From the NCBI RefSeq assembly GCF_000153825.1, contig NZ_DS022299.1, positions 1,204,869 through 1,268,868 of the forward strand: 64,000 nt of DNA, written 5' to 3'. Shown here one piece after another: positions 1-64,000 of this stretch (its first letter is position 1; the number at the start of each line of letters is the position of its first letter). The stretch is from Synechococcus sp. RS9916. Lineage in GTDB: Bacteria; Cyanobacteriota; Cyanobacteriia; PCC-6307; Cyanobiaceae. The notes under the pieces were generated by a model. That model was given only the letters and a program-made list of their open reading frames with translations, was not told where the DNA came from and made no database searches. The position numbers and the translations under genes are program-made.

Positions 1-259
1 TCAAGAACCCAGGCGATGGCAGCGGCTGGGGGAGATCCTCCGGCGCAGCGGGCTGACCACTGGCGAGCACCGCGCGCGCCACCTCTTCAGCCCACCAGCG
101 CCCCTGGCAGTCGATGTAGAAGGCGGAAACCGAAAAACGCTCGCGATTTTGTCCCTGTTCAAGGGCCGCAATCACCGTGTTAGCGGAGCGGATGGAGACC
201 GCGTGCTCACCGGACGCACCGCCGAAGACAAGGCCGATGCGTACAGGGGATGGAGCCAT
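1..259 (-). CDS. ddl: D-alanine--D-alanine ligase, N-terminal part (cut by window edge)
   Basis: ATP-dependent ligase joining two D-alanines for peptidoglycan precursors. Only the first 86 codons are inside the window. The start RIGLVFGGASGEHAVSIRSA is the characteristic Ddl N-terminus (GGxSxEHxVSxxSA). Translation begins at the ATG read leftwards from 259 and stays open to base 1. It lies 39 bp downstream of miaB on the same strand, so the two may be co-transcribed. The ATP-grasp catalytic part is outside the window. Confidence 0.9.
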   Translation of the reverse strand, partial: MAPSPVRIGLVFGGASGEHAVSIRSANTVIAALEQGQNRERFSVSAFYIDCQGRWWAEEVARAVLASGQPAAPEDLPQPLPSPGFL

Positions 260-298
260 GAACAAGGAGCCTGCGGCCTGGCGTGAGCGCCAAAGGTA

Positions 299-1720
299 TC
301 AGCCGTTCACCGGCGTGCCACTCAAGGAAAAAGAACGCACAGCATCAATGCGGACCTGCACCAGGTCACCGGGCTTGAAGCTGCAGCCGTCCGCCCCTTG
401 GGCACTGAAGAAGGTGAGCCGGTTGGTGCGCGTGCGACCCATCAGCTGGCTGGGGTCTTTGGGATTGATGCCTTCTGCCAAAACTTCTTCGATGCGGCCG
501 TCGTAGCGGGCGTTGCGTTCGCGGGCGCAACGTTCGACCAGCGCATTGATCTCCTGCAGGCGCGCCACCTTCACCTCCTCAGGCAATTGGTTGTCCCAAT
601 CGGCGGCAGGGGTGTTCGGGCGTGGGGAGTAGGCCGCCGTGTTCACCTGGTCAAAACCGATCTCCTCAATCAAATCAAGGGTGCGGCGGTACTGGGCATC
701 GGTCTCGCCAGGGAAGGCCACGATCACGTCGGCGCTCAAGGATGCATCGGGCATGCGCTCACGGATGCGATCGATGATCCGGCGGTAGCGCTCCACCGTG
801 TAGCCCCGCGCCATCGAGCGCAGCACATCGTTGTCGCCGCTTTGAAAGGGAATGTGGAAGTGCTCGCACAGCTTGGGCAAATCGGCACAGGCGTCGATCA
901 AGCGCTCCGTGAAGTAGCGCGGATGGCTAGTGGCAAAGCGGATCCGTTCCACCCCATCCACGTCATGCACGAAATGCAGCAGATCGGTCAGGGTGTGCTG
1001 GCGGCGTCCCTCGGGGGTGATGCCCGGCAGGTCTCGGCCGTAGGCGTCGATGTTCTGCCCCAGGAGGGTGATCTCCTTGAAGCCCTGAGCAGCGAGGCCT
1101 TCCATCTCCAGCTTGATCGCTTCCGGCATCCGCGATTGCTCTTTGCCCCGCACTGAAGGCACCACGCAATAGGTGCAGCGCTCATTGCAGCCGTAGATCA
1201 CATTCACCCAGGCGCAAATTGCACTGTCGCGGCGGGCTGTGGTGAGGTCTTCGAGGATGTGGTGCTCCTCAGTGGCCACCACCTGCTGGCCGGCTTCCAC
1301 CTGGGTGAGCAGGGTCTCGAGCCGGTTGGCATGCTGCGGCCCCATCACCAGATCGAGTTCAGGCACCCTGCGCAGCAGCGATTCCCCCTCTTGCTGGGCG
1401 ACGCAACCAGCCACCACGAGCGTGAGATTGGGATTGCTGCGTTTGCGCTGCGCCTGGCGCCCCAGATAGCTGTAGACCTTTTGCTCTGCGTTGTCGCGGA
1501 TCGTGCAGGTGTTGTAGAGCACCAGGTCGGCATCGAGCTCTGCAGTGGCCTCGCAGTAGCCCATGGATTCCAGGATCCCGGCCATTCGCTCGGAATCGGC
1601 CTTGTTCATCTGGCAACCGAAGGTCGTGATCCAGTAGCTGCCACGGCCAGAGCTGCCGACCGCATCACTGGCGCTGCGATCCGAGGGAGCGGCTTGAGAG
1701 GGCGAGGCGGAAACGACCAA
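299..1720 (-). CDS. miaB: tRNA-2-methylthio-N6-dimethylallyladenosine synthase MiaB
   Basis: Radical-SAM methylthiotransferase that adds a 2-methylthio group to i6A37 of tRNAs reading UNN codons. The 473 aa product has the UPF0004 domain with cluster cysteines near residues 36 (FGCQMN), 72 (NTCTIR) and 106 (AGCVAQQ). The radical-SAM motif CNERCTYC is at about 178-185 and a TRAM-like region is at the C-terminus, so it is complete. The start is a TTG at 1720; no ATG precedes the conserved [13 protein letters not shown] block, so the exact start is uncertain. It is divergent from the epimerase gene at 1817 and upstream of ddl. Confidence 0.95.
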
Positions 1721-1816
1721 AGCTGTCAGGGGTGCGGGAGGCCCGAGAAAGAAGTGCTGTCTTCAGTGTCGGTCACGACGGGCCTATGCCAGTTTGAAGA
1801 TTGACGTTGCAATGGC

Positions 1817-2905
1817 ATGGCCTGGAGCCTGCGCCGGTTCCCCCTCACCAAGGCGGTGCCCCTGGCCATCAGCCGTGGCACCACGTCAGTGGTGGAGCAT
1901 CTTGAGCTGCGGCTCGAGCACGATGGCGTGATTGGCCGAGGCGAAGCCGGGGGCCTCGACACCGGTCATCGGCACTTCAGCACCGATGCGATCGAGACGG
2001 AACTCCAGACCCTGCTCCCCCACCTGGAGGGACTAAATCCAGCCAACCGACAAGGACTTGAGCCCTTCCTGGCCCCCCTCTCTCCCCCGGCGCGCTGCGC
2101 CGTGGACCTGGCCGTCTGGGACTGGCACGGTCGCCGCCAGCAAACACCGATCTGGCAGCTCTGGGGCTTGGATGGCCAACGGCAGGTGGCCACCAGCGTC
2201 ACCCTCGGACTGGGCTCCGTGGAGCAGGTGCTGACACGGCTTGAGCGCTGGTGGAGCCAACTTCCAGCCCACCGCATCAAGCTCAAACTGGGCAGCCCTG
2301 ATGGCCTCGACCATGACAGCCAGCTGCTGACCGCGGTGGCGGCAGCCCTTGAGCAGCGTCAACAAACCGAAGGCCAGTCCCTGGAACTTCAGGTGGATGC
2401 CAATGGAGGCTGGTCTGTGGATCAGACGCGACGGATGCTGCCGGCCCTCGAGCAACAGGGCGTCGTATTGCTGGAACAACCCTTGGCTGCACAGCAAGAT
2501 CCCGACCTCGACCTGGCTGGATTTGCGGCCCTTCATGGCGACTGCCCCCTGCCTCTGGTGGCGGATGAAAGCTGTTGGGGCCTGGAGGATCTCCTCCGTC
2601 TCGCACCCCACGTGGATGGGGTCAACCTGAAGCTGCTGAAGACAGGGGGCCTAAGCGAGGCCTGGTTAATGGCCGGCGTGGCCCGGCGTCTCGAGCTGGA
2701 TTTGATGGTGGGCTGTTATTCCGACAGCACCCTGCTCAACGGGGCAGCAGCCCAGTTGCTGCCCTGGATCCGCTGGCCCGACCTCGATAGCCACCTCAAC
2801 CTGGTGGATGACCCATTCCAAGGGTTGCCGATGGAGGGCGACCGGCAATGGGCTCCACCTGATGCAGGCCTGGGCATCAGCTTGCGGGAGCCCCCCCCAT
2901 GCTGA
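1817..2905 (+). CDS. enolase-superfamily dipeptide (L-Ala-D/L-Glu) or N-acyl-D-glutamate epimerase
   Basis: Muconate-lactonizing subgroup of the enolase superfamily, 362 aa. Seen: an N-terminal capping domain, then the barrel with the catalytic lysine motif IKLKLG, metal ligands in VDANGGW, LLEQPL and ADES, and a second lysine in NLKLLKTGG. The last motif is typical of Ala-Glu epimerases rather than of o-succinylbenzoate synthase (MenC), the other likely annotation. The downstream DUF1611 gene overlaps it by 7 bp. That pairing recurs in bacteria and has been linked to D-glutamate catabolism (DgcA with DgcN, reported in Pseudoalteromonas). A role in salvage of peptidoglycan-derived D-Glu is inferred. 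Confidence 0.8.
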   Translation: MAWSLRRFPLTKAVPLAISRGTTSVVEHLELRLEHDGVIGRGEAGGLDTGHRHFSTDAIETELQTLLPHLEGLNPANRQGLEPFLAPLSPPARCAVDLAVWDWHGRRQQTPIWQLWGLDGQRQVATSVTLGLGSVEQVLTRLERWWSQLPAHRIKLKLGSPDGLDHDSQLLTAVAAALEQRQQTEGQSLELQVDANGGWSVDQTRRMLPALEQQGVVLLEQPLAAQQDPDLDLAGFAALHGDCPLPLVADESCWGLEDLLRLAPHVDGVNLKLLKTGGLSEAWLMAGVARRLELDLMVGCYSDSTLLNGAAAQLLPWIRWPDLDSHLNLVDDPFQGLPMEGDRQWAPPDAGLGISLREPPPC

Positions 2906-3963
2906 GCAGCGACGATCCCGTGGTTCTGCTGCAGCACGGGGGGCTGGATTCGCTCACGGGCAAAACGGGACTGGCCATGCTGCGGCACCGGCGCGGACCG
3001 ATCGTGGCCGTGATCGACCCTGACCATGCGGGCGGATCCCTCGAAACCATCACCGGCATTCCCAGAGATGTGCCTGTGGTCGCTGATCTCAAGGAAGCCC
3101 TGGGACACGGCCCAGAGGTGGCCGTGGTGGGCCTGGCGCCCTCCGGCGGACGCCTGCCGGAACCGCTGCGCCTGGATGCATTGGCCGCACTGAACTCCGG
3201 CCTCTCGCTGGCCAGTGGACTGCACACCCGATTGGGAGAGGATCCAGCGTTTGCCGCGGCCTGCCAGCCAGGGCGCTGGATCTGGGATCTGCGCCAAGAA
3301 CCGTGCGACCTGGTGGTGGCCCAGGGGAGGGCGACGACGCTGCGCTGCCAACGGCTCCTCGCCGTGGGCACCGACATGGCTGTGGGCAAGATGAGCGCCT
3401 GCCTGGCCCTGCGCGATGCCGCCATGGGGCAAGGCCTGCCCTGTCGTTTTGTCGGCACAGGCCAGGCTGGAATCCTGATTAGTGGCACTGGCGTTCCCCT
3501 GGACGCGGTGCGGGTGGATTACGCCGCAGGCGCTGTGGAAGCCGCCGTCCTTCAGGCCGCCGAAGGCCTGTCCCCTGATGGCTTGGTGGTGGTGGAAGGG
3601 CAAGGCTCCCTCTGCCACCCCGGATCCACCGCCACGCTGCCCTTGATGCGCGGCAGCCAGCCCACGGATCTGCTGCTGGTCCACCGCGCCGGACAGACCA
3701 CGATTGATCGCCTACCGAACGTGCCGCTACCGCCGCTCTCCGAGCTGATCCAGCTTTGCGAAGGTCTGGCAGCCATCGGTCGCCCCGCCTCTGCCGGGCC
3801 TGCTCCCCGGGTGCGCGCTATTGCACTCAATACGGCCCGGCTGGACGCCCATGGCGCCCAACGGGCCTTGAGCACAACAGAAGATGAACTGCAGATGCCG
3901 TGCGTGGACCCAATCAGACAGGGAGCTGATCGAATTCTGAAAAGTGTGAGATCGAAGCTGTGA
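2899..3963 (+). CDS. DUF1611 family P-loop protein (DgcN-like)
   Basis: 354 aa, translationally coupled to the epimerase by a 7 bp overlap. It has an N-terminal Rossmann-like domain with an HGGLDSLTGKT stretch and a C-terminal DUF1611 domain with the glycine-rich GTDMAVGKMS nucleotide-binding-type loop near residue 155. Family members were long annotated only as putative ATP/GTP-binding proteins. One homologue is reported as a D-glutamate N-acetyltransferase (DgcN) acting with the neighbouring racemase. Whether this cyanobacterial protein does the same cannot be read from the sequence. The stop lies 20 bp before the tRNA-His 3' end, which is on the other strand. Confidence 0.75.
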   Translation: MLSSDDPVVLLQHGGLDSLTGKTGLAMLRHRRGPIVAVIDPDHAGGSLETITGIPRDVPVVADLKEALGHGPEVAVVGLAPSGGRLPEPLRLDALAALNSGLSLASGLHTRLGEDPAFAAACQPGRWIWDLRQEPCDLVVAQGRATTLRCQRLLAVGTDMAVGKMSACLALRDAAMGQGLPCRFVGTGQAGILISGTGVPLDAVRVDYAAGAVEAAVLQAAEGLSPDGLVVVEGQGSLCHPGSTATLPLMRGSQPTDLLLVHRAGQTTIDRLPNVPLPPLSELIQLCEGLAAIGRPASAGPAPRVRAIALNTARLDAHGAQRALSTTEDELQMPCVDPIRQGADRILKSVRSKL

Positions 3964-3983
3964 AGCTCGATCTGGAGAAAAAG

Positions 3984-4056
3984 GGCGAGCGAGGGGATTC
4001 GAACCCCCGAATAGCGGCGCCACAAGCCGCTGCCTTAACCACTTGGCGACGCCCGC
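3984..4056 (-). tRNA. tRNA-His (GTG anticodon)
   Basis: The reverse complement folds into a cloverleaf with acceptor stem GCGGGCG/CGCTCGC (one G-T pair), D-arm GCCAAGTGGTTAAGGC, anticodon stem GCGGC/GCCGC around loop TTGTGGC, and T-arm with GGTTCGAATCC. The anticodon is GTG. A cytosine at position 73 and a G just before the 5' end fit the G-1:C73 pair typical of tRNA-His. CCA is not encoded. Confidence 0.97.
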
Positions 4057-4144
4057 CGCGTCGACCAGAATCTACCAACTCGCCCCCAGCCCCCTGCGAT
4101 CGGCCTTCCCCATTGCCAGGCATCTGTCGGCTGCCCCGCTGACC

Positions 4145-4519
4145 ATGGGGGTTGCGCTGATGGGCACTGCAGCGGCTCTGGCGATCACAAACCCAACCTT
4201 GAAGGACTACCAAACGCATGCCGGCGAGCAGCTGGTGGAGCTGGCCACGGACGAGGTGTGTGGCCAACGCGGTCTTCCAATGCTGATGAGGGTCTGGCTG
4301 AAGGATTGCCCGGCAGTGATTGCCAGCCAGCAAACCAGCCTCGCGGCCCTAGCTGGTCAAGTCAGCTCACGCCTCGACCTTGGCCTGCTGAGCGTGTTCA
4401 CGACGGAAGTGGGCGGTCAGCGTCTGCTGCCTGGGCTGCGACTCCCGCGCTACACCATCACCACCGTTGGGGTGGCCGGCCAGTTCATTACCGTCAACAC
4501 CCACTCTGATCAGTTCTAG
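4145..4519 (+). CDS. DUF4359 family small exported protein
   Basis: About 124 aa from the ATG at 4145. The frame is open further upstream but runs into the tRNA, so the later start is preferred. An N-terminal hydrophobic segment (GVALMGTAAALA) is followed by the family hallmark ITNPTLKDYQTHAGEQLVE, which marks DUF4359 proteins. These are membrane-anchored or exported and of unknown function. Two cysteines (in EVCGQ and LKDCPA) could form a disulfide. The amidohydrolase gene begins 5 bp after its stop, suggesting a shared transcript. Confidence 0.7.
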   Translation: MGVALMGTAAALAITNPTLKDYQTHAGEQLVELATDEVCGQRGLPMLMRVWLKDCPAVIASQQTSLAALAGQVSSRLDLGLLSVFTTEVGGQRLLPGLRLPRYTITTVGVAGQFITVNTHSDQF

Positions 4520-4524
4520 GGAGA

Positions 4525-5781
4525 GTGAACACATCTGCCGTCAGCCACATTCAGGGCTGGGCTCCCCGCTGCCTGATCGTTCCCGATGGCGTCGACACGC
4601 CGACATCGGCGACCGTGCCACCACGGGCCGATGGTCTGACTCCGGTGGAGCTGCGTTGGAAGGACGAGCGACTGATCTCCGTTCGCCTGTTGCAAGACAG
4701 CAGCGGTGTGCCAGAGCATCTGCTGCTGCCCCGGCTGGTGGAACCCCACGCCCACCTCGACAAAGCCTTCACCTGGGGGCAAGCCCCCAATCTCGAGGGC
4801 ACCTACAGCGGTGCTTTGACCGCCAACCTGGCCGAGCATCAGACCCGCACCACCGCCCAGGTGCGAGACAGGGCAGAACGGGCTCTGCAGCAAGCCTTTC
4901 GCCATGGCCTGCGAGCCATGCGCAGCCATATCGACAGCCTGGGGCCTGGTGCCGACTGCAGCTGGGAGGCCCTACTGGACGCCCAGAGCAGCTGGAGAGA
5001 GCGCATCGCACTTCAGCTGGTGGCCCTGCTGCCGATCGAGCACTGGACCACCACCGCCGGGCAAGCCCTGGCGCAGCAGGTTGCCGCCAGCGGTGGACTG
5101 CTCGGTGGCGTGCTGGTTCCCCCATGCCGGGGTCGCAGCCCCCGCCGGGCTTTGACGCACATGCTGAGGCTGGCAGAGCAACTTGGCTGCGGCATTGATC
5201 TGCACATCGATGAAGCGCAGACCAGACCTGGCGAAGGACTACTGCAGCTGCTGCATGTGCTCGACCGGAATCCGGTGCAGGTCCCGATCACCTGCAGCCA
5301 CGCCAGCAGTCTGGCCCTGTTGCCGCCGCGGCGGCTGAAACGCGTGATCGCCCGAATGGCAGCCCACAACCTCCAGGTGGTGGCCCTACCGCTCACCAAC
5401 GGCTGGCTACTGGGCAGGCAGGCGGGATGCTCCCCGCTGGTGAGACCGCTGGCGCCGATCCTTCAACTGCAGCAGGGGGGCGTACGGGTGGCCGTGGGTG
5501 GCGACAACGTGCAGGATCCGTGGTTTCCAGGCGGAAACTTTGATCCGCTGGCCCTGATGAGCCAGAGCCTGCCGCTCGCGCAGCTGGCGCCATGGGACCG
5601 TCTGGGTTTGATGCCGTTCACGACAGAAGCTGCTCGAGTGCTGGAGCTTCCCTGGGATGGCACCTTGCAGCGGGGCGCTCCGGCCGATCTCTTGATCCTG
5701 AAGGCATCGACCTGGTCCGAGACCTTCAGCCAAACGCCAAGCCGCCAACTCGTGGTGAGGGGTGCTTTCCAGCCAGACTGA
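4525..5781 (+). CDS. cytosine-deaminase-like amidohydrolase
   Basis: 418 aa, GTG start. Metal-dependent amidohydrolase of the CodA/N-isopropylammelide type. Metal and substrate residues are visible in order: PHAHLDK near residue 75, SHIDS, HIDEAQ, CSHAS and GGDN. The C-terminal beta-sandwich is present (GAPADLLIL). The substrate is not predictable: CodA-like proteins deaminate cytosine, isoguanine, creatinine or related heterocycles, or cleave cyclic amides. It sits between DUF4359 and a FAD-linked dehydrogenase with 5 and 21 bp spacing, so a joint catabolic function is possible. Confidence 0.75.
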   Translation: MNTSAVSHIQGWAPRCLIVPDGVDTPTSATVPPRADGLTPVELRWKDERLISVRLLQDSSGVPEHLLLPRLVEPHAHLDKAFTWGQAPNLEGTYSGALTANLAEHQTRTTAQVRDRAERALQQAFRHGLRAMRSHIDSLGPGADCSWEALLDAQSSWRERIALQLVALLPIEHWTTTAGQALAQQVAASGGLLGGVLVPPCRGRSPRRALTHMLRLAEQLGCGIDLHIDEAQTRPGEGLLQLLHVLDRNPVQVPITCSHASSLALLPPRRLKRVIARMAAHNLQVVALPLTNGWLLGRQAGCSPLVRPLAPILQLQQGGVRVAVGGDNVQDPWFPGGNFDPLALMSQSLPLAQLAPWDRLGLMPFTTEAARVLELPWDGTLQRGAPADLLILKASTWSETFSQTPSRQLVVRGAFQPD

Positions 5782-5802
5782 CTCCAGCACCTTGCATCTG
5801 CC

Positions 5803-7149
5803 ATGGAACACGCCCCGAAGGCAGTGCAAACACTGCAGAGCGCTCTTGAAGCGGTTGACGAGCTCGATCTGCTCAGCACAACGGCCGATCTCGATCGCTT
5901 CTCCCGCGACGCCTACGACTATTCCCCTGTGCTTGAGGAGCAGTTCGGCTCCTGCCGTGCCCAGCTGGTGGTGCGCCCCCACACCGTCGCCGCGGTGATG
6001 GCCGTCGCCAGCGCCTGTGCCCAGGCCTCAGTGCCCCTCACCCTTCGGGGTGCCGGCACAGGCAACTACGGCCAGTGCGTCCCCCTCCAGGGAGGGGTGG
6101 TGATGCTGATGGGAGAGCTTCGCGCCGTGCGGGCTTTGGATCCCACGACGGGTGTAGTGGAGGTGGAATGCGGCTGCCTGCTCAAGGATCTGGACCGTGA
6201 ACTCGCCTCGCAAGGCCGCCAACTGCGACTGATGCCCAGCACCTGGCGCAGCGCCAGCGTGGGTGGTTTCATCGCTGGCGGCTCCGGTGGCATCGGCTCC
6301 GTGCGCTGGGGCTTCCTGCGAGATCCCGGGCACCTGCTGGGGCTGGAAATGGTGACCCTGGAGCCCAAACCACGACTGCTCCAATTGGATGCCAGCGACG
6401 CCGAAGCCCTGAACCATGCCTACGGCACGAACGGCATCATCACCGCCTTAACCCTGAGCAGCGCTCCCCGGGTCGATTGGCAGGAGGTCTGCGTTGACTG
6501 CAGCGACTGGAGGACAGCCGTGACCCTGATGCAGCGCTGTCAGCAGGCTGCTGTCGAGCTGTTCCTCTGCACCCTGCTGGATCAAGCGATTGTGGCAGGC
6601 CTGCCCCCATGGAGCGGCCCGGCGACAGCAACCCATCGGCTCCTGCTGCTGGTCAGTCCCGATGGGGTCAGCACCGTGGAACGCCTGGCGTCGACGGTCG
6701 GCGGGACCATGCGCTGCCTGGGAGCCGAAACCTCACGGCAAGGCAATGGTCTACGGGAATTGAGCTGGAACCACACCACCCTGCACATGCGCCAGCAGGA
6801 CTCTGCGTGGACCTATCTGCAAATGTTGCTCCCCCAGCCGGAACAACCTGTTCTGGAGGCCCTTTCCAAGGACTGGGGAGACGACCTGCTGTGGCATCTC
6901 GAAGGAGTCCGTCATGCCGGTGCAGCACGCCTGGCGGCCATCCCCCTGGTGCGCTGGCGAAGCCAGGACGCCCTCGAGCGCTTGATCAACCAGTGCCGCT
7001 CCCTCGGGGCCGTGATCTTCAATCCCCACGTGATCACCGTCGAGGACGGGGGGCTTGGAATCATCGATGGTGATCAGGTGGCCGCGAAACAGCGCCATGA
7101 TCCAGGCGGCTTATTGAATCCCGGCAAGCTCAAAGGCTGGACAAGTTGA
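5803..7149 (+). CDS. FAD-linked oxidase/dehydrogenase (GlcD-like)
   Basis: 448 aa flavoprotein of the vanillyl-alcohol-oxidase/GlcD superfamily. The FAD_binding_4 region spans about residues 50-200: VVRPHTVAAVMAVASAC, then the pyrophosphate-binding RGAGTGNYGQ and VGGFIAGGSGGIGS. The C-terminal FAD-oxidase region ends with DPGGLLNPGKL, the typical closing motif. It resembles GlcD, but no GlcE or GlcF partner is nearby, so the substrate (D-2-hydroxyacid or other) is open. It follows the amidohydrolase by 21 bp and is probably in the same operon. Confidence 0.8.
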   Translation: MEHAPKAVQTLQSALEAVDELDLLSTTADLDRFSRDAYDYSPVLEEQFGSCRAQLVVRPHTVAAVMAVASACAQASVPLTLRGAGTGNYGQCVPLQGGVVMLMGELRAVRALDPTTGVVEVECGCLLKDLDRELASQGRQLRLMPSTWRSASVGGFIAGGSGGIGSVRWGFLRDPGHLLGLEMVTLEPKPRLLQLDASDAEALNHAYGTNGIITALTLSSAPRVDWQEVCVDCSDWRTAVTLMQRCQQAAVELFLCTLLDQAIVAGLPPWSGPATATHRLLLLVSPDGVSTVERLASTVGGTMRCLGAETSRQGNGLRELSWNHTTLHMRQQDSAWTYLQMLLPQPEQPVLEALSKDWGDDLLWHLEGVRHAGAARLAAIPLVRWRSQDALERLINQCRSLGAVIFNPHVITVEDGGLGIIDGDQVAAKQRHDPGGLLNPGKLKGWTS

Positions 7150-7156
7150 ACGATCC

Positions 7157-7714
7157 TCAGCAACCCAGGCTGTCGCGGGTGGCCATGCCGGTGATGGGAT
7201 TCACCCCCTCCGCGTCGCGACACAGCCGCACCACATCATCCCGATCGAGCAGAGCATCGCTGAAATCCGCCCCTTCAATGCTGGCTCCAGCAAAACTGCT
7301 GCCGGAGGCAATCACCCCATTTAGAAGAGCATTGGTGAGATTGGTGCCGCTGAAATCTGCTCGATCCATCAAGGAGTCAGAGAGATCTGCATCGCTGAAA
7401 TCTGCCTCAGCAAAGGCCCCTTGCGTGAAGATCGCCCCGTGCAGATCGGCACCCGAGAAGTCAGCCCCCCGGCCCACAGCCCCGGCGAAGGAGGTGTTGG
7501 TCAGCACTTGACCATGAAAGTCGCCATCGCTCTGGTTCGTGAGCGTGTAGTCCACCCGTTCCTGAAACAGAGCGCGGTCCTGCAAACCAACACCCGCTGA
7601 AGTGTCCAAGGCCACCACAGGAGCCGCCAGACACCAACTGCCCAACAGCAGAGCGCACACTGCTGAAGCCCACCATGGGGACGCAAGAACAACCTGCGGA
7701 GAACGGGACGCCAT
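7157..7714 (-). CDS. exported pentapeptide-repeat protein
   Basis: 185 aa with an N-terminal signal sequence: a hydrophobic stretch WWASAVCALLLGSWCLAAP, then a cleavage-like AVAL region. At least a dozen A(D/N)(L/F)xx-type pentapeptide repeats fill residues 65-150 (examples ADFSGADLHGA and ADFSDADLSD) and should fold as a right-handed quadrilateral beta-helix. The C-terminus holds two cysteines (LCRDAEG, DSLGC). Exported proteins of this kind are often thylakoid-lumenal in cyanobacteria. Function unknown. It is convergent with the FAD dehydrogenase, with 7 bp between the stops. Confidence 0.8.
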   Translation of the reverse strand: MASRSPQVVLASPWWASAVCALLLGSWCLAAPVVALDTSAGVGLQDRALFQERVDYTLTNQSDGDFHGQVLTNTSFAGAVGRGADFSGADLHGAIFTQGAFAEADFSDADLSDSLMDRADFSGTNLTNALLNGVIASGSSFAGASIEGADFSDALLDRDDVVRLCRDAEGVNPITGMATRDSLGC

Positions 7715-7826
7715 GGCGACGGAGACTCGACTGCCCTTACTTTGGCGGGCCCTGGGATTGGATGGCGCGGATTAGGAACTGGCCCAAGCGATGAAGGGGC
7801 AATTCCCCGGCCTGGCTAATTTTTTC

Positions 7827-7917
7827 TTGTGAGGAGTTGAACTCCTCTGTGGAGTGGAAACAAGGCAACACGTCCACACGAGTTCACGAAAAGCCCTGCC
7901 TTCGGCGGGGCTTTTTT
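7827..7917 (+). ncRNA. Yfr2-family small RNA
   Basis: Three hairpins in a row: GAGGAGT/ACTCCTC (7831-7847); TGTGGA/TCCACA enclosing a loop with the diagnostic GGAAACA (about 7849-7877); and a factor-independent terminator with stem AGCCC..GGGCT and a T run at 7912-7917. Conserved GGAAACA in a loop, a length of about 90 nt and this architecture define the cyanobacterial Yfr2 (Cyano-1) family. A TAATTT box just upstream (about 7818) could be the -10 element. The 5' end carries GTGAGGAG, complementary to the RNA on the opposite strand at 7944-8016. A short open frame on the minus strand here is a shadow. Confidence 0.85.
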
Positions 7918-7943
7918 GTTGGCATCAATTCCTCCCGACCCAC

Positions 7944-8016
7944 AAAAAAGGGGCCTAGCGAGGCCCCTCGGGTGGTGTGAGGAGATCAACTTCGTGTGAG
8001 GAGAGTTGATCCACCC
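7944..8016 (-). ncRNA. Yfr1-like small RNA or folC 3' UTR RNA
   Basis: Reading leftwards from about 8016: a 7 bp stem GATCAAC/GTTGATC (8005-8011 with 7984-7990) whose loop holds TCTCCTCACAC, then a second, mostly unpaired TCTCCTCACAC (7975-7985), then terminator stem GGGGCCT/AGGCCCC and a T run (7944-7967). The unpaired CTCCTCAC core followed by a terminator hairpin is the hallmark of Yfr1. Here the core is duplicated. It lies 50 bp after the folC stop, so it could be an independent sRNA or be processed from the folC transcript. It converges on Yfr2. Confidence 0.6.
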
Positions 8017-8066
8017 CAGTGCTAGCGCGGCCGCTCGACCTTTGGGGCAGCATTCACATCGAGTCA

Positions 8067-9308
8067 TCAAGGCGATGGCTGCAGACAGCCGCTCGCCAAC
8101 AGGTCACCAAGCAGATACAACGATCCGGCAATCACTGGCGTCGCAGCGGGCCAGCCTTGACGCTCCAGCTGCTCCAACACCCGAATGACGGGCAGACCAG
8201 CGTCATCATCCGCTGTTGCGGGCAGCTCAAACAGCTGCTTGGCCCAAGCAAGATTCTCGTTCAAGAGCATGGCCCTGGTCCAGCTGTGGTGACCGGGCAC
8301 GGGAACAATCCAAGCCTGATCCTGGGGCTCTAGCAGGGTCTGCAGCATGGCTGGCGCCTGCTTGTGAGCCTGAATCGCCAAGATCCAAGTGAGCCCCTGT
8401 GCTGCATGGGGCCAATGGCTGCGCTCTTGCCGGAGGGCCTCAGCAGCAGGGGGGTTGTGGGCACCATCGAGCAACACGGTGTGTTGCTGCCACTTCATGC
8501 GCTGCAAGCGTCCTGGCCAATGCGTGGAGGCCAAACCGGCACGGATGCTGCCGCCATCGACCGGCCAACCCATGGCCTGAATCCGCTCCAGCACAGCTTT
8601 CGCCACGGCTGCATTGCTGCGTTGACAAACGCCTTCGAGGCCCAAAACCCAATCGCTGCTGAGCGGCTCGACCCAACACAATTCAGCCTCCATCGCAGCC
8701 GCACGCTCCGCAAGCACGGCCGCCACCTCAGGGGCCTGAGGGGCACTGATCACTACAGCACCTGGTTGGATCGCCGCAGCCTTCTCACCAGCCACCGCGG
8801 CCAAAGTGCCACCCAGATGTTCACAGTGATCGAGGCCAATCGAGGCCACGGCCAGCAAGGGCCTGCAGGGGTGGGCGGTCGTGGCATCGAGACGCCCGCC
8901 GAGGCCGGCCTCCAGCACCAGCCACTCCACTTGTTCAGCAGCACAGTGCACCAGTGCTGCCGTGATCAGCAGCTCGAACGGCGTGAGTCGCTCGCGAAGC
9001 GCCAACGGCTGAAGCGCCTCGAGCCGCTCCCGCAACGCGTCCGAAGAAATCGCGCAGTGATCAACCCGAATCCGTTCGGTCCAGTCCACCAGATGAGGGG
9101 AGGTGGTCAGTCCGGCACGGATTCCTGAAGCCACAAGGCCACTGTGAATGAAGCTCGCGATCGAACCCTTGCCATTGGTGCCCACCACCTGCACAGCAGG
9201 CACCGAGCCACAGGGATGCCTGAGGGCATCCAGGGCCCGAATCATCCGATCGAGAGAGAGATCCATGCCCCGTTGGTCAAACGGGGGCAGCAGATCACTG
9301 AAGCTCAC
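8067..9308 (-). CDS. folC: bifunctional folylpolyglutamate/dihydrofolate synthase
   Basis: Mur-ligase-family enzyme, 413 aa, joining 7,8-dihydropteroate with L-Glu and/or adding glutamates to folates. Seen: P-loop VGTNGKGSI near residue 43, TTSPHL, the VLEAGLGGRLDATT block, and LDGAHNPPA in the central domain, followed by the C-terminal Mur-ligase domain. Its ATG overlaps the argD stop by 4 bp, so it is translated from the same message. A small terminator-bearing RNA follows its stop. Confidence 0.93.
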   Translation of the reverse strand: MSFSDLLPPFDQRGMDLSLDRMIRALDALRHPCGSVPAVQVVGTNGKGSIASFIHSGLVASGIRAGLTTSPHLVDWTERIRVDHCAISSDALRERLEALQPLALRERLTPFELLITAALVHCAAEQVEWLVLEAGLGGRLDATTAHPCRPLLAVASIGLDHCEHLGGTLAAVAGEKAAAIQPGAVVISAPQAPEVAAVLAERAAAMEAELCWVEPLSSDWVLGLEGVCQRSNAAVAKAVLERIQAMGWPVDGGSIRAGLASTHWPGRLQRMKWQQHTVLLDGAHNPPAAEALRQERSHWPHAAQGLTWILAIQAHKQAPAMLQTLLEPQDQAWIVPVPGHHSWTRAMLLNENLAWAKQLFELPATADDDAGLPVIRVLEQLERQGWPAATPVIAGSLYLLGDLLASGCLQPSP

Positions 9309-10489
9309 GTGCTGAGCGACTTGAGGGTGGCATCAAGTCGAGACAACAGGGTGTTGATTTCACGTTTGCTGATCACCAGTGGAGGCACCATGCGCACCAC
9401 CTGGGGGCCAGCAGGCACAAGCAGTAAGCGTTGCGCGATCGCCGCCTTCACCACATCGATGGCGGCATGACCGCAGCCCTCCTGCATCACCAATCCCTGG
9501 AGCAAGCCCCAACCACGGGTGCCCTGCAGTAGCTGAGGAAAGCGCTCCACCAAGGCGTTTAAACCCTGCTGAAGCTGGTCCCCGCGTTGCTGCACATTGC
9601 TGATCAGATCACGACGCTGAAGCTCGCGCGCCACTGTGAGCCCAGCCCGGCAAGCGAAAGGATTGCCGCCGAAGGTGCTGGCGTGATCGCCTGGCACGAA
9701 ATGGTCAGCGTGCTGTTTGACCAACAACGCTCCAATGGCATGGCCACCTCCGAGGCCTTTGGCCAGGGTGAAGGCATCGGGCTCCACGCCGAGACGCTCG
9801 TAACCCCAGAGGGTGCCGCAACGCCCCATCCCCACCTGCACCTCATCAAAGATGAGCAGGATGTTGCGCGCGTCACAGTGCTCCCGAATCGCTCGGAACA
9901 CGGCTGGGTCACCTGGGTTGACGCCGCCCTCTCCTTGCAGAGGCTCGATCAGCACCGCTGCCACCTTGGGGCCGTGCATTTCGAGCCGGCTCAAGAGGCT
10001 TTCGAATGACGCCAGATCGTTGTAGATGAAGTTCTCGAAGCCCTCCACCATGGGCTCAAAACCCTGGTGATAGCGGGGTTGGCCCGTGGCGCTCACCGCA
10101 GCCAGCGTGCGGCCATGGAAGCTGGCCTGGGCCGTCATGATCACGGGGCGGTCAATGCCCCGCAGCGTGTGGCCGTGCTTGCGCGCCAACTTGATGGCCG
10201 CTTCGTTGGCTTCGGCGCCGGAATTGCAGAAGAACACGCTGTCTGCACAGCTGTGGTGCACCAGCCAGCTGGCCAATTCGATCTGCTCGGGAATCTCATA
10301 GAGATTCGACACATGCTGCAGACGCCGAAGCTGGCGGGACAGGGCATGGCGCATCGCCCGATCGCTGTGGCCGAGCGTGCAGGTCGCGATGCCTGCGACA
10401 GCATCGAGATAGCGATGGCCCTGCTCATCCTCCACCCAGCAGCCTTTGCCACGGGTGAGGGTGAGAGGGAAGCGCCCGTAGGTGCCCAT
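9305..10489 (-). CDS. argD: acetylornithine aminotransferase
   Basis: PLP-dependent class III aminotransferase of arginine synthesis. Seen: TYGRFPLTL start, FCNSGAEANEAA phosphate-binding region, FDEVQVGMGRCG with the cofactor aspartate, and the Schiff-base lysine in TLAKGLGGG. The open frame runs 27 codons further upstream but across the tRNA-Leu gene, so the ATG at 10489 is chosen. This leaves only 13 nt between the mature tRNA 3' end and the start codon. folC overlaps the stop by 4 bp. The gene therefore seems to sit in a murA / tRNA-Leu / argD / folC transcript. Confidence 0.93.
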   Translation of the reverse strand: MGTYGRFPLTLTRGKGCWVEDEQGHRYLDAVAGIATCTLGHSDRAMRHALSRQLRRLQHVSNLYEIPEQIELASWLVHHSCADSVFFCNSGAEANEAAIKLARKHGHTLRGIDRPVIMTAQASFHGRTLAAVSATGQPRYHQGFEPMVEGFENFIYNDLASFESLLSRLEMHGPKVAAVLIEPLQGEGGVNPGDPAVFRAIREHCDARNILLIFDEVQVGMGRCGTLWGYERLGVEPDAFTLAKGLGGGHAIGALLVKQHADHFVPGDHASTFGGNPFACRAGLTVARELQRRDLISNVQQRGDQLQQGLNALVERFPQLLQGTRGWGLLQGLVMQEGCGHAAIDVVKAAIAQRLLLVPAGPQVVRMVPPLVISKREINTLLSRLDATLKSLST

Positions 10490-10502
10490 CACAGCGGAGG
10501 GA

Positions 10503-10585
10503 TGGGAGCCGGGGGACTTGAACCCCCAAGACCAGTGGCCGGCTGATTTTGAGTCAGCTGCGTCTACCAATTCCGCCAGGCTCCC
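10503..10585 (-). tRNA. tRNA-Leu (CAA anticodon)
   Basis: Class II tRNA with acceptor GGGAGCC/GGCTCCC plus A73, D-arm with GGCGGAATTGGTAGACGC, anticodon stem GCTGA/TCAGC and loop CTCAAAA giving CAA, a long variable arm (CGGCCACTGGTCTTG region) and T-arm GGGGGTTCAAGTCCCCC. It lies between murA (40 bp upstream) and argD (13 bp downstream) on the same strand. CCA is not encoded. Confidence 0.97.
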
Positions 10586-10625
10586 TTGGCACCGATGTTA
10601 TGCGACGCCCTCCGGCGCTCGAGGT

Positions 10626-11924
10626 TCAGGGATTCCAGCGCTGCAGCTGGGCACCACTGGCGGTGAGCTTCGCCTCAATCGCGTCGTACCCCCGATCGAG
10701 ATGATTGAGGCCTGACACCTTGCTGGTGCCTCTGGCAGTCAGAGCCGCCAGCACCATCGCGGCAGCGGCACGGAGGTCACTGCCCGTGACCGGAGCAGCG
10801 CTCAACTGAGACACACCCTCAATCACAGCGGTGTTGCCCTGCAGACGAATGGAAGCTCCCATGCGCTGCAGCTCTGCTACGTGCTGCATGCGGTTTTCGT
10901 AAATCTTCTCGGTGATCACACTGGTGCCCTTGGCCGTGGTGAGCAGGGCCATAAAGGGAGCCTGAAGATCCGTGGGGAAGCCGGGGAAAGGCTGGGTGGT
11001 GATGTCGACGCCACAGATCTCACCGGGCGTAATCGTGATGCCGCCGTTCTCGATTTCGAGCTCGCAGCCACAATCACGCAGCTTCTGCAGCACGGCACTG
11101 AGATGCTCGGGCACCACTGGAGCCACCCGCATGCGCGAGCGGGTGATCGCCGCAGCCAGAAGGAAGGTGCCCGCCTCAATCCGGTCGGGGATCACCGCAT
11201 AAGTGCAGCTGTGCAGCGTCTCGACACCTTCGATCGTGATCGTGGGGCCACCCGCACCAGTGATACGAGCACCCATGGCATTGAGCAGGTTGGCCAGGTC
11301 TTGAACTTCAGGCTCCTGTGCCGCGTTTTCAATCACGCTGGTGCCTTCCGCCAGCACGGCAGCCATCAGGATCGTTTCTGTGGCGCCAACACTGGGGCAG
11401 TCGAGCACGATCGAAGCACCAGTGAGCCGGGTGCGGCGGCCAGGCACCGCTGCCGAGACCACACCATGCTCAACATTGACAACCGCACCGAGAGCTTTCA
11501 GGCCTCGGATGTGCTCCACCACCGGCCTGGCACCGATGCGACAACCCCCAGGCAGGGGCACTCTGGCCCGCCCCAAACGACCCAAAAGCGGGCCAATGGC
11601 GAAGAAACTGGCTCGCAAGCCATTAACCAATTCATAAGGCGGCTCCCCGTGGCGCAGACCGCTGGCATCAAGCTGAACGGTCTCGTGACTGCGCTTCACA
11701 TCCACACCGAGAGCAGTGAGGATGTCGGCCATGCCATCGATATCGGTGAGCTGAGGCACGTTGGTGAGCGTCAGCGACTCATCGCTCAACAAGGCCGCCG
11801 TCATCAGCACGAGGGCTGAATTCTTGGCTCCGCTCACTCTCAGCTCACCACACAAGGAATTACCGCCTGAAACCTCCAGATGCGGCGCGAGAATCTCCTG
11901 AGACGCTGGCGCCACAGCCGGCAT
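10626..11924 (-). CDS. murA: UDP-N-acetylglucosamine 1-carboxyvinyltransferase
   Basis: First committed step of peptidoglycan synthesis: transfer of enolpyruvate from PEP to UDP-GlcNAc. About 432 aa from the ATG at 11924; an in-frame start at 11960 would add 12 residues. Seen: the VSGAKNSAL substrate-binding lysine/asparagine near the N-terminus, the catalytic cysteine in GGCRIGARPV (fosfomycin target position) and the EPSP-synthase-type repeated fold through the C-terminal RAAAAMVLAALTARG. It leads a leftward set with tRNA-Leu, argD and folC. Confidence 0.95.
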   Translation of the reverse strand: MPAVAPASQEILAPHLEVSGGNSLCGELRVSGAKNSALVLMTAALLSDESLTLTNVPQLTDIDGMADILTALGVDVKRSHETVQLDASGLRHGEPPYELVNGLRASFFAIGPLLGRLGRARVPLPGGCRIGARPVVEHIRGLKALGAVVNVEHGVVSAAVPGRRTRLTGASIVLDCPSVGATETILMAAVLAEGTSVIENAAQEPEVQDLANLLNAMGARITGAGGPTITIEGVETLHSCTYAVIPDRIEAGTFLLAAAITRSRMRVAPVVPEHLSAVLQKLRDCGCELEIENGGITITPGEICGVDITTQPFPGFPTDLQAPFMALLTTAKGTSVITEKIYENRMQHVAELQRMGASIRLQGNTAVIEGVSQLSAAPVTGSDLRAAAAMVLAALTARGTSKVSGLNHLDRGYDAIEAKLTASGAQLQRWNP

Positions 11925-12076
11925 AGCAGTTGAGTTTGGGAATCCCCACCATCCTGACAAGGGTTTTTGAGACCGTCTAGACGGCCGGCATGCAAAGTGG
12001 ATCGCTGGCCTGCCACCCAGTCAGATCCGGGAAGGCGATGCCGTATGTTCGTGGGGTCGCCACGGGCGACTCGCCA

Positions 12077-12160
12077 GCGGATGTGGCGGAATTGGTAGAC
12101 GCGCTAGTTTCAGGTACTAGTGGCAGCAATGTCGTGGGAGTTCAAGTCTCCCCATCCGCA
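12077..12160 (+). tRNA. tRNA-Leu (CAG anticodon)
   Basis: Class II tRNA: acceptor GCGGATG/CATCCGC plus A73, D-arm TGGCGGAATTGGTAGACGC, anticodon stem CTAGT/ACTAG with loop TTCAGGT (anticodon CAG), extra arm, and T-arm with GAGTTCAAGTCTC. It marks the left edge of a gene-poor islet. I searched by eye for a repeat of its 3' end before 15 kb and found none, and no integrase gene is present. Confidence 0.97.
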
Positions 12161-12176
12161 TACCAAATGATTAGGG

Positions 12177-12201
12177 CCTCTGATTACATCAGGGGTTTTT
12201 T
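12177..12201 (+). terminator. factor-independent terminator after tRNA-Leu
   Basis: Stem CCTCTGAT (12177-12184) pairs with ATCAGGGG (12188-12195), with one T-G pair and a 3 nt loop, followed by six T. It lies 17 bp after the tRNA 3' end. Confidence 0.85.
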
Positions 12202-12819
12202 CATGTCTGCTCATAGTGAGTAGGTGGTGTCTTATTGAGAATGAAAGGTGTGTACTTATCTAGTGAATGAGACAGCATGATGGATAAGGTGAGCTAATCA
12301 ATTAGATAAGCTGAGCTAATAAAAAACGAGAACAGGCGAGCGAACAAATGAAGATGCAAGTACGCATGTACTACGCACGCATTTGTTACGTATCCGCGCT
12401 GAACCCCAGCAGTAGTAGGAACAAATAGTCTCTGCAACTACAGAGACCCCAGTCGCACCAACGAGTCTTGGCGGCGGAGGCGACTTAATGCCACCGCCAC
12501 CCCCTAATTCTTTGAGCCGAGACCCCCACGAGGAGGAAGTGGTCGCCCCTGGATATACGGATAGGGCACGAAAATTTCGGTCATTTTCCTCTGGGAATGT
12601 TCTCCCCGAGCCAAAGACCAATGAGGAGAAGCCCCAAGAAAAAGGCCAGGCAACCACCCCTGGCCCATCGTCTTCAACTGCCTACCCGTGTTCAGAGCAA
12701 GCCCGAAGACAATGCCGTCCTGCAAAAAGACAAGCTGTCGCCAGTAGCACCAAACAAATAAGAAGAGGAACGTCAGCGCCTGCCCTTCAATTGCTTCTTC
12801 TGACGCTCTGTGAGCGGCT
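12202..12819. other. gene-poor AT-richer stretch, no confident gene
   Basis: No recognisable gene. A degenerate direct repeat (GATAAGGTGAGCTAAT and GATAAGCTGAGCTAAT) is at about 12281-12321. A 7 bp hairpin GTCTCTG/CAGAGAC lies at about 12430-12449. On the minus strand, between about 12790 and 12575, two frames together read like one short membrane protein: LTFLFLFVWCYWRQLV, later FFLGLLLIGLWLGENIPRGK then stop. They are joined only if a frameshift at the T run near 12640 is allowed. Shorter frames on both strands look accidental. Confidence 0.4.
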
Positions 12820-13107
12820 TTAGAGAGGCGTGGCTCTCATCTCATCAGCACGTCTCTGCGCCTCTGAGGGCGGCCTGGAGCACTTCATGGTCGGAGGCTG
12901 TCCCTTCATGTCACGACTGGGATAAAGCTTGGGAGCCTTGACGCGAGAAGGAGGGCGAATGCCATGCACAACGCTCAACCCTTCAGACCTACGCCGGGAT
13001 TCAAAGCCTTGAGACTCAGCAGGGCGAATCTTGTCTCCATTGAAAGAGCTACGTCGATCCTTTGGATGCTTGAGATCCTGAGCACTCTTCTTAGGTGGAG
13101 TCTTCAT
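12820..13107 (-). CDS. small basic hypothetical protein
   Basis: 95 aa from the ATG at 13107, preceded by GGGGGTGGG. It is rich in Lys, Arg, Pro and Ser throughout (MKTPPKKSAQDLKHPKDRR at the start, EAQRRADEMRATPL at the end), with no hydrophobic segment and no domain I recognise. Composition suggests a nucleic-acid-binding or disordered protein. It is the last of three tiny leftward genes in the islet. Codon use looks coding, but short length keeps confidence moderate. Confidence 0.5.
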   Translation of the reverse strand: MKTPPKKSAQDLKHPKDRRSSFNGDKIRPAESQGFESRRRSEGLSVVHGIRPPSRVKAPKLYPSRDMKGQPPTMKCSRPPSEAQRRADEMRATPL

Positions 13108-13173
13108 GGAGCCCACCCCCAGAGAGCACCCTCAGGCTTCTCGTCGTAGTCCGCAATCCATCAGCATCGGCGT

Positions 13174-13359
13174 TCACTGGGATTGATTCCCAACACCGAT
13201 ACCGATCAGGTCGGCCTTAACGCCATCAATAGCGATGCAGTAGAGGGCCTTAGAGCAGGGTCCAGCCGTACCACCAAAGGCAGCACGGACATAGAGATCA
13301 CCACCATTCCAGGGAGCAGTGGCATCAACGACATGAGGTGGATACCTGTAGTCAGTCAT
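13174..13359 (-). CDS. small hypothetical protein
   Basis: 61 aa from the ATG at 13359, which has a good ribosome-binding site (GGAGG, about 7 nt upstream); a GTG two codons earlier is less likely. The product starts MTDYRYPPHVVDATAPWNGG and is rich in Gly and aromatic residues. No family recognised. It overlaps the stop of the preceding 55 aa gene, a sign of translational coupling in a small operon. Confidence 0.5.
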   Translation of the reverse strand: MTDYRYPPHVVDATAPWNGGDLYVRAAFGGTAGPCSKALYCIAIDGVKADLIGIGVGNQSQ

Positions 13360-13519
13360 TGGCACCCTCCGTCTGCCGCCGATGACTCAGGAGGAGGTCA
13401 ATACGACGGGCGTACTTAAGAGCACCACGGGTATCCCCAGAGTCCTGAGCATCCTTGAGCTCGAGACCGTTGATCAGGGTCTTGCAATCGATCACCTGTT
13501 CTACTAGTTCATTTTGCAT
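13352..13519 (-). CDS. 55 aa hypothetical protein
   Basis: Found by reading the minus strand from the ATG at 13519. The product is charged and helical-looking (starts MQNELVEQVIDCKTLINGLE, contains GALKYARRIDLLLSHRR). The TGA overlaps the start of the next gene (ATGACTGA arrangement, 8 bp). First gene of a three-gene leftward set of 55, 61 and 95 aa. The size, overlap and location beside a tRNA resemble prophage or satellite accessory genes, but no family is recognised. Confidence 0.5.
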   Translation of the reverse strand: MQNELVEQVIDCKTLINGLELKDAQDSGDTRGALKYARRIDLLLSHRRQTEGAND

Positions 13520-13628
13520 CAACAGGCACGCTTCTTAAGCTATTCCTAATCTTTAGTGTGTCGCACGGAACGTTGATAAACACTTTTGGTTAGGTAAAAA
13601 AGATTTACCCCCCTCCCTCACCTCTCCA

Positions 13629-13796
13629 ATGCAACTCTCCTATTTGGGCAATAAATACGAGCCCAGCAATGAACGTCCTGTGGTTAAGCCACATGCCCAA
13701 TTAAAGTACATGGGAAAGGCTTACTACTCACAGTGGGCAGATGAAGCCAAAGCTGAAGCCTCTCTTACCTATCGCGGCATTGCTTATTCCCGCTGA
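13629..13796 (+). CDS. DUF4278 domain small protein
   Basis: 55 aa. Three short related units are visible, LSYLGNKYE, LKYMGKAYYS and LTYRGIAYSR. The last is the LxYRGxxY signature of the cyanobacterial DUF4278 family, which often consists of tiny proteins of unknown role. It is the only gene in the islet with a recognisable family. It is divergent from the three-gene minus-strand set, with a 109 bp shared upstream region, and is followed by a strong terminator. Confidence 0.75.
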   Translation: MQLSYLGNKYEPSNERPVVKPHAQLKYMGKAYYSQWADEAKAEASLTYRGIAYSR

Positions 13797-13835
13797 ATGC
13801 TTTCCTGTCAACAATTTGTTGAATGAATAATTCAT

Positions 13836-13860
13836 GCCTGCCTATCTAGGCAGGCTTTTT
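13836..13860 (+). terminator. factor-independent terminator after the DUF4278 gene
   Basis: Perfect stem GCCTGCC (13836-13842) with GGCAGGC (13849-13855), 6 nt loop, then five T. It lies 40 bp after the DUF4278 stop. Confidence 0.9.
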
Positions 13861-14883
13861 ACTGCTTGAATGAATCTTGCAGTTGTTTCTTGAGAGCTTT
13901 CACCTCCCTGTCCAGCTTTCGAATCAACCTGTCCTGCGCACCGAGACGTTGATCGAGAGAGGCGGGAGCAAGTGCAGCCTTCTGTTCAACAGCTGCAGCA
14001 GCTCCCTCTAGGTCCTTCTTCCGCCGAGCCTCAGCACGCTTACGCGTCTTAGCCAGCTCGGTGTCTAACCAGGGGTCAGACTTCGGAAAATCTGTGCTTC
14101 CTGAGCAACGATTCCATAGAGGCCCTGAGGGGTATCAGCCTTCAGATCCTTAAAGGAGTCAGTGACGTTGCAGTAGAAGCAGGTCTTCGGGTCACGGATG
14201 ATCTAGGAGCCACTGTTAGTTGCGTCTCTGCCATTAGGGACACGGGCGACTGTTGAGCAACACCAGACGAAGATCTCGTAGTACTCACGGAGAGCAGCGA
14301 GGAACTGGAAGGGCTCATCACACTCGGTCCAGAACTTGCGATTCACAGCCGGGTACTCAGCCTCATCCTTCAGCTTGGTCACCATCTCTAGTTCCCAGGC
14401 CATACGGCCTTCCATGCTGGGCTTGTCGGTCTTAACCGCAGGTGTCTCGATAGCTGCAGCGTTAGCCAGCGTGATCAGCAGATCCTTCTGCACCTCACGG
14501 ATGTTCTCCTCAGTCACCTGAACACTGTTGGCGAAGTGGAGGAGAGCCTTCTGATAGTCGCTGCCCTGGGGGTTGAGCGTGTCACACATGTAGGACATGC
14601 GGAGGCGGCTATCGAAGTAGGTCGGCAGATCGCAGTGATCGATGGGCCGGAACCGGGCGGCCATCATCAGCACTCGTAACGGTGTCACCCGCTCACGGTC
14701 TGCAACCTCTCGGTTCTCGTGCCATGCCCTCAGCTTCTTGATTGCGGCTCTGTACTCCGGGGTTTCGTTTTTGCCATCAGGCATCCAACGGTTGTCCCAG
14801 ACCGCAGGGTCGATCAGAGGCTTGTGAAGATCGTCCCAAGAATCTTTTTCGAAGGTGGTGCACTTCCCGATCTCAAAGCACGG
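13859..14883 (-). pseudogene. broken hypothetical gene (stop plus frameshift)
   Basis: The longest intact piece (14784 to 14203, 193 aa, start MPDGKNETPEYRAAIKKLR) ends at a TAG, but the same frame continues with protein-like sequence including PKTCFYCNVTDSFKDLK. Near 14090, at a TTTT run, coding character moves to the -1 frame. That frame reads DPWLDTELAKTRKRAEARRKK and a C-terminal coiled coil ending LKKQLQDSFKQ at the TAA at 13859. This last segment has no start codon of its own. Upstream of 14784 the frame also stays open to a TAG at 14884-14886 (CFEIGKCTTFEKDSWDD). The whole reads as one protein of about 340 aa with two lesions and a lost 5' end. No family recognised. Confidence 0.55.
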
Positions 14884-15013
14884 CTACGTTACGTAAACGG
14901 CACGCTAACGTTGCAGCCCTGATGTCTTGACGTTCGAGCTTTCAGGCAAAACAAGGCTTTTCCGCTGAATCGCGCCTTATTTTCTAAAGATCACAACAAG
15001 CCCTTGCTTCCCC

Positions 15014-15262
15014 ATGATCGTTTTGAAGATCTCCAATTCCTCGGAGGTTGTCGCGTCCAAGGTTGGCAAGTTTCTGGAATTTCTCACTCCTGATTCCATG
15101 GACCATGCCGCTGTTGAAGATCAGGTGATCAAGAAGCTGGTGGAAAACCTCGCCGCTGAAGGCATCAAAGGTGAGATCGCAGCGGTGAAGGGGTTGAACC
15201 TCGAAGGCCAGGAAATCAGCCTTCACGACGGCATGAAGGTGCGGAAACACGAAACCTTCTGA
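15014..15262 (+). CDS. conserved hypothetical protein, 82 aa
   Basis: Starts MIVLKISNSSEVVASKVGKF and ends DGMKVRKHETF. Charged, with no membrane segment. The pattern (two short helices around a variable loop) matches no named domain I can identify. The next gene starts 4 bp after its stop, so it is probably co-transcribed with the SpoU-type methyltransferase. Its good coding character and position at the start of a well-conserved block argue that it is real. Confidence 0.7.
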   Translation: MIVLKISNSSEVVASKVGKFLEFLTPDSMDHAAVEDQVIKKLVENLAAEGIKGEIAAVKGLNLEGQEISLHDGMKVRKHETF

Positions 15263-15266
15263 TCCC

Positions 15267-16121
15267 ATGCAGCCGCTGATCACCAGTCGGCGAAATCCCC
15301 TGGTGCGGCGACTGCGTGCTCTAGCGGCGCGCCAGGGCAGGGAAGAGGAGGGCCTGCTTCTGCTGGAAGGCACCCACCTGCTGCAGGAGCTCGTGCCATT
15401 GCTCCGCCAGCACCCGCAGTCCCTGGAGCTGGTGGCCACCCCCACCTGGCTTCAGGGGCACCAAGCCCTTTTGGCCCGCCTTCATCCAGCACCAAAACTG
15501 CAACTGGTCAGCGAAGAGGTGCTGCAGGCCTCTCTCACCACCGTCAACCCTGATGGCGTGGCAGCCCTGCTGCCCCTCGCCCTGCTCCCCCAGAAGCCAG
15601 CGTCCCCAGCGTTTGTCCTGGCCCTCGATCGCATCCAGGACCCCGGGAACCTTGGGACCCTGCTGCGCACAGCCATGGCCGCCGATGTGGAGATGGTTTG
15701 GCAAGGCTCGGGGGCTGATCCTCTGAACCCCAAGGTGGTGCGCAGCTCCACCGGAGCAGTTCTGAAGCTCCCCCTGCACCGTTTCGGCCCTGCAGAAGCC
15801 GCCGGAATCACAGAACTGAAACAGACCCTGCATCAAGCCCGCGATCGCGGACTGCAGGTCGTGGCCACCCTGGTGCCCGGAGCTGGAGGCCCCTTAAGCG
15901 TTGTCCCCTACTGGGAGCTCGACTGGCGCCTTCCCACCGTGCTGGTGCTCGGCAATGAAGGGCGCGGGCTGCACCCCGAGCTGTTGGACTGCTGCACCCA
16001 TGGCGTCACCCTGCCCCATAGCCCCGCGGTGGAGTCGCTGAATGTGGCATCTGCCGCGGTGCCTCTCCTCTTGGAACGGCGACGGGCGACAATGACCGCT
16101 CCCTCGCAGCAGTCCGGGTGA
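15267..16121 (+). CDS. SpoU/TrmH-family RNA 2'-O-methyltransferase
   Basis: 284 aa. An N-terminal substrate-binding domain (starts MQPLITSRRNPLVRRLRALA) is followed by the SPOUT knot. Motif 1 is DRIQDPGNLGTLLRTA near residue 125, motif 2 is VLGNEGRGL, and motif 3 is LPHSPAVESLNVASAAV. These are the diagnostic SpoU motifs for SAM-dependent 2'-O-methylation of rRNA or tRNA. The exact target (RlmB-like or other) is unknown. The last codons overlap the lpd start (4 bp), so the two are coupled. Confidence 0.88.
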   Translation: MQPLITSRRNPLVRRLRALAARQGREEEGLLLLEGTHLLQELVPLLRQHPQSLELVATPTWLQGHQALLARLHPAPKLQLVSEEVLQASLTTVNPDGVAALLPLALLPQKPASPAFVLALDRIQDPGNLGTLLRTAMAADVEMVWQGSGADPLNPKVVRSSTGAVLKLPLHRFGPAEAAGITELKQTLHQARDRGLQVVATLVPGAGGPLSVVPYWELDWRLPTVLVLGNEGRGLHPELLDCCTHGVTLPHSPAVESLNVASAAVPLLLERRRATMTAPSQQSG

Positions 16122-17560
16122 GCGACGCCAGTTTCGACTTCGATGTGATCGTGATCGGTGCCGGCTATGGCGGCTTTGATGCCGCCAAGCATGCAGCCGA
16201 CCATGGTCTGAAAGTGGCGATTCTTGAATCCCGCGACATGGGCGGCACCTGCGTCAACCGCGGTTGCGTTCCATCCAAGGCTCTGCTGGCAGCAAGCGGC
16301 AGGGTGCGGGAATTGGCCGATGCCGACCACCTTCAGGGCTTTGGCATCCACTCCGCCCCCGTGCGGTTTGAACGCCAGAAACTGGCCGATCACGCCAATC
16401 AACTGGTGGCGACGATCCGCTCCAACCTCACCAAAACCCTGGAGCGCGCTGGGGTCACCATCATCCGTGGCAAAGGCCGCCTCGAGGGTCCTCAGAAAGT
16501 TGGGGTCCGAGAGATCAGCGGTGTCGATCGGGTGCTCAGCGCCCGTGACGTGATCATCGCCACTGGATCAGACCCCTTCGTGCCTCCTGGGATCGAGACC
16601 GATGGCCGCAGCGTTTTCACCAGTGATGAGGCGGTGAACCTGGAGTGGTTGCCTCGCTGGATCGCCATCATCGGCAGCGGTTACATCGGCCTTGAATTTG
16701 CTGACGTCTACACCGCCCTGGGCTGTGAAGTGACGATGATCGAGGCGCTCGATCGCGTAATGCCCACCTTCGATCCCGACATCGCCAAGCTGGCGGCTCG
16801 CAAGTTGATCGACGGACGCGATATCGATGCTCGCTCCGGTGTGTTGGCCAAGTCGATCAAACCGGGAGCTCCGGTGCAGATCGAACTCGTTGACATGCAG
16901 ACCCGTGAGCCGGTTGAGACCCTGGAAGTGGATGCGGTGCTGGTGGCCACCGGCCGGGTCCCCAGCAGCAAGGACCTCAATCTCGAGGCCCAAGGCATCG
17001 AAACCAACCGGGGCTTCGTGCCAATCGACGACAGCATGCGGGTGCTGGTGAATGGCCAACCCGTGCCCCATCTCTGGGCCGTGGGCGATGTCACCGGAAA
17101 ACTGATGCTGGCCCATACCGCTGCAGCCCAAGGCACCGTGGCCGTTGACAACATCCTCGGCAAGAGCCGTGAGATCGATTACCGCAGCATCCCTGCCGCC
17201 ACCTTCACCCACCCAGAAATCAGCTCCGTCGGCCTCAGCGAGGCGGATGCCAAGCAACTCGCCACCGACAAGGGCTTTGAACTGGGCGTTGTACGCAGCT
17301 ACTTCAAGGCCAACTCCAAGGCCCTCGCGGAGCTGGAAAGCGATGGTCTGATGAAGCTGCTGTTCAACAAAACCAGTGGTGAAGTGCTCGGAGCCCACAT
17401 CTATGGCCTGCACGCTGCCGACCTGATTCAGGAGGTGGCCAATGCGGTGGCCCGCCGCCAGAGCGTGCGTCAGCTCGCCACAGAGGTGCACACCCATCCG
17501 ACCCTGAGTGAAGTGGTGGAGGTTGCCTACAAGCAAGCCGCCCACGCCCTTGCCGCCTGA
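16118..17560 (+). CDS. lpd: dihydrolipoamide dehydrogenase (E3)
   Basis: 480 aa flavoprotein, GTG start overlapping the methyltransferase stop. It reoxidises dihydrolipoamide in the pyruvate dehydrogenase and glycine cleavage complexes. Seen: FAD-binding [12 protein letters not shown], redox-active disulfide [13 protein letters not shown] near residues 41-54, NAD-binding [20 protein letters not shown], and the C-terminal dimer-interface His-Glu type region [14 protein letters not shown]. trpC follows 10 bp later. pdhA of the same complex lies about 8 kb away on the other strand. Confidence 0.95.
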
Positions 17561-17570
17561 GGACCGATCG

Positions 17571-18455
17571 ATGAACATTCGCCGCAGACCCCCGAACCCC
17601 TCAGTGCAGGTGGCGCACCTCGAGTACGGCATCCCCCACGAGGATGCTGAGCCCCGTCACATCCTCGAGAAGATCGTCTGGGAGAAAGACCGCGAGGTCG
17701 CCACGGCGCGGGAGCGCATGCCCCTCCACCAACTCAAGTCGAAGGTGGCCCAACTGCCCGCCCCACGCGACTTCCTCGCTGCGCTGCGCCAGGCCGCGAT
17801 CAAACCGGCAGTGATCGCCGAGGTGAAGAAAGCCAGCCCCAGCAAGGGGGTGATCCGCGAGAACTTTGACCCCGTTGCCATTGCCAAGGCCTATGCCGCA
17901 GGCGGTGCCAGCTGTTTGTCGGTTCTCACCGACAAACAGTTCTTCCAGGGCGGCTTTGACGTGCTGGTGGATGTGCGTGATGCCGTCGACTTACCGCTGC
18001 TGTGCAAGGACTTCATCCTCACCCCTTATCAGCTGTACCAGGCTCGCGCGGCTGGGGCAGACGCAGCTCTGCTGATCGCTGCAATCCTCACCGATCAAGA
18101 TCTGCGCTACCTCGCAAAAGTGGCGGCCACGCTGGGGTTGACCGTTCTGGTGGAAGTGCATGACAGCGAAGAACTGGAGAGAATTTTGAGCCTGGGAGGC
18201 TTCCCGTTGATCGGCATCAACAATCGCGATCTCACCAGTTTCGAAACCGATCTGGCCACCACAGAAACGCTCACCGCTCAATTTGGCGCTCGCCTCCAGG
18301 ACCAAGGTGCCCTGCTGGTCAGTGAGTCCGGCCTGTTCCTGCGCAGCGACCTCGACCGTGTGCAACGGGCTGGTGCCGGAGCGGTGCTGGTGGGTGAAGC
18401 CCTGATGCGTCAGGACGACGTGGAAGCGGGTCTGCACACCTTGATTGCTGGCTAG
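17571..18455 (+). CDS. trpC: indole-3-glycerol phosphate synthase
   Basis: About 294 aa from the ATG at 17571; the open frame upstream is inside lpd. TIM-barrel enzyme of tryptophan synthesis. Seen: [15 protein letters not shown] with the catalytic lysine region, [40 protein letters not shown], and the phosphate-binding [12 protein letters not shown]. The N-terminal extension ([20 protein letters not shown] to about residue 45) is typical of cyanobacterial TrpC. Confidence 0.95.
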
Positions 18456-18491
18456 GTGCCACAGGCGACTGACTGGCGTTCACCAAGCCAC

Positions 18492-18520
18492 AAAAAAGCC
18501 CCCGCGAGAACGGGGGCTTT
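18492..18520. terminator. bidirectional terminator between trpC and sodB
   Basis: Stem AAAGCCCCCG (18495-18504) with CGGGGGCTTT (18511-18520), 6 nt loop. A six-A tract at 18492-18497 gives the T tract for leftward sodB transcripts; rightward transcripts end in TTTCGTTTG. Confidence 0.85.
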
Positions 18521-18537
18521 CGTTTGCCTTTCAACAA

Positions 18538-19137
18538 TCAGGCAGCGGCCAGGTTGGCGGCAACGAAGTCCCAGTTGACCAGCTTTTCGAGGTAAGTGGT
18601 CATGTAGTCGGGACGACGGTTCTGATAGTCGAGGTAGTAGGCGTGCTCCCACACATCCATGGTGAGCAAGGCCTTCTGACCGTGGGCCAGGGGAAGATCG
18701 GCGTTCGCGGTCTTGGTGATCTTCAGGGTGCCGTTGTCGAGCACCAGCCAGGCCCAGCCACTGCCGAACTGGGTGGCACCGGCGGTCTTGAACTGCTCAA
18801 CAAAAGCGTCGTAGCTGCCGAAGTCAGCATTGATCTTCTCGAGCAGAGCGCCGCTGGGCTGGCCACCGCCACCGGGCTTCATGCACTGCCAGTAGAAGCT
18901 GTGGTTCCAGACCTGAGCAGCGTTGTTGAACACACCGGCCTTGCTGGCATCACCGGCGACTGCGGCGATCACATCTTCCAGGCTCTTGCCGTCGAGCTCA
19001 GTGCCTTCAATCGCCTTGTTCAGGTTGGTGACGTAGGCGTTGTGGTGCTTGCCGTGGTGGAACTCCAGGGTGGAGCGGGAGATGTGAGGCTCCAGCGCAT
19101 CCAGGGAGTAAGGCAGCTGGGGGAGGGTATGGGCCAT
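18538..19137 (-). CDS. sodB: superoxide dismutase [Fe]
   Basis: 199 aa. Metal ligands are visible: His in [12 protein letters not shown] (first ligand His26 region), His in WNHSFYW, and Asp/His in [26 protein letters not shown] with glutamine near residue 70 and FGSGWAWL are typical of iron rather than manganese enzymes. No export signal, so it is cytoplasmic. Many open-ocean picocyanobacteria rely on nickel SOD, so an Fe-SOD suggests a strain from iron-richer or coastal water (inference). Confidence 0.93.
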
Positions 19138-19201
19138 GAAGAGGGCGTTCAGCGGCGGGATCCTAACGAGAGCTCCGCCGCCTTAGCCCCACAACACAAG
19201 A

Positions 19202-19822
19202 TCAGCCCTTCACTTCGAGCAGTTCGACCTCGAAGATCAAGGTGGCGTTGGGAGGAATCACGCCGCCAGCACCACGGGCGCCGTAGCCCAGGTCAGGAGG
19301 AATCACCAGCTTGCGCTTGCCGCCCACCTTCATGCCTTGAACGCCTTCATCCCAGCCCTTGATCACGCGACCGGCACCAAGGGGGAAGCTGAAGGGAGTG
19401 CCGCGGTCGTAGCTGGCGTCGAACTGACTGCCATCTTCGAGGGTGCCGCGGTAGTGAACGACAACCGTCTGACCAGCGCTGGCCTCAGCACCGCTACCCA
19501 CCTCAAGGTCAGTAATGCGCAGGCCGCTGGCCGTGACCTGGGGTTTCTCCACGTCGATCGGTCCGCCAAGGGCGGATGCATCGGCCTGGTTGGAATCGGC
19601 TGCCATTGCAAAAAGAGTGGGGTTGGGGTCCTCAGGATCCAGCTCCATCGGAGCGGACTGGGCGGTCTGGGGCGCAGTGCTGCTGGTCGCCACAGCCTGA
19701 ACGGCAGGGGTGCTGGCAGCAGGTTGGGCGGCCACCACAGTGGATGGAGCCACGATCTGGCTGACCAGAGCCACTACCAGGCAGGCCAAGCAGACCGCAG
19801 AACTGATCAAAATGTCGCGCAC
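19202..19822 (-). CDS. membrane-anchored or exported FKBP-type peptidyl-prolyl isomerase
   Basis: 206 aa. The N-terminal hydrophobic segment (about residues 5-30) is followed by an Ala/Pro/Thr-rich linker, then an FKBP domain from about residue 97: [39 protein letters not shown], and [28 protein letters not shown]. All active-site aromatics of the family appear present. It probably assists folding in the periplasm or thylakoid lumen. It lies 64 bp upstream of sodB on the same strand, with space for a separate sodB promoter. Confidence 0.9.
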
Positions 19823-19860
19823 GGTGCTCTGCAGTTCGAGACCGAGGAATTCTGGCAGGT

Positions 19861-20190
19861 TTAGTCCTGACGGTCCCGCTGACGCAATTGCTGCTCCAGA
19901 CGGTCAATGCGACCGCGCAATTCATCCAGCTCCCTCTGACTGGCGAGGCCAAGATCCTGGAGGAGGATGTCGCGGTTGCGTTCCAGGTTGCGCCCCATCT
20001 GCTGCTCAAGCTCCGGGGTGTCGCCGCGCAGGGCCTTGAGCACGTCATCCACCAATGCGGACGCATGACTGGGGTCGAGGCGACCGCTGCTGACCCATTC
20101 CTGAGTGACATTACGAAGACGATCGCCCACGAGAGTGGTGGTGCCGAGGCCCCGCAGAAGCAACTGCTGCAGTGGGTTGGCGCTCTCCAT
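19861..20190 (-). CDS. coiled-coil hypothetical protein (phasin/UbiK-like shape)
   Basis: 109 aa from the ATG at 20190; an earlier in-frame start would overlap the lnt promoter region. An amphipathic N-terminal half ([20 protein letters not shown]) is followed by a charged C-terminal heptad region ([18 protein letters not shown]). The arrangement recalls phasin-like or BMFP/UbiK accessory proteins, but the match is of shape rather than of a motif. It ends 38 bp before the FKBP gene on the same strand and is divergent from lnt. Confidence 0.65.
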
Positions 20191-20245
20191 GGCCGCTCTC
20201 TGATCGCTGTTGGCTTCAGGATGACTCCACGACCCACCTCTGACC

Positions 20246-21772
20246 ATGGGCAATGACCGATCCCTGGCATCCCTGCAGGGCGTTGCCGGTGGCGCCCTGG
20301 CTGGACTTGCGCTGAGCGCTCCCGATTGGTGTCCTTCAGGGCCGTGGTTAATGCTGCCGGCCTTGGCCCTGCTCTGGTCGTCAGCCCGTCGCCCTGGCGC
20401 AGCCGGACTCTGGGGCGGTGTGGCCGTCTTGGTGAGTCATCGCTGGCTGCTGGGGCTGCATCCGCTGATGTGGATCGGGGTCCCTGCTCCCTTGAGCCTG
20501 CCGCTGGCCATGGCCGTTTGGCTGACCTGTGCCACTGCGGCGGCAGCACTGGTGGCCGGCTGGGCCCAACTCGCGCGTTGGTGCCAGCCGTTGCGCTGGA
20601 GCACCGCCTTACTCATGGCCTGCCTATGGGGCTTGGGCGAAGTGGTGTTGGCCCAAGGGCCGTTGTTCTGGATCGGCGTGGGAGGCAGCGTGATCCCCGC
20701 CGATCCACTGCTGGCCGGGTTGGCCCGCTGGGTTGGTGCGGGAGGACTGGCCGCGCTTCAGCTCCTGGGGGGATGGTGGCTCTGGCAGCTGACCCGTCAA
20801 CCACCGCTACAGCGGAAAGGCTGGATCAGCCTCGGTGTCGGAGCAGTAGTGCTGGCGCACGCCTGGGGTTGGTGGAGTCTCCGCCCGACGGAGGCACCAG
20901 CAACGGCAGCCCCAACGCTGATCCGCATGGGCTTGTGGCAACCAGCCCTGCCGACGCGCGAAAAGTTCAACGCTGCACAACAGCAACGCTTGCCTGGACG
21001 GCTGCAGGATGCCCTGGACAAGGCGGCTGAAAATGGGGCCGACGGATTGGTGGCACCGGAAGGCACCCTGCCTTTGCAAGGTGAACTGCTCGAACCAGCA
21101 CCTTTGCCCTTGCTCACCGGTGGATTCCGCTGGCAGCGCGGACATCAGCGCAGTGCGTTGCTCCTGGTGGACGCCGGTGAACGGCGGCCTTCACTCGGCA
21201 TCGACAAACACCGACTGGTGCCCCTTGGGGAATGGATTCCCTCGTGGTTCGGCTCCGCCGCGGGGCTCTCCGCCGTGGGCGGGATTGAACCGGGAGACGC
21301 CTCACGCCTCTGGCCGGGTACTGGCCCCAAGCCAGCCGTCGCGATTTGCTACGAGCTCAGTGATGGGGCAGCGTTGGCGCAAGCCGTTGCTGGCGGAGCC
21401 GAGTGGCTGCTCACAATCGCCAATCTGGATCCCTACCCAGAGCTGCTGCAACGACAGTTTTTGGCGCTGGCGCAGCTCCGGTCTGTGGAGACGGCCCGTC
21501 CGTTGCTAAGCGCAGCCAACACCGGCCCGACGGGCATGGTGTCTGCGGAGGGAAAGGTGCTGCAGCATCTAGCTCCCATGCAGCCTGGATTGCTGATCAG
21601 CGCGCTGGAGCCCCAACAGCAATTGACGCCCTACGTGCGCTGGGGTGAGCGCCCGCTGTGGCTGCTGCTGATGGCGACGGTGATCGTTCGCGTCAAGCAA
21701 CGGGCGGTTGGATCAGGCCGCCCCCCAACACCCGCTCCCCGTCGTAAAACACGGCCGCCTGGCCCGGAGTAA
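20246..21772 (+). CDS. lnt: apolipoprotein N-acyltransferase
   Basis: 508 aa, third enzyme of lipoprotein maturation in the inner membrane. About six N-terminal membrane segments are followed by a nitrilase domain from about residue 225. The catalytic triad is recognisable: Glu in APEGTLP, Lys in [11 protein letters not shown], and Cys in VAICYELSD. The last about 26 codons (Pro/Arg-rich [17 protein letters not shown]) overlap the 3' end of mnmA on the opposite strand by 80 bp, so the original stop may have been lost. Confidence 0.88.
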
Positions 21773-22877
21773 TCGAAAACTGGGGCTCATCAAACTGAAG
21801 CTGGCAGCGATGGGGGCGCCCACCCGCCGCGTCGGCGTCCGTGGCAGGCACCACCTCCAACCAGGCCCCCACCGGTTGACTGCGGTAACGCACCTGCACC
21901 TCCACCCGATAACGCGCCCCCTGCGCAGGTGGAGCCATCGACACCCAGTTCACCGCCCCCACCACGCAACGGTCCGTGCCGGCTTCGGCGCGGGTGGCCA
22001 CCACCACCCGATTCATGGCTGCATCCAGGCGCACCACATGCAATGGCTCGCTCCAGGCCACCCCAAGACCTTTGCGCTGACCGATCGTGAAGTGCTCGAT
22101 GCCGTCGTGCTGACCGACGACAGTGCCATCCAGCAGAACAATTTCGCCCTCACGCGGAGGCAGATAGGTGTCGAGGAAGGCCCGCATGGAGCCGTGATGA
22201 TCCGCGAGGCACAGGTCCTGACTTTCCGGTTTCTTGGCGGTGCGCAAGCCGAAGCGTTCGGCCTCAAGGCGGGTGTCTGGCTTGGTCAGTTCCCCGAGCG
22301 GGAACACCAGCCGCCCCAACGCCTCCTGGGGAAGGTCGTAGAGGAAATAACTCTGATCCTTGCGCTGATCCAGACCGCGCAGGAGCTGATGACGGCCGTT
22401 GTCGCTTTGATCGCCGTGGCGAACCCTGGCGTAATGGCCGGTCGCGATGCGGTCGATCGAGCGTTCGCGTTCCGCCCAGGCCAGCATCGGACCGAATTTC
22501 ACCTCGCGGTTGCAACGTGAACAGGGCAACGGCGTGACCCCTTCGGCGTAGCCATCCACCAAAAACTGGACGATCTGTTCCTTGAAGTGCTCGCGGAAAT
22601 CCACCACATGGTGGGGCACGCCCAGCTGCTCACAAATTCCCGCAGCATCCACCAGGCCTTCAGCGCAACAGGCGCCCTTGCCGCTCATCAGCCAGAGGGT
22701 GAGACCCTCCACCTCCCAACCGGCTTCCACCAGCAGCGCTGCAGTGAGTGAACTGTCAACGCCACCCGAGAGACCCACGGCCACCCGGTGCTCGCCCGGC
22801 CACTGGCGCAGACGGTCCAGCGCCTGCGCACCGGCAGGGGTGGCTGGGTTGGAGGTCCTGACCGATGGGGCAGACAT
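21693..22877 (-). CDS. mnmA: tRNA-specific 2-thiouridylase MnmA
   Basis: Thiolates U34 of tRNA-Lys, tRNA-Glu and tRNA-Gln. The frame is open far upstream (to 23633), but conserved sequence begins near the ATG at 22877 (alternative 22895). Seen: PP-loop [16 protein letters not shown], catalytic cysteine in [37 protein letters not shown] with the second catalytic cysteine, and [11 protein letters not shown]. About 394 aa, a little long through its N-terminus. Convergent overlap with lnt. Divergent from nnr with about 66 bp between. Confidence 0.93.
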
Positions 22878-22943
22878 GGTGGGTTCGGGCGGCATGGGCG
22901 GCACCGCTGGATCTCTCCATAGTGAGGTCCCGGCTGTCTGAGC

Positions 22944-24518
22944 GTGTCCTGGCCTTGCATTGATGCCGATCACTGCCTGGTGAGCACGGCCGAGATGGTG
23001 GCGCTGGAGCAGGAGTGGCTGGACAGCGGTCTGCCGGTGCCGGCCCTGATGGAGAAGGTGGGGCTGGCAATGACGGCCTGGTGTTTGGCACGGCCGGAGC
23101 TGCTGACCAACGGGGTGCTGGTGCTGGTGGGTCCTGGCCACAACGGCGGAGATGGGCTGGTGGTGGCGCGGGAGCTGTCCCAGGCCGGGATCGCGGTACG
23201 GATCTGGTGCCCCCTGCCCCTGCGCCAACCCCTCACGCAGGAGCATCACCGCCACCTGCGCTGGCTGAACAGTCCCGAACTGCAGTGCAGTCCCGATCCC
23301 AGCGATCCAGCGCTGTGGATTGAGGCACTGTTTGGACTGGGGCAAACACGCGCCCTGCCCCAAGAGCTGGCTGAACTCCTGAAGGAGCGCCAACGGCATC
23401 AGCCCGGCCGGCTGATCAGCCTCGATCTCCCGGCCGGACTGGATGGCGACAGCGGCAGGCCCCTGGACGGCACCGCCGCGGTGGCCCAAGCGACGCTCAC
23501 GGTGGGATTGGTGAAACGCGGACTGGTGCAGGACGCCGCCCTGGACCATGTCGGCCAAGTGCATCGCATCGATGCCGGCGTACCCCAGCGCCTTCTGGAT
23601 CGCTTCCAGGCCCAACCGGTGCTGCAGGTGCATGACGCCGATCTGCGCTCACTGCCGCACCCGAAACATCCGCGGGCTGCCATGAAATACCAACGGGGCC
23701 GCGTGCTGGTGGTGGCAGGAAGCGAGCGCTATCGCGGCGCCGCCCTGCTCGCTCTGGAAGGGGCGCAAGCCAGTGGAGCCGGCAGTGTGCAAGCGGCCGT
23801 GCCGGAATCGCTGGCCTCCGGCCTGTGGCAGCCGCTCCCAGAGCTGGTGCTGGCAGCAGCGTTGCCCAGTGATCCATCGGGGGGGCTGATCTGGGGTGAC
23901 TGGCTGAACAACGCTGATCTTCAGCGACTGGATGCCGTGCTGCTGGGGCCTGGGCTGGGGAGCAACCAGACCCCCTGGGAGCATCAAGCCGAGGGATTAA
24001 AGGCGTTTCCGGGATTGCTGGTGCTGGATGCCGATGGGCTGAATCAACTGGCAGCGTCAGGCACGGGATGGCACTGGATCAGCCAGCGGGAAGGCCCCAC
24101 CTGGATCACCCCCCATGCCGGCGAATTCAAACGCCTCTTCCCCACCATCCCACTGGATTACCCCCTGGAGGCAGCCCGCTCAGCCGCACGCTGCTCAGGC
24201 GCGACGGTGCTGCTGAAAGGCGCCCACAGCGTCGTCGCCACACCCACTGGGATGGTTCACCAACTGATCAGTGGCGATCCGGCCACGGCTCGCACAGGCC
24301 TGGGCGATGTGCTCGCTGGTTTCGCCGCAGGCTGGGGGGCCCGCGCCATCGCCGCTCAACTGTCCAACCAGGAGCTCCCGACCATGCTCACCGGCGCGGC
24401 TTTGTTGCACGGCGAAGCAGCACGCCGCTGCCAAGGCTCCACTACGGCTCGAAGCGTGGCAACACAACTGGCTGAGCTACTGCGCGAACAGGAGTGTTGC
24501 AACAACACTGAGGCCTGA
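22944..24518 (+). CDS. nnr: bifunctional NAD(P)H-hydrate epimerase/dehydratase
   Basis: Repairs hydrated NAD(P)H. GTG start at 22944 (alternatives downstream, before [13 protein letters not shown]). N-terminal YjeF epimerase domain (about residues 15-220) with [16 protein letters not shown]-terminal YjeF/CARKD dehydratase domain (about 235-520) with [54 protein letters not shown] and GDVLAG. Both domains look complete for a 524 aa protein. Confidence 0.92.
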
Positions 24519-24616
24519 TCAACAGTCAGGAAAAGCTCATTTGTTTCAGCAGATCACAGGAGTTTTGTGTCGTTTTGAAAGCACGAATCTGAAGGGTTGC
24601 TGAAAACACATCGGAG

Positions 24617-24632
24617 CTATGGAAATCCATAG
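24617..24632. promoter_or_regulatory. perfect palindrome in the sigma-factor leader
   Basis: CTATGGAAATCCATAG: a 6 bp inverted repeat around AAAT, 37 bp before the sigma-factor ATG. It could be an operator or a leader hairpin. No T run follows, so it is not a terminator. Confidence 0.4.
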
Positions 24633-24668
24633 GACAGTTCTGCCATCGATTTTCCGTCGGAGATCACC

Positions 24669-25610
24669 ATGGCCTCTCTCGCAGCCGGTCTTGCTGACTC
24701 TCAGCGCCGCCGAAGTAGTGATCCGATCAGTTGGTACCTCGCCACGATCGGACGCATTCCTCTGCTCACTCCGGCGGAAGAAATTGAACTGGGGAATCAA
24801 GTTCAACAATTGATGGCCCTCACGCAAGACGGCACCATCCCCATCGATAGCGATCAATTCAGCTCGAAAGATCGCCGCATCATTCGCGTCGGTCGGCGTG
24901 CAAAGGAACGAATGATGAAGGCGAATCTTCGCCTGGTGGTGAGTGTCGCCAAGAAATATCAAGGCAAAGGTCTTGAATTGCTCGACCTGGTTCAAGAGGG
25001 ATCCCTGGGCCTTGAGCGCGCAGTAGAAAAGTTTGATCCCACCCGTGGTTACAAATTCTCCACCTACGCGTTTTGGTGGATCCGCCAAAGCATGACCCGG
25101 GCGATTGCCTGTCAGTCACGCACCATTCGTCTTCCCGTTCACCTCAGTGAACGTCTCACCACGATTCGGAAGGTGAGCCTTGATCTGGCCCACAAACTCG
25201 GTGCCATGCCGTCCCGGCTGGAGATCGCCGAAGCGATGGACATGCCCCTCGAGGAACTGGATTCTCTGCTGCGTCAGGCCCTCACCACCAGCAGCCTCGA
25301 TGCTCCTGTGAATGGCGAGGAAGGGCGCAGCTTCCTCGGCGATCTGATCGCCGACAACTCCAGCGACGAGCCTCTGGCCAAGGTGGAGCAGAGCATCCAC
25401 CATGAGCAATTGGGACGCTGGCTGAGCCATCTCAGCGACCAGGAACAGCATGTGCTCAACCTGCGCTTCGGGCTGAACGGCAATGAACGCCACACACTGG
25501 CCGAAATTGGCCGCTTGCTTGAAGTGTCGCGGGAGCGGATCCGGCAAGTGGAGCTGAAGGCCCTACGCAAATTGCGCAACCTCACCCGCAGGGTGCCGCC
25601 CCAGTTCTGA
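24669..25610 (+). CDS. group 2 RNA polymerase sigma factor (RpoD family)
   Basis: 313 aa, lacking the long region 1.1 of the primary sigma. Region 1.2 is SDPISWYLATIGRIPLLTPAEEIELG; region 2 includes NLRLVVSVAKKYQ, LQEGSLGLERAVEKFDPTRG-type core binding and FSTYAFWWIRQ (-10 recognition); region 3 is LPVHLSERLTTIRKV; region 4 has LNLRFGL and the HTH AEIGRLLEVSRERIRQVELKALRKLR. Cyanobacteria carry several such non-essential sigmas for stress and circadian output. Ribosome-binding site CGGAG precedes the ATG. It is followed by a very strong shared hairpin. Confidence 0.92.
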   Translation: MASLAAGLADSQRRRSSDPISWYLATIGRIPLLTPAEEIELGNQVQQLMALTQDGTIPIDSDQFSSKDRRIIRVGRRAKERMMKANLRLVVSVAKKYQGKGLELLDLVQEGSLGLERAVEKFDPTRGYKFSTYAFWWIRQSMTRAIACQSRTIRLPVHLSERLTTIRKVSLDLAHKLGAMPSRLEIAEAMDMPLEELDSLLRQALTTSSLDAPVNGEEGRSFLGDLIADNSSDEPLAKVEQSIHHEQLGRWLSHLSDQEQHVLNLRFGLNGNERHTLAEIGRLLEVSRERIRQVELKALRKLRNLTRRVPPQF

Positions 25611-25620
25611 TCAACCCGCA

Positions 25621-25668
25621 GATCAGCACCACGGTTCAAACCTTTTGGTCTGAACCGTGGTGCTGATC
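25621..25668. terminator. long inverted repeat between the sigma gene and pdhA
   Basis: Perfect 18 bp arms (25621-25638 and 25651-25668) around a loop with an inner 3 bp pairing and TTTT. Stops of the two convergent genes flank it by 10 and 5 bp, so it probably terminates both. TTTTC follows on the right side at 25671. Confidence 0.75.
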
Positions 25669-25673
25669 ACTTT

Positions 25674-26765
25674 TCAGTCTTCCGCCCAGATGTAGCGGGT
25701 GAGCTCAGAACCGTCGGGTTCTGGAGCGCTCAGAGCGAAGTCAACGCTGTCTTGCACTTCAGCATCGATTTCTTTTTCGATCGTGCGCAGATCATCAGCG
25801 GTGGCCAGACCAGCAGACACCAGATCACGCTCGAGGGCCTTGATCGGATCCCGCTGAGCCCAGAACTGCTTTTCCTCCTCGGCACGCAGTTCATCCGGGT
25901 CGGCCAGGGAGTGGCCGCGGAAGCGATAGGTGAGGCACTCCAGCAGGGTGGGGCCTTCGCCAGCGCGGGCGCGGGCCACGGCGCGCTCGGTGGCAGCGCG
26001 CACAGCCAGCACATCCATGCCATCCACTTCCTCTCCGGCCATGCCGAAGGACCCGGCTTTGCGCCAGATCTCCGGCTCACTGGTGGCACGGTTGTGGTCC
26101 ATGCCGATGGCCCACTTGTTGTTTTCCACCACGAAAATGATCGGCAGCTTCCACAGCTGCGCCATGTTCAGGCACTCATAAAACTGACCGATATTGCAGG
26201 TGCCATCACCAAAGAATGCAGCGGTGACTGCATCACTGCCCGCCTCACCGAGCGCATCACGCTTGTAGCGGCTGGTGAAGGCAGCACCAAGGGCGACGGG
26301 AATGCCTTCACCAATAAAGGCGTAACCGCCGAGCAGATGGTGCTCTTTGGAGAACAGGTGCATGGAGCCACCACGGCCTTTGCTGCAACCGGTTTCCTTC
26401 CCGAAAAGCTCACTCATCACCTCGCGGGCGGGCACCCCTGCACTAAGGGCATGCACGTGATCGCGATACGTGCTGCAAAACCAGTCGTGCTGGCGCTTCA
26501 TCGCACCGATCACACCAGTGCTAACCGCTTCCTGACCGTTGTAGAGGTGCACGAAGCCAAACATCTTGCCCCGGTAATACATCTCGGCGCACTTGTCTTC
26601 GAAGCGCCGACCCAGGGTCATGTCGCGATACAGCGCTAAACCGGTGTCCCGATCAATCGAGGCGCGGCTGGCGGTCACCAGGCTGGAAAGACGCTCCGCA
26701 TGGGCACCCGTGAGGCCTCCACCTGCTGCCATCTGCTGGGTTTCCATCGCGATGTCCTGGCCCAT
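25674..26765 (-). CDS. pdhA: pyruvate dehydrogenase E1 component, alpha subunit
   Basis: 363 aa. Thiamine-diphosphate-dependent decarboxylase subunit giving acetyl-CoA for lipid synthesis. Seen: [21 protein letters not shown]-type loop [11 protein letters not shown], and the TPP/Mg motif [15 protein letters not shown] ending in [11 protein letters not shown]. The C-terminal [15 protein letters not shown] carries the conserved His-Ser loop. pdhB is not adjacent. The E3 gene lpd is in this window at 16.1 kb. Confidence 0.95.
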
Positions 26766-26872
26766 GACACGCCACTCATTGACATCCGACTGTAAGGGTC
26801 AACGGACGATCAATGGGCAAAAACCCTTGTTCTGCCTACAGTCTGCTGCCAATAGACCGACCGCGAATTCAG

Positions 26873-28966
26873 GTGGAATTGCCGATCGATCATTTCCGAC
26901 TGCTGGGCGTCAGCCCCTCTGCCGAGGCGGAAACGATGCTGCGCACGCTGCAGCTGCGCATCGATCGGCCACCCAGCCAGGGCTTCACCCATGAAGCCCT
27001 GCAGCAGCGGGCTGAATTGCTGCGACTCTCAGCCGACTTACTCACCGATCCAGCGCGGCGGCGGGATTACGAGGCAGCCCTCCTAGATCTCGGCCAGGAG
27101 CATCCGGGCGAAACCGCCGGCCTCGACCTCTCATTCACCCGTGAACTTGCCGGGCTGATTCTGCTGTGGGAAGCGAGTGCACCGCACGAAGCATTCCAGC
27201 TGGCGCGCCAAGCGCTGCAGCCCCCTCAAGCACCCGCACTGGGGAGCAACCGTGAAGCTGATCTGGCCCTGCTCGCGGCCCTGGCCTGCCGCGATGCATC
27301 CCGCCAAGACCAGGAAAGCCGTCGATACGAATCCGCAGCCGGCCTGCTCACCGAAGGCATGCAACTGCTGCAGCGGGTCGGGAAGCTGGCCGATCAACGC
27401 CAGGCCATGGAACAGGAGCTCCAGCAACTGAGCCCCTACCGGGTGCTGGATCTGCTCAGCCGCGACCTCGCCGAGCAAGTGGCACGTCAACAGGGGCTCG
27501 AAATGCTCGATCAGCTGGTGACCGAGCGGGGCGGCCTTGAGGGCACCGCCTTCAGTGAGGACAGCGGTGGCTTGAGCCAAGGGGAATTTGAGCTGTTCTT
27601 CCAACAGATCCGTCGTTTCCTGACAGCCCAGGAGCAACTCGATCTCTATAAACGCTGGCAGCGCAGCGGTTCCAGCGATGCCGCGTTCCTTCAGGTGATG
27701 GCTCTCACCGCTGCAGGTTTCTCCCGGCGCAAACCTGAACGGCTGGACGAAGCCCGTCAGCAACTCAGCCAGCTCACCATCGACGGACTGGACCTGCTCC
27801 CCCTGCAGGGTTGCCTCGATCTGCTGCTGGGTGATGTGGACCGCGCCCAGAACCGCATGCTGGCGTCCGCGGACAACGATCTGCAGCAGTGGCTGCTCAA
27901 GCATCCGGGTGACGACCTAGCCGCCCTTTGCGACTACTGCAAGGCCTGGCTGAAACGGGATGTGCTGCCGGGCTTCCGCGATGTGGATGCGGAAGCGGTG
28001 GATCTCGAAGCCTGGTTCGCTGACCGCGATGTGCAGGCGTTCGTCGAGCGGCTGGAACGGATCGAAGGCCGTCAGCTGAGTCAATCCACCGACACAAGCC
28101 CGACCTCGGCCATGGGCGACGCACCGCTCCCGGCCTTCCCTCTCGATCCGAACGGCACCTTGCCACTACCGCTCACCGATGCTGCCCTTGGCTTTGCTGC
28201 AGACGGGACCACGGGGCCGGCACAACCAACCGAGGCCACAGACGACGATCACGACGCCGATGTGTCGCTGGGTTGGCGCGATCAGTTCGCCCGCCTGCCC
28301 CGGCCGCAGTGGTCCATGCCGGCGTTGACGCTGCCGCGCCTCGAGCCCGCCAACAAACCACTGATGGTGGGATCGGCCGTGTTCGCCGGTGTGGTGGTGC
28401 TAGTGGGCGCATTCAGCCTGGTGGGGCTGAAAGATGAGTCGCAATCCACAGCCGAACAAAGCGACAAGACCGAGCAGCCACAGACAACGCCCCAAACCTC
28501 CGCAACCCTGCAGCCTCCCCAAGCCACGCTGCAGCCGGAACACAACGACCGCCCAGACCGCTATGGGCTCAAGGTCACCGAACCGAGTTCCGCCCAACTT
28601 CAAGGCTTGTTGCAAACCTGGCTCAACCGAAAAGCTGCCGTACTGAGCGGGGGATCCCTCGCCAATGCCCGACTGGCCGATGTCGCCCGCTCAGGCCTTC
28701 TGGATCAAGTGGAGAACGAACGCACCCGTGATGCAGCCGCCGGCACCACGCAAAAGGTCGAAGCCTCCATCACCTCCATGGCTGTGGTGAGCAGCACGCC
28801 CGCACGCATCGAGCTCAGGGCCCAGGTGGCTTACCGCGACGAACGACTGAATGAGGCTGGCAAGGTGATCGAACGCACCGCAGCCACCACCTATCCGATC
28901 ACCTATGTGCTCGGACGGGATGCCGATCAATGGCGGCTCGCGGCCTACTGGCGCACCAAGGACTAA
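26873..28966 (+). CDS. ftn2: cell division protein Ftn2/ZipN (ARC6 homologue)
   Basis: Divisome organiser that ties FtsZ to the membrane in cyanobacteria and, as ARC6, in chloroplasts. A GTG at 26873 puts the conserved ELPIDHFRLLGV J-domain-like start at the N-terminus; an in-frame ATG at 26813 would add 20 unlikely residues. Order: J-like domain (about 1-70, with LSADLLTDPARRRDYEA), long helical region, Asp-rich linker, one membrane segment (LMVGSAVFAGVVVLVGAFSL, about residue 500), Gln/Thr/Pro-rich linker, and C-terminal DUF4101 domain ending QWRLAAYWRTKD. Confidence 0.88.
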   Translation: MELPIDHFRLLGVSPSAEAETMLRTLQLRIDRPPSQGFTHEALQQRAELLRLSADLLTDPARRRDYEAALLDLGQEHPGETAGLDLSFTRELAGLILLWEASAPHEAFQLARQALQPPQAPALGSNREADLALLAALACRDASRQDQESRRYESAAGLLTEGMQLLQRVGKLADQRQAMEQELQQLSPYRVLDLLSRDLAEQVARQQGLEMLDQLVTERGGLEGTAFSEDSGGLSQGEFELFFQQIRRFLTAQEQLDLYKRWQRSGSSDAAFLQVMALTAAGFSRRKPERLDEARQQLSQLTIDGLDLLPLQGCLDLLLGDVDRAQNRMLASADNDLQQWLLKHPGDDLAALCDYCKAWLKRDVLPGFRDVDAEAVDLEAWFADRDVQAFVERLERIEGRQLSQSTDTSPTSAMGDAPLPAFPLDPNGTLPLPLTDAALGFAADGTTGPAQPTEATDDDHDADVSLGWRDQFARLPRPQWSMPALTLPRLEPANKPLMVGSAVFAGVVVLVGAFSLVGLKDESQSTAEQSDKTEQPQTTPQTSATLQPPQATLQPEHNDRPDRYGLKVTEPSSAQLQGLLQTWLNRKAAVLSGGSLANARLADVARSGLLDQVENERTRDAAAGTTQKVEASITSMAVVSSTPARIELRAQVAYRDERLNEAGKVIERTAATTYPITYVLGRDADQWRLAAYWRTKD

Positions 28967-28982
28967 CGCCTGAAAGCGGTAT

Positions 28983-29009
28983 CGACGATCATGGCTTTTA
29001 CGATCGTCG
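28983..29009 (+). terminator. hairpin between ftn2 and ffh
   Basis: Stem CGACGATC (28983-28990) with GATCGTCG (29002-29009), 11 nt loop, followed by TTTC. It could end the ftn2 message or act in the ffh leader. The ffh ATG is 24 bp downstream. Confidence 0.5.
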
Positions 29010-29033
29010 TTTCACCATCCGCGGATCGTTTCC

Positions 29034-30533
29034 ATGTTCGACGAGCTGTCAGCCCGCTTTGAAGATGCGGTCAAAGGGCTGAAGGGTCAGGACAAGATCT
29101 CCGAAACCAACGTGGATGGCGCTCTGAAAGAAGTGCGCCGGGCCCTACTGGAGGCCGACGTCAGCCTTCCGGTGGTCAAGGACTTTGTCGCCGAGGTGCG
29201 CGAGAAAGCCGTAGGCGCGGAAGTGGTGCGGGGAGTCAGCCCGGATCAGAAGTTCATCCAGGTGGTGCACGAGCAACTGGTGGAGGTAATGGGGGGAGGC
29301 AACGCGCCTCTCGCCAAGGCCGACCAGGCCCCGACTGTGGTGCTGATGGCAGGCCTTCAGGGTGCGGGTAAGACCACGGCCACCGCCAAGCTGGGCCTCC
29401 ACCTCAAAGATCAGGGCCGCCGAGCGCTGATGGTGGGTGCTGACGTCTACCGCCCTGCCGCCATCGAGCAGCTGCGCACCCTGGGCGAGCAGATCGACGT
29501 GGAGGTGTTCAGCCTCGGCGCTGAAGCTAAACCGGAAGACATCGCCGCAGCGGGTCTGGCCAAAGCCAAGGAGGAAGGCTTCGACACCCTGCTGGTGGAC
29601 ACCGCCGGTCGCCTGCAGATCGACACCTCAATGATGGAGGAGATGGTGCGAATCCGCACCGCTGTGCAGCCCGATGAAGTGCTGCTGGTGGTGGATTCGA
29701 TGATCGGCCAGGAAGCAGCCGAACTCACCCGAGCCTTCCACGAACAGGTGGGCATCACCGGCGCTGTGCTCACGAAGCTCGACGGCGACTCCCGCGGTGG
29801 CGCTGCCCTTTCAATTCGCAAGGTGAGCGGTCAGCCGATCAAGTTCATGGGCACCGGCGAAAAGGTGGAAGCCCTGCAGCCGTTCCATCCCGAGCGAATG
29901 GCCAGCCGCATCCTCGGCATGGGCGACGTGCTCACCCTGGTGGAGAAGGCCCAGAAGGAGGTCGAACTCGCCGACGTCGAGAAGATGCAGAAAAAACTGC
30001 AGGAGGCCTCGTTTGACTTCTCCGACTTCCTGCAGCAGATGCGCCTGATCAAGCGCATGGGATCGCTGGGCGGGCTGATGAAAATGATCCCGGGCATGAA
30101 CAAGCTCGACGACGGCATGCTCAAGCAGGGCGAGCAGCAGCTCAAAAAGATTGAAGCGATGATCGGCTCGATGACGGCAGCCGAACGCACCCAGCCCGAA
30201 CTGCTGGCGGCCCAACCGTCCCGTCGTCGTCGCATCGCCGCCGGTTGCGGCTACCAGCCTGCCGATGTGGACAAGGTGCTGGCTGATTTCCAGAAGATGC
30301 GCGGCTTCATGCAGCAGATGACCCAGGGCGGTGGGATGCCGGGCATGCCCGGCATGGGCGGCTTCCCAGGCATGGGTGGTGGCATGCCCGGAATGGGGGG
30401 CGGCATGCCAGGCATGGGAATGCCCGGGATGGGGATGCCAGGCATGGGCGGCGGCGGCCGACCTGGCCGCGGTGGTGGGGCCCCTCGCCGTCAGCGCCCG
30501 GTCAAGAAGAAGAAGGGTTTCGGGGAGCTGTAA
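29034..30533 (+). CDS. ffh: signal recognition particle protein Ffh (SRP54)
   Basis: 499 aa GTPase that targets nascent membrane proteins with 4.5S RNA. N domain to about residue 90. G domain: GLQGAGKTTATAKLG (G1), DTAGRLQ, and TKLDGDSRGG. C-terminal Met-rich M domain with FLQQMRLIKRMGSLGG and MKMIPGM. Unusual: after the M domain, about residues 430-475 form a low-complexity tail of GMPGMGG-type repeats and then a basic end (RRQRPVKKKKGFGEL). rpsP follows at a 74 bp distance. Confidence 0.95.
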   Translation: MFDELSARFEDAVKGLKGQDKISETNVDGALKEVRRALLEADVSLPVVKDFVAEVREKAVGAEVVRGVSPDQKFIQVVHEQLVEVMGGGNAPLAKADQAPTVVLMAGLQGAGKTTATAKLGLHLKDQGRRALMVGADVYRPAAIEQLRTLGEQIDVEVFSLGAEAKPEDIAAAGLAKAKEEGFDTLLVDTAGRLQIDTSMMEEMVRIRTAVQPDEVLLVVDSMIGQEAAELTRAFHEQVGITGAVLTKLDGDSRGGAALSIRKVSGQPIKFMGTGEKVEALQPFHPERMASRILGMGDVLTLVEKAQKEVELADVEKMQKKLQEASFDFSDFLQQMRLIKRMGSLGGLMKMIPGMNKLDDGMLKQGEQQLKKIEAMIGSMTAAERTQPELLAAQPSRRRRIAAGCGYQPADVDKVLADFQKMRGFMQQMTQGGGMPGMPGMGGFPGMGGGMPGMGGGMPGMGMPGMGMPGMGGGGRPGRGGGAPRRQRPVKKKKGFGEL

Positions 30534-30607
30534 CCCCCGCAAGGTAAGCTGGTTGTTTGGCGCGAGATTTCGGTCCGCGTCGAGTTCCACTCACACGCAG
30601 CGCCACG

Positions 30608-31012
30608 ATGATCAAGCTCCGCCTGAAGCGGTTCGGTAAGAAGCGGGAAGCGAGCTTCCGCCTCGTGGCCTGCAACAGCACGTCGCGTCGCGATGGACGC
30701 CCCCTGCAGGAGCTGGGCTTCTACAACCCCCGCACCAAAGAAACCCGACTGGACGCAGAAGGCCTGCGTGAGCGCCTGAGCCAGGGTGCTCAGCCCACCG
30801 ATGCCGTGCGCTCCCTGCTCGAAAAGGGTGGTCTGCTCGAGAAAACCATCCGCCCCGCCGAGACCATCGGCAAGGCCAAGCAAGCTGCAGCGCGCGAAGC
30901 CGCCGTGAAGCAGGCCGCCAAGGAAGCTGCTGAAGCGAAGGCTGCTGCTGAAGCTGAAGCCAAGGCCGCTGCCGAGGCTCCCGCGGAAGACGGCGACTCC
31001 GCTGAGGCCTGA
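30608..31012 (+). CDS. rpsP: 30S ribosomal protein S16
   Basis: 134 aa from the ATG at 30608 ([20 protein letters not shown], the S16 signature). The S16 core ends near residue 85. The rest is an Ala/Glu/Lys-rich extension ([21 protein letters not shown]) seen as a tail in picocyanobacterial S16, predicted helical and disordered. phoH begins 8 bp after its stop. Confidence 0.96.
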
Positions 31013-31020
31013 TCAACGTG

Positions 31021-32034
31021 ATGGCCGAGGCCAACGCTTCCGGCCGTTTCGTTTTCGATCTTCCCACCCCAGAATCGGCCCTCGCACTTGCGGGGCCCTC
31101 TGAACAGACCCTGCGTCAACTGGAAGCTCTCACGGGAACTTCGTTGGTGATGCGGGGTCTTCAACTGGAAATCAGTGGTCGACCGAGCCAGCTGGAACGC
31201 ACAGCAGCCGTTGTCGAGCTGCTCCGATCGCTCTGGCAGGAAGGAGAAACGGTCTCGCCAGTGGATCTGCAGGCAGCCCTCCAAGCTCTCGACACAGGCC
31301 GCAACCAGGACCATGCGGCGATGGGGCAGCAGGTGCTGGCCCGCAGTCAGCGCGGCAATCTGCTGCGCCCGCGCACCCTGCGCCAGAAAACCTATGTGGA
31401 GGCCATGGAACGCCATGACCTCACCTTTGCGCTCGGCCCTGCCGGGACAGGGAAAACCTTCCTGGCCACCGTGCTGGCGGTGCGCATGCTCACCGAACGC
31501 AAGGTGGAACGGCTGATTCTCACGCGGCCAGCCGTGGAAGCAGGCGAGCGACTTGGCTTTCTCCCCGGCGATTTGCAGCAAAAAGTGGATCCCTACCTGC
31601 GGCCGCTCTACGACGCACTACACAGCCTGCTGGGTCCGGAAAAAACCAGTGCCCTGTTGGAAAAAGGGGTAATCGAAGTGGCACCGCTGGCCTACATGCG
31701 GGGGCGCACCCTTTCGGAAGCGTTTGTGATCCTCGATGAAGCTCAGAACACCACTCCAGCGCAGATGCGCATGGTGCTCACCCGCCTGGGCGAGCGCTCT
31801 CGCATGGTGGTGACAGGCGACATCACCCAGGTGGATCTACCGGCCGGTCAACTGAGCGGATTGGTGGAGGCTGCCCAGGTGCTGGAGGGTGTGGAAGGTG
31901 TAGCGGTCTGCAAGCTCACCTCGGCCGATGTGGTGCGCCACCCCCTCGTGCAACGGGTGGTGGAGGCCTACGCCAAGCGCGATAAAGCCAATGGCGGGCC
32001 ACCATCGACAGCCCCGCGATCCCGCCGGACCTGA
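31021..32034 (+). CDS. phoH: PhoH-like P-loop ATPase
   Basis: 337 aa from the ATG at 31021, immediately after a possible GTG. An N-terminal KH-like region (EQTLRQLEALTGTSLVMRG) is followed by the PhoH domain: Walker A GPAGTGKTFLA near residue 140, LTRPAVEAGERLGFLPGDL, Walker B AFVILDEAQNTTP, and TGDITQVDLP. PhoH2-type proteins are linked to RNA metabolism, and a link to phosphate stress is not certain in cyanobacteria. Probably in the same transcript as ffh and rpsP. Confidence 0.9.
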   Translation: MAEANASGRFVFDLPTPESALALAGPSEQTLRQLEALTGTSLVMRGLQLEISGRPSQLERTAAVVELLRSLWQEGETVSPVDLQAALQALDTGRNQDHAAMGQQVLARSQRGNLLRPRTLRQKTYVEAMERHDLTFALGPAGTGKTFLATVLAVRMLTERKVERLILTRPAVEAGERLGFLPGDLQQKVDPYLRPLYDALHSLLGPEKTSALLEKGVIEVAPLAYMRGRTLSEAFVILDEAQNTTPAQMRMVLTRLGERSRMVVTGDITQVDLPAGQLSGLVEAAQVLEGVEGVAVCKLTSADVVRHPLVQRVVEAYAKRDKANGGPPSTAPRSRRT

Positions 32035-32137
32035 GCCGGTCCTGACAGGCCCAGGCCCTCGATGGGGAGATCCGCACCTGTGGGGTGACCACAACCTTGC
32101 CAAGGCTGCCAGAGTGCACCCAGTGATCTGGGGCGAC

Positions 32138-32872
32138 ATGCCAGCCAGCAGCAATTTCCAAGAGGCCATCCGCGAGGCGCAATCCAGCGCGCTTGTGGGG
32201 CCCAACGTGGTCAACAAAGCCCTGCCCTACGTGGGTGGCGGCATGGTTCTGACGGCCGCCGGCGTGCTGGGCGGTATGGAGACCATGGCCTCGATCGGCT
32301 ATTCCACCTTCAAAGGCCTGTCCCTGGTCGCGATCATTCCCTGGTTCATCCTGTTTTTTGTTGCCCAAAACGCGGCCAACAAGGCCAACAACGGCACTGC
32401 ACTGCCGCTGATGGCCACGTTCAGCCTGCTCACTGGCTTCACCCTGACTGGGCTGGTGGTTCAGGCCATCGCCGTTGCCGGCGCTGCGTCGATCGGCATC
32501 GCGGCCCTGGCGACGGGCCTCACCTTCGCGGTGGCCTCCGTGTTTGGTCGCCGCATGAGCGACAGCGTCGGACAGGCGCTCACCTCCGTCGTCAGCCTTG
32601 GTCTGATGGGCCTGATGCTGGCCATGGTTGGCATCTTCATCGGCAGCTTCTTCATTCCCGATCTCTACCAAGGCACCAACCTGTTCATCGCCGGCTTCGG
32701 CACCGTGTTGTTCGTGGGCATGGCATTCGTGGACTTCTACACGATGCCCCGCATGTATCGGGATGATCAGTACCTGGCAGGCGCCCTTGGCATGTACCTG
32801 ACCTACATCAACCTGTTCGTCTTCGTGTTGCGTCTGATCATTGCCCTTCAGGGCGGTGGCCGCCGCGACTGA
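32138..32872 (+). CDS. Bax inhibitor-1 (BI-1/YccA) family membrane protein
   Basis: 244 aa from the ATG at 32138; the upstream open frame is non-coding. Seven hydrophobic segments (for example YVGGGMVLTAAGVLGG, LVAIIPWFILFFVAQNAA and LMATFSLLTGFTLTGLVV). The C-terminal family signature is FYTMPRMYRDDQYLAGALGMYLTYINLFV. Family members act as pH-sensitive calcium leak channels or modulate membrane proteases; the role in cyanobacteria is unknown. Confidence 0.85.
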   Translation: MPASSNFQEAIREAQSSALVGPNVVNKALPYVGGGMVLTAAGVLGGMETMASIGYSTFKGLSLVAIIPWFILFFVAQNAANKANNGTALPLMATFSLLTGFTLTGLVVQAIAVAGAASIGIAALATGLTFAVASVFGRRMSDSVGQALTSVVSLGLMGLMLAMVGIFIGSFFIPDLYQGTNLFIAGFGTVLFVGMAFVDFYTMPRMYRDDQYLAGALGMYLTYINLFVFVLRLIIALQGGGRRD

Positions 32873-32905
32873 TCGCGACGGTTCCTATTCGATCCATCGT
32901 TTTCA

Positions 32906-32929
32906 CCCCGGCGAAAGCCGGGGTTTTTT
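32906..32929 (+). terminator. factor-independent terminator after the BI-1 gene
   Basis: Stem CCCCGGC (32906-32912) with GCCGGGG (32917-32923), GAAA tetraloop, six T. Confidence 0.93.
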
Positions 32930-32960
32930 GTGGCTGACCAACCGGATCGGATCCGGGCGA

Positions 32961-33473
32961 TCAATCAGCCACCGCTTCAATCGCCGCGTGGATTGCCGCT
33001 TTCTGATCAGCGTTGTAGCCCCAACGCTCCAGGAAACTCACATCCTCTCCACGGTTGTGGGCAGCCGCCTCCAACAGGGTCTCGAGGCGCTCCTTGACGC
33101 GTTGGGATTCAAGCTGGCGCAGCAGTTCAGTGCACCGCGTATTAACCCGCTCTGAGCCAGAGGCCTGGTCTTCATCACCATTGGCGCGGTGATGCACGGT
33201 CATGGCTGCACTCATGGCCAGGTTGCGAGCGGTCAGATCCACCACCTCTTCACCAGCCTCCTGCAGTTTGTGGATCAGCGCCTCCGGCAGCCGATCCATC
33301 AAGGCGCTGTCGCCGGCCAGGCTGACCACGAAAAAGCCCCGGGCTCCATCACGACTGGCTACCAGTTCTCCCACCCGATCGGCCATGACTTCATCGCTGA
33401 TCTCCTCGTCATCCCATTGCTTCAGCCATCCGGCCGCGATCTCCATCGCCTGCTGGAAACTGGGCTCAAGCAT
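32961..33473 (-). CDS. conserved hypothetical protein, 170 aa
   Basis: Acidic, largely helical protein starting MLEPSFQQAMEIAAGWLKQW (ATG at 33473; another ATG two codons earlier). Contains EEISDEVMADRVGELVASRDGARGFFVVSL and a C-terminal ERWGYNADQKAAIHAAIEAVAD. No catalytic motif or membrane segment is visible and I do not recognise a named domain. It is convergent with the BI-1 gene across its terminator and divergent from era. Confidence 0.75.
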   Translation of the reverse strand: MLEPSFQQAMEIAAGWLKQWDDEEISDEVMADRVGELVASRDGARGFFVVSLAGDSALMDRLPEALIHKLQEAGEEVVDLTARNLAMSAAMTVHHRANGDEDQASGSERVNTRCTELLRQLESQRVKERLETLLEAAAHNRGEDVSFLERWGYNADQKAAIHAAIEAVAD

Positions 33474-33540
33474 GGTCATCGGTCATTGCGGGCAGGGGGG
33501 TCTCAAGCCTATGGGCTGATGAGCTGAGAGGCTGGAGAGC

Positions 33541-34503
33541 ATGCACGGCGGCGGTGGGATGGTTGCAACGAAAGCCGATCAAGGCAGCACGTTCCGGTCG
33601 GGCTTCGTGGCGTTGATCGGCAGACCCAACGTCGGCAAATCAACCTTGGTCAACCAACTGGTGGGCGACAAGGTCGCGATCACTTCACCGGTGGCCCAAA
33701 CCACCCGTAATCGCCTGCGGGCCATCCTCACCACGGAAACAGCTCAGTTGATCCTGGTGGATACCCCAGGGATCCACAAACCGCATCACTTACTCGGGGA
33801 GCGCCTGGTGCAAAGCGCCCGAGCGGCGATCGGGGAAGTGGATCAAGTGCTGCTGCTGTTGGAGGGGTGTGAGCAGCCAGGCAAGGGTGACGCCTTCATC
33901 GTCAACCTGCTTCAGCAGCAGCGCCTGCCGGTGCAAGTCGTGCTGAACAAGTGGGATCGGGTGCCTGTGGAGACGCGGCCCGAAGCGGATGCGGCTTACC
34001 GGGAACTTCTCAGCACAACCAATTGGCCGCTGCACCACTGCAGCGCGCTCAGCGGCGAGGGCTGCCCAGATCTGGTGGAGGCCATCAGTGCCCAGATGCC
34101 CGAAGGGCCGCAGCTCTATCCACCCGACATGGTGAGCGATCAGCCCGAACGGTTGCTGATGGCAGAGCTCATCCGAGAGCAGGTGCTGACCCACACCCGC
34201 GAGGAAGTGCCCCACAGCGTGGCGGTGCAGATCGAACGGGTGGAAGACATGCCCGCCAAAGGACAAGGCAAGAGCCGCACGGCCGTGCTGGCCACGGTGC
34301 TGGTGGAACGCAAAAGCCAGAAGGGAATCCTGATCGGCAAAGGCGGCGCCATGCTCAAAACCATCGGCCAGGGGGCCCGCCTGCAGATGCAGACCCTGAT
34401 CGATGGACCGGTGTATCTAGAGCTGTTCGTCAAGGTGGTGCCCAACTGGCGCACCAGCGCCGCCAAGCTGAATGAGCTGGGCTACAGCGACGATCGAATG
34501 TGA
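33541..34503 (+). CDS. era: GTPase Era
   Basis: 320 aa. Ribosome-assembly GTPase that binds the 16S rRNA 3' end. Seen: G1 GRPNVGKSTLVNQL, G3 DTPGIH, G4 NKWD, and the C-terminal KH domain with LIGKGGAMLKTIGQGARLQMQ. The first ATG at 33541 is used; a second is six codons later (MVATKADQG). Its stop overlaps the start of the next gene by one base. Confidence 0.95.
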   Translation: MHGGGGMVATKADQGSTFRSGFVALIGRPNVGKSTLVNQLVGDKVAITSPVAQTTRNRLRAILTTETAQLILVDTPGIHKPHHLLGERLVQSARAAIGEVDQVLLLLEGCEQPGKGDAFIVNLLQQQRLPVQVVLNKWDRVPVETRPEADAAYRELLSTTNWPLHHCSALSGEGCPDLVEAISAQMPEGPQLYPPDMVSDQPERLLMAELIREQVLTHTREEVPHSVAVQIERVEDMPAKGQGKSRTAVLATVLVERKSQKGILIGKGGAMLKTIGQGARLQMQTLIDGPVYLELFVKVVPNWRTSAAKLNELGYSDDRM

Positions 34504-34982
34504 TGAAGGGTCCTGCAGCATCAGCGCTGATTGCACTGTTGGCCTGGGGAATCGTCACCCCCAAGGCTGGCCATGGGCAGGCCAAAGTCAGCGGCTGTGT
34601 GTTTGCGCTGGCCCGCGCTGGCGAGCAGATCCAAGCCACAGGAGCTGTGGTCTCCAACGTGAGGCGCGGTGAGGAGGCGTCCACCAACAACCCCTTCCCC
34701 TTCAAGGGGGATGTGGCCTTCACCCTGGGCTCCCGCGGCGCCGCAGAAGCCGCCAACCAGAAGTCCAATGCAGTGATGACCAGTCCTCAATTGCAATCAG
34801 CGATTGCAGGCCAGATTTTCAAAGCCTGTTCCGATGTGGTCACAGTGCGCTTCAACTTCAGCGGCACCGATTGGCAAACAGTGCTGTTTCGAGGGGCCGA
34901 TGGGCGCGTGATTCGTGGCACCTGTGTGGATGCCGTGCGCGGAAGCGGCTGGCCGCTCTGGGGGTATTACCGCTGCCTTTAA
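34503..34982 (+). CDS. exported hypothetical protein
   Basis: 159 aa with a signal peptide (about residues 1-26, ALIALLAWGIVTPKAGHGQA). The mature part has four cysteines (SGCVFALA, KACSD, GTCVD, YRCL), which suits disulfide formation in the periplasm. The C-terminus repeats a DGRVIRGTCVDAVRGSGWPLWG pattern region. No known family recognised. Start codon overlaps the era stop (TGATG), so translation is coupled. Confidence 0.7.
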   Translation: MKGPAASALIALLAWGIVTPKAGHGQAKVSGCVFALARAGEQIQATGAVVSNVRRGEEASTNNPFPFKGDVAFTLGSRGAAEAANQKSNAVMTSPQLQSAIAGQIFKACSDVVTVRFNFSGTDWQTVLFRGADGRVIRGTCVDAVRGSGWPLWGYYRCL

Positions 34983-35257
34983 TCCGGCGGTGAAACGGCC
35001 AACTCCATGGCCAACACCTGCAGGCTTTCGAGCCGTTCCAACGTTTGTTGTGCCTGCGTGAGCATGGCCCGGCCGTGAGGTGCACAGGCAGCCACCAGCG
35101 ATGCCCCTTCTGAGGCTTCGATTCGCACCCGCTCGATGCACTGCACAATCCGTTCCCTTGGATTGGTCTGCCAAGGCTCAGTGGCCTGGGCGAGGGCAGG
35201 GTTGACCACGGCCTTCAGCAACACGGTCAATGCCTGATCCACTCGTTCGGCCGTCAT
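34979..35257 (-). CDS. conserved hypothetical protein, 92 aa
   Basis: From the ATG at 35257; an upstream extension of the frame lacks coding character. Starts MTAERVDQALTVLLKAVVNPA and has a helical, heptad-like C-terminus (QAQQTLERLESLQVLAMELA). No recognised domain. Convergent with the exported protein, with a 4 bp overlap of the stops. Confidence 0.65.
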   Translation of the reverse strand: MTAERVDQALTVLLKAVVNPALAQATEPWQTNPRERIVQCIERVRIEASEGASLVAACAPHGRAMLTQAQQTLERLESLQVLAMELAVSPPD

Positions 35258-35347
35258 TGATGCCAACACCAGCCCGCGACACCTGCGCAGTCTGGCGAAG
35301 CCCACTTGCTGTTTCGGCGTTACGTTGCAATCAGCGGCGGCCGGGCG

Positions 35348-35770
35348 ATGCAACGATCAGAGCTGCGCCAAACCCTGCGCCAACTTCCGGCCAGGGTGGA
35401 GCAGAGCCTGCCAACGACTCGCAAGTTCTACATCCTGATTGCAGTGGCATTCGGGTGTGTGGGCTATCTGGCCGGCGTTTCCTTGCTGGGCCGCTTCAGC
35501 CCTGCTCCGATCAACCTGGAAGAACCGGTGCTGCCCCCAGTGGAAGGGGGCGCCAACCCGGTGCTACCGGACACCCGTCCCACCCAGGTGCCAACGGATT
35601 CAGGCATCAAACCGGAGACACCCCCAGCACCAGACCAGCCCGCACCAGAGCTTCAACCCTCGGCCGTGCCGGATCGATCAGCCTTCACCGCAGCTGAAAA
35701 CTGCCGAATCTGGAAACGCACCTTCCCAGAAGCCGCGGCCAAACTGAAGCCAGGGGATGCCTGTTATTGA
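35348..35770 (+). CDS. single-pass membrane protein with Pro-rich linker
   Basis: 140 aa from the ATG at 35348. Cytoplasmic basic N-terminus (MQRSELRQTLRQLPARVEQ), one membrane segment (FYILIAVAFGCVGYLAGVSLLG, about residues 28-48), then a long Pro/Glu-rich extracytoplasmic stretch and a short conserved-looking end (AENCRIWKRTFPEAAAKLKPGDACY) with two cysteines. Function unknown. Confidence 0.65.
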   Translation: MQRSELRQTLRQLPARVEQSLPTTRKFYILIAVAFGCVGYLAGVSLLGRFSPAPINLEEPVLPPVEGGANPVLPDTRPTQVPTDSGIKPETPPAPDQPAPELQPSAVPDRSAFTAAENCRIWKRTFPEAAAKLKPGDACY

Positions 35771-35895
35771 GTCACTGCCAGGGGACCTGGGATGCCCCCT
35801 CCTGAAGCGTGGATCATCCATGGGGTCATGGGTTGTGCGTCCCAATTCCGCAAGCACAGCCCCGTGATGACGGAGAGGCTGAGAGAATCCCTCCC

Positions 35896-36405
35896 ATGAC
35901 CGACGCCTCCACCACCGCCTCCGCCAACCCGGTGACTGAGTTGCCCTTTCCGCCCTCAAGCCTGCAGGAGTTTCTGCAGCTCTGCGATGGCCGCTGGATG
36001 AGCCTGCGCAGCACCTTTGCGCTGGATGGCTCCGACGACTGGCACAACAGCACGCGGGGTGAGGTGACGATGCAGCATCAGTCCTGCGCCGCAGGATCCG
36101 AGCAATTGGTGGTCGGCGATGGCCAAGGCAAGACCCTGAGCAGCCTTAGCTTCGCCGCTGATGGCGGGCTGCAGCGCCAAGGCGAAGGCTCACAGGCAGG
36201 GGCGGATGGCCGTTGGGAGCTGCGGGAGGGCGGCTGCCTGGAACTGAGCATCCCCAGCGGCGATGGTGCCGTGGTGCTGGAGCGCATCTGGTTCACCAAG
36301 GCGAATCTGCGCCTGCGCAGCACCACCCTGGTGGACCGCGATGGCACACCGCAGCAGGCCAATTTCTGCTCCGAAATCCGCCGGGTCTCCGCCCCCAGCA
36401 CCTGA
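35896..36405 (+). CDS. CpcS/CpeS-family phycobiliprotein chromophore lyase
   Basis: 169 aa from the ATG at 35896. The family attaches phycocyanobilin or phycoerythrobilin to cysteines of phycobiliproteins. Seen: SLQEFLQLCDGRWMSLRST at the start of the lipocalin-like barrel and the signature ERIWFTKANLRLRSTTLV followed by NFCSEIRRV at the end. Which bilin and which subunit (CpcS, CpeS or CpeU type) cannot be told from context, because it stands outside the rod gene cluster, 6 bp before trmD. Confidence 0.85.
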   Translation: MTDASTTASANPVTELPFPPSSLQEFLQLCDGRWMSLRSTFALDGSDDWHNSTRGEVTMQHQSCAAGSEQLVVGDGQGKTLSSLSFAADGGLQRQGEGSQAGADGRWELREGGCLELSIPSGDGAVVLERIWFTKANLRLRSTTLVDRDGTPQQANFCSEIRRVSAPST

Positions 36406-36411
36406 GGCCCC

Positions 36412-37119
36412 ATGGCGCCATTTCGACTGGATGTGCTCAGCCTGGCGCCCCAGGCTTTTGCTCCCTTGCTGGAGCTTGGGGTGATCGGCCGTGCCTTTGC
36501 CGCCGGCATCGCGGAGCTGCACGTGCACAACCCGCGCGACTTCGCCACAGACAAATACCGCAAGGTGGATGACATCCCCTACGGAGGGGGGGCGGGCATG
36601 GTGCTCAAACCGGAGCCTGTGTATGCAGCCTTCGAAGCAGTGCCCGTGCTGCCGCGCCGCCGGGTGCTGCTGATGAGCCCCCAGGGCCAGCCGCTCAAGC
36701 AGGCCGATCTGCAGCGCTGGGCCGACAGCTGCGATCAGCTGGTGATGCTCTGCGGCCACTACGAGGGGTTTGATGAGCGCATCAGACCCCTCGCTGATGA
36801 AGAGGTGTCGCTCGGTGACTTCGTGCTCACGGGCGGGGAACTGCCGGCCATGACGATCATCAACGGGGTGGTGCGATTACTGCCGGGCACTGTCGGAACA
36901 GCGGCCTCTCTGGTGGAGGAAAGCCATAGCGATCTCCTGCTGGAGCACCCTCACTACACCCGCCCTGCTGAGTTCCGGGGCATGACCGTGCCAGAGGTGC
37001 TGCGCAGCGGGGATCACGCCGCCATCGAGGCCTGGCGTCAGGCTCAGCGAGAAGAGCGCACCCAGGCACGTCGCCCCGATCTGCATCAACGCTGGCAGGA
37101 GCAGGAAGAGCATCGTTGA
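36412..37119 (+). CDS. trmD: tRNA (guanine-N1)-methyltransferase
   Basis: 235 aa SPOUT enzyme methylating G37. Seen: FRLDVLSLAPQAFAPLLE, DDIPYGGGAGMVLKPEP, the knot residues LCGHYEGFDERIR and LGDFVLTGGELPAM, and LEHPHYTRPAEFRGMTVPEVL. Full length. In many bacteria trmD sits with rpsP; here rpsP is 5 kb upstream. Confidence 0.95.
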   Translation: MAPFRLDVLSLAPQAFAPLLELGVIGRAFAAGIAELHVHNPRDFATDKYRKVDDIPYGGGAGMVLKPEPVYAAFEAVPVLPRRRVLLMSPQGQPLKQADLQRWADSCDQLVMLCGHYEGFDERIRPLADEEVSLGDFVLTGGELPAMTIINGVVRLLPGTVGTAASLVEESHSDLLLEHPHYTRPAEFRGMTVPEVLRSGDHAAIEAWRQAQREERTQARRPDLHQRWQEQEEHR

Positions 37120-37146
37120 GAATGCCTCCAAGCAACTGAGGCATTG

Positions 37147-37632
37147 ATGCAGCTCCGCATCGGTAATGGCTACGACATGCATCGTTTGGTGCCGGGCCGG
37201 CCACTGATCTTGGGGGGCCAGCAGCTGGAGCACCCCGCCGGCCTGGGCCTCGATGGCCACAGCGATGCCGATGTCTTGGTGCACGCGATCATGGATGCCC
37301 TGCTGGGGGCCCTATCTCTCGGGGATATCGGCAAATACTTCCCCCCCGATGATCCCCAGTGGAAGGGGGCTGACAGTTTGGTGCTGCTAGAGCAGGTGGT
37401 GGCTTTGGTGGCGAAACGGGGCTGGCAAGTCGTGAATGTGGATTCGGTGGTGATCGCTGAACGCCCCAAGCTCAAGCCCCACATCGAAGCAATGCGATCG
37501 GCGATTGCCGACCGCATCGGCATCGAACCCGAGCGGGTGGGAGTGAAAGCCACCACCAATGAAAAGCTGGGGGCCGAAGGTCGGGAAGAGGGCATCTCCT
37601 GCCAGGCCGTCGCTCTGCTGCAAGCGGAATGA
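37147..37632 (+). CDS. ispF: 2-C-methyl-D-erythritol 2,4-cyclodiphosphate synthase
   Basis: 161 aa from the ATG at 37147. MEP-pathway enzyme for isoprenoids (carotenoids, phytol). Seen: [10 protein letters not shown] with zinc ligands Asp and His, [29 protein letters not shown], and the C-terminal [18 protein letters not shown] with the CDP-binding Thr. Its stop overlaps the ATG of the next gene by 4 bp. Confidence 0.95.
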
Positions 37633-38135
37633 ACAGAGTGCTGCCTATGGTCAGCTGGCTGATGGCAGCCTTGCTGTGGTTCTGTCCGCCAGCTTTTGCA
37701 CCAGCAGCCTTTGCACGAACAGCCTTCCCATCCTCAACGTTCTCGTCAACAGCATTCTCGTTAACAGCCTTGCCCTCCAGCACCTTCGCCACAACGACTA
37801 CGCGGTCCGCGTCTGAGGTGACCGTTGTGGAGCATCTGCGCATCAAAGTGCCAGCAAACGCCCTCAGCGTGTGGCACAAGGCTGAAGAAGGCAGTTGGGA
37901 ACCTTGGCTGGCCAAGCAAGAGGGATTTATCGGACGCGACCTGCTTTGGGATCCCGAAACAGAAGAGGGCACCCTGCTGATCCGCTGGGCATCCCGAGAG
38001 CAGTGGAAAGCCATTCCTGCCGCTGATGTCGCCCAAGTGCAGGAGCAATTTGAACGGATCGCCCGCGATGGCATGGGCCAGACCAGTGGCAATCCCTTTC
38101 CTCTCGTGTTCGAAGGCGAGCTCCTTCCCCAGTGA
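37629..38135 (+). CDS. exported TIGR03792-family protein (monooxygenase-like fold)
   Basis: 168 aa. N-terminal signal/anchor ([17 protein letters not shown]), then a low-complexity Ser/Thr/Phe/Ala run built of repeated TAF-SSTF units (about residues 22-55), then a ferredoxin-like domain ([22 protein letters not shown] to the end) as in the cyanobacterial TIGR03792 family, which resembles antibiotic-biosynthesis monooxygenases. Overlaps ispF and larB by 4 bp each, so it is part of one operon. Function unknown. Confidence 0.75.
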
Positions 38136-38824
38136 GTGAACGTGCCGATGTGCGTTTCGACTGGGAGCGCGAAACCCGGATTGGCCTGTGCGAAGCGATC
38201 TGGGGTGAACACAAAACCGCCGAGCAGATCGCGGCAATCCTGCAGCAATCAGCCGAGCGTCAACAGCGGGCCCTCGTGACCCGCGTCACTGAGGCCAAAG
38301 CAACAACAGTGCAGGCGCTGCTTCGGCAACAACAGCTGGAGACGCCGCTGCAGTGGCATGAGCACGCCCATGGCCTCAGCTATGGAGTCTTGCCAGAGGC
38401 CAGACCAGAGCTCGGAGAGGTGATGGTGCTGGGAGGCGGCACCAGTGATCGCACCGTCGCCTCTGAAGCGCAGCTCGCTTTGCGCTTCCACGGCGTCACT
38501 GCCGAACTGATGCTGGATGTGGGCGTGGCCGGGCTGCATCGCCTGTTGGGGCAATTGCCTCGGATCAAGCCCTGCCGGGTGCTGATCGCCTGCGCCGGCA
38601 TGGAAGGGGCTCTACCGACCGTGCTGGCCGGGTTGGTGCCCCAACCGGTGATCGGCGTGCCGGTCGCGGTGGGCTACGGCGTGAGCGCCGGCGGACGCAC
38701 CGCCCTCGAGGGGATGCTGGCCAGCTGTGCCCCTGGGTTGACGGTGGTCAATATCGACAACGGCTACGGCGCTGCCATGGCGGCTCTGCGCATCCTCCAG
38801 ATTCAATCGGTCCGCACCACATGA
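38132..38824 (+). CDS. larB: nickel-pincer cofactor biosynthesis protein LarB
   Basis: 230 aa. LarB carboxylates and hydrolyses nicotinic acid adenine dinucleotide in the first step of nickel-pincer nucleotide synthesis. The C-terminal PurE (AIR-carboxylase)-like domain is clear: VLGGGTSDRTVASEAQ near residue 100, DVGVAGLHRLL, VLIACAGMEGALPTVLAGL, PVIGVPVAVGYGVSAGGRTALEGML, and NIDNGYGAA. The GTG/ATG region overlaps the previous stop by 4 bp. larC is in this window at 60.7-61.9 kb. LarA and LarE are not seen here. Confidence 0.9.
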   Translation: MSERADVRFDWERETRIGLCEAIWGEHKTAEQIAAILQQSAERQQRALVTRVTEAKATTVQALLRQQQLETPLQWHEHAHGLSYGVLPEARPELGEVMVLGGGTSDRTVASEAQLALRFHGVTAELMLDVGVAGLHRLLGQLPRIKPCRVLIACAGMEGALPTVLAGLVPQPVIGVPVAVGYGVSAGGRTALEGMLASCAPGLTVVNIDNGYGAAMAALRILQIQSVRTT

Positions 38825-39018
38825 GGTTGGGGCAGCAACGCACCAGGTTTTGGCTCACCATCCAGCTCCAGCAGCTGCTCCACCCACAACCGCATCGAAC
38901 GGGGAAGACGTCCTTCCTGGTAGCGGATCAGGGCCTCGAACATCACGGTGGAGTTGATCCACTGAGGGGAGCGCCGAACCATGACCTTGGGCGGTTGCGC
39001 GCAGGATGCTGCAACCAA
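38803..39018 (-). CDS. small hypothetical protein
   Basis: Up to 71 aa; a later in-frame ATG (MFEALIRYQEGRLPRSMRLW) would give 46 aa. Charged and helical, no recognised domain. Overlaps the larB stop by 22 bp on the opposite strand. Its reading frame looks more protein-like than the alternatives here, but the evidence is weak. Confidence 0.4.
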   Translation of the reverse strand: MVAASCAQPPKVMVRRSPQWINSTVMFEALIRYQEGRLPRSMRLWVEQLLELDGEPKPGALLPQPHVVRTD

Positions 39019-39047
39019 CCTTCAGGAGCAACACCCAAAGGCTTGAA

Positions 39048-39233
39048 TCAATCGGAGGATTCCTGAGCGCCTCCCAGGCGCTGCAGTTCCTGGCCGTGAC
39101 CGCAGCTCTCCAAAGCCTGCAACCGGCTCACCAAGGCAGCTAGATCGGCAGGATCGAGGTCACCATCCTCCTGCCATTGCATCGAACGGGGATCAGGACA
39201 GGAGGCAGCCACCAGCGAAGGACAAGACACCAC
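39048..39233 (-). CDS. small hypothetical protein
   Basis: 61 aa from a GTG at 39233, or 44 aa from the ATG at 39182 (MQWQEDGDLDPADLAALVSR). Acidic and helical, with a leucine-spaced segment (LAALVSRLQALES). It lies 29 bp upstream of another small leftward ORF. No family recognised; it may be a genuine small protein or chance. Confidence 0.35.
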   Translation of the reverse strand: MVSCPSLVAASCPDPRSMQWQEDGDLDPADLAALVSRLQALESCGHGQELQRLGGAQESSD

Positions 39234-39332
39234 AATCCTGAAAAACTAGGCAGGTTCCAGAGTGTTGTCTGGAGCGAAATCTTTAGTCAGTAAAAAGAAT
39301 TCGCCCTGTACAACAGAGCAGGCTCAACACAC

Positions 39333-40307
39333 TCAGAGGTGCTGAAGATTGGGATAGGCCGTCACCAACTCCTCAGCACTCAGCACCTCACCAGCTCCAT
39401 CGGGTTGCCAGATCACCTCAAGCGCCATCAAATCGGTGGACGAGGTGGAGCCAAGAATGCGCAACGATTCGCGCAGCCCCTCACTGGAGCCGATGGCCTT
39501 GAGCGTCACGGGGCGACGACTTGCCACCAGCACAGTGACGGCAATGAACTCATTGGTGGCATCGGCATCGCCAACACCCCGGGCGCTTGCAGTGGCTGTG
39601 CTGCGTTGACCGCCCACGTTGGTGGTGAGCTCCTCCCGCAGCTTGCTGCGCTCGGTCATCGACAGACGGTTGAAGGTGGATTCAGCGGCCGCGAAGGGAA
39701 CGTTGCCGTTTTCCAGGTTGGCGTAGACCCAAAGATCCGGTTGGCGCAGAAGCGCGAGGGTGGTTTCCTGCAAAACCCGTTGCAAACCCGTTGAGGAACT
39801 GGTGTCGGCACTGGCCGCCAATTGACGCAGATCCTGCTGAAGAGCCTTGGCACTGGCCAGCAGGCCGATCTGGAGCTGCACCAAGGACACGGGGCCACCG
39901 CTGATGGCCTCAGGGCGCTCATAGCCACCCATGGACGGGGCACCGCCGCCATTGCCGCGGAATGCATTGGCGATCACACCCACGATCGCCATCAGAGCGA
40001 ACAGCCCCAGCAGCCCGCCCATGCTGCCGAACCCGAAGAAAGGAACGATGAAGGGGACGCCGATGCCGCCACCGCCGTAGCCGCGGCTGTAGCCACCCCC
40101 GTAGCTGCGGCTGTAGCCACCACTGCGGGGCATCGACGGAGCTCGGAAGCTGCCACCACCGATGCGACCACCGGAGGCGGCATGACTGGGTTCTGGTTGG
40201 CTCAACAGCAAACCAGCCAACAACATGGGCACCAGCAGCGCCGACAGTCCCCGCCGGACCATCCGGTGGATCGAGCTGGTGGGAGGGGTCATCGACGGGC
40301 GCTTCAA
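39333..40307 (-). CDS. DUF1517 family membrane protein
   Basis: 324 aa. A signal-like hydrophobic segment (LSALLVPMLLAGLLLS) is followed by a Gly/Ser/Arg/Tyr-rich stretch (SGGYSRSYGGGYSRGYGGGG) and a second membrane segment (GLLGLFALMAIVGVIANAF). The soluble C-terminal domain (about 140-324) with LQIGLLASAKALQQDLRQLA and VTVLVASRRPVTLKAIGS is characteristic of DUF1517, a thylakoid/chloroplast-conserved family of unknown function. Possible later starts are at M6 and M16. Confidence 0.8.
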   Translation of the reverse strand: MKRPSMTPPTSSIHRMVRRGLSALLVPMLLAGLLLSQPEPSHAASGGRIGGGSFRAPSMPRSGGYSRSYGGGYSRGYGGGGIGVPFIVPFFGFGSMGGLLGLFALMAIVGVIANAFRGNGGGAPSMGGYERPEAISGGPVSLVQLQIGLLASAKALQQDLRQLAASADTSSSTGLQRVLQETTLALLRQPDLWVYANLENGNVPFAAAESTFNRLSMTERSKLREELTTNVGGQRSTATASARGVGDADATNEFIAVTVLVASRRPVTLKAIGSSEGLRESLRILGSTSSTDLMALEVIWQPDGAGEVLSAEELVTAYPNLQHL

Positions 40308-40331
40308 CAGAGCGGAGCGAGTGAGACGACT

Positions 40332-40547
40332 TTAGGAACCACCACCGACGATGGTGACGATCTCCAGGTTGTCCCCGGTCTGCACCTCCTGACCCGCCCA
40401 GCGCTCTGGGGTGAGGATCAGCCCGTTGTATTCCACCACCACCAATTTGGGGTGATGGCCCAGGGTCTCCACCACGACTGCGAGTGTGGCGGACTCAACC
40501 TCGAGCGTGCGCTGCTCGCCATTCACCTGCAATGTGAGGGTTGCCAT
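40332..40547 (-). CDS. thiS: sulfur-carrier protein ThiS
   Basis: 71 aa from the ATG at 40547; the frame extends upstream without coding character. Ubiquitin-fold sulfur donor for the thiazole ring of thiamine. Seen: LTLQVNGEQRTLE at the start and the activated C-terminal Gly-Gly in VTIVGGGS (with a Ser after the GG, as in some cyanobacterial ThiS). Lies 52 bp after thiE, same strand. Confidence 0.88.
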   Translation of the reverse strand: MATLTLQVNGEQRTLEVESATLAVVVETLGHHPKLVVVEYNGLILTPERWAGQEVQTGDNLEIVTIVGGGS

Positions 40548-40599
40548 CGAGGGGTGCTCCGTCAATGAGTGCTCAATCGATGCCGTTGCGAACCAAGGT

Positions 40600-41646
40600 T
40601 CAGCCCAGAGCCGCCAGCAGTGATCCACTGGCTGCACCGGGATCGGCAGCGGCCATGATCGCGCCCACAACCGCCACCCGGCTCACCCCGGCCTCACCAA
40701 GCTCCGGAAGCCGATCGGCGTTGATCCCCCCAATCGCAAACCAGGGCAGGGTGGCGTGCTCACTGGCCTGGCGAGCCCACAACAACCCTTGCGGCACTTT
40801 GTCGGGCTTGGTGCCGGTGGCATAGATGGGGCCCACGCCGAGGTAATCACAATCCTCCTGTTGCGCCGCCTGCAACTGCTCAAGGTTGTGGGTGCTGCGG
40901 CCTAGCAACAGGCCACCACCGATTAACTGGCGGGCGGCATCGGTCGGGAGGTCGTCCTGGCCGAGATGAACACCGTCAGCGTCGACGAGCAGGGCCAGAT
41001 CGATGCGGTCGTTGACGATGAACAATGCGCCATGGCTGCGGCACAGTTCAGCCAATGCCCCTGCAGCGGCAAGCCGTTCCCGGTCATTGCCCTCTTTGGC
41101 GCGGTATTGCACCAGGCTGACGCCCGCCTTCAGCGCCGCCTCCACCCGCGGGATCAGATCTGCAGTCGGACTCGTAATCAAACAGAGACGGCTTTGCGCC
41201 AGCCGTTGCCGTCGCACCGCCCGATGTCCGGCCTGGAGGATCGTGACTTCCAGGTCATAGAGCCCGTAGCGGATCGATGCTGCCGTGCTCGCCAAACGGG
41301 GATCCTGATCCCGACCGAATTCCTCGAGCACCCGCAGCGCTTCCTGCACCCGAGCGCAATTCGCAGCCACGATCTGGCTGGGCTGAGGACGCTGCTGCTG
41401 CGCAGGGTGGGCAAGACCGGCAGCGATGTCGGTGGCGGTGGAGCGGGCCTGTTTGTAGTGCTCGCGATGGCACTGACCCAGTTGCTGTCGCCAGTCCTTG
41501 AGGGGTTTGACGAGATCGAGGCGATCGAGACCGAAACGGCACCAGTCTTCGATCACCCGCAGACCTTCACGGGCCCGATCGAGGTTGGCATCGATCAACC
41601 GCGCCACACACGGCTCGCTGTGGGGGGCGACAACCATCACTTTCAT
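40600..41646 (-). CDS. thiE: thiamine-phosphate synthase with cyanobacterial N-terminal domain
   Basis: About 348 aa from the ATG at 41646 (alternative at 41637). The C-terminal half is the ThiE TIM barrel: LVQYRAKEGNDRERL, IVNDRIDLALLVDADGVHLGQDDLP, GRSTHNLEQLQAA, YLGVGPIYATGTKPD, and FAIGGINADRL. The N-terminal about 140 residues (RLIDANLDRAREGLRVIEDW, CARVQEALRVLEEFGR) form the extra domain found in cyanobacterial ThiE proteins, of unknown role. It joins HMP-PP with thiazole phosphate. Confidence 0.92.
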   Translation of the reverse strand: MKVMVVAPHSEPCVARLIDANLDRAREGLRVIEDWCRFGLDRLDLVKPLKDWRQQLGQCHREHYKQARSTATDIAAGLAHPAQQQRPQPSQIVAANCARVQEALRVLEEFGRDQDPRLASTAASIRYGLYDLEVTILQAGHRAVRRQRLAQSRLCLITSPTADLIPRVEAALKAGVSLVQYRAKEGNDRERLAAAGALAELCRSHGALFIVNDRIDLALLVDADGVHLGQDDLPTDAARQLIGGGLLLGRSTHNLEQLQAAQQEDCDYLGVGPIYATGTKPDKVPQGLLWARQASEHATLPWFAIGGINADRLPELGEAGVSRVAVVGAIMAAADPGAASGSLLAALG

Positions 41647-41682
41647 GGCAGTCTTGGCACAATCGCATGCTCGACTGCGGCC

Positions 41683-41805
41683 ATGGATAACGGCGGATCT
41701 GACAGCCCGATGAAGGTGCTGATTTGGGGAGTTCTGCTGCTGGGAAGCATCGGCGTGTTCATCGTCTGGGGCCTCACCAACGCCTATCCCGGCTCGGTGA
41801 TCTGA
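41683..41805 (+). CDS. tiny single-pass membrane protein
   Basis: 40 aa (or 31 aa from the ATG at 41710). One membrane segment (VLIWGVLLLGSIGVFIVWGL) and a short tail NAYPGSVI. Size and layout resemble the small subunits of photosynthetic or NDH complexes, but it matches none of the Psb, Pet or Psa small subunits I know. Divergent from thiE, with 36 bp between the starts, and convergent with ribF, with 7 bp between the stops. Confidence 0.6.
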   Translation: MDNGGSDSPMKVLIWGVLLLGSIGVFIVWGLTNAYPGSVI

Positions 41806-41812
41806 ATTCGGC

Positions 41813-42784
41813 CTAGGCCCTGAGGGTGGTGCGCGCCATTTGGGCATCACGGCCGATCTGGGCGCTGAGCTCCTCCAATCCGGAGAAACGCTGCTGACCC
41901 CGCAGCCGTTGCACCGGCTCCACCGTCAGTCGTTGGCCCACCAGCTCCCGGTTGGTGTCCAGCAGATGCACCTCCACCGCCGACGGTGAATTGGGGTCAA
42001 CCGTTGGCTGGGGCCCCAGATTCATCACGGCCGGTAGGTGAACGTCCTCGTCCCCTACCTGGGCCCAGGCGGCATAGACGCCAAGCCCGGGGAGAAACTT
42101 GCGGCCATCCACCTGCAGGTTGGCGGTTGGCCAGCCAATGGTGTGTCCAAGCCCCCGCCCCTGCACCACCGTGCCGCTGAAGCGATAAGGCCGGCCCAGG
42201 AGTTGCTGCGCCATTGCCAGATCACCTTCAGAGAGGGCCGCACGGATCCGGCTGCTGCTCATGGCACCACTGGCATCCTCAAGAATCGGCAACACTGTCA
42301 CCTGCGCGCCGGACTGGCGGCAGAGGGTTTGCAGGGTTTCTGTGGTGCCCAGACGACCTCGGCCAAAGCGAAAGTTGGCTCCCACGGCAATGTGACGCGC
42401 CTGAAGGGTCTCGAGCAGCATCGTGCGCACGAACTCTTCCGCACTGAGCCGGGCCAGATCCTGATCAAAGGGCACCAGCACCAGCTGTTCAATGCCGAGC
42501 GGTTGCAGCAGAGAGAGCTTCTCCTCCGGCAGATCCAGGCGCAGCCGGGCCTCACCGTGCAGCACTTCCCGGGGATGGGGCCAGAAACTCACCACCGTGG
42601 GCACACCGCCATGGGGCTCCTGGCACACCGCGTCGATCACACGTCGGTGGCCGGCGTGGAGGCCGTCAAAGCTGCCAAGGGCCAGCGCCGAGGGCGTGCG
42701 GGCCTGCTGTGGTGAGCAGAGGGGAATCAAGAGAGCCGTGCATCCGGCGGGTGTTGATGGCAAGTTTGGACGACTGCCGTTCAT
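41813..42784 (-). CDS. ribF: bifunctional riboflavin kinase/FAD synthetase
   Basis: 323 aa from the ATG at 42784; further upstream the frame lies antisense to DUF3611. N-terminal nucleotidyltransferase domain with ALGSFDGLHAGHRRVI and SSSRIRAALSEG. C-terminal riboflavin kinase domain with GRGLGHTIGWPTANLQV and VMNLGPQPTV. Makes FMN and FAD. Divergent from DUF3611 with 6 bp between the starts. Confidence 0.93.
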   Translation of the reverse strand: MNGSRPNLPSTPAGCTALLIPLCSPQQARTPSALALGSFDGLHAGHRRVIDAVCQEPHGGVPTVVSFWPHPREVLHGEARLRLDLPEEKLSLLQPLGIEQLVLVPFDQDLARLSAEEFVRTMLLETLQARHIAVGANFRFGRGRLGTTETLQTLCRQSGAQVTVLPILEDASGAMSSSRIRAALSEGDLAMAQQLLGRPYRFSGTVVQGRGLGHTIGWPTANLQVDGRKFLPGLGVYAAWAQVGDEDVHLPAVMNLGPQPTVDPNSPSAVEVHLLDTNRELVGQRLTVEPVQRLRGQQRFSGLEELSAQIGRDAQMARTTLRA

Positions 42785-42790
42785 TCGCGC

Positions 42791-43351
42791 ATGGCCGACC
42801 GTCTCGACCTTCAGTTGCTGTCCCTCGGGCTGAAGCGCATGGCCTGGATCCGCTTCTGGATTCAGACCGCCCTGGGCATCGTGGTGATGGGCGTGCTGGC
42901 TTTCAACAACGTCGGTGGGAGCCTCAGCCGCAATGCCGATCGGGCCCTGGGGCTGAGCCCAGGGCTCTCGCTCACCACCCTGTCCTTTCTGGTGCTGTTG
43001 TTCAGCCTCTGGCAAGGCTGGTTGGTGGTGCGTCTTGGGCGGGCTCTCGGCAGCAACGCAAAACCCAGTCGGGGAGAGGCTGCCCGCACGATCAAGCGGG
43101 GGTTGATCGCTGATCTCCTGGGGTTGGTGTTTGCCGCTGTCGGCTACCAGTCGTTGGCTGGAGCCCTGTTCGTGCAGGCCTCACAACAGACGCCGGGCAT
43201 CGCGATCGGAGGGTCAGGGATGCGGGAAAACCTGGCGATCACATCACTGGAAATGCTCTCGGTTCTGAGCAACACCCAAGTGCTGTTTGCCCATCTGATC
43301 GGCCTGTTGTTCTCGCTCTGGTTCTTGCAGAGGATCTACCGGGCGAAATGA
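42791..43351 (+). CDS. DUF3611 family membrane protein
   Basis: 186 aa with four hydrophobic segments: IRFWIQTALGIVVMGVLAF, LTTLSFLVLLFSLWQGWLVV, LIADLLGLVFAAVGYQSLAGA, and a C-terminal TQVLFAHLIGLLFSLWFL. The layout and the conserved RFWIQTALGIV start fit the cyanobacterial/plastid DUF3611 family, found in membranes, function unknown. The C-terminal half contains GGSGMRENLAITSLEML. Confidence 0.8.
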   Translation: MADRLDLQLLSLGLKRMAWIRFWIQTALGIVVMGVLAFNNVGGSLSRNADRALGLSPGLSLTTLSFLVLLFSLWQGWLVVRLGRALGSNAKPSRGEAARTIKRGLIADLLGLVFAAVGYQSLAGALFVQASQQTPGIAIGGSGMRENLAITSLEMLSVLSNTQVLFAHLIGLLFSLWFLQRIYRAK

Positions 43352-43788
43352 TTTGACGCCTTCAGCTTTAGTTGGCCTTCAACCAGTGCCCTAAGTTCCA
43401 GCGCCATTGCTCATTTTGACCTGGAATTAGAGGCGTCACGCCAACAGAAGATGATTGAGCTCGATCGGGGCCTATAAATCTGGCCACGAACAAAATTCTG
43501 GCCCCGAGAGAATCAGACGAATCTCGAGCCATTTCATCGAAGGATCAAGAGCCCTGCATACAAGACACCCAACGATCAATTCAACCCCTATAAACGGGGC
43601 GACAAAATTCCCCCGCCCACCTTCAGGAAAATAAATATATCTAATTATAGCGTAGTTAAATTTTTTTTGCCTGGAAAAAAAATCGCAATTGTTCAACTAG
43701 CTTGAATACGCGCTACAAAGCAGTTGCCTTTACAGCAAGATTTCGCACTCGCAACTGTTTTCGAGCGTTTCTAGCAATCCCGCTTTAA
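43352..43788. other. AT-rich intergenic region before the linker gene
   Basis: 437 bp with no gene that I can support. Much more A/T-rich than the flanks, especially 43625-43690 (runs of T and A, with TAATTATAGCG at about 43640 as a possible -10 region). One open frame on the minus strand lacks coding character. Likely the promoter and leader of the linker gene. Confidence 0.5.
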
Positions 43789-44727
43789 ATGAACGCTTCT
43801 CTCTCCCCCAAGTTCAGATTCGGCGCTGAGTCCAAAGCAGTCGATGTCAGCTTTTCTTCGCCGCAGAATCCCGTTGGGAAGAGGCAAGCTGCTCTAACGA
43901 ATGCAGAGTATCTGAGGCAATCCTGCTCCCAGATGCAAATACCCGTCGGGCCTCGAGAGCATACTGAATGTCCTCATCGAGTGACGTTTGATCGCTTTGC
44001 GCCATCCGACAGCGAAGCCCTGCGTGAGTGCATCAATGCTGCATACCGACAGGTTCTAGGCAATGCACATGTCATGGATCATGAGCGCCTTGATTCGCTT
44101 GAGGCAGAATTTACCGATGGGCGCCTTTGTACACGTGAATTGATTCGTGGCCTTGCAAAAAGCGAATTATACAAAGCTCGTTATTTCTTCAAAGTCTCGG
44201 CGTATCGCGGTATTGAGCTGAATTTCAAGCATTTGCTAGGCCGACCGCCGCTTGATCAGCAAGAAATTGCAAGTGCGGCTTCAATCCAATCCTCAAAAGG
44301 CTTCGACGCATTAATCGACTCAATAATCGATTCGGCAGAATACGCTGAGGTTTTTGGGGATCATGGCGTTCCATATGTCCGCTCATTCACATCAGCCAGC
44401 GGAATGTCCATGCTCAACTTTGTTCGGATCGCAGCACTTGAGCAAAATTTTGCTAGCAGTGACCGGTCGAAAGGAAACGACAGTTTGCTCCGTGCGAACC
44501 TCGCCTCCGGCGCACCCATGGCAATTGATGTGCCAACGGCATACGACTATGCAGAAATGTCTATGGCATGGGCAGGAGGCAAGCCACCCGCAAATTACGA
44601 GAAGCTATGGCGTGGTCTTGCCCTCGTGGGTGGCGCTCACCTCGCTGGGATGTTGGTCAATGTGACATCGCAAATGCTTGGAATCCACGGGTTGGACCGT
44701 ATTCCTGCCATGTTCCTCGGCCTCTGA
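43789..44727 (+). CDS. phycobilisome linker protein with hydrophobic C-terminus (CpcL-like?)
   Basis: 312 aa. The central PBS-linker domain (about residues 60-210) is clear: LRECINAAYRQVLGN, RELIRGLAKSELYKARYFF, YRGIELNFKHLLGRPPLD, DSAEYAEVFGDHGVPYVR. The first about 55 residues are Ser/Pro-rich. The C-terminus ends in a hydrophobic stretch (LALVGGAHLAGMLVNVTSQM), reminiscent of CpcL (CpcG2), the rod linker anchored in the thylakoid. It could instead be a degenerate rod-core linker. It stands alone, is less GC-rich than its neighbours, and ends in a strong hairpin. Confidence 0.75.
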   Translation: MNASLSPKFRFGAESKAVDVSFSSPQNPVGKRQAALTNAEYLRQSCSQMQIPVGPREHTECPHRVTFDRFAPSDSEALRECINAAYRQVLGNAHVMDHERLDSLEAEFTDGRLCTRELIRGLAKSELYKARYFFKVSAYRGIELNFKHLLGRPPLDQQEIASAASIQSSKGFDALIDSIIDSAEYAEVFGDHGVPYVRSFTSASGMSMLNFVRIAALEQNFASSDRSKGNDSLLRANLASGAPMAIDVPTAYDYAEMSMAWAGGKPPANYEKLWRGLALVGGAHLAGMLVNVTSQMLGIHGLDRIPAMFLGL

Positions 44728-44749
44728 CCTGGTCGATGTAGCGAATGTT

Positions 44750-44779
44750 CGGTACAAGCCATCAGCATGGCTTGTACCG
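44750..44779 (+). terminator. 13 bp hairpin after the linker gene
   Basis: Perfect arms CGGTACAAGCCAT (44750-44762) and ATGGCTTGTACCG (44767-44779), 4 nt loop, 22 bp after the stop. No T run follows, so it may protect the 3' end or act as an imperfect terminator. The remaining bases to 44971 hold nothing I can identify. Confidence 0.5.
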
Positions 44780-44971
44780 AGGCAAATGTAAGGGCCAAGG
44801 CTATTCACTCCTGTTTCGCCACTACGGCTGCATTTAAAGCGTTGAACTCCCCACCAGCTGCAGCTTTCAACGAAAGCTAAGAGACTCTCTGATGTGAACT
44901 CATTGAAAAACATCATTACTTTGAGGAGTCGTCAATCTCCCTTTTCAAAGCATTCATTTCGACGGAGATGA

Positions 44972-45781
44972 TTAGCGCACCAACTGATCGTTAAGTTTGA
45001 GTTGAGGGAGTCCACTCAGTGGCCCCCGCCAGAACAATTCCGGCTGAATCGGTGTGAGCGACGGAGCATTGGTCTCGATCTGGGCCACATCGGTGGGCCA
45101 GTCCCGAGGTCCATCGCCTCCTGATTCCAAATCCACCACGGCCTCACCCGCGAGCCAGTAGTAGGTGCGGCCGCGGGGGTCCTGGCGAGGGCTGAACTGT
45201 TCGTCGTAGCGACGAACCGACAAGCGCGTCCAACGCAGCGGCCCCATGGTGTCGGGCTTGCAGGGGGGCAGGTTGAGATTGAGCAGCAGGTTCTCCGGCC
45301 AACCGTCACGCAGCGCTGATTCGGCCACATCCAGAGCCAATTCACCAGCACCTTCGAACTGTCGCCACTGAAAACAGGCGCTACTCACCGCCATGGCAGG
45401 GAGTCCCTCCAATGTTCCCTCCATCGCCGCGGCCACCGTGCCCGAGCAGAACACATCCGTGCCGAGATTGGGACCATGATTGATGCCCGAGAGCACCAGA
45501 TCAGGTGGAGTCTCCATCAGCTCGAACAGGGCCAGCTTCATGCAATCGGCTGGCGTGCCGCTGCAGGCCCAGGCCGTCACCCCCTGGCCAAACAACTGAT
45601 CCGCCCGTTCAGCCCGAATCGGTTGCTGCAGGGTGAGGCCATGGCCGGTGGCGGAGCGTTCCTGATCCGGGCAGACAACGGACACCTGATGGCCGCGAGC
45701 AGCCGCTGCCAGGGCCAAAGCTTTGATGCCATCGGCAAACACGCCGTCGTCATTGCTAATCAGGATCCGCAGCGGGGCCAT
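44972..45781 (-). CDS. surE: 5'-nucleotidase SurE
   Basis: 269 aa metal-dependent nucleotide 5'-phosphatase. Seen: [14 protein letters not shown] with the metal-binding Asp pair, [26 protein letters not shown], and [28 protein letters not shown]. Full length. Divergent from pheS with about 73 bp between. Confidence 0.95.
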
Positions 45782-45854
45782 GGCATGCCGGAGGGGTCTG
45801 CAGGGAACCTAAGCGTCACGGCTGCCTACAGTCAGTCGCTGTGATCCCGAAGCC

Positions 45855-46862
45855 GTGAGCGCCACCGTGTCACTTCAGCAGCTCACCGAGCAGTTGGAGG
45901 CCCTGGAAAAAGAGGCTGCAGCTGAAATTGCCGCTGCTGCTGATGCTGAAGCCCTTGAACAACTTCGGGTCAGCCTGCTGGGTAAAAAAGGGCGTTTGTC
46001 CGCTGTGCTCGGAGCCATGGGCAAACTGCCTGGCAATGAGCGCCCGGTGGTGGGTCAACGGGCCAACGTACTTAAAACCCAGGTGCAGGCCCTACTGAGT
46101 GAGCGCCTGCAGGCGGTGAAAGCGGCGGCTCTCGACGCCAAGATTGCTCGCGAAACCCTGGATGTGACGGCGGCGGCGTCCGGAGTGCCGGTCGGTCACC
46201 GGCATCCATTAATTACCACCACCGAAGAAATCGTCGATCTGTTCTGCGGCCTGGGTTATCGGGTGGTGGAAGGGCCTGAAGTGGAAACCGACCACTACAA
46301 CTTCACGGCCCTCAACATCCCGCCCGATCACCCGGCAAGGGACATGCAGGACACCTTCTACCTGAAGGACAACCTGCTGCTGCGTACACACACCTCTCCG
46401 GTGCAGATTCGTCAGCTGGAGCAGACCCCACCCCCGGTGCGCATCGTGGCTCCCGGTCGCGTGTATCGCCGCGATGCAGTCGATGCCACCCATTCACCGG
46501 TGTTTCACCAAGTGGAGGTGCTGGCGATTGATGAGGGGCTCGATTTCAGTCACCTGCGCGGCACGGTGATGGCCTTCCTCAAGGCCTTCTTCGGCGATCT
46601 ACCTGTTCGCTTCCGGGCAAGCTATTTCCCCTTTACCGAGCCATCGGCCGAAGTCGATGTGCAATGGCGGGGACGCTGGCTAGAAGTGATGGGTTGCGGC
46701 ATGGTCGACCCCGCCGTGCTGGAGGGCATGGGGCTGGATCCTGAGCGTTACAGCGGCTTTGCTGCAGGCCTTGGAGTCGAACGGTTCTGCATGGTGCGCC
46801 ACGGGATTGATGACATCCGCCGTCTCTACACAAGCGATCTACGCTTCCTCGAGCAGTTCTGA
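45855..46862 (+). CDS. pheS: phenylalanine--tRNA ligase alpha subunit
   Basis: 335 aa, GTG start. N-terminal coiled coil (to about residue 85, [18 protein letters not shown]), then the class II core: [21 protein letters not shown], motif 2 region [31 protein letters not shown], and motif 3 [24 protein letters not shown]. pheT is not adjacent. Confidence 0.95.
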
Positions 46863-46967
46863 GCGGCATTCGCTGTTCACCCCTTGATGCCATTCACACC
46901 TCGCGGAGATTCAGCCGATCTTTGTTGGCAAATCTAGGCAGTTTGCTTAAACAGGAGATTTAAGTGA

Positions 46968-47582
46968 ATGTCGATGGCACGTCTTGGATGGCGACTGACG
47001 GCCTTGGCGACCCTCGTGATTTTGGCGGGTCTCGGGGTTCATTTTGGGGTCTCCGGTTGGACGTCGACGTCAGTCAAAGCAGGAATCGATGCCACTGGCC
47101 GTAGCTCGCTGGCTCTTTTTTCGATTGCTTTTGTCGCTTCCAGTGTGCATCGTCTCTGGCCTTCATCGCTCAGCCAATGGATGCTTCAAAACAGACGTTG
47201 GATTGGGTTGAGTTTTGCCTCTTCACACGCGATTCATCTAGTGCTCATCATTGCAATGTCGTTCGACTTCCCTGATCCGTTCTTGAGTGGGCAGCCCGCC
47301 GGGAAGTGGCTGTTGGGTGGTATTGGGTACCTCTTTGTGGCCCTGATGGCGATGACCTCATCCAATGCCGCCCAACATTGGATGGGCATGAAGCACTGGA
47401 AGCGCTTGCATTTGATTGGTTCTTATTGGCTTTGGGCTCAATTTTTTCTCACCTATGTGAGCCATATCAAGAAAGGACCTGCTGACTTTTACGCCCCTTT
47501 CCTTATCTTCACAATGGCTCTATTAGTAATCCGCTGGGCTGGTCACGTCAGGCCCAAGAGGCCCTTGAGCCCTGTTGGCTGA
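46968..47582 (+). CDS. ferric-reductase-like heme membrane protein (MsrQ/YedZ type)
   Basis: 204 aa with five or six membrane segments. Histidines at fixed spacing in hydrophobic helices (HRLWPSSL, SSHAIHLVLII, MKHWKRLHLIGSYWLW, YVSHIKKG) suit b-type heme ligands of the ferric-reductase-like domain seen in MsrQ (YedZ). No MsrP partner is adjacent. AGGAG precedes the ATG by about 10 nt. G+C is lower than in flanking pheS, as for the next gene. Confidence 0.7.
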   Translation: MSMARLGWRLTALATLVILAGLGVHFGVSGWTSTSVKAGIDATGRSSLALFSIAFVASSVHRLWPSSLSQWMLQNRRWIGLSFASSHAIHLVLIIAMSFDFPDPFLSGQPAGKWLLGGIGYLFVALMAMTSSNAAQHWMGMKHWKRLHLIGSYWLWAQFFLTYVSHIKKGPADFYAPFLIFTMALLVIRWAGHVRPKRPLSPVG

Positions 47583-47698
47583 TCCGCTTCCAAGGGGGCA
47601 ACGATCAGCAACGCAGCCAGCTCTGGTGCAGTGAGATGCGCTCATCAGTCCAACAATCAGCGGAATCCCATCAAGACATTCTTGATTGAGGCCGACCA

Positions 47699-49711
47699 TT
47701 AGAACTTTGGCTTGCGCACTGGACCCATCAAGGGGTTTTGAACCGGTCCGGCAACGCCATAGGTCACAACGAATCCTTGGCCCCCTCCAAAGGTGGAGGT
47801 GCGTCCCTGATAGGTGGGGTTGATGACCACTTCACCATTGAACCAGTTGTTGGCGCTCCAAAGGTTCCCAGCGTCATCAACGATCACATCGGTGGTCATT
47901 TGAATAACGCCACTTTGGTAGTTGTGAATAACATCCCCGGTGGTTTTTCCTGCGGGGCAATTGGCGGGCTTGACGCCACAGATGTGAGTCAAGCTTTGAC
48001 CATAGAGATTGCCAACCCAGACATTGTCATTGCCGTCGATTGTCACACCCCAGGGGATATAAGCGGTGCCTTTGGAGATGTCTTGCTTGACAACTTTCAT
48101 CTCGGGTGAAATCAGCCCCACCATGCCAGTTTGCGTGATACTGGGGTTAGCTAGAAGGTATTCGGCACCGGCCTCAAACTCCTCCATGATGGTTTTGGGT
48201 TGCGGTGCATTGGCGGGGATGTTGGGCGGCATTTTCGCACCGGGAGGCAGTGCCCCTTGAGGAGAATTGGATTGCTGGGCAATCCATACATGCCCTGTTG
48301 AGTCAACGGCAACACCGCGTCCCCCAAGGTTCACTTCGATCGTTTTGGCCTGATCCGGAGCGTCCCCAGGAAACACGGTGAGTCTGTTGTTGTAACTGCT
48401 GGTAACCCACACTCTGTTCTGTGCATCAACGGCGACACCGAAAGGTGCTTGGAGGCCATCAATTGTGATTCGTTTCCCTTGGGTGTAATCACCACCGGGG
48501 AAATGAATCATGTGGTTAGCCGTGTTGTCGGCAATCCAAACGTCTCCGTTGGCGGCTGTGGCGACGCCCTGAAGCTGTCCCACTTCTCCATCAATGGTGG
48601 CTGGCCCGAGGGCTTTGCCGTCGTTGAGGTCGAACACCCCGACCATGTTGTTGAACGCACCAACCCAGGCGTATTTCTCTGAGACGCCGGTTCCCCAGCC
48701 CACACCGTTGATGCCTTGGCCGTTGTAACCGCTAATTGCTGGTGAGAGGGGTGTGCCACCGGGGCTGAAGTGGGTCACGCCTCCGCCGATGTTGTTCACC
48801 ACACCGGATTGCGAGCCCGGCATCCAGTTGGTTCCACTCCACATGCTTCCTTTTCCGTCAAACATCAACTTCCCGAGCCCTAAAGCACCGCCACCGTTAA
48901 AAACCAGGGAAAGTGAAAAGCTTTTGGGTTGAAACAGCAGATAGGGGGCAGTTGCAGTTGTGCGCAGCTGTGTTGCTTTGTTGATCGGGTAGGAGCTTTG
49001 GAACAGTTGATAGAGCGCGCCGGCGTTCTTCCAGGGTTGACGGGCAATGGACGTCATTGCCGAGAGTGTGTTCTCTGAACCTGTTAGGGAAAGCAGCTGA
49101 TCGCACGCTTGAGATTGCTGCGGTTGCCCGCACAAAGCAATCAGGTCTGAGAGCACATTCATCCGAGCTGCAGTCTCGGAATTCAGCAGGTTGGTGCTCT
49201 TCAGCAACGTTGCTCCAAAGCGGCCCGTGCTCTGGTCCACCAGGTTTTCCACTTGGCTCGAACCGATCGTTAAGGCGCTTTGGCTTCCTTCCAACGCGGT
49301 GCCTTCAAGCAGCTGAGCATTGGGCCAAACCGAACCAACGGTTGTGAGCTCGTTGATGGCCACCTGCTGATGCTCATCCCCGCCGAGCACTGTGAGCATG
49401 GTGAGTTGGTCGGCGCTGGATCCGCCGATGTCGCCCCCCTCGGCCACGAGGTAGTGGATGACCCCTGGCGTGGCTCGAACCTTGACGCTGAACGCCCCGC
49501 TTTTGTTCGAGCGCTGGGTGCTCAGTTGTTTGGGGAATTGCCCCGCCTGGGTTTGCCAGAGGGTGATGGATGAGCCGCTCACCGGCTGGCCCTTCAGGGA
49601 GATCTGGCCGTTCAATATTGAGTGCCCTCGGGCTTCGACAGACCCTGTTGCTGTCCCAACAGCCAATGCACTCAGGGCGAGGGCTTGTCCAAGCGTTTTG
49701 AAGGCGTTCAT
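47699..49711 (-). CDS. exported NHL-repeat beta-propeller protein
   Basis: 670 aa with a signal peptide (LGQALALSALAVGTATGSVEA). Residues about 30-110 form a carboxypeptidase-regulatory-like or Ig-like domain (ILNGQISLKGQPVSGSSITLW). From about residue 270 onwards, NHL/SMP-30-like blades repeat as GVATAANGDVWIADNTAN, GVAVDAQNRVWVTSSYNN, GVAVDSTGHVWIAQQSN, GVTIDGNDNVWVGNLYG and VDDAGNLWSANNW. Probably an extracellular or periplasmic binding or lyase-like protein; substrate unknown. Convergent with the heme membrane protein (116 bp between stops). Confidence 0.75.
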   Translation of the reverse strand: MNAFKTLGQALALSALAVGTATGSVEARGHSILNGQISLKGQPVSGSSITLWQTQAGQFPKQLSTQRSNKSGAFSVKVRATPGVIHYLVAEGGDIGGSSADQLTMLTVLGGDEHQQVAINELTTVGSVWPNAQLLEGTALEGSQSALTIGSSQVENLVDQSTGRFGATLLKSTNLLNSETAARMNVLSDLIALCGQPQQSQACDQLLSLTGSENTLSAMTSIARQPWKNAGALYQLFQSSYPINKATQLRTTATAPYLLFQPKSFSLSLVFNGGGALGLGKLMFDGKGSMWSGTNWMPGSQSGVVNNIGGGVTHFSPGGTPLSPAISGYNGQGINGVGWGTGVSEKYAWVGAFNNMVGVFDLNDGKALGPATIDGEVGQLQGVATAANGDVWIADNTANHMIHFPGGDYTQGKRITIDGLQAPFGVAVDAQNRVWVTSSYNNRLTVFPGDAPDQAKTIEVNLGGRGVAVDSTGHVWIAQQSNSPQGALPPGAKMPPNIPANAPQPKTIMEEFEAGAEYLLANPSITQTGMVGLISPEMKVVKQDISKGTAYIPWGVTIDGNDNVWVGNLYGQSLTHICGVKPANCPAGKTTGDVIHNYQSGVIQMTTDVIVDDAGNLWSANNWFNGEVVINPTYQGRTSTFGGGQGFVVTYGVAGPVQNPLMGPVRKPKF

Positions 49712-49939
49712 GGACGTTGGTGCTTTTTTGCTTTCTAGGCAGACATAAAAATTTGGTCAGTACTTCGATTGAGATCACGGACCTTTGGAGTCAGGCCAAG
49801 CCCCATCAGCTGACTTGGTCGGTGGTTGTCTGCGATCAATGCCCCAGATCGGATGATTTGCCCCTCTCCGGTTCGCTTTAAGGGTCGGAAAGCTGACGTT
49901 TGCCGCAGCTGTGGTGACCATCGGAGTGGTCACCATTCC

Positions 49940-51595
49940 ATGGAACGCGGCATGTCTGTGCTCTCGGTGTTTGACGGCTCCGCGCGGGCTTTGGAGATCG
50001 TCAAAATCGTGTCGCGGCACGAATGGTCGTTTCTGAGTCAGCTGCTGGGGCGGGGCGACAGCACGGAAACCCGGCTGCCGTTGCCGTCGGTGCTTTGCAA
50101 CCTGCTCACCGACCTGGGGCCGGTGTACGTGAAGCTCGGGCAACTGCTGAGCACCCGTCCTGATCTGCTGTCGGACGACTACATCAGCGCACTCAGTCGC
50201 TTGCAGGCGGATGTGCCCCCGGTGGCCTGGAAGGAGGTGAAGCCCTACCTGAGGCGGGAGCTCGGCAAGCCGATCGATCAGTGTTTTGCCCACTTCCAGA
50301 GCAAGCCGATTGCGGCCGGCAGCGTGGGGCAGGTGTACGGCGCCACCTTGCCCCAAGGCTTGAAGGTGGCGGTGAAGGTGCTGCGGCCTGGGATCGAAGA
50401 CCAGGTCAAGGAAGATGGCCGTTTGCTGCGCAAGATTGCGGCGCTCGCAGCCTCCACATCCCTCGGCAGCCAAGTGGATTTTGTGGGGCTGGCGGATCAG
50501 GTGTTGGCGGCTTTGGAGCGGGAATTGGATTTCCGCATTGAGGCGGAGAACACCAAGCGCTTGCAACGCTGTTTGGAGCAATCAGCGTTTGTGCCCTCGG
50601 GTCAATTGCGGCTGCCCCATGTGGTCGACAACCTCTCGGGGCAGCGGGTGCTGGTGCTGGAGTGGATTGAGGGGGAACCCATCCTCACGCCTGCGGCACG
50701 AACGGCCTTGAAGAACGGCCCTGGAGTGGAGGCCACCACCAAGGCGTTGTTGGGAGCGTTTGTGGAGCAGTATTTCGTGGAGGGTTTCTTCCACGCTGAT
50801 CCCCATCCCGGCAATCTCAAGGTGCTGAGCGACGGCAGTGTGATCCTTCTCGATGCCGGCATGGTGGGCGTGTTCGATCCCCGCACCCGCGCCAATTTGC
50901 TCGACCTGGTGCTGGCCCTGATCAATCAGGATGCGGCCCGTGCCACCGATCTCCTGGAGCAGATCGCGCCGCCGGCTCAAGCTGTGAAGGTCGATCGGCA
51001 ACATCTCCAGCGTCAACTGGATCAGCTGATTGCCAGCAACTTCTCCAAGCCCTTGGAAGAACTCAATTTCGCCCTCTTCCTGGCGAACTTGCTGCAATTG
51101 GCGAACCGCGCAGGTTTGCGGGTTCCAGGAACGATGGGTTTGTTTGTGAAGTCGGTCACCAATTTGGAGGGGGTGGGTTGCACTCTCAATCCCGCCTTCA
51201 GCTTCACCGGTGAGATGCAGCCTCTGGTGGCCCAGTTGCTGGCTCGTTCCGTGATGCTCCCTCAGGAGCGTTTGATGCAGTTCGGTCTTGATCTGCGCAA
51301 CCTGTCGCTGGATTCGCCCCGTCAGCTCAGCCAGCTGTTGCGGCGTTTCAGCAGTGACGACCTCACCTTTGCCCTGCAGTTGGAGGGGTTGGAATCACTG
51401 CGCAAAACCCTGGATCGCCTGTCGCAGCGCGTTTCTCTAGCGATTTTAGTGGCGGCCCTGTTGCTCAGTGCCACATTGATGGCATCCCTGGCCCAGCAGG
51501 ACCTGCTTCGTGACGTGAGCGAAGGGCTATTCATCGGAGCCAACCTGTTTGGTTTGTGGTTGCTGGTGTCGTTGTTGCGCTCCAATCGCCGATGA
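49940..51595 (+). CDS. ABC1/UbiB-family atypical kinase
   Basis: About 551 aa from the ATG at 49940 (alternative 49952, MSVLSVFDGSA); the frame upstream looks non-coding. Seen: KxGQ motif VKLGQLLSTRPDLLSDDY, Ala-rich loop AAGSVGQVYGA, VAVKVLRPG, ELDFRIEAENTKR, catalytic FFHADPHPGNL, and metal-binding LLDAGMVG. C-terminal pair of membrane helices (LAILVAALLLSATLMASL, GANLFGLWLLVSLL). Cyanobacterial and plastid relatives act in prenylquinone metabolism and stress. Confidence 0.9.
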   Translation: MERGMSVLSVFDGSARALEIVKIVSRHEWSFLSQLLGRGDSTETRLPLPSVLCNLLTDLGPVYVKLGQLLSTRPDLLSDDYISALSRLQADVPPVAWKEVKPYLRRELGKPIDQCFAHFQSKPIAAGSVGQVYGATLPQGLKVAVKVLRPGIEDQVKEDGRLLRKIAALAASTSLGSQVDFVGLADQVLAALERELDFRIEAENTKRLQRCLEQSAFVPSGQLRLPHVVDNLSGQRVLVLEWIEGEPILTPAARTALKNGPGVEATTKALLGAFVEQYFVEGFFHADPHPGNLKVLSDGSVILLDAGMVGVFDPRTRANLLDLVLALINQDAARATDLLEQIAPPAQAVKVDRQHLQRQLDQLIASNFSKPLEELNFALFLANLLQLANRAGLRVPGTMGLFVKSVTNLEGVGCTLNPAFSFTGEMQPLVAQLLARSVMLPQERLMQFGLDLRNLSLDSPRQLSQLLRRFSSDDLTFALQLEGLESLRKTLDRLSQRVSLAILVAALLLSATLMASLAQQDLLRDVSEGLFIGANLFGLWLLVSLLRSNRR

Positions 51596-51669
51596 CTCCC
51601 GTTGGCCGGTGTTCAGACAGCACTGAGGGTCTCTCATAAACTGCCTGAGATGCGTTCAGGTCTCGATCG

Positions 51670-52590
51670 GTGCCCAAAGTTGGACTGATCGTGAATGACG
51701 GCAAGCCACTGGCCGTGGAAACGGCCAAGCTGATTCAGGACCGTCTGGAAACCGGCGGACACAGCGTGGTTCGCGCCAGCAGTTCGGGGGGCATGGTGGG
51801 GTTTGCCAACCCCGACCAGCACCTGCGCATGCTCGGCTACAACGCCTGCGTGCCCGAAGGGTTTGATCCCGCCATGGCCCTCGCGATCGTGCTGGGGGGA
51901 GATGGCACGGTGCTGTCTGCGGCCCGGCAAACCGCTCCGGTAGGGGTGCCGATTCTCACGATCAACACGGGCCACCTGGGTTTTCTGGCCGAGGCCTACC
52001 TCGACAATCTCGACCAAGCCCTCGAGCAGATCCTCAACGAGCAGTGGACGATCGAAGAACGCGCCAACCTGGTGGTGAGCGTGATGCGCGGTGACCAGCG
52101 GCGATGGGAAGCACTCTGTCTGAACGAGATGGCCCTGCACCGGGAGCCGCTCACAAGCATGTGCCACTTCGAGATCGCCATTGGCCGCCACGCACCAGTG
52201 GACATCTCCGCCGATGGCGTGATTCTTTCAACCCCCACAGGCTCCACCGCCTATGCACTGAGTGCGGGCGGGCCAGTGATCACGCCCGAGTGTCCCGTGC
52301 TGCAACTGACGCCGATCGCCCCCCACTCCCTGGCCTCAAGAGCGCTGGTGTTCAGCGACCTGGAGCCGGTGACGGTGTTTCCCGCGACCCCCGAGCGGCT
52401 GATCATGGTGGTGGATGGCAGCGCCGGTTGTTACGTCTGGCCGGAAGACCGTGTGCTGATTCGCCGCAGTGACCATCCGGTGCGCTTCGTCCGTCTTGCG
52501 GATCATGAGTTCTTCCAGGTGCTGCGCAACAAGCTGGGATGGGGTTTACCCCATGTGGCCAAACCGGATGCCCCGAAGTCGGAGCCATGA
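51670..52590 (+). CDS. nadK: NAD kinase
   Basis: 306 aa, GTG start ([20 protein letters not shown]). Seen: [37 protein letters not shown], and [16 protein letters not shown]. Provides NADP+ for photosynthetic reduction. The regulator that follows overlaps its stop by 4 bp, so both are on one message. Confidence 0.95.
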
Positions 52591-53273
52591 ATACCCCTGT
52601 GAATGCCGTGCTGCTGGTGGGGGCCCAGGCGGTTGAGCTGGCACCCAGGCTCGAGGCCTCCGGCTACCACCCCCTCGACTGGAGTGCGGGGGCAGCAGCG
52701 TGCAGTCCGGTGCCGGGGGCTGGCCCGTCTGTGGCGATCGTGGCCGCCGACCAAGCGGAGTTAATCCCCGGACTTCGCGCCCAGTTCGGATCCTTTCCCA
52801 TCCTTCTGGACGTGAAGACGGACACGGTGGAGGGCCGTGAACTGTGCCTGAACGCCGGTGCCAATGATTTCTGGCTCTCGAGCCTGGGCATCAGCGATCT
52901 GCTGCAGCGGTTGCGGCTCCACATGAGCATTCAGCAGACCAGCGGTCGCGCCCGAAGCCTGCTGCAAGTCGCTGATCTTTGCGTTGACCCCAGCTGCCGG
53001 CAGGTCCGCCGCGGAAGACGTCCGGTGGCTTTGACCGCCCGTGAATACGCGTTGCTGATGCTGCTGTTCAGCCGCGTCGGCCAGGTGGTCGCGAGAGATC
53101 AAATCCTGTCTGAGGTCTGGAACGACGACCAGGGCATGTCGAGCAACGTGATTGAGGTGTATGTGCGTTACCTGCGCCAAAAACTCGAGCAGGGCGGTGA
53201 AAAACGCCTGATTCACACCATTCGTGGTCGCGGTTACAGCCTGAGTGATGGCATCCCCTCTCTCACCCCATGA
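52587..53273 (+). CDS. OmpR-type regulator with degenerate receiver domain
   Basis: 228 aa from the ATG at 52587. The C-terminal winged helix is canonical ([45 protein letters not shown]). The N-terminal about 110 residues keep the receiver layout, including NAGANDFW in place of DAGADDY. The usual acidic pocket and phospho-Asp strand reads [10 protein letters not shown], and the KP motif is missing (SSLGISDLL). Phosphorylation is therefore doubtful and the protein may be controlled otherwise. It overlaps nadK and the following DUF192 gene by 4 bp each. Confidence 0.8.
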
Positions 53274-53890
53274 GCACGGCTGAGCTCTCCAGACACCACG
53301 GCATCCCTGCCCAACTGGTGACAACGGTCTTGGCTGGGCTGTGCTTTGTCGCGCCGCGCATAGGTCACGCCGAAACACTGCTGACCCAGGCCCCCACCCC
53401 CCAGATGCTGCCGATCGAAGCGCGGTGGTGCCTGGACTCCAGCACCACCCATCAGGCGCCCGTTTGCATTGCCCTGGAGGTGGCCGACAACCACAACAAA
53501 CGCAGACTCGGATTAATGCATCGGCCGCCGCTGCCACCCCAACGCGGCATGTGGTTTGACTTCCAAAAGGCCGCCCCGATCAGCATGTGGATGCTGAACA
53601 CACCGGCCTCGCTCGACATGGTGTTCGTCCGCGACGGTGCCGTCGTGGCCGTGGAAGCACGATGCCCACCCTGTCGGGCGATTCCCTGCCCCAGCTACTT
53701 CGCCGACCGCGATCGCGACGGTAGCCCCGATCCTGTGGATGGGGTGATCGAACTGGGTGCTGGAGAGGCCGCCCGGCTCGGGATTGACGTGGGCGATGGG
53801 GTGTCGATTGAACGGCTTCAGCGATCACGCATGAAGCGGCACCCTGAACGCCCTGGGCAGACGCAGCCCGATTACTCCTTGCGGCAATAA
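53270..53890 (+). CDS. exported DUF192 protein
   Basis: 206 aa. N-terminal signal (PAQLVTTVLAGLCFVAPRIGHA), then DUF192: RRLGLMHRPPLPPQRGMWFDF, ISMWMLNTPASLDMVFVR, VVAVEARCPPCRAIPCPSY, and VIELGAGEAARLGIDVGDGV. Three to four cysteines sit in the middle loop. An Asp-rich DRDRDGSPDPVDG insert may bind calcium. Function of the family unknown. Start overlaps the regulator stop. Confidence 0.82.
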   Translation: MSTAELSRHHGIPAQLVTTVLAGLCFVAPRIGHAETLLTQAPTPQMLPIEARWCLDSSTTHQAPVCIALEVADNHNKRRLGLMHRPPLPPQRGMWFDFQKAAPISMWMLNTPASLDMVFVRDGAVVAVEARCPPCRAIPCPSYFADRDRDGSPDPVDGVIELGAGEAARLGIDVGDGVSIERLQRSRMKRHPERPGQTQPDYSLRQ

Positions 53891-54117
53891 CCGCCTCCGA
53901 TGTCGCCCCAACCCGACGGACAACGACCGCCTTTTGATGGTTGAACCGTGTAGGTCATGAGGCCAAGGGTGCTGCAGGTGTCCTTGGCAGTGTCGACGTA
54001 ACCCATGGGGCAATCGGCCTGGCGCTTGGGAACCACGCGCTGGGCCAAGGCATGGGAGAGATCACCAGCGACGTCGAAAGCAGCGATGAGACAGGCACCG
54101 GCCATGACTTTCATCAT
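53872..54117 (-). CDS. small exported Cys-rich protein
   Basis: 81 aa from the ATG at 54117 (alternatives one and four codons later). Signal-like N-terminus (MKVMAGACLIAAFDVAGDLS), then two similar Cys units: DCPMGYVDTAKDTCS and RCPSGWGDIGGGYCRKE. Paired CPxGW/Y...C motifs suggest disulfides outside the cytoplasm. Convergent with DUF192, with a 19 bp overlap of the ends. No named family recognised. Confidence 0.65.
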   Translation of the reverse strand: MMKVMAGACLIAAFDVAGDLSHALAQRVVPKRQADCPMGYVDTAKDTCSTLGLMTYTVQPSKGGRCPSGWGDIGGGYCRKE

Positions 54118-54213
54118 TGGGCGCCTGCACTGGAGCACTGCAACTTCAACGAATCGATGACGTTACGTTAGGCAGACCAAGCCATCCAAACTGCATCCAA
54201 GCTGCGACAAAAC

Positions 54214-54498
54214 ATGGCTGCGACTCTGCTAAGCACCAAAGACATCGAGGCCCTCAACCAGAGACTGCCCAACTGGAGCGTGGTGGATGGCCACTTGGAG
54301 CGCTCCTGGAGCTTCCCCAATTTCGTGCAGGCCTGGGGATTCATGAATCAGGTGGCCCTGATCGCCCAGGCCATGGATCACCACCCCAACTGGAGCAACG
54401 TCTACGGGTCCGTCACCATCCGCCTGAACACGCACGACCTGGGAGGGCTCTCCAACCTCGACGTCACCCTGGCCGAACGCATCGACCAACTGGACTAA
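54214..54498 (+). CDS. phhB: pterin-4-alpha-carbinolamine dehydratase
   Basis: 94 aa. PCD/DCoH fold: LNQRLPNWSVVDGHLERSW, then the active-site motif MDHHPNWSNVYGSVTIRLNTHDLGG with three conserved histidines. Recycles tetrahydropterin in organisms with aromatic hydroxylases; in cyanobacteria it is often present without a known partner. It is followed 64 bp later by the COG0523 GTPase. Confidence 0.93.
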   Translation: MAATLLSTKDIEALNQRLPNWSVVDGHLERSWSFPNFVQAWGFMNQVALIAQAMDHHPNWSNVYGSVTIRLNTHDLGGLSNLDVTLAERIDQLD

Positions 54499-54562
54499 AG
54501 CCTGCCAGCATGGTGGGCTGGAACCGCGCCCGTGGCGGCGCCGTCGTCACCCCTCCACACCC

Positions 54563-55711
54563 ATGACCGCTTCCCCCAGCACCGCTGCGATACCGACCAG
54601 CGGCGTGCCGGTGACGATCCTCACTGGTTTTCTTGGCGCAGGCAAAACCACCCTTCTCAATCACATCCTCACCAACCAGAACGGGATGAAAACCGCGGTG
54701 CTGGTGAATGAGTTCGGCGAGATCGGCATCGACAACGACCTAATCATCAGCACCAGCGATGACATGGTCGAACTAAGCAACGGCTGCATCTGCTGCTCCA
54801 TCAATGACGAGCTGCTGGAAGCGGTGGATCGGATTCTTGAGCGCCCCGACCCCATCGACTATCTCGTGGTGGAAACCACAGGCCTGGCGGATCCCCTGCC
54901 CGTGGCGATGACCTTCCTGGGCAGTGAGCTTCGCGATCAGACCCGGCTTGATTCGATCGTCACCATGATCGATGCGGAGAACTTCGACGACCAGCTGCTG
55001 GAGAGCGAGGTGGGCCGCTCGCAAGTGATCTACGGCGACATCATGCTGCTGAACAAGACCGACCTGGTTAACGAGGAGCGGCTCGAGGCGATCGAAGGGC
55101 GACTCAAGGACGTGAAAAAAGATGCCCGCATCCTGCGGTCGGTCAAAGGAGACGTGCCTCTGCCCCTGCTTCTCAGCGTGGGACTGTTTGAAAGCGATCG
55201 GGTCGTCAGTGCCGCGAACGATCCAACCCTGGATCACAGCGACTGCGATCACGACCATGGCCACTGCAGCCATGACCATGACCACGGGGACCATGCCCAC
55301 AGCCACGACAGTCCTGGGCACAGTCAAAACAACAGCCATCACGATCACAGCCATCACCACAACCACAGTCATGGCGATCACAGTCATGCCGACCACCTAG
55401 CCATTGAGGGGTACACCTCGCTGTCCTTCCGCAGTGATGGACCTTTTTCCCTGCGCAAATTCCAGAACTTCCTCGACAATCAGCTGCCAGCCTCCGTCTT
55501 CCGGGCCAAAGGCATTCTCTGGTTCAACGAAAGTGAACGCCGGCATGTGTTCCACCTGGCAGGCAAGCGCTTCTCGATCGATGACAGTGACTGGCCCGGT
55601 GAACGCAAGAACCAGCTGGTGATCATTGGCCGCGACTTGGATCACGGCCTCCTGCGCAAACAACTCGAAAACTGCGTCGCGGCGAAAGATTCAGGCAAAG
55701 GGTTCCTCTGA
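54563..55711 (+). CDS. COG0523 (CobW/ZNG1-type) GTPase with His-rich insert
   Basis: 382 aa putative metal chaperone. GTPase: LTGFLGAGKTTLLNHIL, VNEFGEIGIDN, metal-binding NGCICCSIND (CxCC), ETTGLADP, and NKTDL. Residues about 235-285 form a His/Asp-rich loop with dozens of histidines (HDHGHCSHDHDHGDHAH), a zinc or nickel sink. C-terminal CobW_C domain with FRAKGILWFNESERRHVFHLAGKRF. Which metal and client protein it serves is open; zinc is the most common guess for this subgroup. Confidence 0.88.
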   Translation: MTASPSTAAIPTSGVPVTILTGFLGAGKTTLLNHILTNQNGMKTAVLVNEFGEIGIDNDLIISTSDDMVELSNGCICCSINDELLEAVDRILERPDPIDYLVVETTGLADPLPVAMTFLGSELRDQTRLDSIVTMIDAENFDDQLLESEVGRSQVIYGDIMLLNKTDLVNEERLEAIEGRLKDVKKDARILRSVKGDVPLPLLLSVGLFESDRVVSAANDPTLDHSDCDHDHGHCSHDHDHGDHAHSHDSPGHSQNNSHHDHSHHHNHSHGDHSHADHLAIEGYTSLSFRSDGPFSLRKFQNFLDNQLPASVFRAKGILWFNESERRHVFHLAGKRFSIDDSDWPGERKNQLVIIGRDLDHGLLRKQLENCVAAKDSGKGFL

Positions 55712-55786
55712 AGTAAACAGCAGCAACCACGACAAGCAGGAACTGGACAAGGTGTTTAAGGTGACAAGACTTCAGGGGACGGCAAG

Positions 55787-55930
55787 GTGGAACTCCTCAG
55801 CGCGACACTCGCCCTAACTGCCATTGGCGTTGCTGTCTGGATGCTGGTCGACTCCGATGACGACAACAGCGGCGGCGGCCTGATGGAGCCCACCTTGGTT
55901 CCGATCCCCGTGCGGCATACCCGCCGCTGA
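55787..55930 (+). CDS. 47 aa single-pass membrane protein
   Basis: GTG start preceded by AGGGGA. One membrane helix (LSATLALTAIGVAVWMLV), then an acidic and Gly-rich turn (DSDDDNSGGG) and a basic end (PVRHTRR). No known family. It stands between the COG0523 gene and a strong terminator, which supports its being expressed. Confidence 0.55.
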   Translation: MELLSATLALTAIGVAVWMLVDSDDDNSGGGLMEPTLVPIPVRHTRR

Positions 55931-55952
55931 TCACCTTCACTCACACCCCTTG

Positions 55953-55981
55953 ATCCCCGCCCGCGAGCGGGGATTTTTTTT
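55953..55981 (+). terminator. factor-independent terminator before futA
   Basis: Stem ATCCCCGC with GCGGGGAT around CCGCGA, then a run of eight T including the stem end. Clear end of the COG0523/47 aa unit. Confidence 0.9.
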
Positions 55982-56010
55982 GCTCGCTACACGCCAGCTG
56001 AAAACGCTAT

Positions 56011-56025
56011 TGCGTATCATTCGCA
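56011..56025. promoter_or_regulatory. possible Fur box upstream of futA
   Basis: TGCGTATCATTCGCA, an imperfect inverted repeat (TGCG...CGCA) resembling the Fur consensus half-sites, 19 bp before the futA ATG and overlapping a TATCAT -10-like hexamer. Iron repression is expected for this operon; the match is by eye. Confidence 0.5.
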
Positions 56026-56043
56026 TCTTCCCAATAAGAGCTA

Positions 56044-57084
56044 ATGCGGATCACTCTCAATAAGCGGCCATTGCTGAGAACCGCTTCCGCTGCCCTGCTG
56101 GCGGCGACCGCATCCCTGCTCCAAGCCTGCGGAGGACAGCAGGAGAAAAGCATTGGGGTGTATTCCGGACGGCACTACAACACCGATCAAAAGCTCTACG
56201 AGCGCTTCACCGAAGAAACCGGCATCCGCGTCAAGCTGCTGGAAGCCAAGGACGATGCCCTGATCCAACGGCTGGGCTCCGAAGGCGAGAGCTCACCGGC
56301 CGATGTGCTGATCCTGGCCGACGCAGCCCGGCTGGATCGTGCTGCTGGGCTGGGACTCTTCCAGGAGGTGGAGTCTCCAGCTCTCGAGGCAGCAATCCCT
56401 GCCAACCTTCGGGACCCGGACAATCGCTGGTTCGGCCTCACCCGACGCATGCGGGTGCCGATGTTGAATCCAGACAAGGTTCAGAGCGGGCAGGTGAACC
56501 GCTACAGCAAGCTGGCGGACAAAGGACTGGCAGGCAAACTCTGCCTCCGCAACCGCAAAAGCGTTTACAACCAGTCACTGGTGGCCTTCATGCTGGATCG
56601 CACTGGCGAAGCAGCAACCGCAAGCTGGATTCGAGGCATGGTCGCCAACCTCGCCCAGCCGGTCTTCAGCAGTGACACCCCGATGATTCGTGCTGTGGCC
56701 CAGGGCCAATGCGGCGTGGCTCTTGCCAACACCTATTACCTCGGAAGGCTGCAGGCCGGCGACAAGGGTGCTGCCGACAAGGCCCTGAGCAAGAGCGTGG
56801 AGGTGGCTTGGCCAGATCCCGTTCATGTCAACATCACCGGCGCCGGTGTCACCGCCACCAGCAAACAGCCGGCGGAGGCACAACAATTCCTGGAATTCCT
56901 GGCCTCGAACCAAGCACAGGGCGGCTACGCCGCAGCCAACCATGAATATCCAATCCAAGGCTTCGGGGACGATCCTGTTCTTGCCGCTTGGGGCACCTTC
57001 CAACAAGCCGACGTCTCCGCAGCAAAACTGGGAGAACTGAATCGCAAAGCTCTGGAACTGATGACTGCGAACGGCTGGCAATGA
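56044..57084 (+). CDS. futA: iron(III) ABC transporter substrate-binding lipoprotein
   Basis: 346 aa. Lipobox LLQAC at residues about 25-29, then the FutA/IdiA fold: IGVYSGRHYNTDQKLYERF (conserved YSGRHY iron-ligand region), LILADAARLDRA, RMRVPMLN, and ANTYYLGRL with the tyrosine ligands. Captures ferric iron in the periplasm. Stop overlaps the permease start (ATGA). A possible Fur box precedes it. No ATPase subunit (FutC) is in the window. Confidence 0.9.
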   Translation: MRITLNKRPLLRTASAALLAATASLLQACGGQQEKSIGVYSGRHYNTDQKLYERFTEETGIRVKLLEAKDDALIQRLGSEGESSPADVLILADAARLDRAAGLGLFQEVESPALEAAIPANLRDPDNRWFGLTRRMRVPMLNPDKVQSGQVNRYSKLADKGLAGKLCLRNRKSVYNQSLVAFMLDRTGEAATASWIRGMVANLAQPVFSSDTPMIRAVAQGQCGVALANTYYLGRLQAGDKGAADKALSKSVEVAWPDPVHVNITGAGVTATSKQPAEAQQFLEFLASNQAQGGYAAANHEYPIQGFGDDPVLAAWGTFQQADVSAAKLGELNRKALELMTANGWQ

Positions 57085-58655
57085 TCCCGGCATCGCCAGC
57101 CCTCTCCAGCCCCCAGGCTCCCCTGCTGCGACCGGGCCGCCGCCTGCTCAGCGGCCTGGCGGTACTGCTGGCCCTCCTGGCCCTCCTCCCCCTTGCCGGC
57201 TTGTTCGGTGCGGGGGTGCAGGGGCTCGGGAATGGCTCGGCCAGCCTGGGTGCTGATGGCCTGTTGCAAATCGGAGGAACCATCAGCCTTCTGATTGGCA
57301 CCACCTGTCTTGGATCCTTGTTGGGCACGGCAAACGGCTGGCTGCTCGCGAATTGCCGCTTTCCTGGGCGACGCCTGTTGCGCGTCGCCCAACTCCTGCC
57401 CCTGGCCACTCCCTCCTATTTGTTGGCCGCCACCCTGGTGGACCTCGGGAGCCGCCAGGGTTGGCGCATTCACGGCCTCGGCTGGGGTGTGGTGGTGATG
57501 GCTCTAAGCACCTATCCCTATGTGTTCCTGCTGAGCACGGAAAGCTTCACGATCTGCGGTCGGCGTCAATTGGAAGCCTGTCGCTGTCTGGGTGTGGGCC
57601 CCTGGAATAGTTTCCGGCGCATCGCCCTACCGATGGCGCTTCCTTCCATTGGCGCAGGCATTGCCCTAATGGGCATGGAGGTGGTGAACGAGCTCGGTGC
57701 TGTGCAGCTACTGGGAATCCCCAGTTTGTCGGGAGGCATCCTCCAGGCCTGGCAGGCGGAAGGCAATCCAGCCGGGGCCGTGGGGCTGGCACTGATCACC
57801 CTCTGCATCGTGATGGTGTTGCTGGTGGGTGAACGGCGCCTGCGCCGTCGCAGCCGCCGCTGGTCAGAAGGGGTTGCAGGCGGCGAGTCTCCGGCTTGGC
57901 AACTACAGGGGAGCCGGGCCCTGATCGCCCAGATTCTCGGGGCGGTGCCACCCCTACTGAGCCTTGGCACACCTCTGCTGTGGGCCAGCCGCAACCTTGA
58001 CCAACTCAATCAAGGCATCTCGAGCGAACTGGTGATGCTGACCGGCCGCAGTCTTGGCCTTGCCCTCGCAGCCGCTGCCCTGGCAGTGATGACAGCCCTG
58101 GTGCTATCGATTGCCAAGCGCTGGAGTCAAGCCCGCTGGCTACGGGGCCTCACCTTTCTGGCAGGGATGGGCTACGCCATCCCCGGCGCGGTCCTCGCCC
58201 TGGCCCTGCAGTTGTTGGGCGGCCCCTGGCAGATAGCACCTTTGTTGTTGCTGCTTTGGGGCTACTGCGACCGGTTTCTGGCGGTCGCCAAAGGGGGACT
58301 GGATGCAGCGCTCGAACGCTTGTCACCGAGCCTTGATGAGGCGGCAACCGGCTTGGGCTGCCGCTGGCCGGATGTGCTCAAACGTGTCCACCTGCCTCTC
58401 TTGCGCGGGCCGCTCGCGGTCGGGGGGTTGTTGGTGTTCGTCGACACCGTGAAGGAACTGCCGCTCACGTTTGCACTCCGTCCTTTTGACTTCGACACCC
58501 TTTCGGTGCGGGTGTTTCAGTACGCCAGCGATGAACGGCTGGCCGCAGCCCTCTGGCCCACGTTGATGATCCTTGCCCTGGGGTTGATGGCCTCCCTCGC
58601 CCTGGTGCCGGGCCTGGACCACCGCCCCGAGGATCAGCGCCCCTTGAACGGCTAA
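57081..58655 (+). CDS. futB: iron(III) ABC transporter permease
   Basis: 524 aa from the ATG at 57081, coupled to futA by 4 bp. About twelve membrane segments formed by two fused BPD-type halves, each with an ATPase-contact (EAA) loop: EACRCLGVGPWNSFRRIALPMALP in the first and EAATGLGCRWPDVLKRVHLPLL in the second. Followed by VDTVKELPLTFALRPF, as in FutB/SfuB proteins. Confidence 0.92.
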   Translation: MIPASPALSSPQAPLLRPGRRLLSGLAVLLALLALLPLAGLFGAGVQGLGNGSASLGADGLLQIGGTISLLIGTTCLGSLLGTANGWLLANCRFPGRRLLRVAQLLPLATPSYLLAATLVDLGSRQGWRIHGLGWGVVVMALSTYPYVFLLSTESFTICGRRQLEACRCLGVGPWNSFRRIALPMALPSIGAGIALMGMEVVNELGAVQLLGIPSLSGGILQAWQAEGNPAGAVGLALITLCIVMVLLVGERRLRRRSRRWSEGVAGGESPAWQLQGSRALIAQILGAVPPLLSLGTPLLWASRNLDQLNQGISSELVMLTGRSLGLALAAAALAVMTALVLSIAKRWSQARWLRGLTFLAGMGYAIPGAVLALALQLLGGPWQIAPLLLLLWGYCDRFLAVAKGGLDAALERLSPSLDEAATGLGCRWPDVLKRVHLPLLRGPLAVGGLLVFVDTVKELPLTFALRPFDFDTLSVRVFQYASDERLAAALWPTLMILALGLMASLALVPGLDHRPEDQRPLNG

Positions 58656-58695
58656 CCATCCATTCACGCGCACTTGCCGCGCAACGCATTGACCG

Positions 58696-59736
58696 TCAGT
58701 CACTCAACACCTCAGCAGGAATGCACTGCTGGGGCCGCGCAGACGGATCAGCGAGCGGCGGCACCTGACGGGGAGCCAAGACCGCGACCCAGTTGCGCTG
58801 AAGCGGATTGAAGTTGTCATCGCTCACCGCGACAAGCGTGCGGCGACCATCCGGCAGCCGAGGCCCCCAGGCCAGCCCTTCCCAGTTATCGCTGGGGAGC
58901 CCAAGGGCCAGCAGATCCCAACCGGTTAACGGTTTCAGTTGGGGTGGAGCCGAATGGAGGCTGAGACGTGCCGTCCACTGCCCAGTGGCGGGAAAACTGC
59001 GATGCAAGGCCAGCACTCCGGAAGGACCGTCGAGTGCCAGCAATTCCGTCAGTCCCTGGAATCGGGCGGCTGCACCCCCAGCCGGGCCAATGGCGAGATG
59101 ACCGAGGGCTGTCCAGCTCTGCTGGGGAGTCAAGGCCGCCACCGGCACACGAGCGACACCTCCATGGGCTTGGTGTTGACGCAGAGGTGCTTCTGCCGCC
59201 GTCAACAGGGAGGCATCGCTCTGAAGCGTGAGGGATTCAGGGCCTTGATTCCGTGCCAGACCGGTCGTTGCCGTTGAACGCCAGGAGGCCGGCAAACCCT
59301 GCCGTTGCAGCAAACGGCCGTCTCGCAACGACACGCGCAGCAATTGCGCGGGCCGATCGCGGGGACCCCGCGCTTCACTGACGATCCAGGCTTGATCACC
59401 TTGCACCACGAGGCCTTCACCATCCATCGAGGCAGGCAAGGGCGTCCCATCCGTGCCCCGCAGTACCAACCGCCGGCCAATCCGTGCTGGAACACCACGA
59501 CGAATCCAAGGCTTCAGGCCAAGGACCGGCAGCAGGTAAGCCTGTGGAGCATCACTCAACAACCACAGCCGGTCGTCGCCTGCGCTGTAAGCCGCTGCGG
59601 AGAAACCACCCAACGGTCGGCCATCCATTCCTTCGCGCGGAAGCGCCTGCTGACGCACCAGCTCCCATCCTGCCGACCAAGGACAGGGCAGCGCTTCGGA
59701 CCAAGACGGCAGATCGATGGCTGTCATCAAGCCCAT
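58696..59736 (-). CDS. phytase-like/esterase-like beta-propeller protein
   Basis: 346 aa, no obvious signal peptide from this start. Contains GGFSAAAYSAGDDRLWLLSD, DGEGLVVQGDQAWIVSEA, NQGPESLTLQSD and WEGLAWGPRLPDGRRTLVAVSDDNFN, the spacing typical of the esterase-like activity of phytase (phytase-like) domain. Whether it acts on phosphate esters is unknown. It follows the UPF0104 gene by 30 bp and probably ends the leftward operon. Confidence 0.75.
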   Translation of the reverse strand: MGLMTAIDLPSWSEALPCPWSAGWELVRQQALPREGMDGRPLGGFSAAAYSAGDDRLWLLSDAPQAYLLPVLGLKPWIRRGVPARIGRRLVLRGTDGTPLPASMDGEGLVVQGDQAWIVSEARGPRDRPAQLLRVSLRDGRLLQRQGLPASWRSTATTGLARNQGPESLTLQSDASLLTAAEAPLRQHQAHGGVARVPVAALTPQQSWTALGHLAIGPAGGAAARFQGLTELLALDGPSGVLALHRSFPATGQWTARLSLHSAPPQLKPLTGWDLLALGLPSDNWEGLAWGPRLPDGRRTLVAVSDDNFNPLQRNWVAVLAPRQVPPLADPSARPQQCIPAEVLSD

Positions 59737-59766
59737 GATGAAGACAGCGCACTGGCGTGTCTGCGC

Positions 59767-60720
59767 CTAACCGGCTGAGGATGGATCTGCTGCGGTGTCT
59801 CCAGCTCTTGACCAACGTTGATCCAACTGAACAGCTCCAGCCGCCAACACATCCGCCAGGGTGACCACCAAGCGGTAGGAGAGGGCAACCGCCAGCAGGG
59901 GAGCCTCGCCCACAAGACCGCCAAGACGGAGAAGCAACACAGCTTCAAACACCCCCAACCCGCCAGGAGCCGCTGGCACCACCAGACCCACAGTCCAAGC
60001 CAGAGCAAAACCCGCCAGCCAGATCCAAGGGGAATGCACAGCGCCGAGGTCAAACGTCTGCACACAGCACCAGAACCCGGCGAAGCGGCAGAGCACAAAG
60101 CCCATGTCCAGGCCCAGAGCCCCCCAGGGATACCCACCGCGGCCACTGCCCAGATGGTCCACATCAAGAGAGGCCAAGTCCTGGGGATTCGCCCGCTGCA
60201 GTTGCTTCCACTTCGCCCGCTCCAGCCGCGCCAACAGGGGTTCACGCCATCGCGGCACCAGCACGAGCGCCGGCAAGACAGCCAGCACGGCCAACCCCGA
60301 TTGCCAACCACCGAACGGCACCCAGAGCAAGGCCGCCACCGCCATCACCAGGGGCTCAAGCAGCACCGACACCAGCGCACGGTTGGTCCCGAGACGAGGC
60401 TGCAACGTGCGCAGCCGATCCACGAAATGCCAAATCCCACCGGGGAGATACTTGAGCAGATTGGTGCGCAGATGCAACGGCACCAGCGCCAGCCCTTCGG
60501 TGCCATGGCCGAGCCAGTTGACCAACACGCGCCAGGCCAGCGCATTTACCACCAGGCTCAACCAACTCAAACCGAGCCCCAGCAGCAGCCACCACCAGCC
60601 GCGGGCCGAAATGGAGAGGTCTTGCAATCCAGCCACGTGACCCGCCAGGGCCCAGGCCACAAAGCCAAGACTCGCCAGCGTGACCCAGAGGCGCAAACCA
60701 CCCGGCAGATTCCGCTTCAC
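59767..60720 (-). CDS. UPF0104/AglD-type integral membrane protein
   Basis: 317 aa from the GTG at 60720, which overlaps the larC stop (GTGA). About eight membrane segments. Conserved polar motifs include LLKYLPGGIWHFVDRLRTL, WTVGLVVPAAPGGLGVFEAVLLL and YRLVVTLADVLA, which mark the lysylphosphatidylglycerol-synthase/AglD membrane family, thought to flip or transfer lipids or polyprenyl sugars. No LPG-synthase soluble domain is present. Confidence 0.78.
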   Translation of the reverse strand: MKRNLPGGLRLWVTLASLGFVAWALAGHVAGLQDLSISARGWWWLLLGLGLSWLSLVVNALAWRVLVNWLGHGTEGLALVPLHLRTNLLKYLPGGIWHFVDRLRTLQPRLGTNRALVSVLLEPLVMAVAALLWVPFGGWQSGLAVLAVLPALVLVPRWREPLLARLERAKWKQLQRANPQDLASLDVDHLGSGRGGYPWGALGLDMGFVLCRFAGFWCCVQTFDLGAVHSPWIWLAGFALAWTVGLVVPAAPGGLGVFEAVLLLRLGGLVGEAPLLAVALSYRLVVTLADVLAAGAVQLDQRWSRAGDTAADPSSAG

Positions 60721-61949
60721 AACGTCCAATCCCCCAGCGGCTGGAACCGCTCTGCCTGGGTCAAGACTGCCATCCTTACTTGCTCGATTGAAACGTTGGC
60801 CTGGAGGCTGACGCGGCGCAATTCGTCGTGCTCCACCTTGAGGGAGAGACTCCCACCCGGCCTGCGGACCTGTTTGACGCGTAACTCCCCCCAGGGCGAC
60901 GGGCAGACGCCCGTGCGGCGCCACAACACCCAACGTCCCTGACGGCGTTCGCGCACACCCAGGCTGGTGCCAGCACCGAGCCACACCTCCCGAACAGCGG
61001 CCACCTGCTCTGGCAGGACGAGGGCCGTCATCGCCATCCCGGGCCGACCTTTCTGCATCAACACCTGAGCTGTGGCCACCTCCAGGGCACCGGCTTGACG
61101 CAGCTGGTCAGCCAGAGCGGCCAGATCCTCCGCCGAGGCATCGTCGATCCAGGCCTCCTGCACCACCAGCTCCTGCCAAGTGGCCATCGGCTCAGCAGCT
61201 CCAGGGTCGAGGCGCTGAAATTCCTGAACCTGCAGCAACCGCAGCAAATTCGGACGATCGAGCTGACGATGCCCCAGGCCGATGCCAACGCCCTCCACCA
61301 CCAGATCACCGGGTTCTTCAAAACCATCGGCCAACACAGCCATCAGGGCCAATCCCGTGGGCGTGGTCAGTTCGCCACTGGGTAGATCCGGACCCGACCG
61401 CAGGGGTACTCGATAACGCCGTGCCAATTCCAAAACGGCAGGAGCGGGCACAGGGAGGCAACCATGCGCTGTCTGCACCGTGCCGCGACCGGCTGGCGGA
61501 ACGCGACAGAGAAGGCGATCCGGTGCCAGGGCCGTGATGGCCGCACACACCCCGACCACATCCACCAGGCTGTCGAGCGCGCCCACCTCATGGAAGTGCA
61601 CCTGGTCAGGGGATGTGCCGTGCACAGCCGCCTCCGCCTCCGCGAGGGCTGAAAACACAGCCAGCACCCGTTGTTTGACCACGGCATCAATCGGTGCCTG
61701 ATCAATTTGGCCACGCAGGTCGCGCCAATGCCGATGCTCCGTTTGTGGAGCCACCGCTTCCACATCGAGTTGCAATCCACGCAGGCCCCCGTTGCGGCCC
61801 TCTTCCACCACCAGGCGATAGGCACCGTCGAGGCCCAGGGCAGAAAGGGGCTGCTCAACACAGCTCCGCGACACCCCCAAATCCAGACAGGCCGCCAACA
61901 ACATGTCGCCCGCCAGCCCGGTGGGGCAATCAACCACCAGGGAGCCCAT
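60717..61949 (-). CDS. larC: nickel insertion protein LarC
   Basis: 410 aa. LarC is a CTP-dependent nickel cyclometallase that completes the nickel-pincer nucleotide. Seen: LVVDCPTGLAGDMLLAACLDLG at the start, HFHEVGALDSLVDVVGVCAAI near residue 120, GELTTPTGLALMAVLADGF, and the C-terminal metal-binding half MTALVLPEQVAAVREVW, GTSLGVRERR. It is one uninterrupted frame, whereas in Lactobacillus larC is split by a programmed frameshift. One-base overlap with the M41 gene and 4 bp with the membrane-protein gene. Confidence 0.9.
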   Translation of the reverse strand: MGSLVVDCPTGLAGDMLLAACLDLGVSRSCVEQPLSALGLDGAYRLVVEEGRNGGLRGLQLDVEAVAPQTEHRHWRDLRGQIDQAPIDAVVKQRVLAVFSALAEAEAAVHGTSPDQVHFHEVGALDSLVDVVGVCAAITALAPDRLLCRVPPAGRGTVQTAHGCLPVPAPAVLELARRYRVPLRSGPDLPSGELTTPTGLALMAVLADGFEEPGDLVVEGVGIGLGHRQLDRPNLLRLLQVQEFQRLDPGAAEPMATWQELVVQEAWIDDASAEDLAALADQLRQAGALEVATAQVLMQKGRPGMAMTALVLPEQVAAVREVWLGAGTSLGVRERRQGRWVLWRRTGVCPSPWGELRVKQVRRPGGSLSLKVEHDELRRVSLQANVSIEQVRMAVLTQAERFQPLGDWTL

Positions 61950-62638
61950 CAGTCCGCTGAAGCCTGCGGGGATGGCCTCACCAGCGGGGCGCGCAGCAAC
62001 TCATCAGCCAGTTGCTCCAAAGGCTGCTGCTGCGCGCGCAACCACTGATCCACTTCACGGCGGGCACGGCGCTGTTCCCGTTGGGCGGTGTCCACATCGT
62101 GACCCGACAGTCCCCAAAGTCGCCCCAGCAGGGCACGATCGTCAGCGCCACCGCGTGCTGCTCCGTAAATCAAGGTCTCCGCAGCGATTCCAGCCTGCAA
62201 GACCCGGCTCCAACGACGTAGGTCCTCGAGCGGCATGCGCACGCTGGTGGGAATAGCAAATTCCGTGGCGCCATTGCTCCGCACCCCGGCTTGCAAACAA
62301 GCACGGGTCCCCACAAGCACCCGCTCAACGGGCAGATCGTTTTCCCGTGCCAGCAACAGATGCCCCGCTTCATGGCAGGCAATCCGGCGCAACCGGGCGC
62401 GACCCCCAGGCAAAGATTCGGCCAACAGATGGCCGCCCAGTCCGTCCCATTGGGAGGCATCCACCGTCAGCCCGACTAGCAGACCGCCTAAACCGACGGC
62501 AATCCAAGCCGGAGAGATGCCCACGAGCGGGCCGAAGACTGCCAGCAAGGTGGCACCTGCCACAGCAGCACCTGCAGTGCCACTCGACACTGAGCCTCGC
62601 GACTCACCGCCGCTGCTGCGCGGAGGGGAGGGCTCCAT
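61949..62638 (-). CDS. membrane M41-type peptidase without an AAA+ domain
   Basis: 229 aa. Two N-terminal hydrophobic segments (GAAVAGATLLAVFGPLVGI, AWIAVGLGGLLVGLTV) are followed by a zinc-peptidase helix with HEAGHLLLARE near residue 88. Further on, GVRSNGATEFAIPTS, AGIAAETLIYG and ADDRALLGRL are reminiscent of FtsH peptidase domains. No ATPase module is encoded. Stand-alone FtsH-like peptidases of this type exist in cyanobacteria and chloroplasts and need a partner or act on small substrates. TGATG overlaps at the start, 1 bp overlap with larC. Confidence 0.8.
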   Translation of the reverse strand: MEPSPPRSSGGESRGSVSSGTAGAAVAGATLLAVFGPLVGISPAWIAVGLGGLLVGLTVDASQWDGLGGHLLAESLPGGRARLRRIACHEAGHLLLARENDLPVERVLVGTRACLQAGVRSNGATEFAIPTSVRMPLEDLRRWSRVLQAGIAAETLIYGAARGGADDRALLGRLWGLSGHDVDTAQREQRRARREVDQWLRAQQQPLEQLADELLRAPLVRPSPQASAD

Positions 62639-63273
62639 CAGGCCTGAGCCTGCCTGCTGCGCCCCTTTCCACCACGGCCTTTGCCCCCGCGGGTGGGCAT
62701 GGGCGCAATGGCCTCAAAGCTCTCGACCTGCAGATCCTGACCCTGTCGACGCACCTCAAGGTTGACGAAGTGGCGCAGCTGCTCGATCGGGATTTCTCCC
62801 TTGAGCTGAAGCTTGAAGGGGAGGGGGCGACTGCCATCAGCGCGCGGTTGCTGACGCACTTTCACCACCAGCTCACCGCTTTCGGGGCGCGTGAAGATCA
62901 ATTCACCGCGAATGGAGAAATAGTCATCTCCCTCCGGCAGGGTGTCGTGCACCGGCTCCCCATCCCCAGCTGGAGGTTCGGAGCGATCGAGGGTGCTGGG
63001 TTCCCAGATGCCGGCAATCTGCAGATGCAGATGCCCGCCTTCACGAGAACGGGGATAAACCACCCAAAGATGGGGATGGTCCATGGCCAGGTGACGGCGC
63101 ATCAGCGTGAGCATGCGGCCTAGCACCACCGCCTCCACTTCTTGGCCTTGGTCATCCACCAAGACCCCACGGGTGAGCTGGTCGTCGGACTCAGGCTTGT
63201 AGGTGCCGCGGACAACGCCGATGGCCCGGTATTGCAGCGGTTCGGTGACCGGGGAAATCGGATGGTCGCGCAT
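62638..63273 (-). CDS. conserved cyanobacterial hypothetical protein, 211 aa
   Basis: From the ATG at 63273 (the frame extends 11 codons more). Starts MRDHPISPVTEPLQYRAIGV; contains VVRGTYKPESDDQLTRGVLVD, PRSREGGHLHLQIAGIW and DDYFSIRGELIFTRPESGELVVKVRQ, predicted beta-rich, OB-like. The basic Gly/Lys tail (RGGKGRGGKGRSRQAQA) may bind nucleic acid. First gene of the leftward operon; its stop overlaps the M41 start. Confidence 0.72.
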   Translation of the reverse strand: MRDHPISPVTEPLQYRAIGVVRGTYKPESDDQLTRGVLVDDQGQEVEAVVLGRMLTLMRRHLAMDHPHLWVVYPRSREGGHLHLQIAGIWEPSTLDRSEPPAGDGEPVHDTLPEGDDYFSIRGELIFTRPESGELVVKVRQQPRADGSRPLPFKLQLKGEIPIEQLRHFVNLEVRRQGQDLQVESFEAIAPMPTRGGKGRGGKGRSRQAQA

Positions 63274-63325
63274 GAATCGAGAAGGGCATGCAGTAGCCCG
63301 CAACAAACTCTAGCCAGCACTGGCG

Positions 63326-64000
63326 ATGCACCTCAGACTGCGCGGGTCCAGTGGTGATCAACAGCAAGCGGTGGCAGGACGCAAGCGATGGTGGCTTGGT
63401 GGTGGTTTGGTGGTCGCCCTGGGGGTGGGATGGCTGCTGAGCGAATTGATGCATGGCCAGTCCAGTGCCTCTCCCAGTCGGATTGAAGTCGACCGCCAGG
63501 TGAGCGATTTGCTCAACCGCCGAGAGCAAGGGCCCCTCAGCGCGGTCGATGAACGCCGGCTTCTGGAACGGCTCCTTGCCCTGGGCAGGCTGCCGGAAAG
63601 CATCGTGTTGGTCGAGGATCAACTGGCAGCCCAGCCCAAGGCCTGGCGGTGGCGCCTGCTGCTCAGCCAGCTGGAACTGCGCAATGGCAACAGCCGCGGT
63701 GCCGAGGTGCATCTGCAACAACTCTCACGGCTGCACCCCACCAATCCCGATGTGCTTCAGGCCCTGGCCCTGCTCCGCCTCCAGCAGGGGCGTCCTCAGC
63801 TCGCCATCAACACAGTGCAGACAGCACTGAAAACAACCGAACCCAGCAAGCGGGTGTCCTTGGGGTTGCTGCTGGCGGATCTTCAACGTCAAAGCGGTTC
63901 AGGTACCGCCGCAGTCACCACCTACCAACAGCTCATCAAAGACTCCCCTGACGATGCCCGCCCGCTGATGGCAAAAGCACTGTTGATGCAAGAGCAGGGA
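63326..64000 (+). CDS. membrane-anchored TPR protein (cut by window edge)
   Basis: 225 codons, open to the last base. One membrane segment (WWLGGGLVVALGVGWLLSEL, about residues 22-41), then TPR-like helical pairs: LLERLLALGRLPESIVLVEDQL, RWRLLLSQLELRNGNSRGAE, HPTNPDVLQALALLRLQQGRPQLA, and VTTYQQLIKDSPDDARPLMAKA. Divergent from the 211 aa gene with 52 bp between the starts. Function unknown; the C-terminal part is outside the window. Confidence 0.75.
   Translation, partial: MHLRLRGSSGDQQQAVAGRKRWWLGGGLVVALGVGWLLSELMHGQSSASPSRIEVDRQVSDLLNRREQGPLSAVDERRLLERLLALGRLPESIVLVEDQLAAQPKAWRWRLLLSQLELRNGNSRGAEVHLQQLSRLHPTNPDVLQALALLRLQQGRPQLAINTVQTALKTTEPSKRVSLGLLLADLQRQSGSGTAAVTTYQQLIKDSPDDARPLMAKALLMQEQG

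Follow-up and report, generated by a model that had tools for sequence, protein, structure and literature searches.

We found that the spacer between a pentapeptide-repeat protein gene and folC in Synechococcus sp. RS9916 holds two small RNA genes on opposite strands: a member of the Yfr2 (Cyano-1) family and, facing it, a predicted small RNA gene of marine Synechococcus that, as judged from its sequence, contains the known pairing motif of Yfr1 twice. Yfr1 and Yfr2 rank with the most widely distributed small RNAs of cyanobacteria, and how their mutual activity is set is still being worked out. Most genomes of the genus contain one to five of these two-core partner genes, mostly in the intergenic region of a Yfr2. 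Valency, dosage and gene order differ between related strains, which makes these loci a natural test of RNA–RNA titration.

All coordinates refer to the window, the whole 64,000-nt stretch of DNA that was analyzed. Its spacer of about 350 bp (7715–8066) is flanked by the pentapeptide-repeat gene (7157–7714, minus strand; PF00805, 73.2 bits) and by folC (8067–9308, minus strand; TIGR01499, 248.9 bits), the latter lying upstream of the doubled-core RNA and on the same strand; the 190 bp given as the intergenic region in the initial annotation correspond to the extent of the two RNAs. Its description of two terminator-ended RNAs facing each other was borne out, with a terminator scan of 7690–8150 returning two sites, one per RNA (shuffle mean 0.6). 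The rightward RNA is indeed a Yfr2, matched at 7823–7889 (+) by Rfam RF01701 in a covariance search (54.2 bits; cut-off 41). Its gene, with inferred ends at 7829–7916 (+), runs from GTGAGGAG to an intrinsic terminator at 7889–7916 (+; terminator scan and fold), and is preceded by a TAATTT −10-like box read by eye at 7817–7822. The 5′ motif GTGAGGAG (7829–7836, +) is the complement of the cores in the facing RNA. In the predicted fold of the window copy, this motif is largely hidden in a hairpin (mean unpaired probability 0.40); the published prediction has the first 8–13 nt of Yfr2 single-stranded (PMC2662882). The refolding of Yfr2 on pairing, as claimed in the initial annotation, would be cheap: freeing the motif is predicted to cost only 0.7 kcal/mol at the window locus, and nothing in strain UW105. 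The mean unpaired probability of the motif was below 0.5 in 38 of 104 distinct Yfr2 sequences, and the motif was absent at three further loci. The idea that Yfr2 contains a conserved bistable switch was rejected, because the motif-hiding hairpin is inconsistent among relatives and the motif is predicted to be free in UW105.

The leftward gene is placed at 7944–8012 (−), with an inferred start and a predicted transcript of about 69 nt. It carries the core, CTCCTCAC, in the two settings that had been described for it. Core 1 (7996–8003, −) lies mostly in the loop of a hairpin with an 8-bp stem (GATCAACT / AGTTGATC; 7984–8011, −), a Yfr10-like presentation, and core 2 (7977–7984, −) is predicted to be unpaired in the linker except for its first bases, its first C closing the stem, a Yfr1-like presentation. 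The linker leads to an intrinsic terminator at 7944–7969 (−; terminator scan), and the segment 7942–8012 (−) folds with a z score of −4.1, more stably than 200 of 200 shuffles. With a transcription start slightly farther upstream, by a few bases, core 2 may be covered by an outer helix (95-nt fold; also at locus L029). A candidate −10 box, TAGCAC, was read by eye at 8019–8024 (−), and the promoter scan returned no site for the doubled-core RNA at the window locus. The bare octamer is not rare, with four occurrences in the window against 3.07 expected; the non-random feature is not this count, but the position of three of the four within 175 bp together with the conservation of the arrangement in relatives.

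The stem that corresponds to the core 1 hairpin covaries among relatives. In a set of 18 distinct sequences, from which the window locus was left out, a 5-bp stem was paired in 96.7% of 90 cells, and 30 cells were changed on both sides; no shuffle out of 500, and no slid version of the stem, attained the covariation score of 0.758. Two further measures do not favor the stem: two-sided changes occurred in four of the five pairs, a count that 178 of 500 shuffles equaled or exceeded (mean 3.2), and the number of further pair types was 4 against a shuffled mean of 8.0. A covariance model built from the same 18 sequences, R2, which thus did not include the window sequence, gave the window locus the top rank in the window (E 0.00018) and, at E 0.1, matched nothing else in the whole window genome (E 0.0075 for the locus). 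At E 0.1, R2 matched in 25 of 31 genomes of the genus; strain UW140 (G156), which carries the doubled-core RNA by sequence, was missed. Another model, R1, recognized nothing but the terminator and was discarded.

To describe the neighborhood of Yfr2 across the genus, we used 111 Yfr2 loci found at E 0.01 or better in the 31 genomes, 99 of them above the model cut-off. A neighbor was defined by an exact TCCTCAC on the opposite strand, 40–350 nt upstream or 70–350 nt downstream, with a T-run within 63 nt; these distance limits were fixed after a first look at the data and applied equally to the control. A lack of conservation of the doubled core in relatives had been named beforehand as one outcome that would refute the annotation, and this outcome was not obtained: by this rule, 27 of the 111 loci have an opposite-strand neighbor with at least two cores and a terminator, 12 have one core and 72 none, with 0 of 111 in the same-strand control. 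The loci above the cut-off alone gave 27, 12 and 60, and 0 of 99 in the control. A search by pattern alone, regardless of Yfr2, returned 22 doubled cores in 16 members of the genus, 14 of them no more than 450 nt from a Yfr2, a zone that makes up about 0.14% of the DNA. R2 returned 62 matches of at least 23 bits from 21 of the 31 genomes, 43 of them within 450 nt of a Yfr2 against 0.09 expected; this count is biased, because R2 was trained on Yfr2-adjacent RNAs, a bias from which the pattern search with its 14 of 22 is free. The remaining R2 matches are solitary or adjoin a Yfr2 unreported by the model. Genomes with more Yfr2 copies tend to have more copies of the doubled-core RNA (rho 0.68 over 24 good genomes, kinship ignored and UW140 scored by sequence), and no doubled-core RNA of at least 23 bits was found in 9 of the 31 genomes (UW140 counted as present by sequence).

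The convergent arrangement described for the window locus was confirmed there but is not the rule, as divergent pairs make up 34 of the 39 partnered loci and convergent pairs only five (the window locus, the second Yfr2 of the window genome, UW105, UW140 and G258). In the 34 divergent pairs, 95–120 nt separate the nearest core from a position just inside Yfr2. In seven of these pairs, the inverted repeat TCAGT-N6-ACTGA lies where the start regions face away from each other, between them (e.g., G222:C1, about 785420–785490, L024), and some others have GTGGCACTGTGCCAC-like elements in this place; either element is perhaps a shared regulator site. The other convergent partner RNA of the window genome (L006, about 1354–1429) has a linker core and no loop core, and both cores are present in the similar RNA of G258. 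Seven doubled-core RNAs with equal model scores are found on the same strand as the nearest Yfr2 and 3–9 kb away from it (G253, G257, G256, G252, G261, G264 and G251; e.g., L179, L180 and L181), and no Yfr2 remnant was found beside the three that were inspected. Two further ones, L025 (G181) and L141 (G193), have no detectable Yfr2 beside them; a similar copy in G258 is convergent with Yfr2. A glutamine-II riboswitch is located at L031, 321–380 (−), about 1.1 kb from a doubled-core RNA.

Among 400 genomes of the family searched with R2 at E 1e-4, 19 had a match, all of them in the genus, and none of 369 outside it did; this search used stricter filters, at which the window genome and UW105 were missed as well. 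At 21 Yfr2 loci in eight genomes of a sister genus, no exact TCCTCACA was found on either strand within up to 1.5 kb on each side, other than the antisense of Yfr2 itself. Six genomes of a small-genome genus, which we took as Prochlorococcus, have a single-core Yfr10 about 140–160 nt upstream of Yfr2 and on the same strand at 6 of 10 Yfr2 loci, and none of these 10 loci has a doubled core. A pattern scan of named genomes returned 42 stretches: 13 in genomes titled Synechococcus, three in bins under the names of other groups, and 26 that, inspected by eye, proved to be of low complexity or to lack a hairpin and terminator. The three bins, titled Phycisphaerae, Gammaproteobacteria and Crocinitomicaceae (L186, L187 and L201), hold the Synechococcus doubled-core RNA, L187 and L201 together with a Yfr2; the contigs concerned (PAFA01000044.1, NYVG01000056.1 and PACT01000044.1) are therefore probably misbinned Synechococcus DNA. 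Viral contigs gave three pattern matches, none with a hairpin and terminator by eye, and among the 20 of 60 matches listed for phage records, 14–19% of the query was covered, always on the Yfr2 terminator.

Pairing in trans between the complementary cores, as proposed at the outset, is predicted for the window pair at −11.2 kcal/mol. This value drops to −5.7 when the linker core is mutated and to −3.3 when both cores are, and stays at −11.2 when the loop core is mutated. Over 34 adjacent pairs, the predicted median is −11.35 kcal/mol, or −4.2 with both cores mutated, and a mutated loop core lowers the predicted stability of the dimer in just two of the 34, the window locus not being one of them. 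Energy alone is weak evidence here, as 6 of 200 shuffled partners pair as strongly. When two Yfr2 molecules are modeled together with the doubled-core RNA, the best complex has each of them bound by one core and the stem opened (−18.9); the energy changes to −15.9 with the loop core mutated and to −10.9 with the linker core or both cores mutated. Two Yfr2 molecules alone give −10.2, so that self-pairing rivals the trio and makes up the remainder in the mutated trio. The canonical Yfr1 is predicted to bind the window Yfr2 more strongly than the doubled-core RNA does (−15.8 versus −11.2). A test for cognate specificity toward the adjacent Yfr2 found none: sampled non-adjacent pairs are predicted to bind equally well (median −11.5 versus −11.35 kcal/mol). 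The doubled-core RNA is therefore read as a trans partner of the whole Yfr2 pool, and the word "local" in the earlier suggestion of a local sponge is doubtful, given these energies and the doubled-core RNAs that have no Yfr2 nearby.

We consider it fairly probable that the leftward gene specifies a lineage-specific, Yfr10-like small RNA that acts in trans on Yfr2 by mutual titration. Transcribed from its own putative promoter, this RNA would present two Yfr1-type cores, CUCCUCAC, one placed in a loop and the other in the linker that leads to the terminator; in the cell, these cores would pair with their complement, GUGAGGAG, at the 5′ end of Yfr2 RNAs, and each RNA would thereby titrate the other. 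With its two cores, a single molecule may bind two molecules of Yfr2, provided that both cores are used. The expected effect would be to set the level of free Yfr2 and thereby, presumably, the activity of Yfr1 and its targets, the direction being part of the model. The anatomy, the conservation, the covarying stem and the linkage to Yfr2 are observed. The recurrence of the pair across the genus suggests that the two RNAs neutralize each other, and we infer the mutual titration by analogy with Yfr1, Yfr10 and Yfr2 of Prochlorococcus MED4. In that strain, Yfr2 pulls down Yfr1 and Yfr10, RNase E cleavage of Yfr2 is abolished by either of them, and Yfr2 lifts the repression of a reporter by Yfr1 in Escherichia coli (PMC6778093); a gel shift of Yfr1 with Yfr2 is described for Nostoc (PMC6974561). 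More tentatively, one marine Synechococcus genus may have evolved a bivalent anti-Yfr2 RNA that combines both core presentations, can hold two Yfr2 molecules and has spread with Yfr2 as divergent or convergent cassettes that keep the dosage of the antagonists balanced.

It is rather unlikely that the doubled-core RNA is foremost an mRNA regulator in the manner of Yfr1 and Yfr10, with cores that bind GAGGAG-containing ribosome binding sites and an adjoining Yfr2 that serves as antagonist, not as target. The solitary doubled-core RNAs, namely the seven distant copies and those of G181 and G193, are consistent with such a role, as are the 206 and 253 mRNAs pulled down by MED4 Yfr1 and Yfr10, respectively (PMC6778093). 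A perfect GTGAGGAG is also found 4–10 nt before an ATG ten times in the window genome and the reversed pattern once. Against this, just one of the ten matches opens a reading frame longer than 51 amino acids (112), and the others look unlike gene starts; this objection bears on perfect pairing ahead of ATG starts only, among the various kinds of target site (imperfect pairing, other start codons and intragenic sites included).

Titration of Yfr2 also has to be weighed against neutral and accidental origins of the element, on which the loci of UW105 and UW140 bear. UW105 and UW140 are syntenic with the window, as a check on gene order confirmed: the pentapeptide gene, Yfr2, the facing RNA and folC follow one another in the same order. 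Yfr2 is 91% (UW105) and 92% (UW140) identical to the window copy, compared with 43–44% in its neighboring spacers, and the facing RNA (7944–8012) is 91% and 90% identical; the stretch that separates the two RNAs reaches 43%, and the start of the pentapeptide gene 58% in both strains. On the folC side, the 14 nt at 8013–8026, which hold the candidate −10 box, are 86% and 93% identical, the 40 nt upstream of them (8027–8066) 55% and 58%, and the last 324 bp of folC 61% and 60%. We regard it as very unlikely that Yfr2 and its neighbor are merely a cassette that multiplies by duplication and has kept the second core without a selected function. Copy numbers range from none to five per genome (at least 23 bits), clustered copies occur, and the loop core departs from CTCCTCAC in 8 of the 36 rows compared, the linker core in 3 of 36, all of which would suit such a cassette; the covarying stem speaks against it, as do the 90–91% identity of the RNA at the window locus versus 55–61% just upstream and in folC. 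That the element is nothing but the 3′ end and terminator of the folC mRNA, with the motif as a by-product, is highly improbable: it shares the strand of folC and starts 54 nt past its stop codon, but similar two-core hairpins stand beside Yfr2 at many other loci, and the stretch with the candidate box is conserved and the folC-proximal spacer is not, which speaks for a small gene under a promoter of its own, though the promoter scan was negative. A processed RNA from the folC 3′ UTR is a possible identity of the leftward RNA.

The comparison with known small RNAs places the element closer to Yfr10 than to Yfr1. The initial annotation had called the leftward RNA Yfr1-like, which proved to be the wrong family: RF01116 scores it at 13 bits, far below the cut-off of 38, and standard models fall short altogether, as no other Rfam family reaches its own cut-off on this RNA. 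The window genome has a single Yfr1 match above the cut-off, of 68.5 bits, located elsewhere between reading frames identified by eye as guaB and trxA, the place of the Yfr1 gene in most homologs (PMC6778093). The leftward RNA shares with Yfr1 the CUCCUCAC motif in an unpaired linker between the 5′ hairpin and the terminator, and differs from it in its score, in its second core within a loop and in its place, which adjoins folC and not guaB–trxA.

The published Yfr10 offers a better comparison (PMC6778093, PMC2518516). Yfr10 of Prochlorococcus, like Yfr12 and Yfr18, presents the Yfr1 motif in the loop of a hairpin and adjoins Yfr2 genes (PMC2518516); it co-purifies with Yfr2 in the pull-down and was verified in Synechococcus WH8102 (PMC6778093). 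The leftward RNA likewise has the motif in a loop atop a stem (core 1, 7996–8003) and is predicted to pair with Yfr2; it adjoins a Yfr2-family gene, though convergently, and by eye it matches the published Yfr10 11-mer, ACUCCUCACAC, at 10 of 11 positions, with U in place of the first A. This likeness concerns motif presentation and gene position as judged against Prochlorococcus Yfr10. A doubled-core RNA or a convergent or divergent Yfr2 pair was not found in the accessible parts of the literature on Yfr1, Yfr2, Yfr10 and marine Synechococcus RNAs (including PMC2190773, PMC7368042 and PMC5069720). The adjacency of Yfr10 and Yfr2 and the titration of Yfr2 with Yfr1 and Yfr10 are already known from Prochlorococcus; relative to these accessible parts, the two cores and the opposite-strand arrangement are new. 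Prochlorococcus Yfr10 has a single core and lies in tandem upstream of Yfr2 on the same strand, whereas the doubled-core RNA of marine Synechococcus has two cores and is convergent with Yfr2, as in the window, or divergent from it, and in its predicted fold it joins both known presentations of the motif, in a loop as in Yfr10 and in a linker as in Yfr1.
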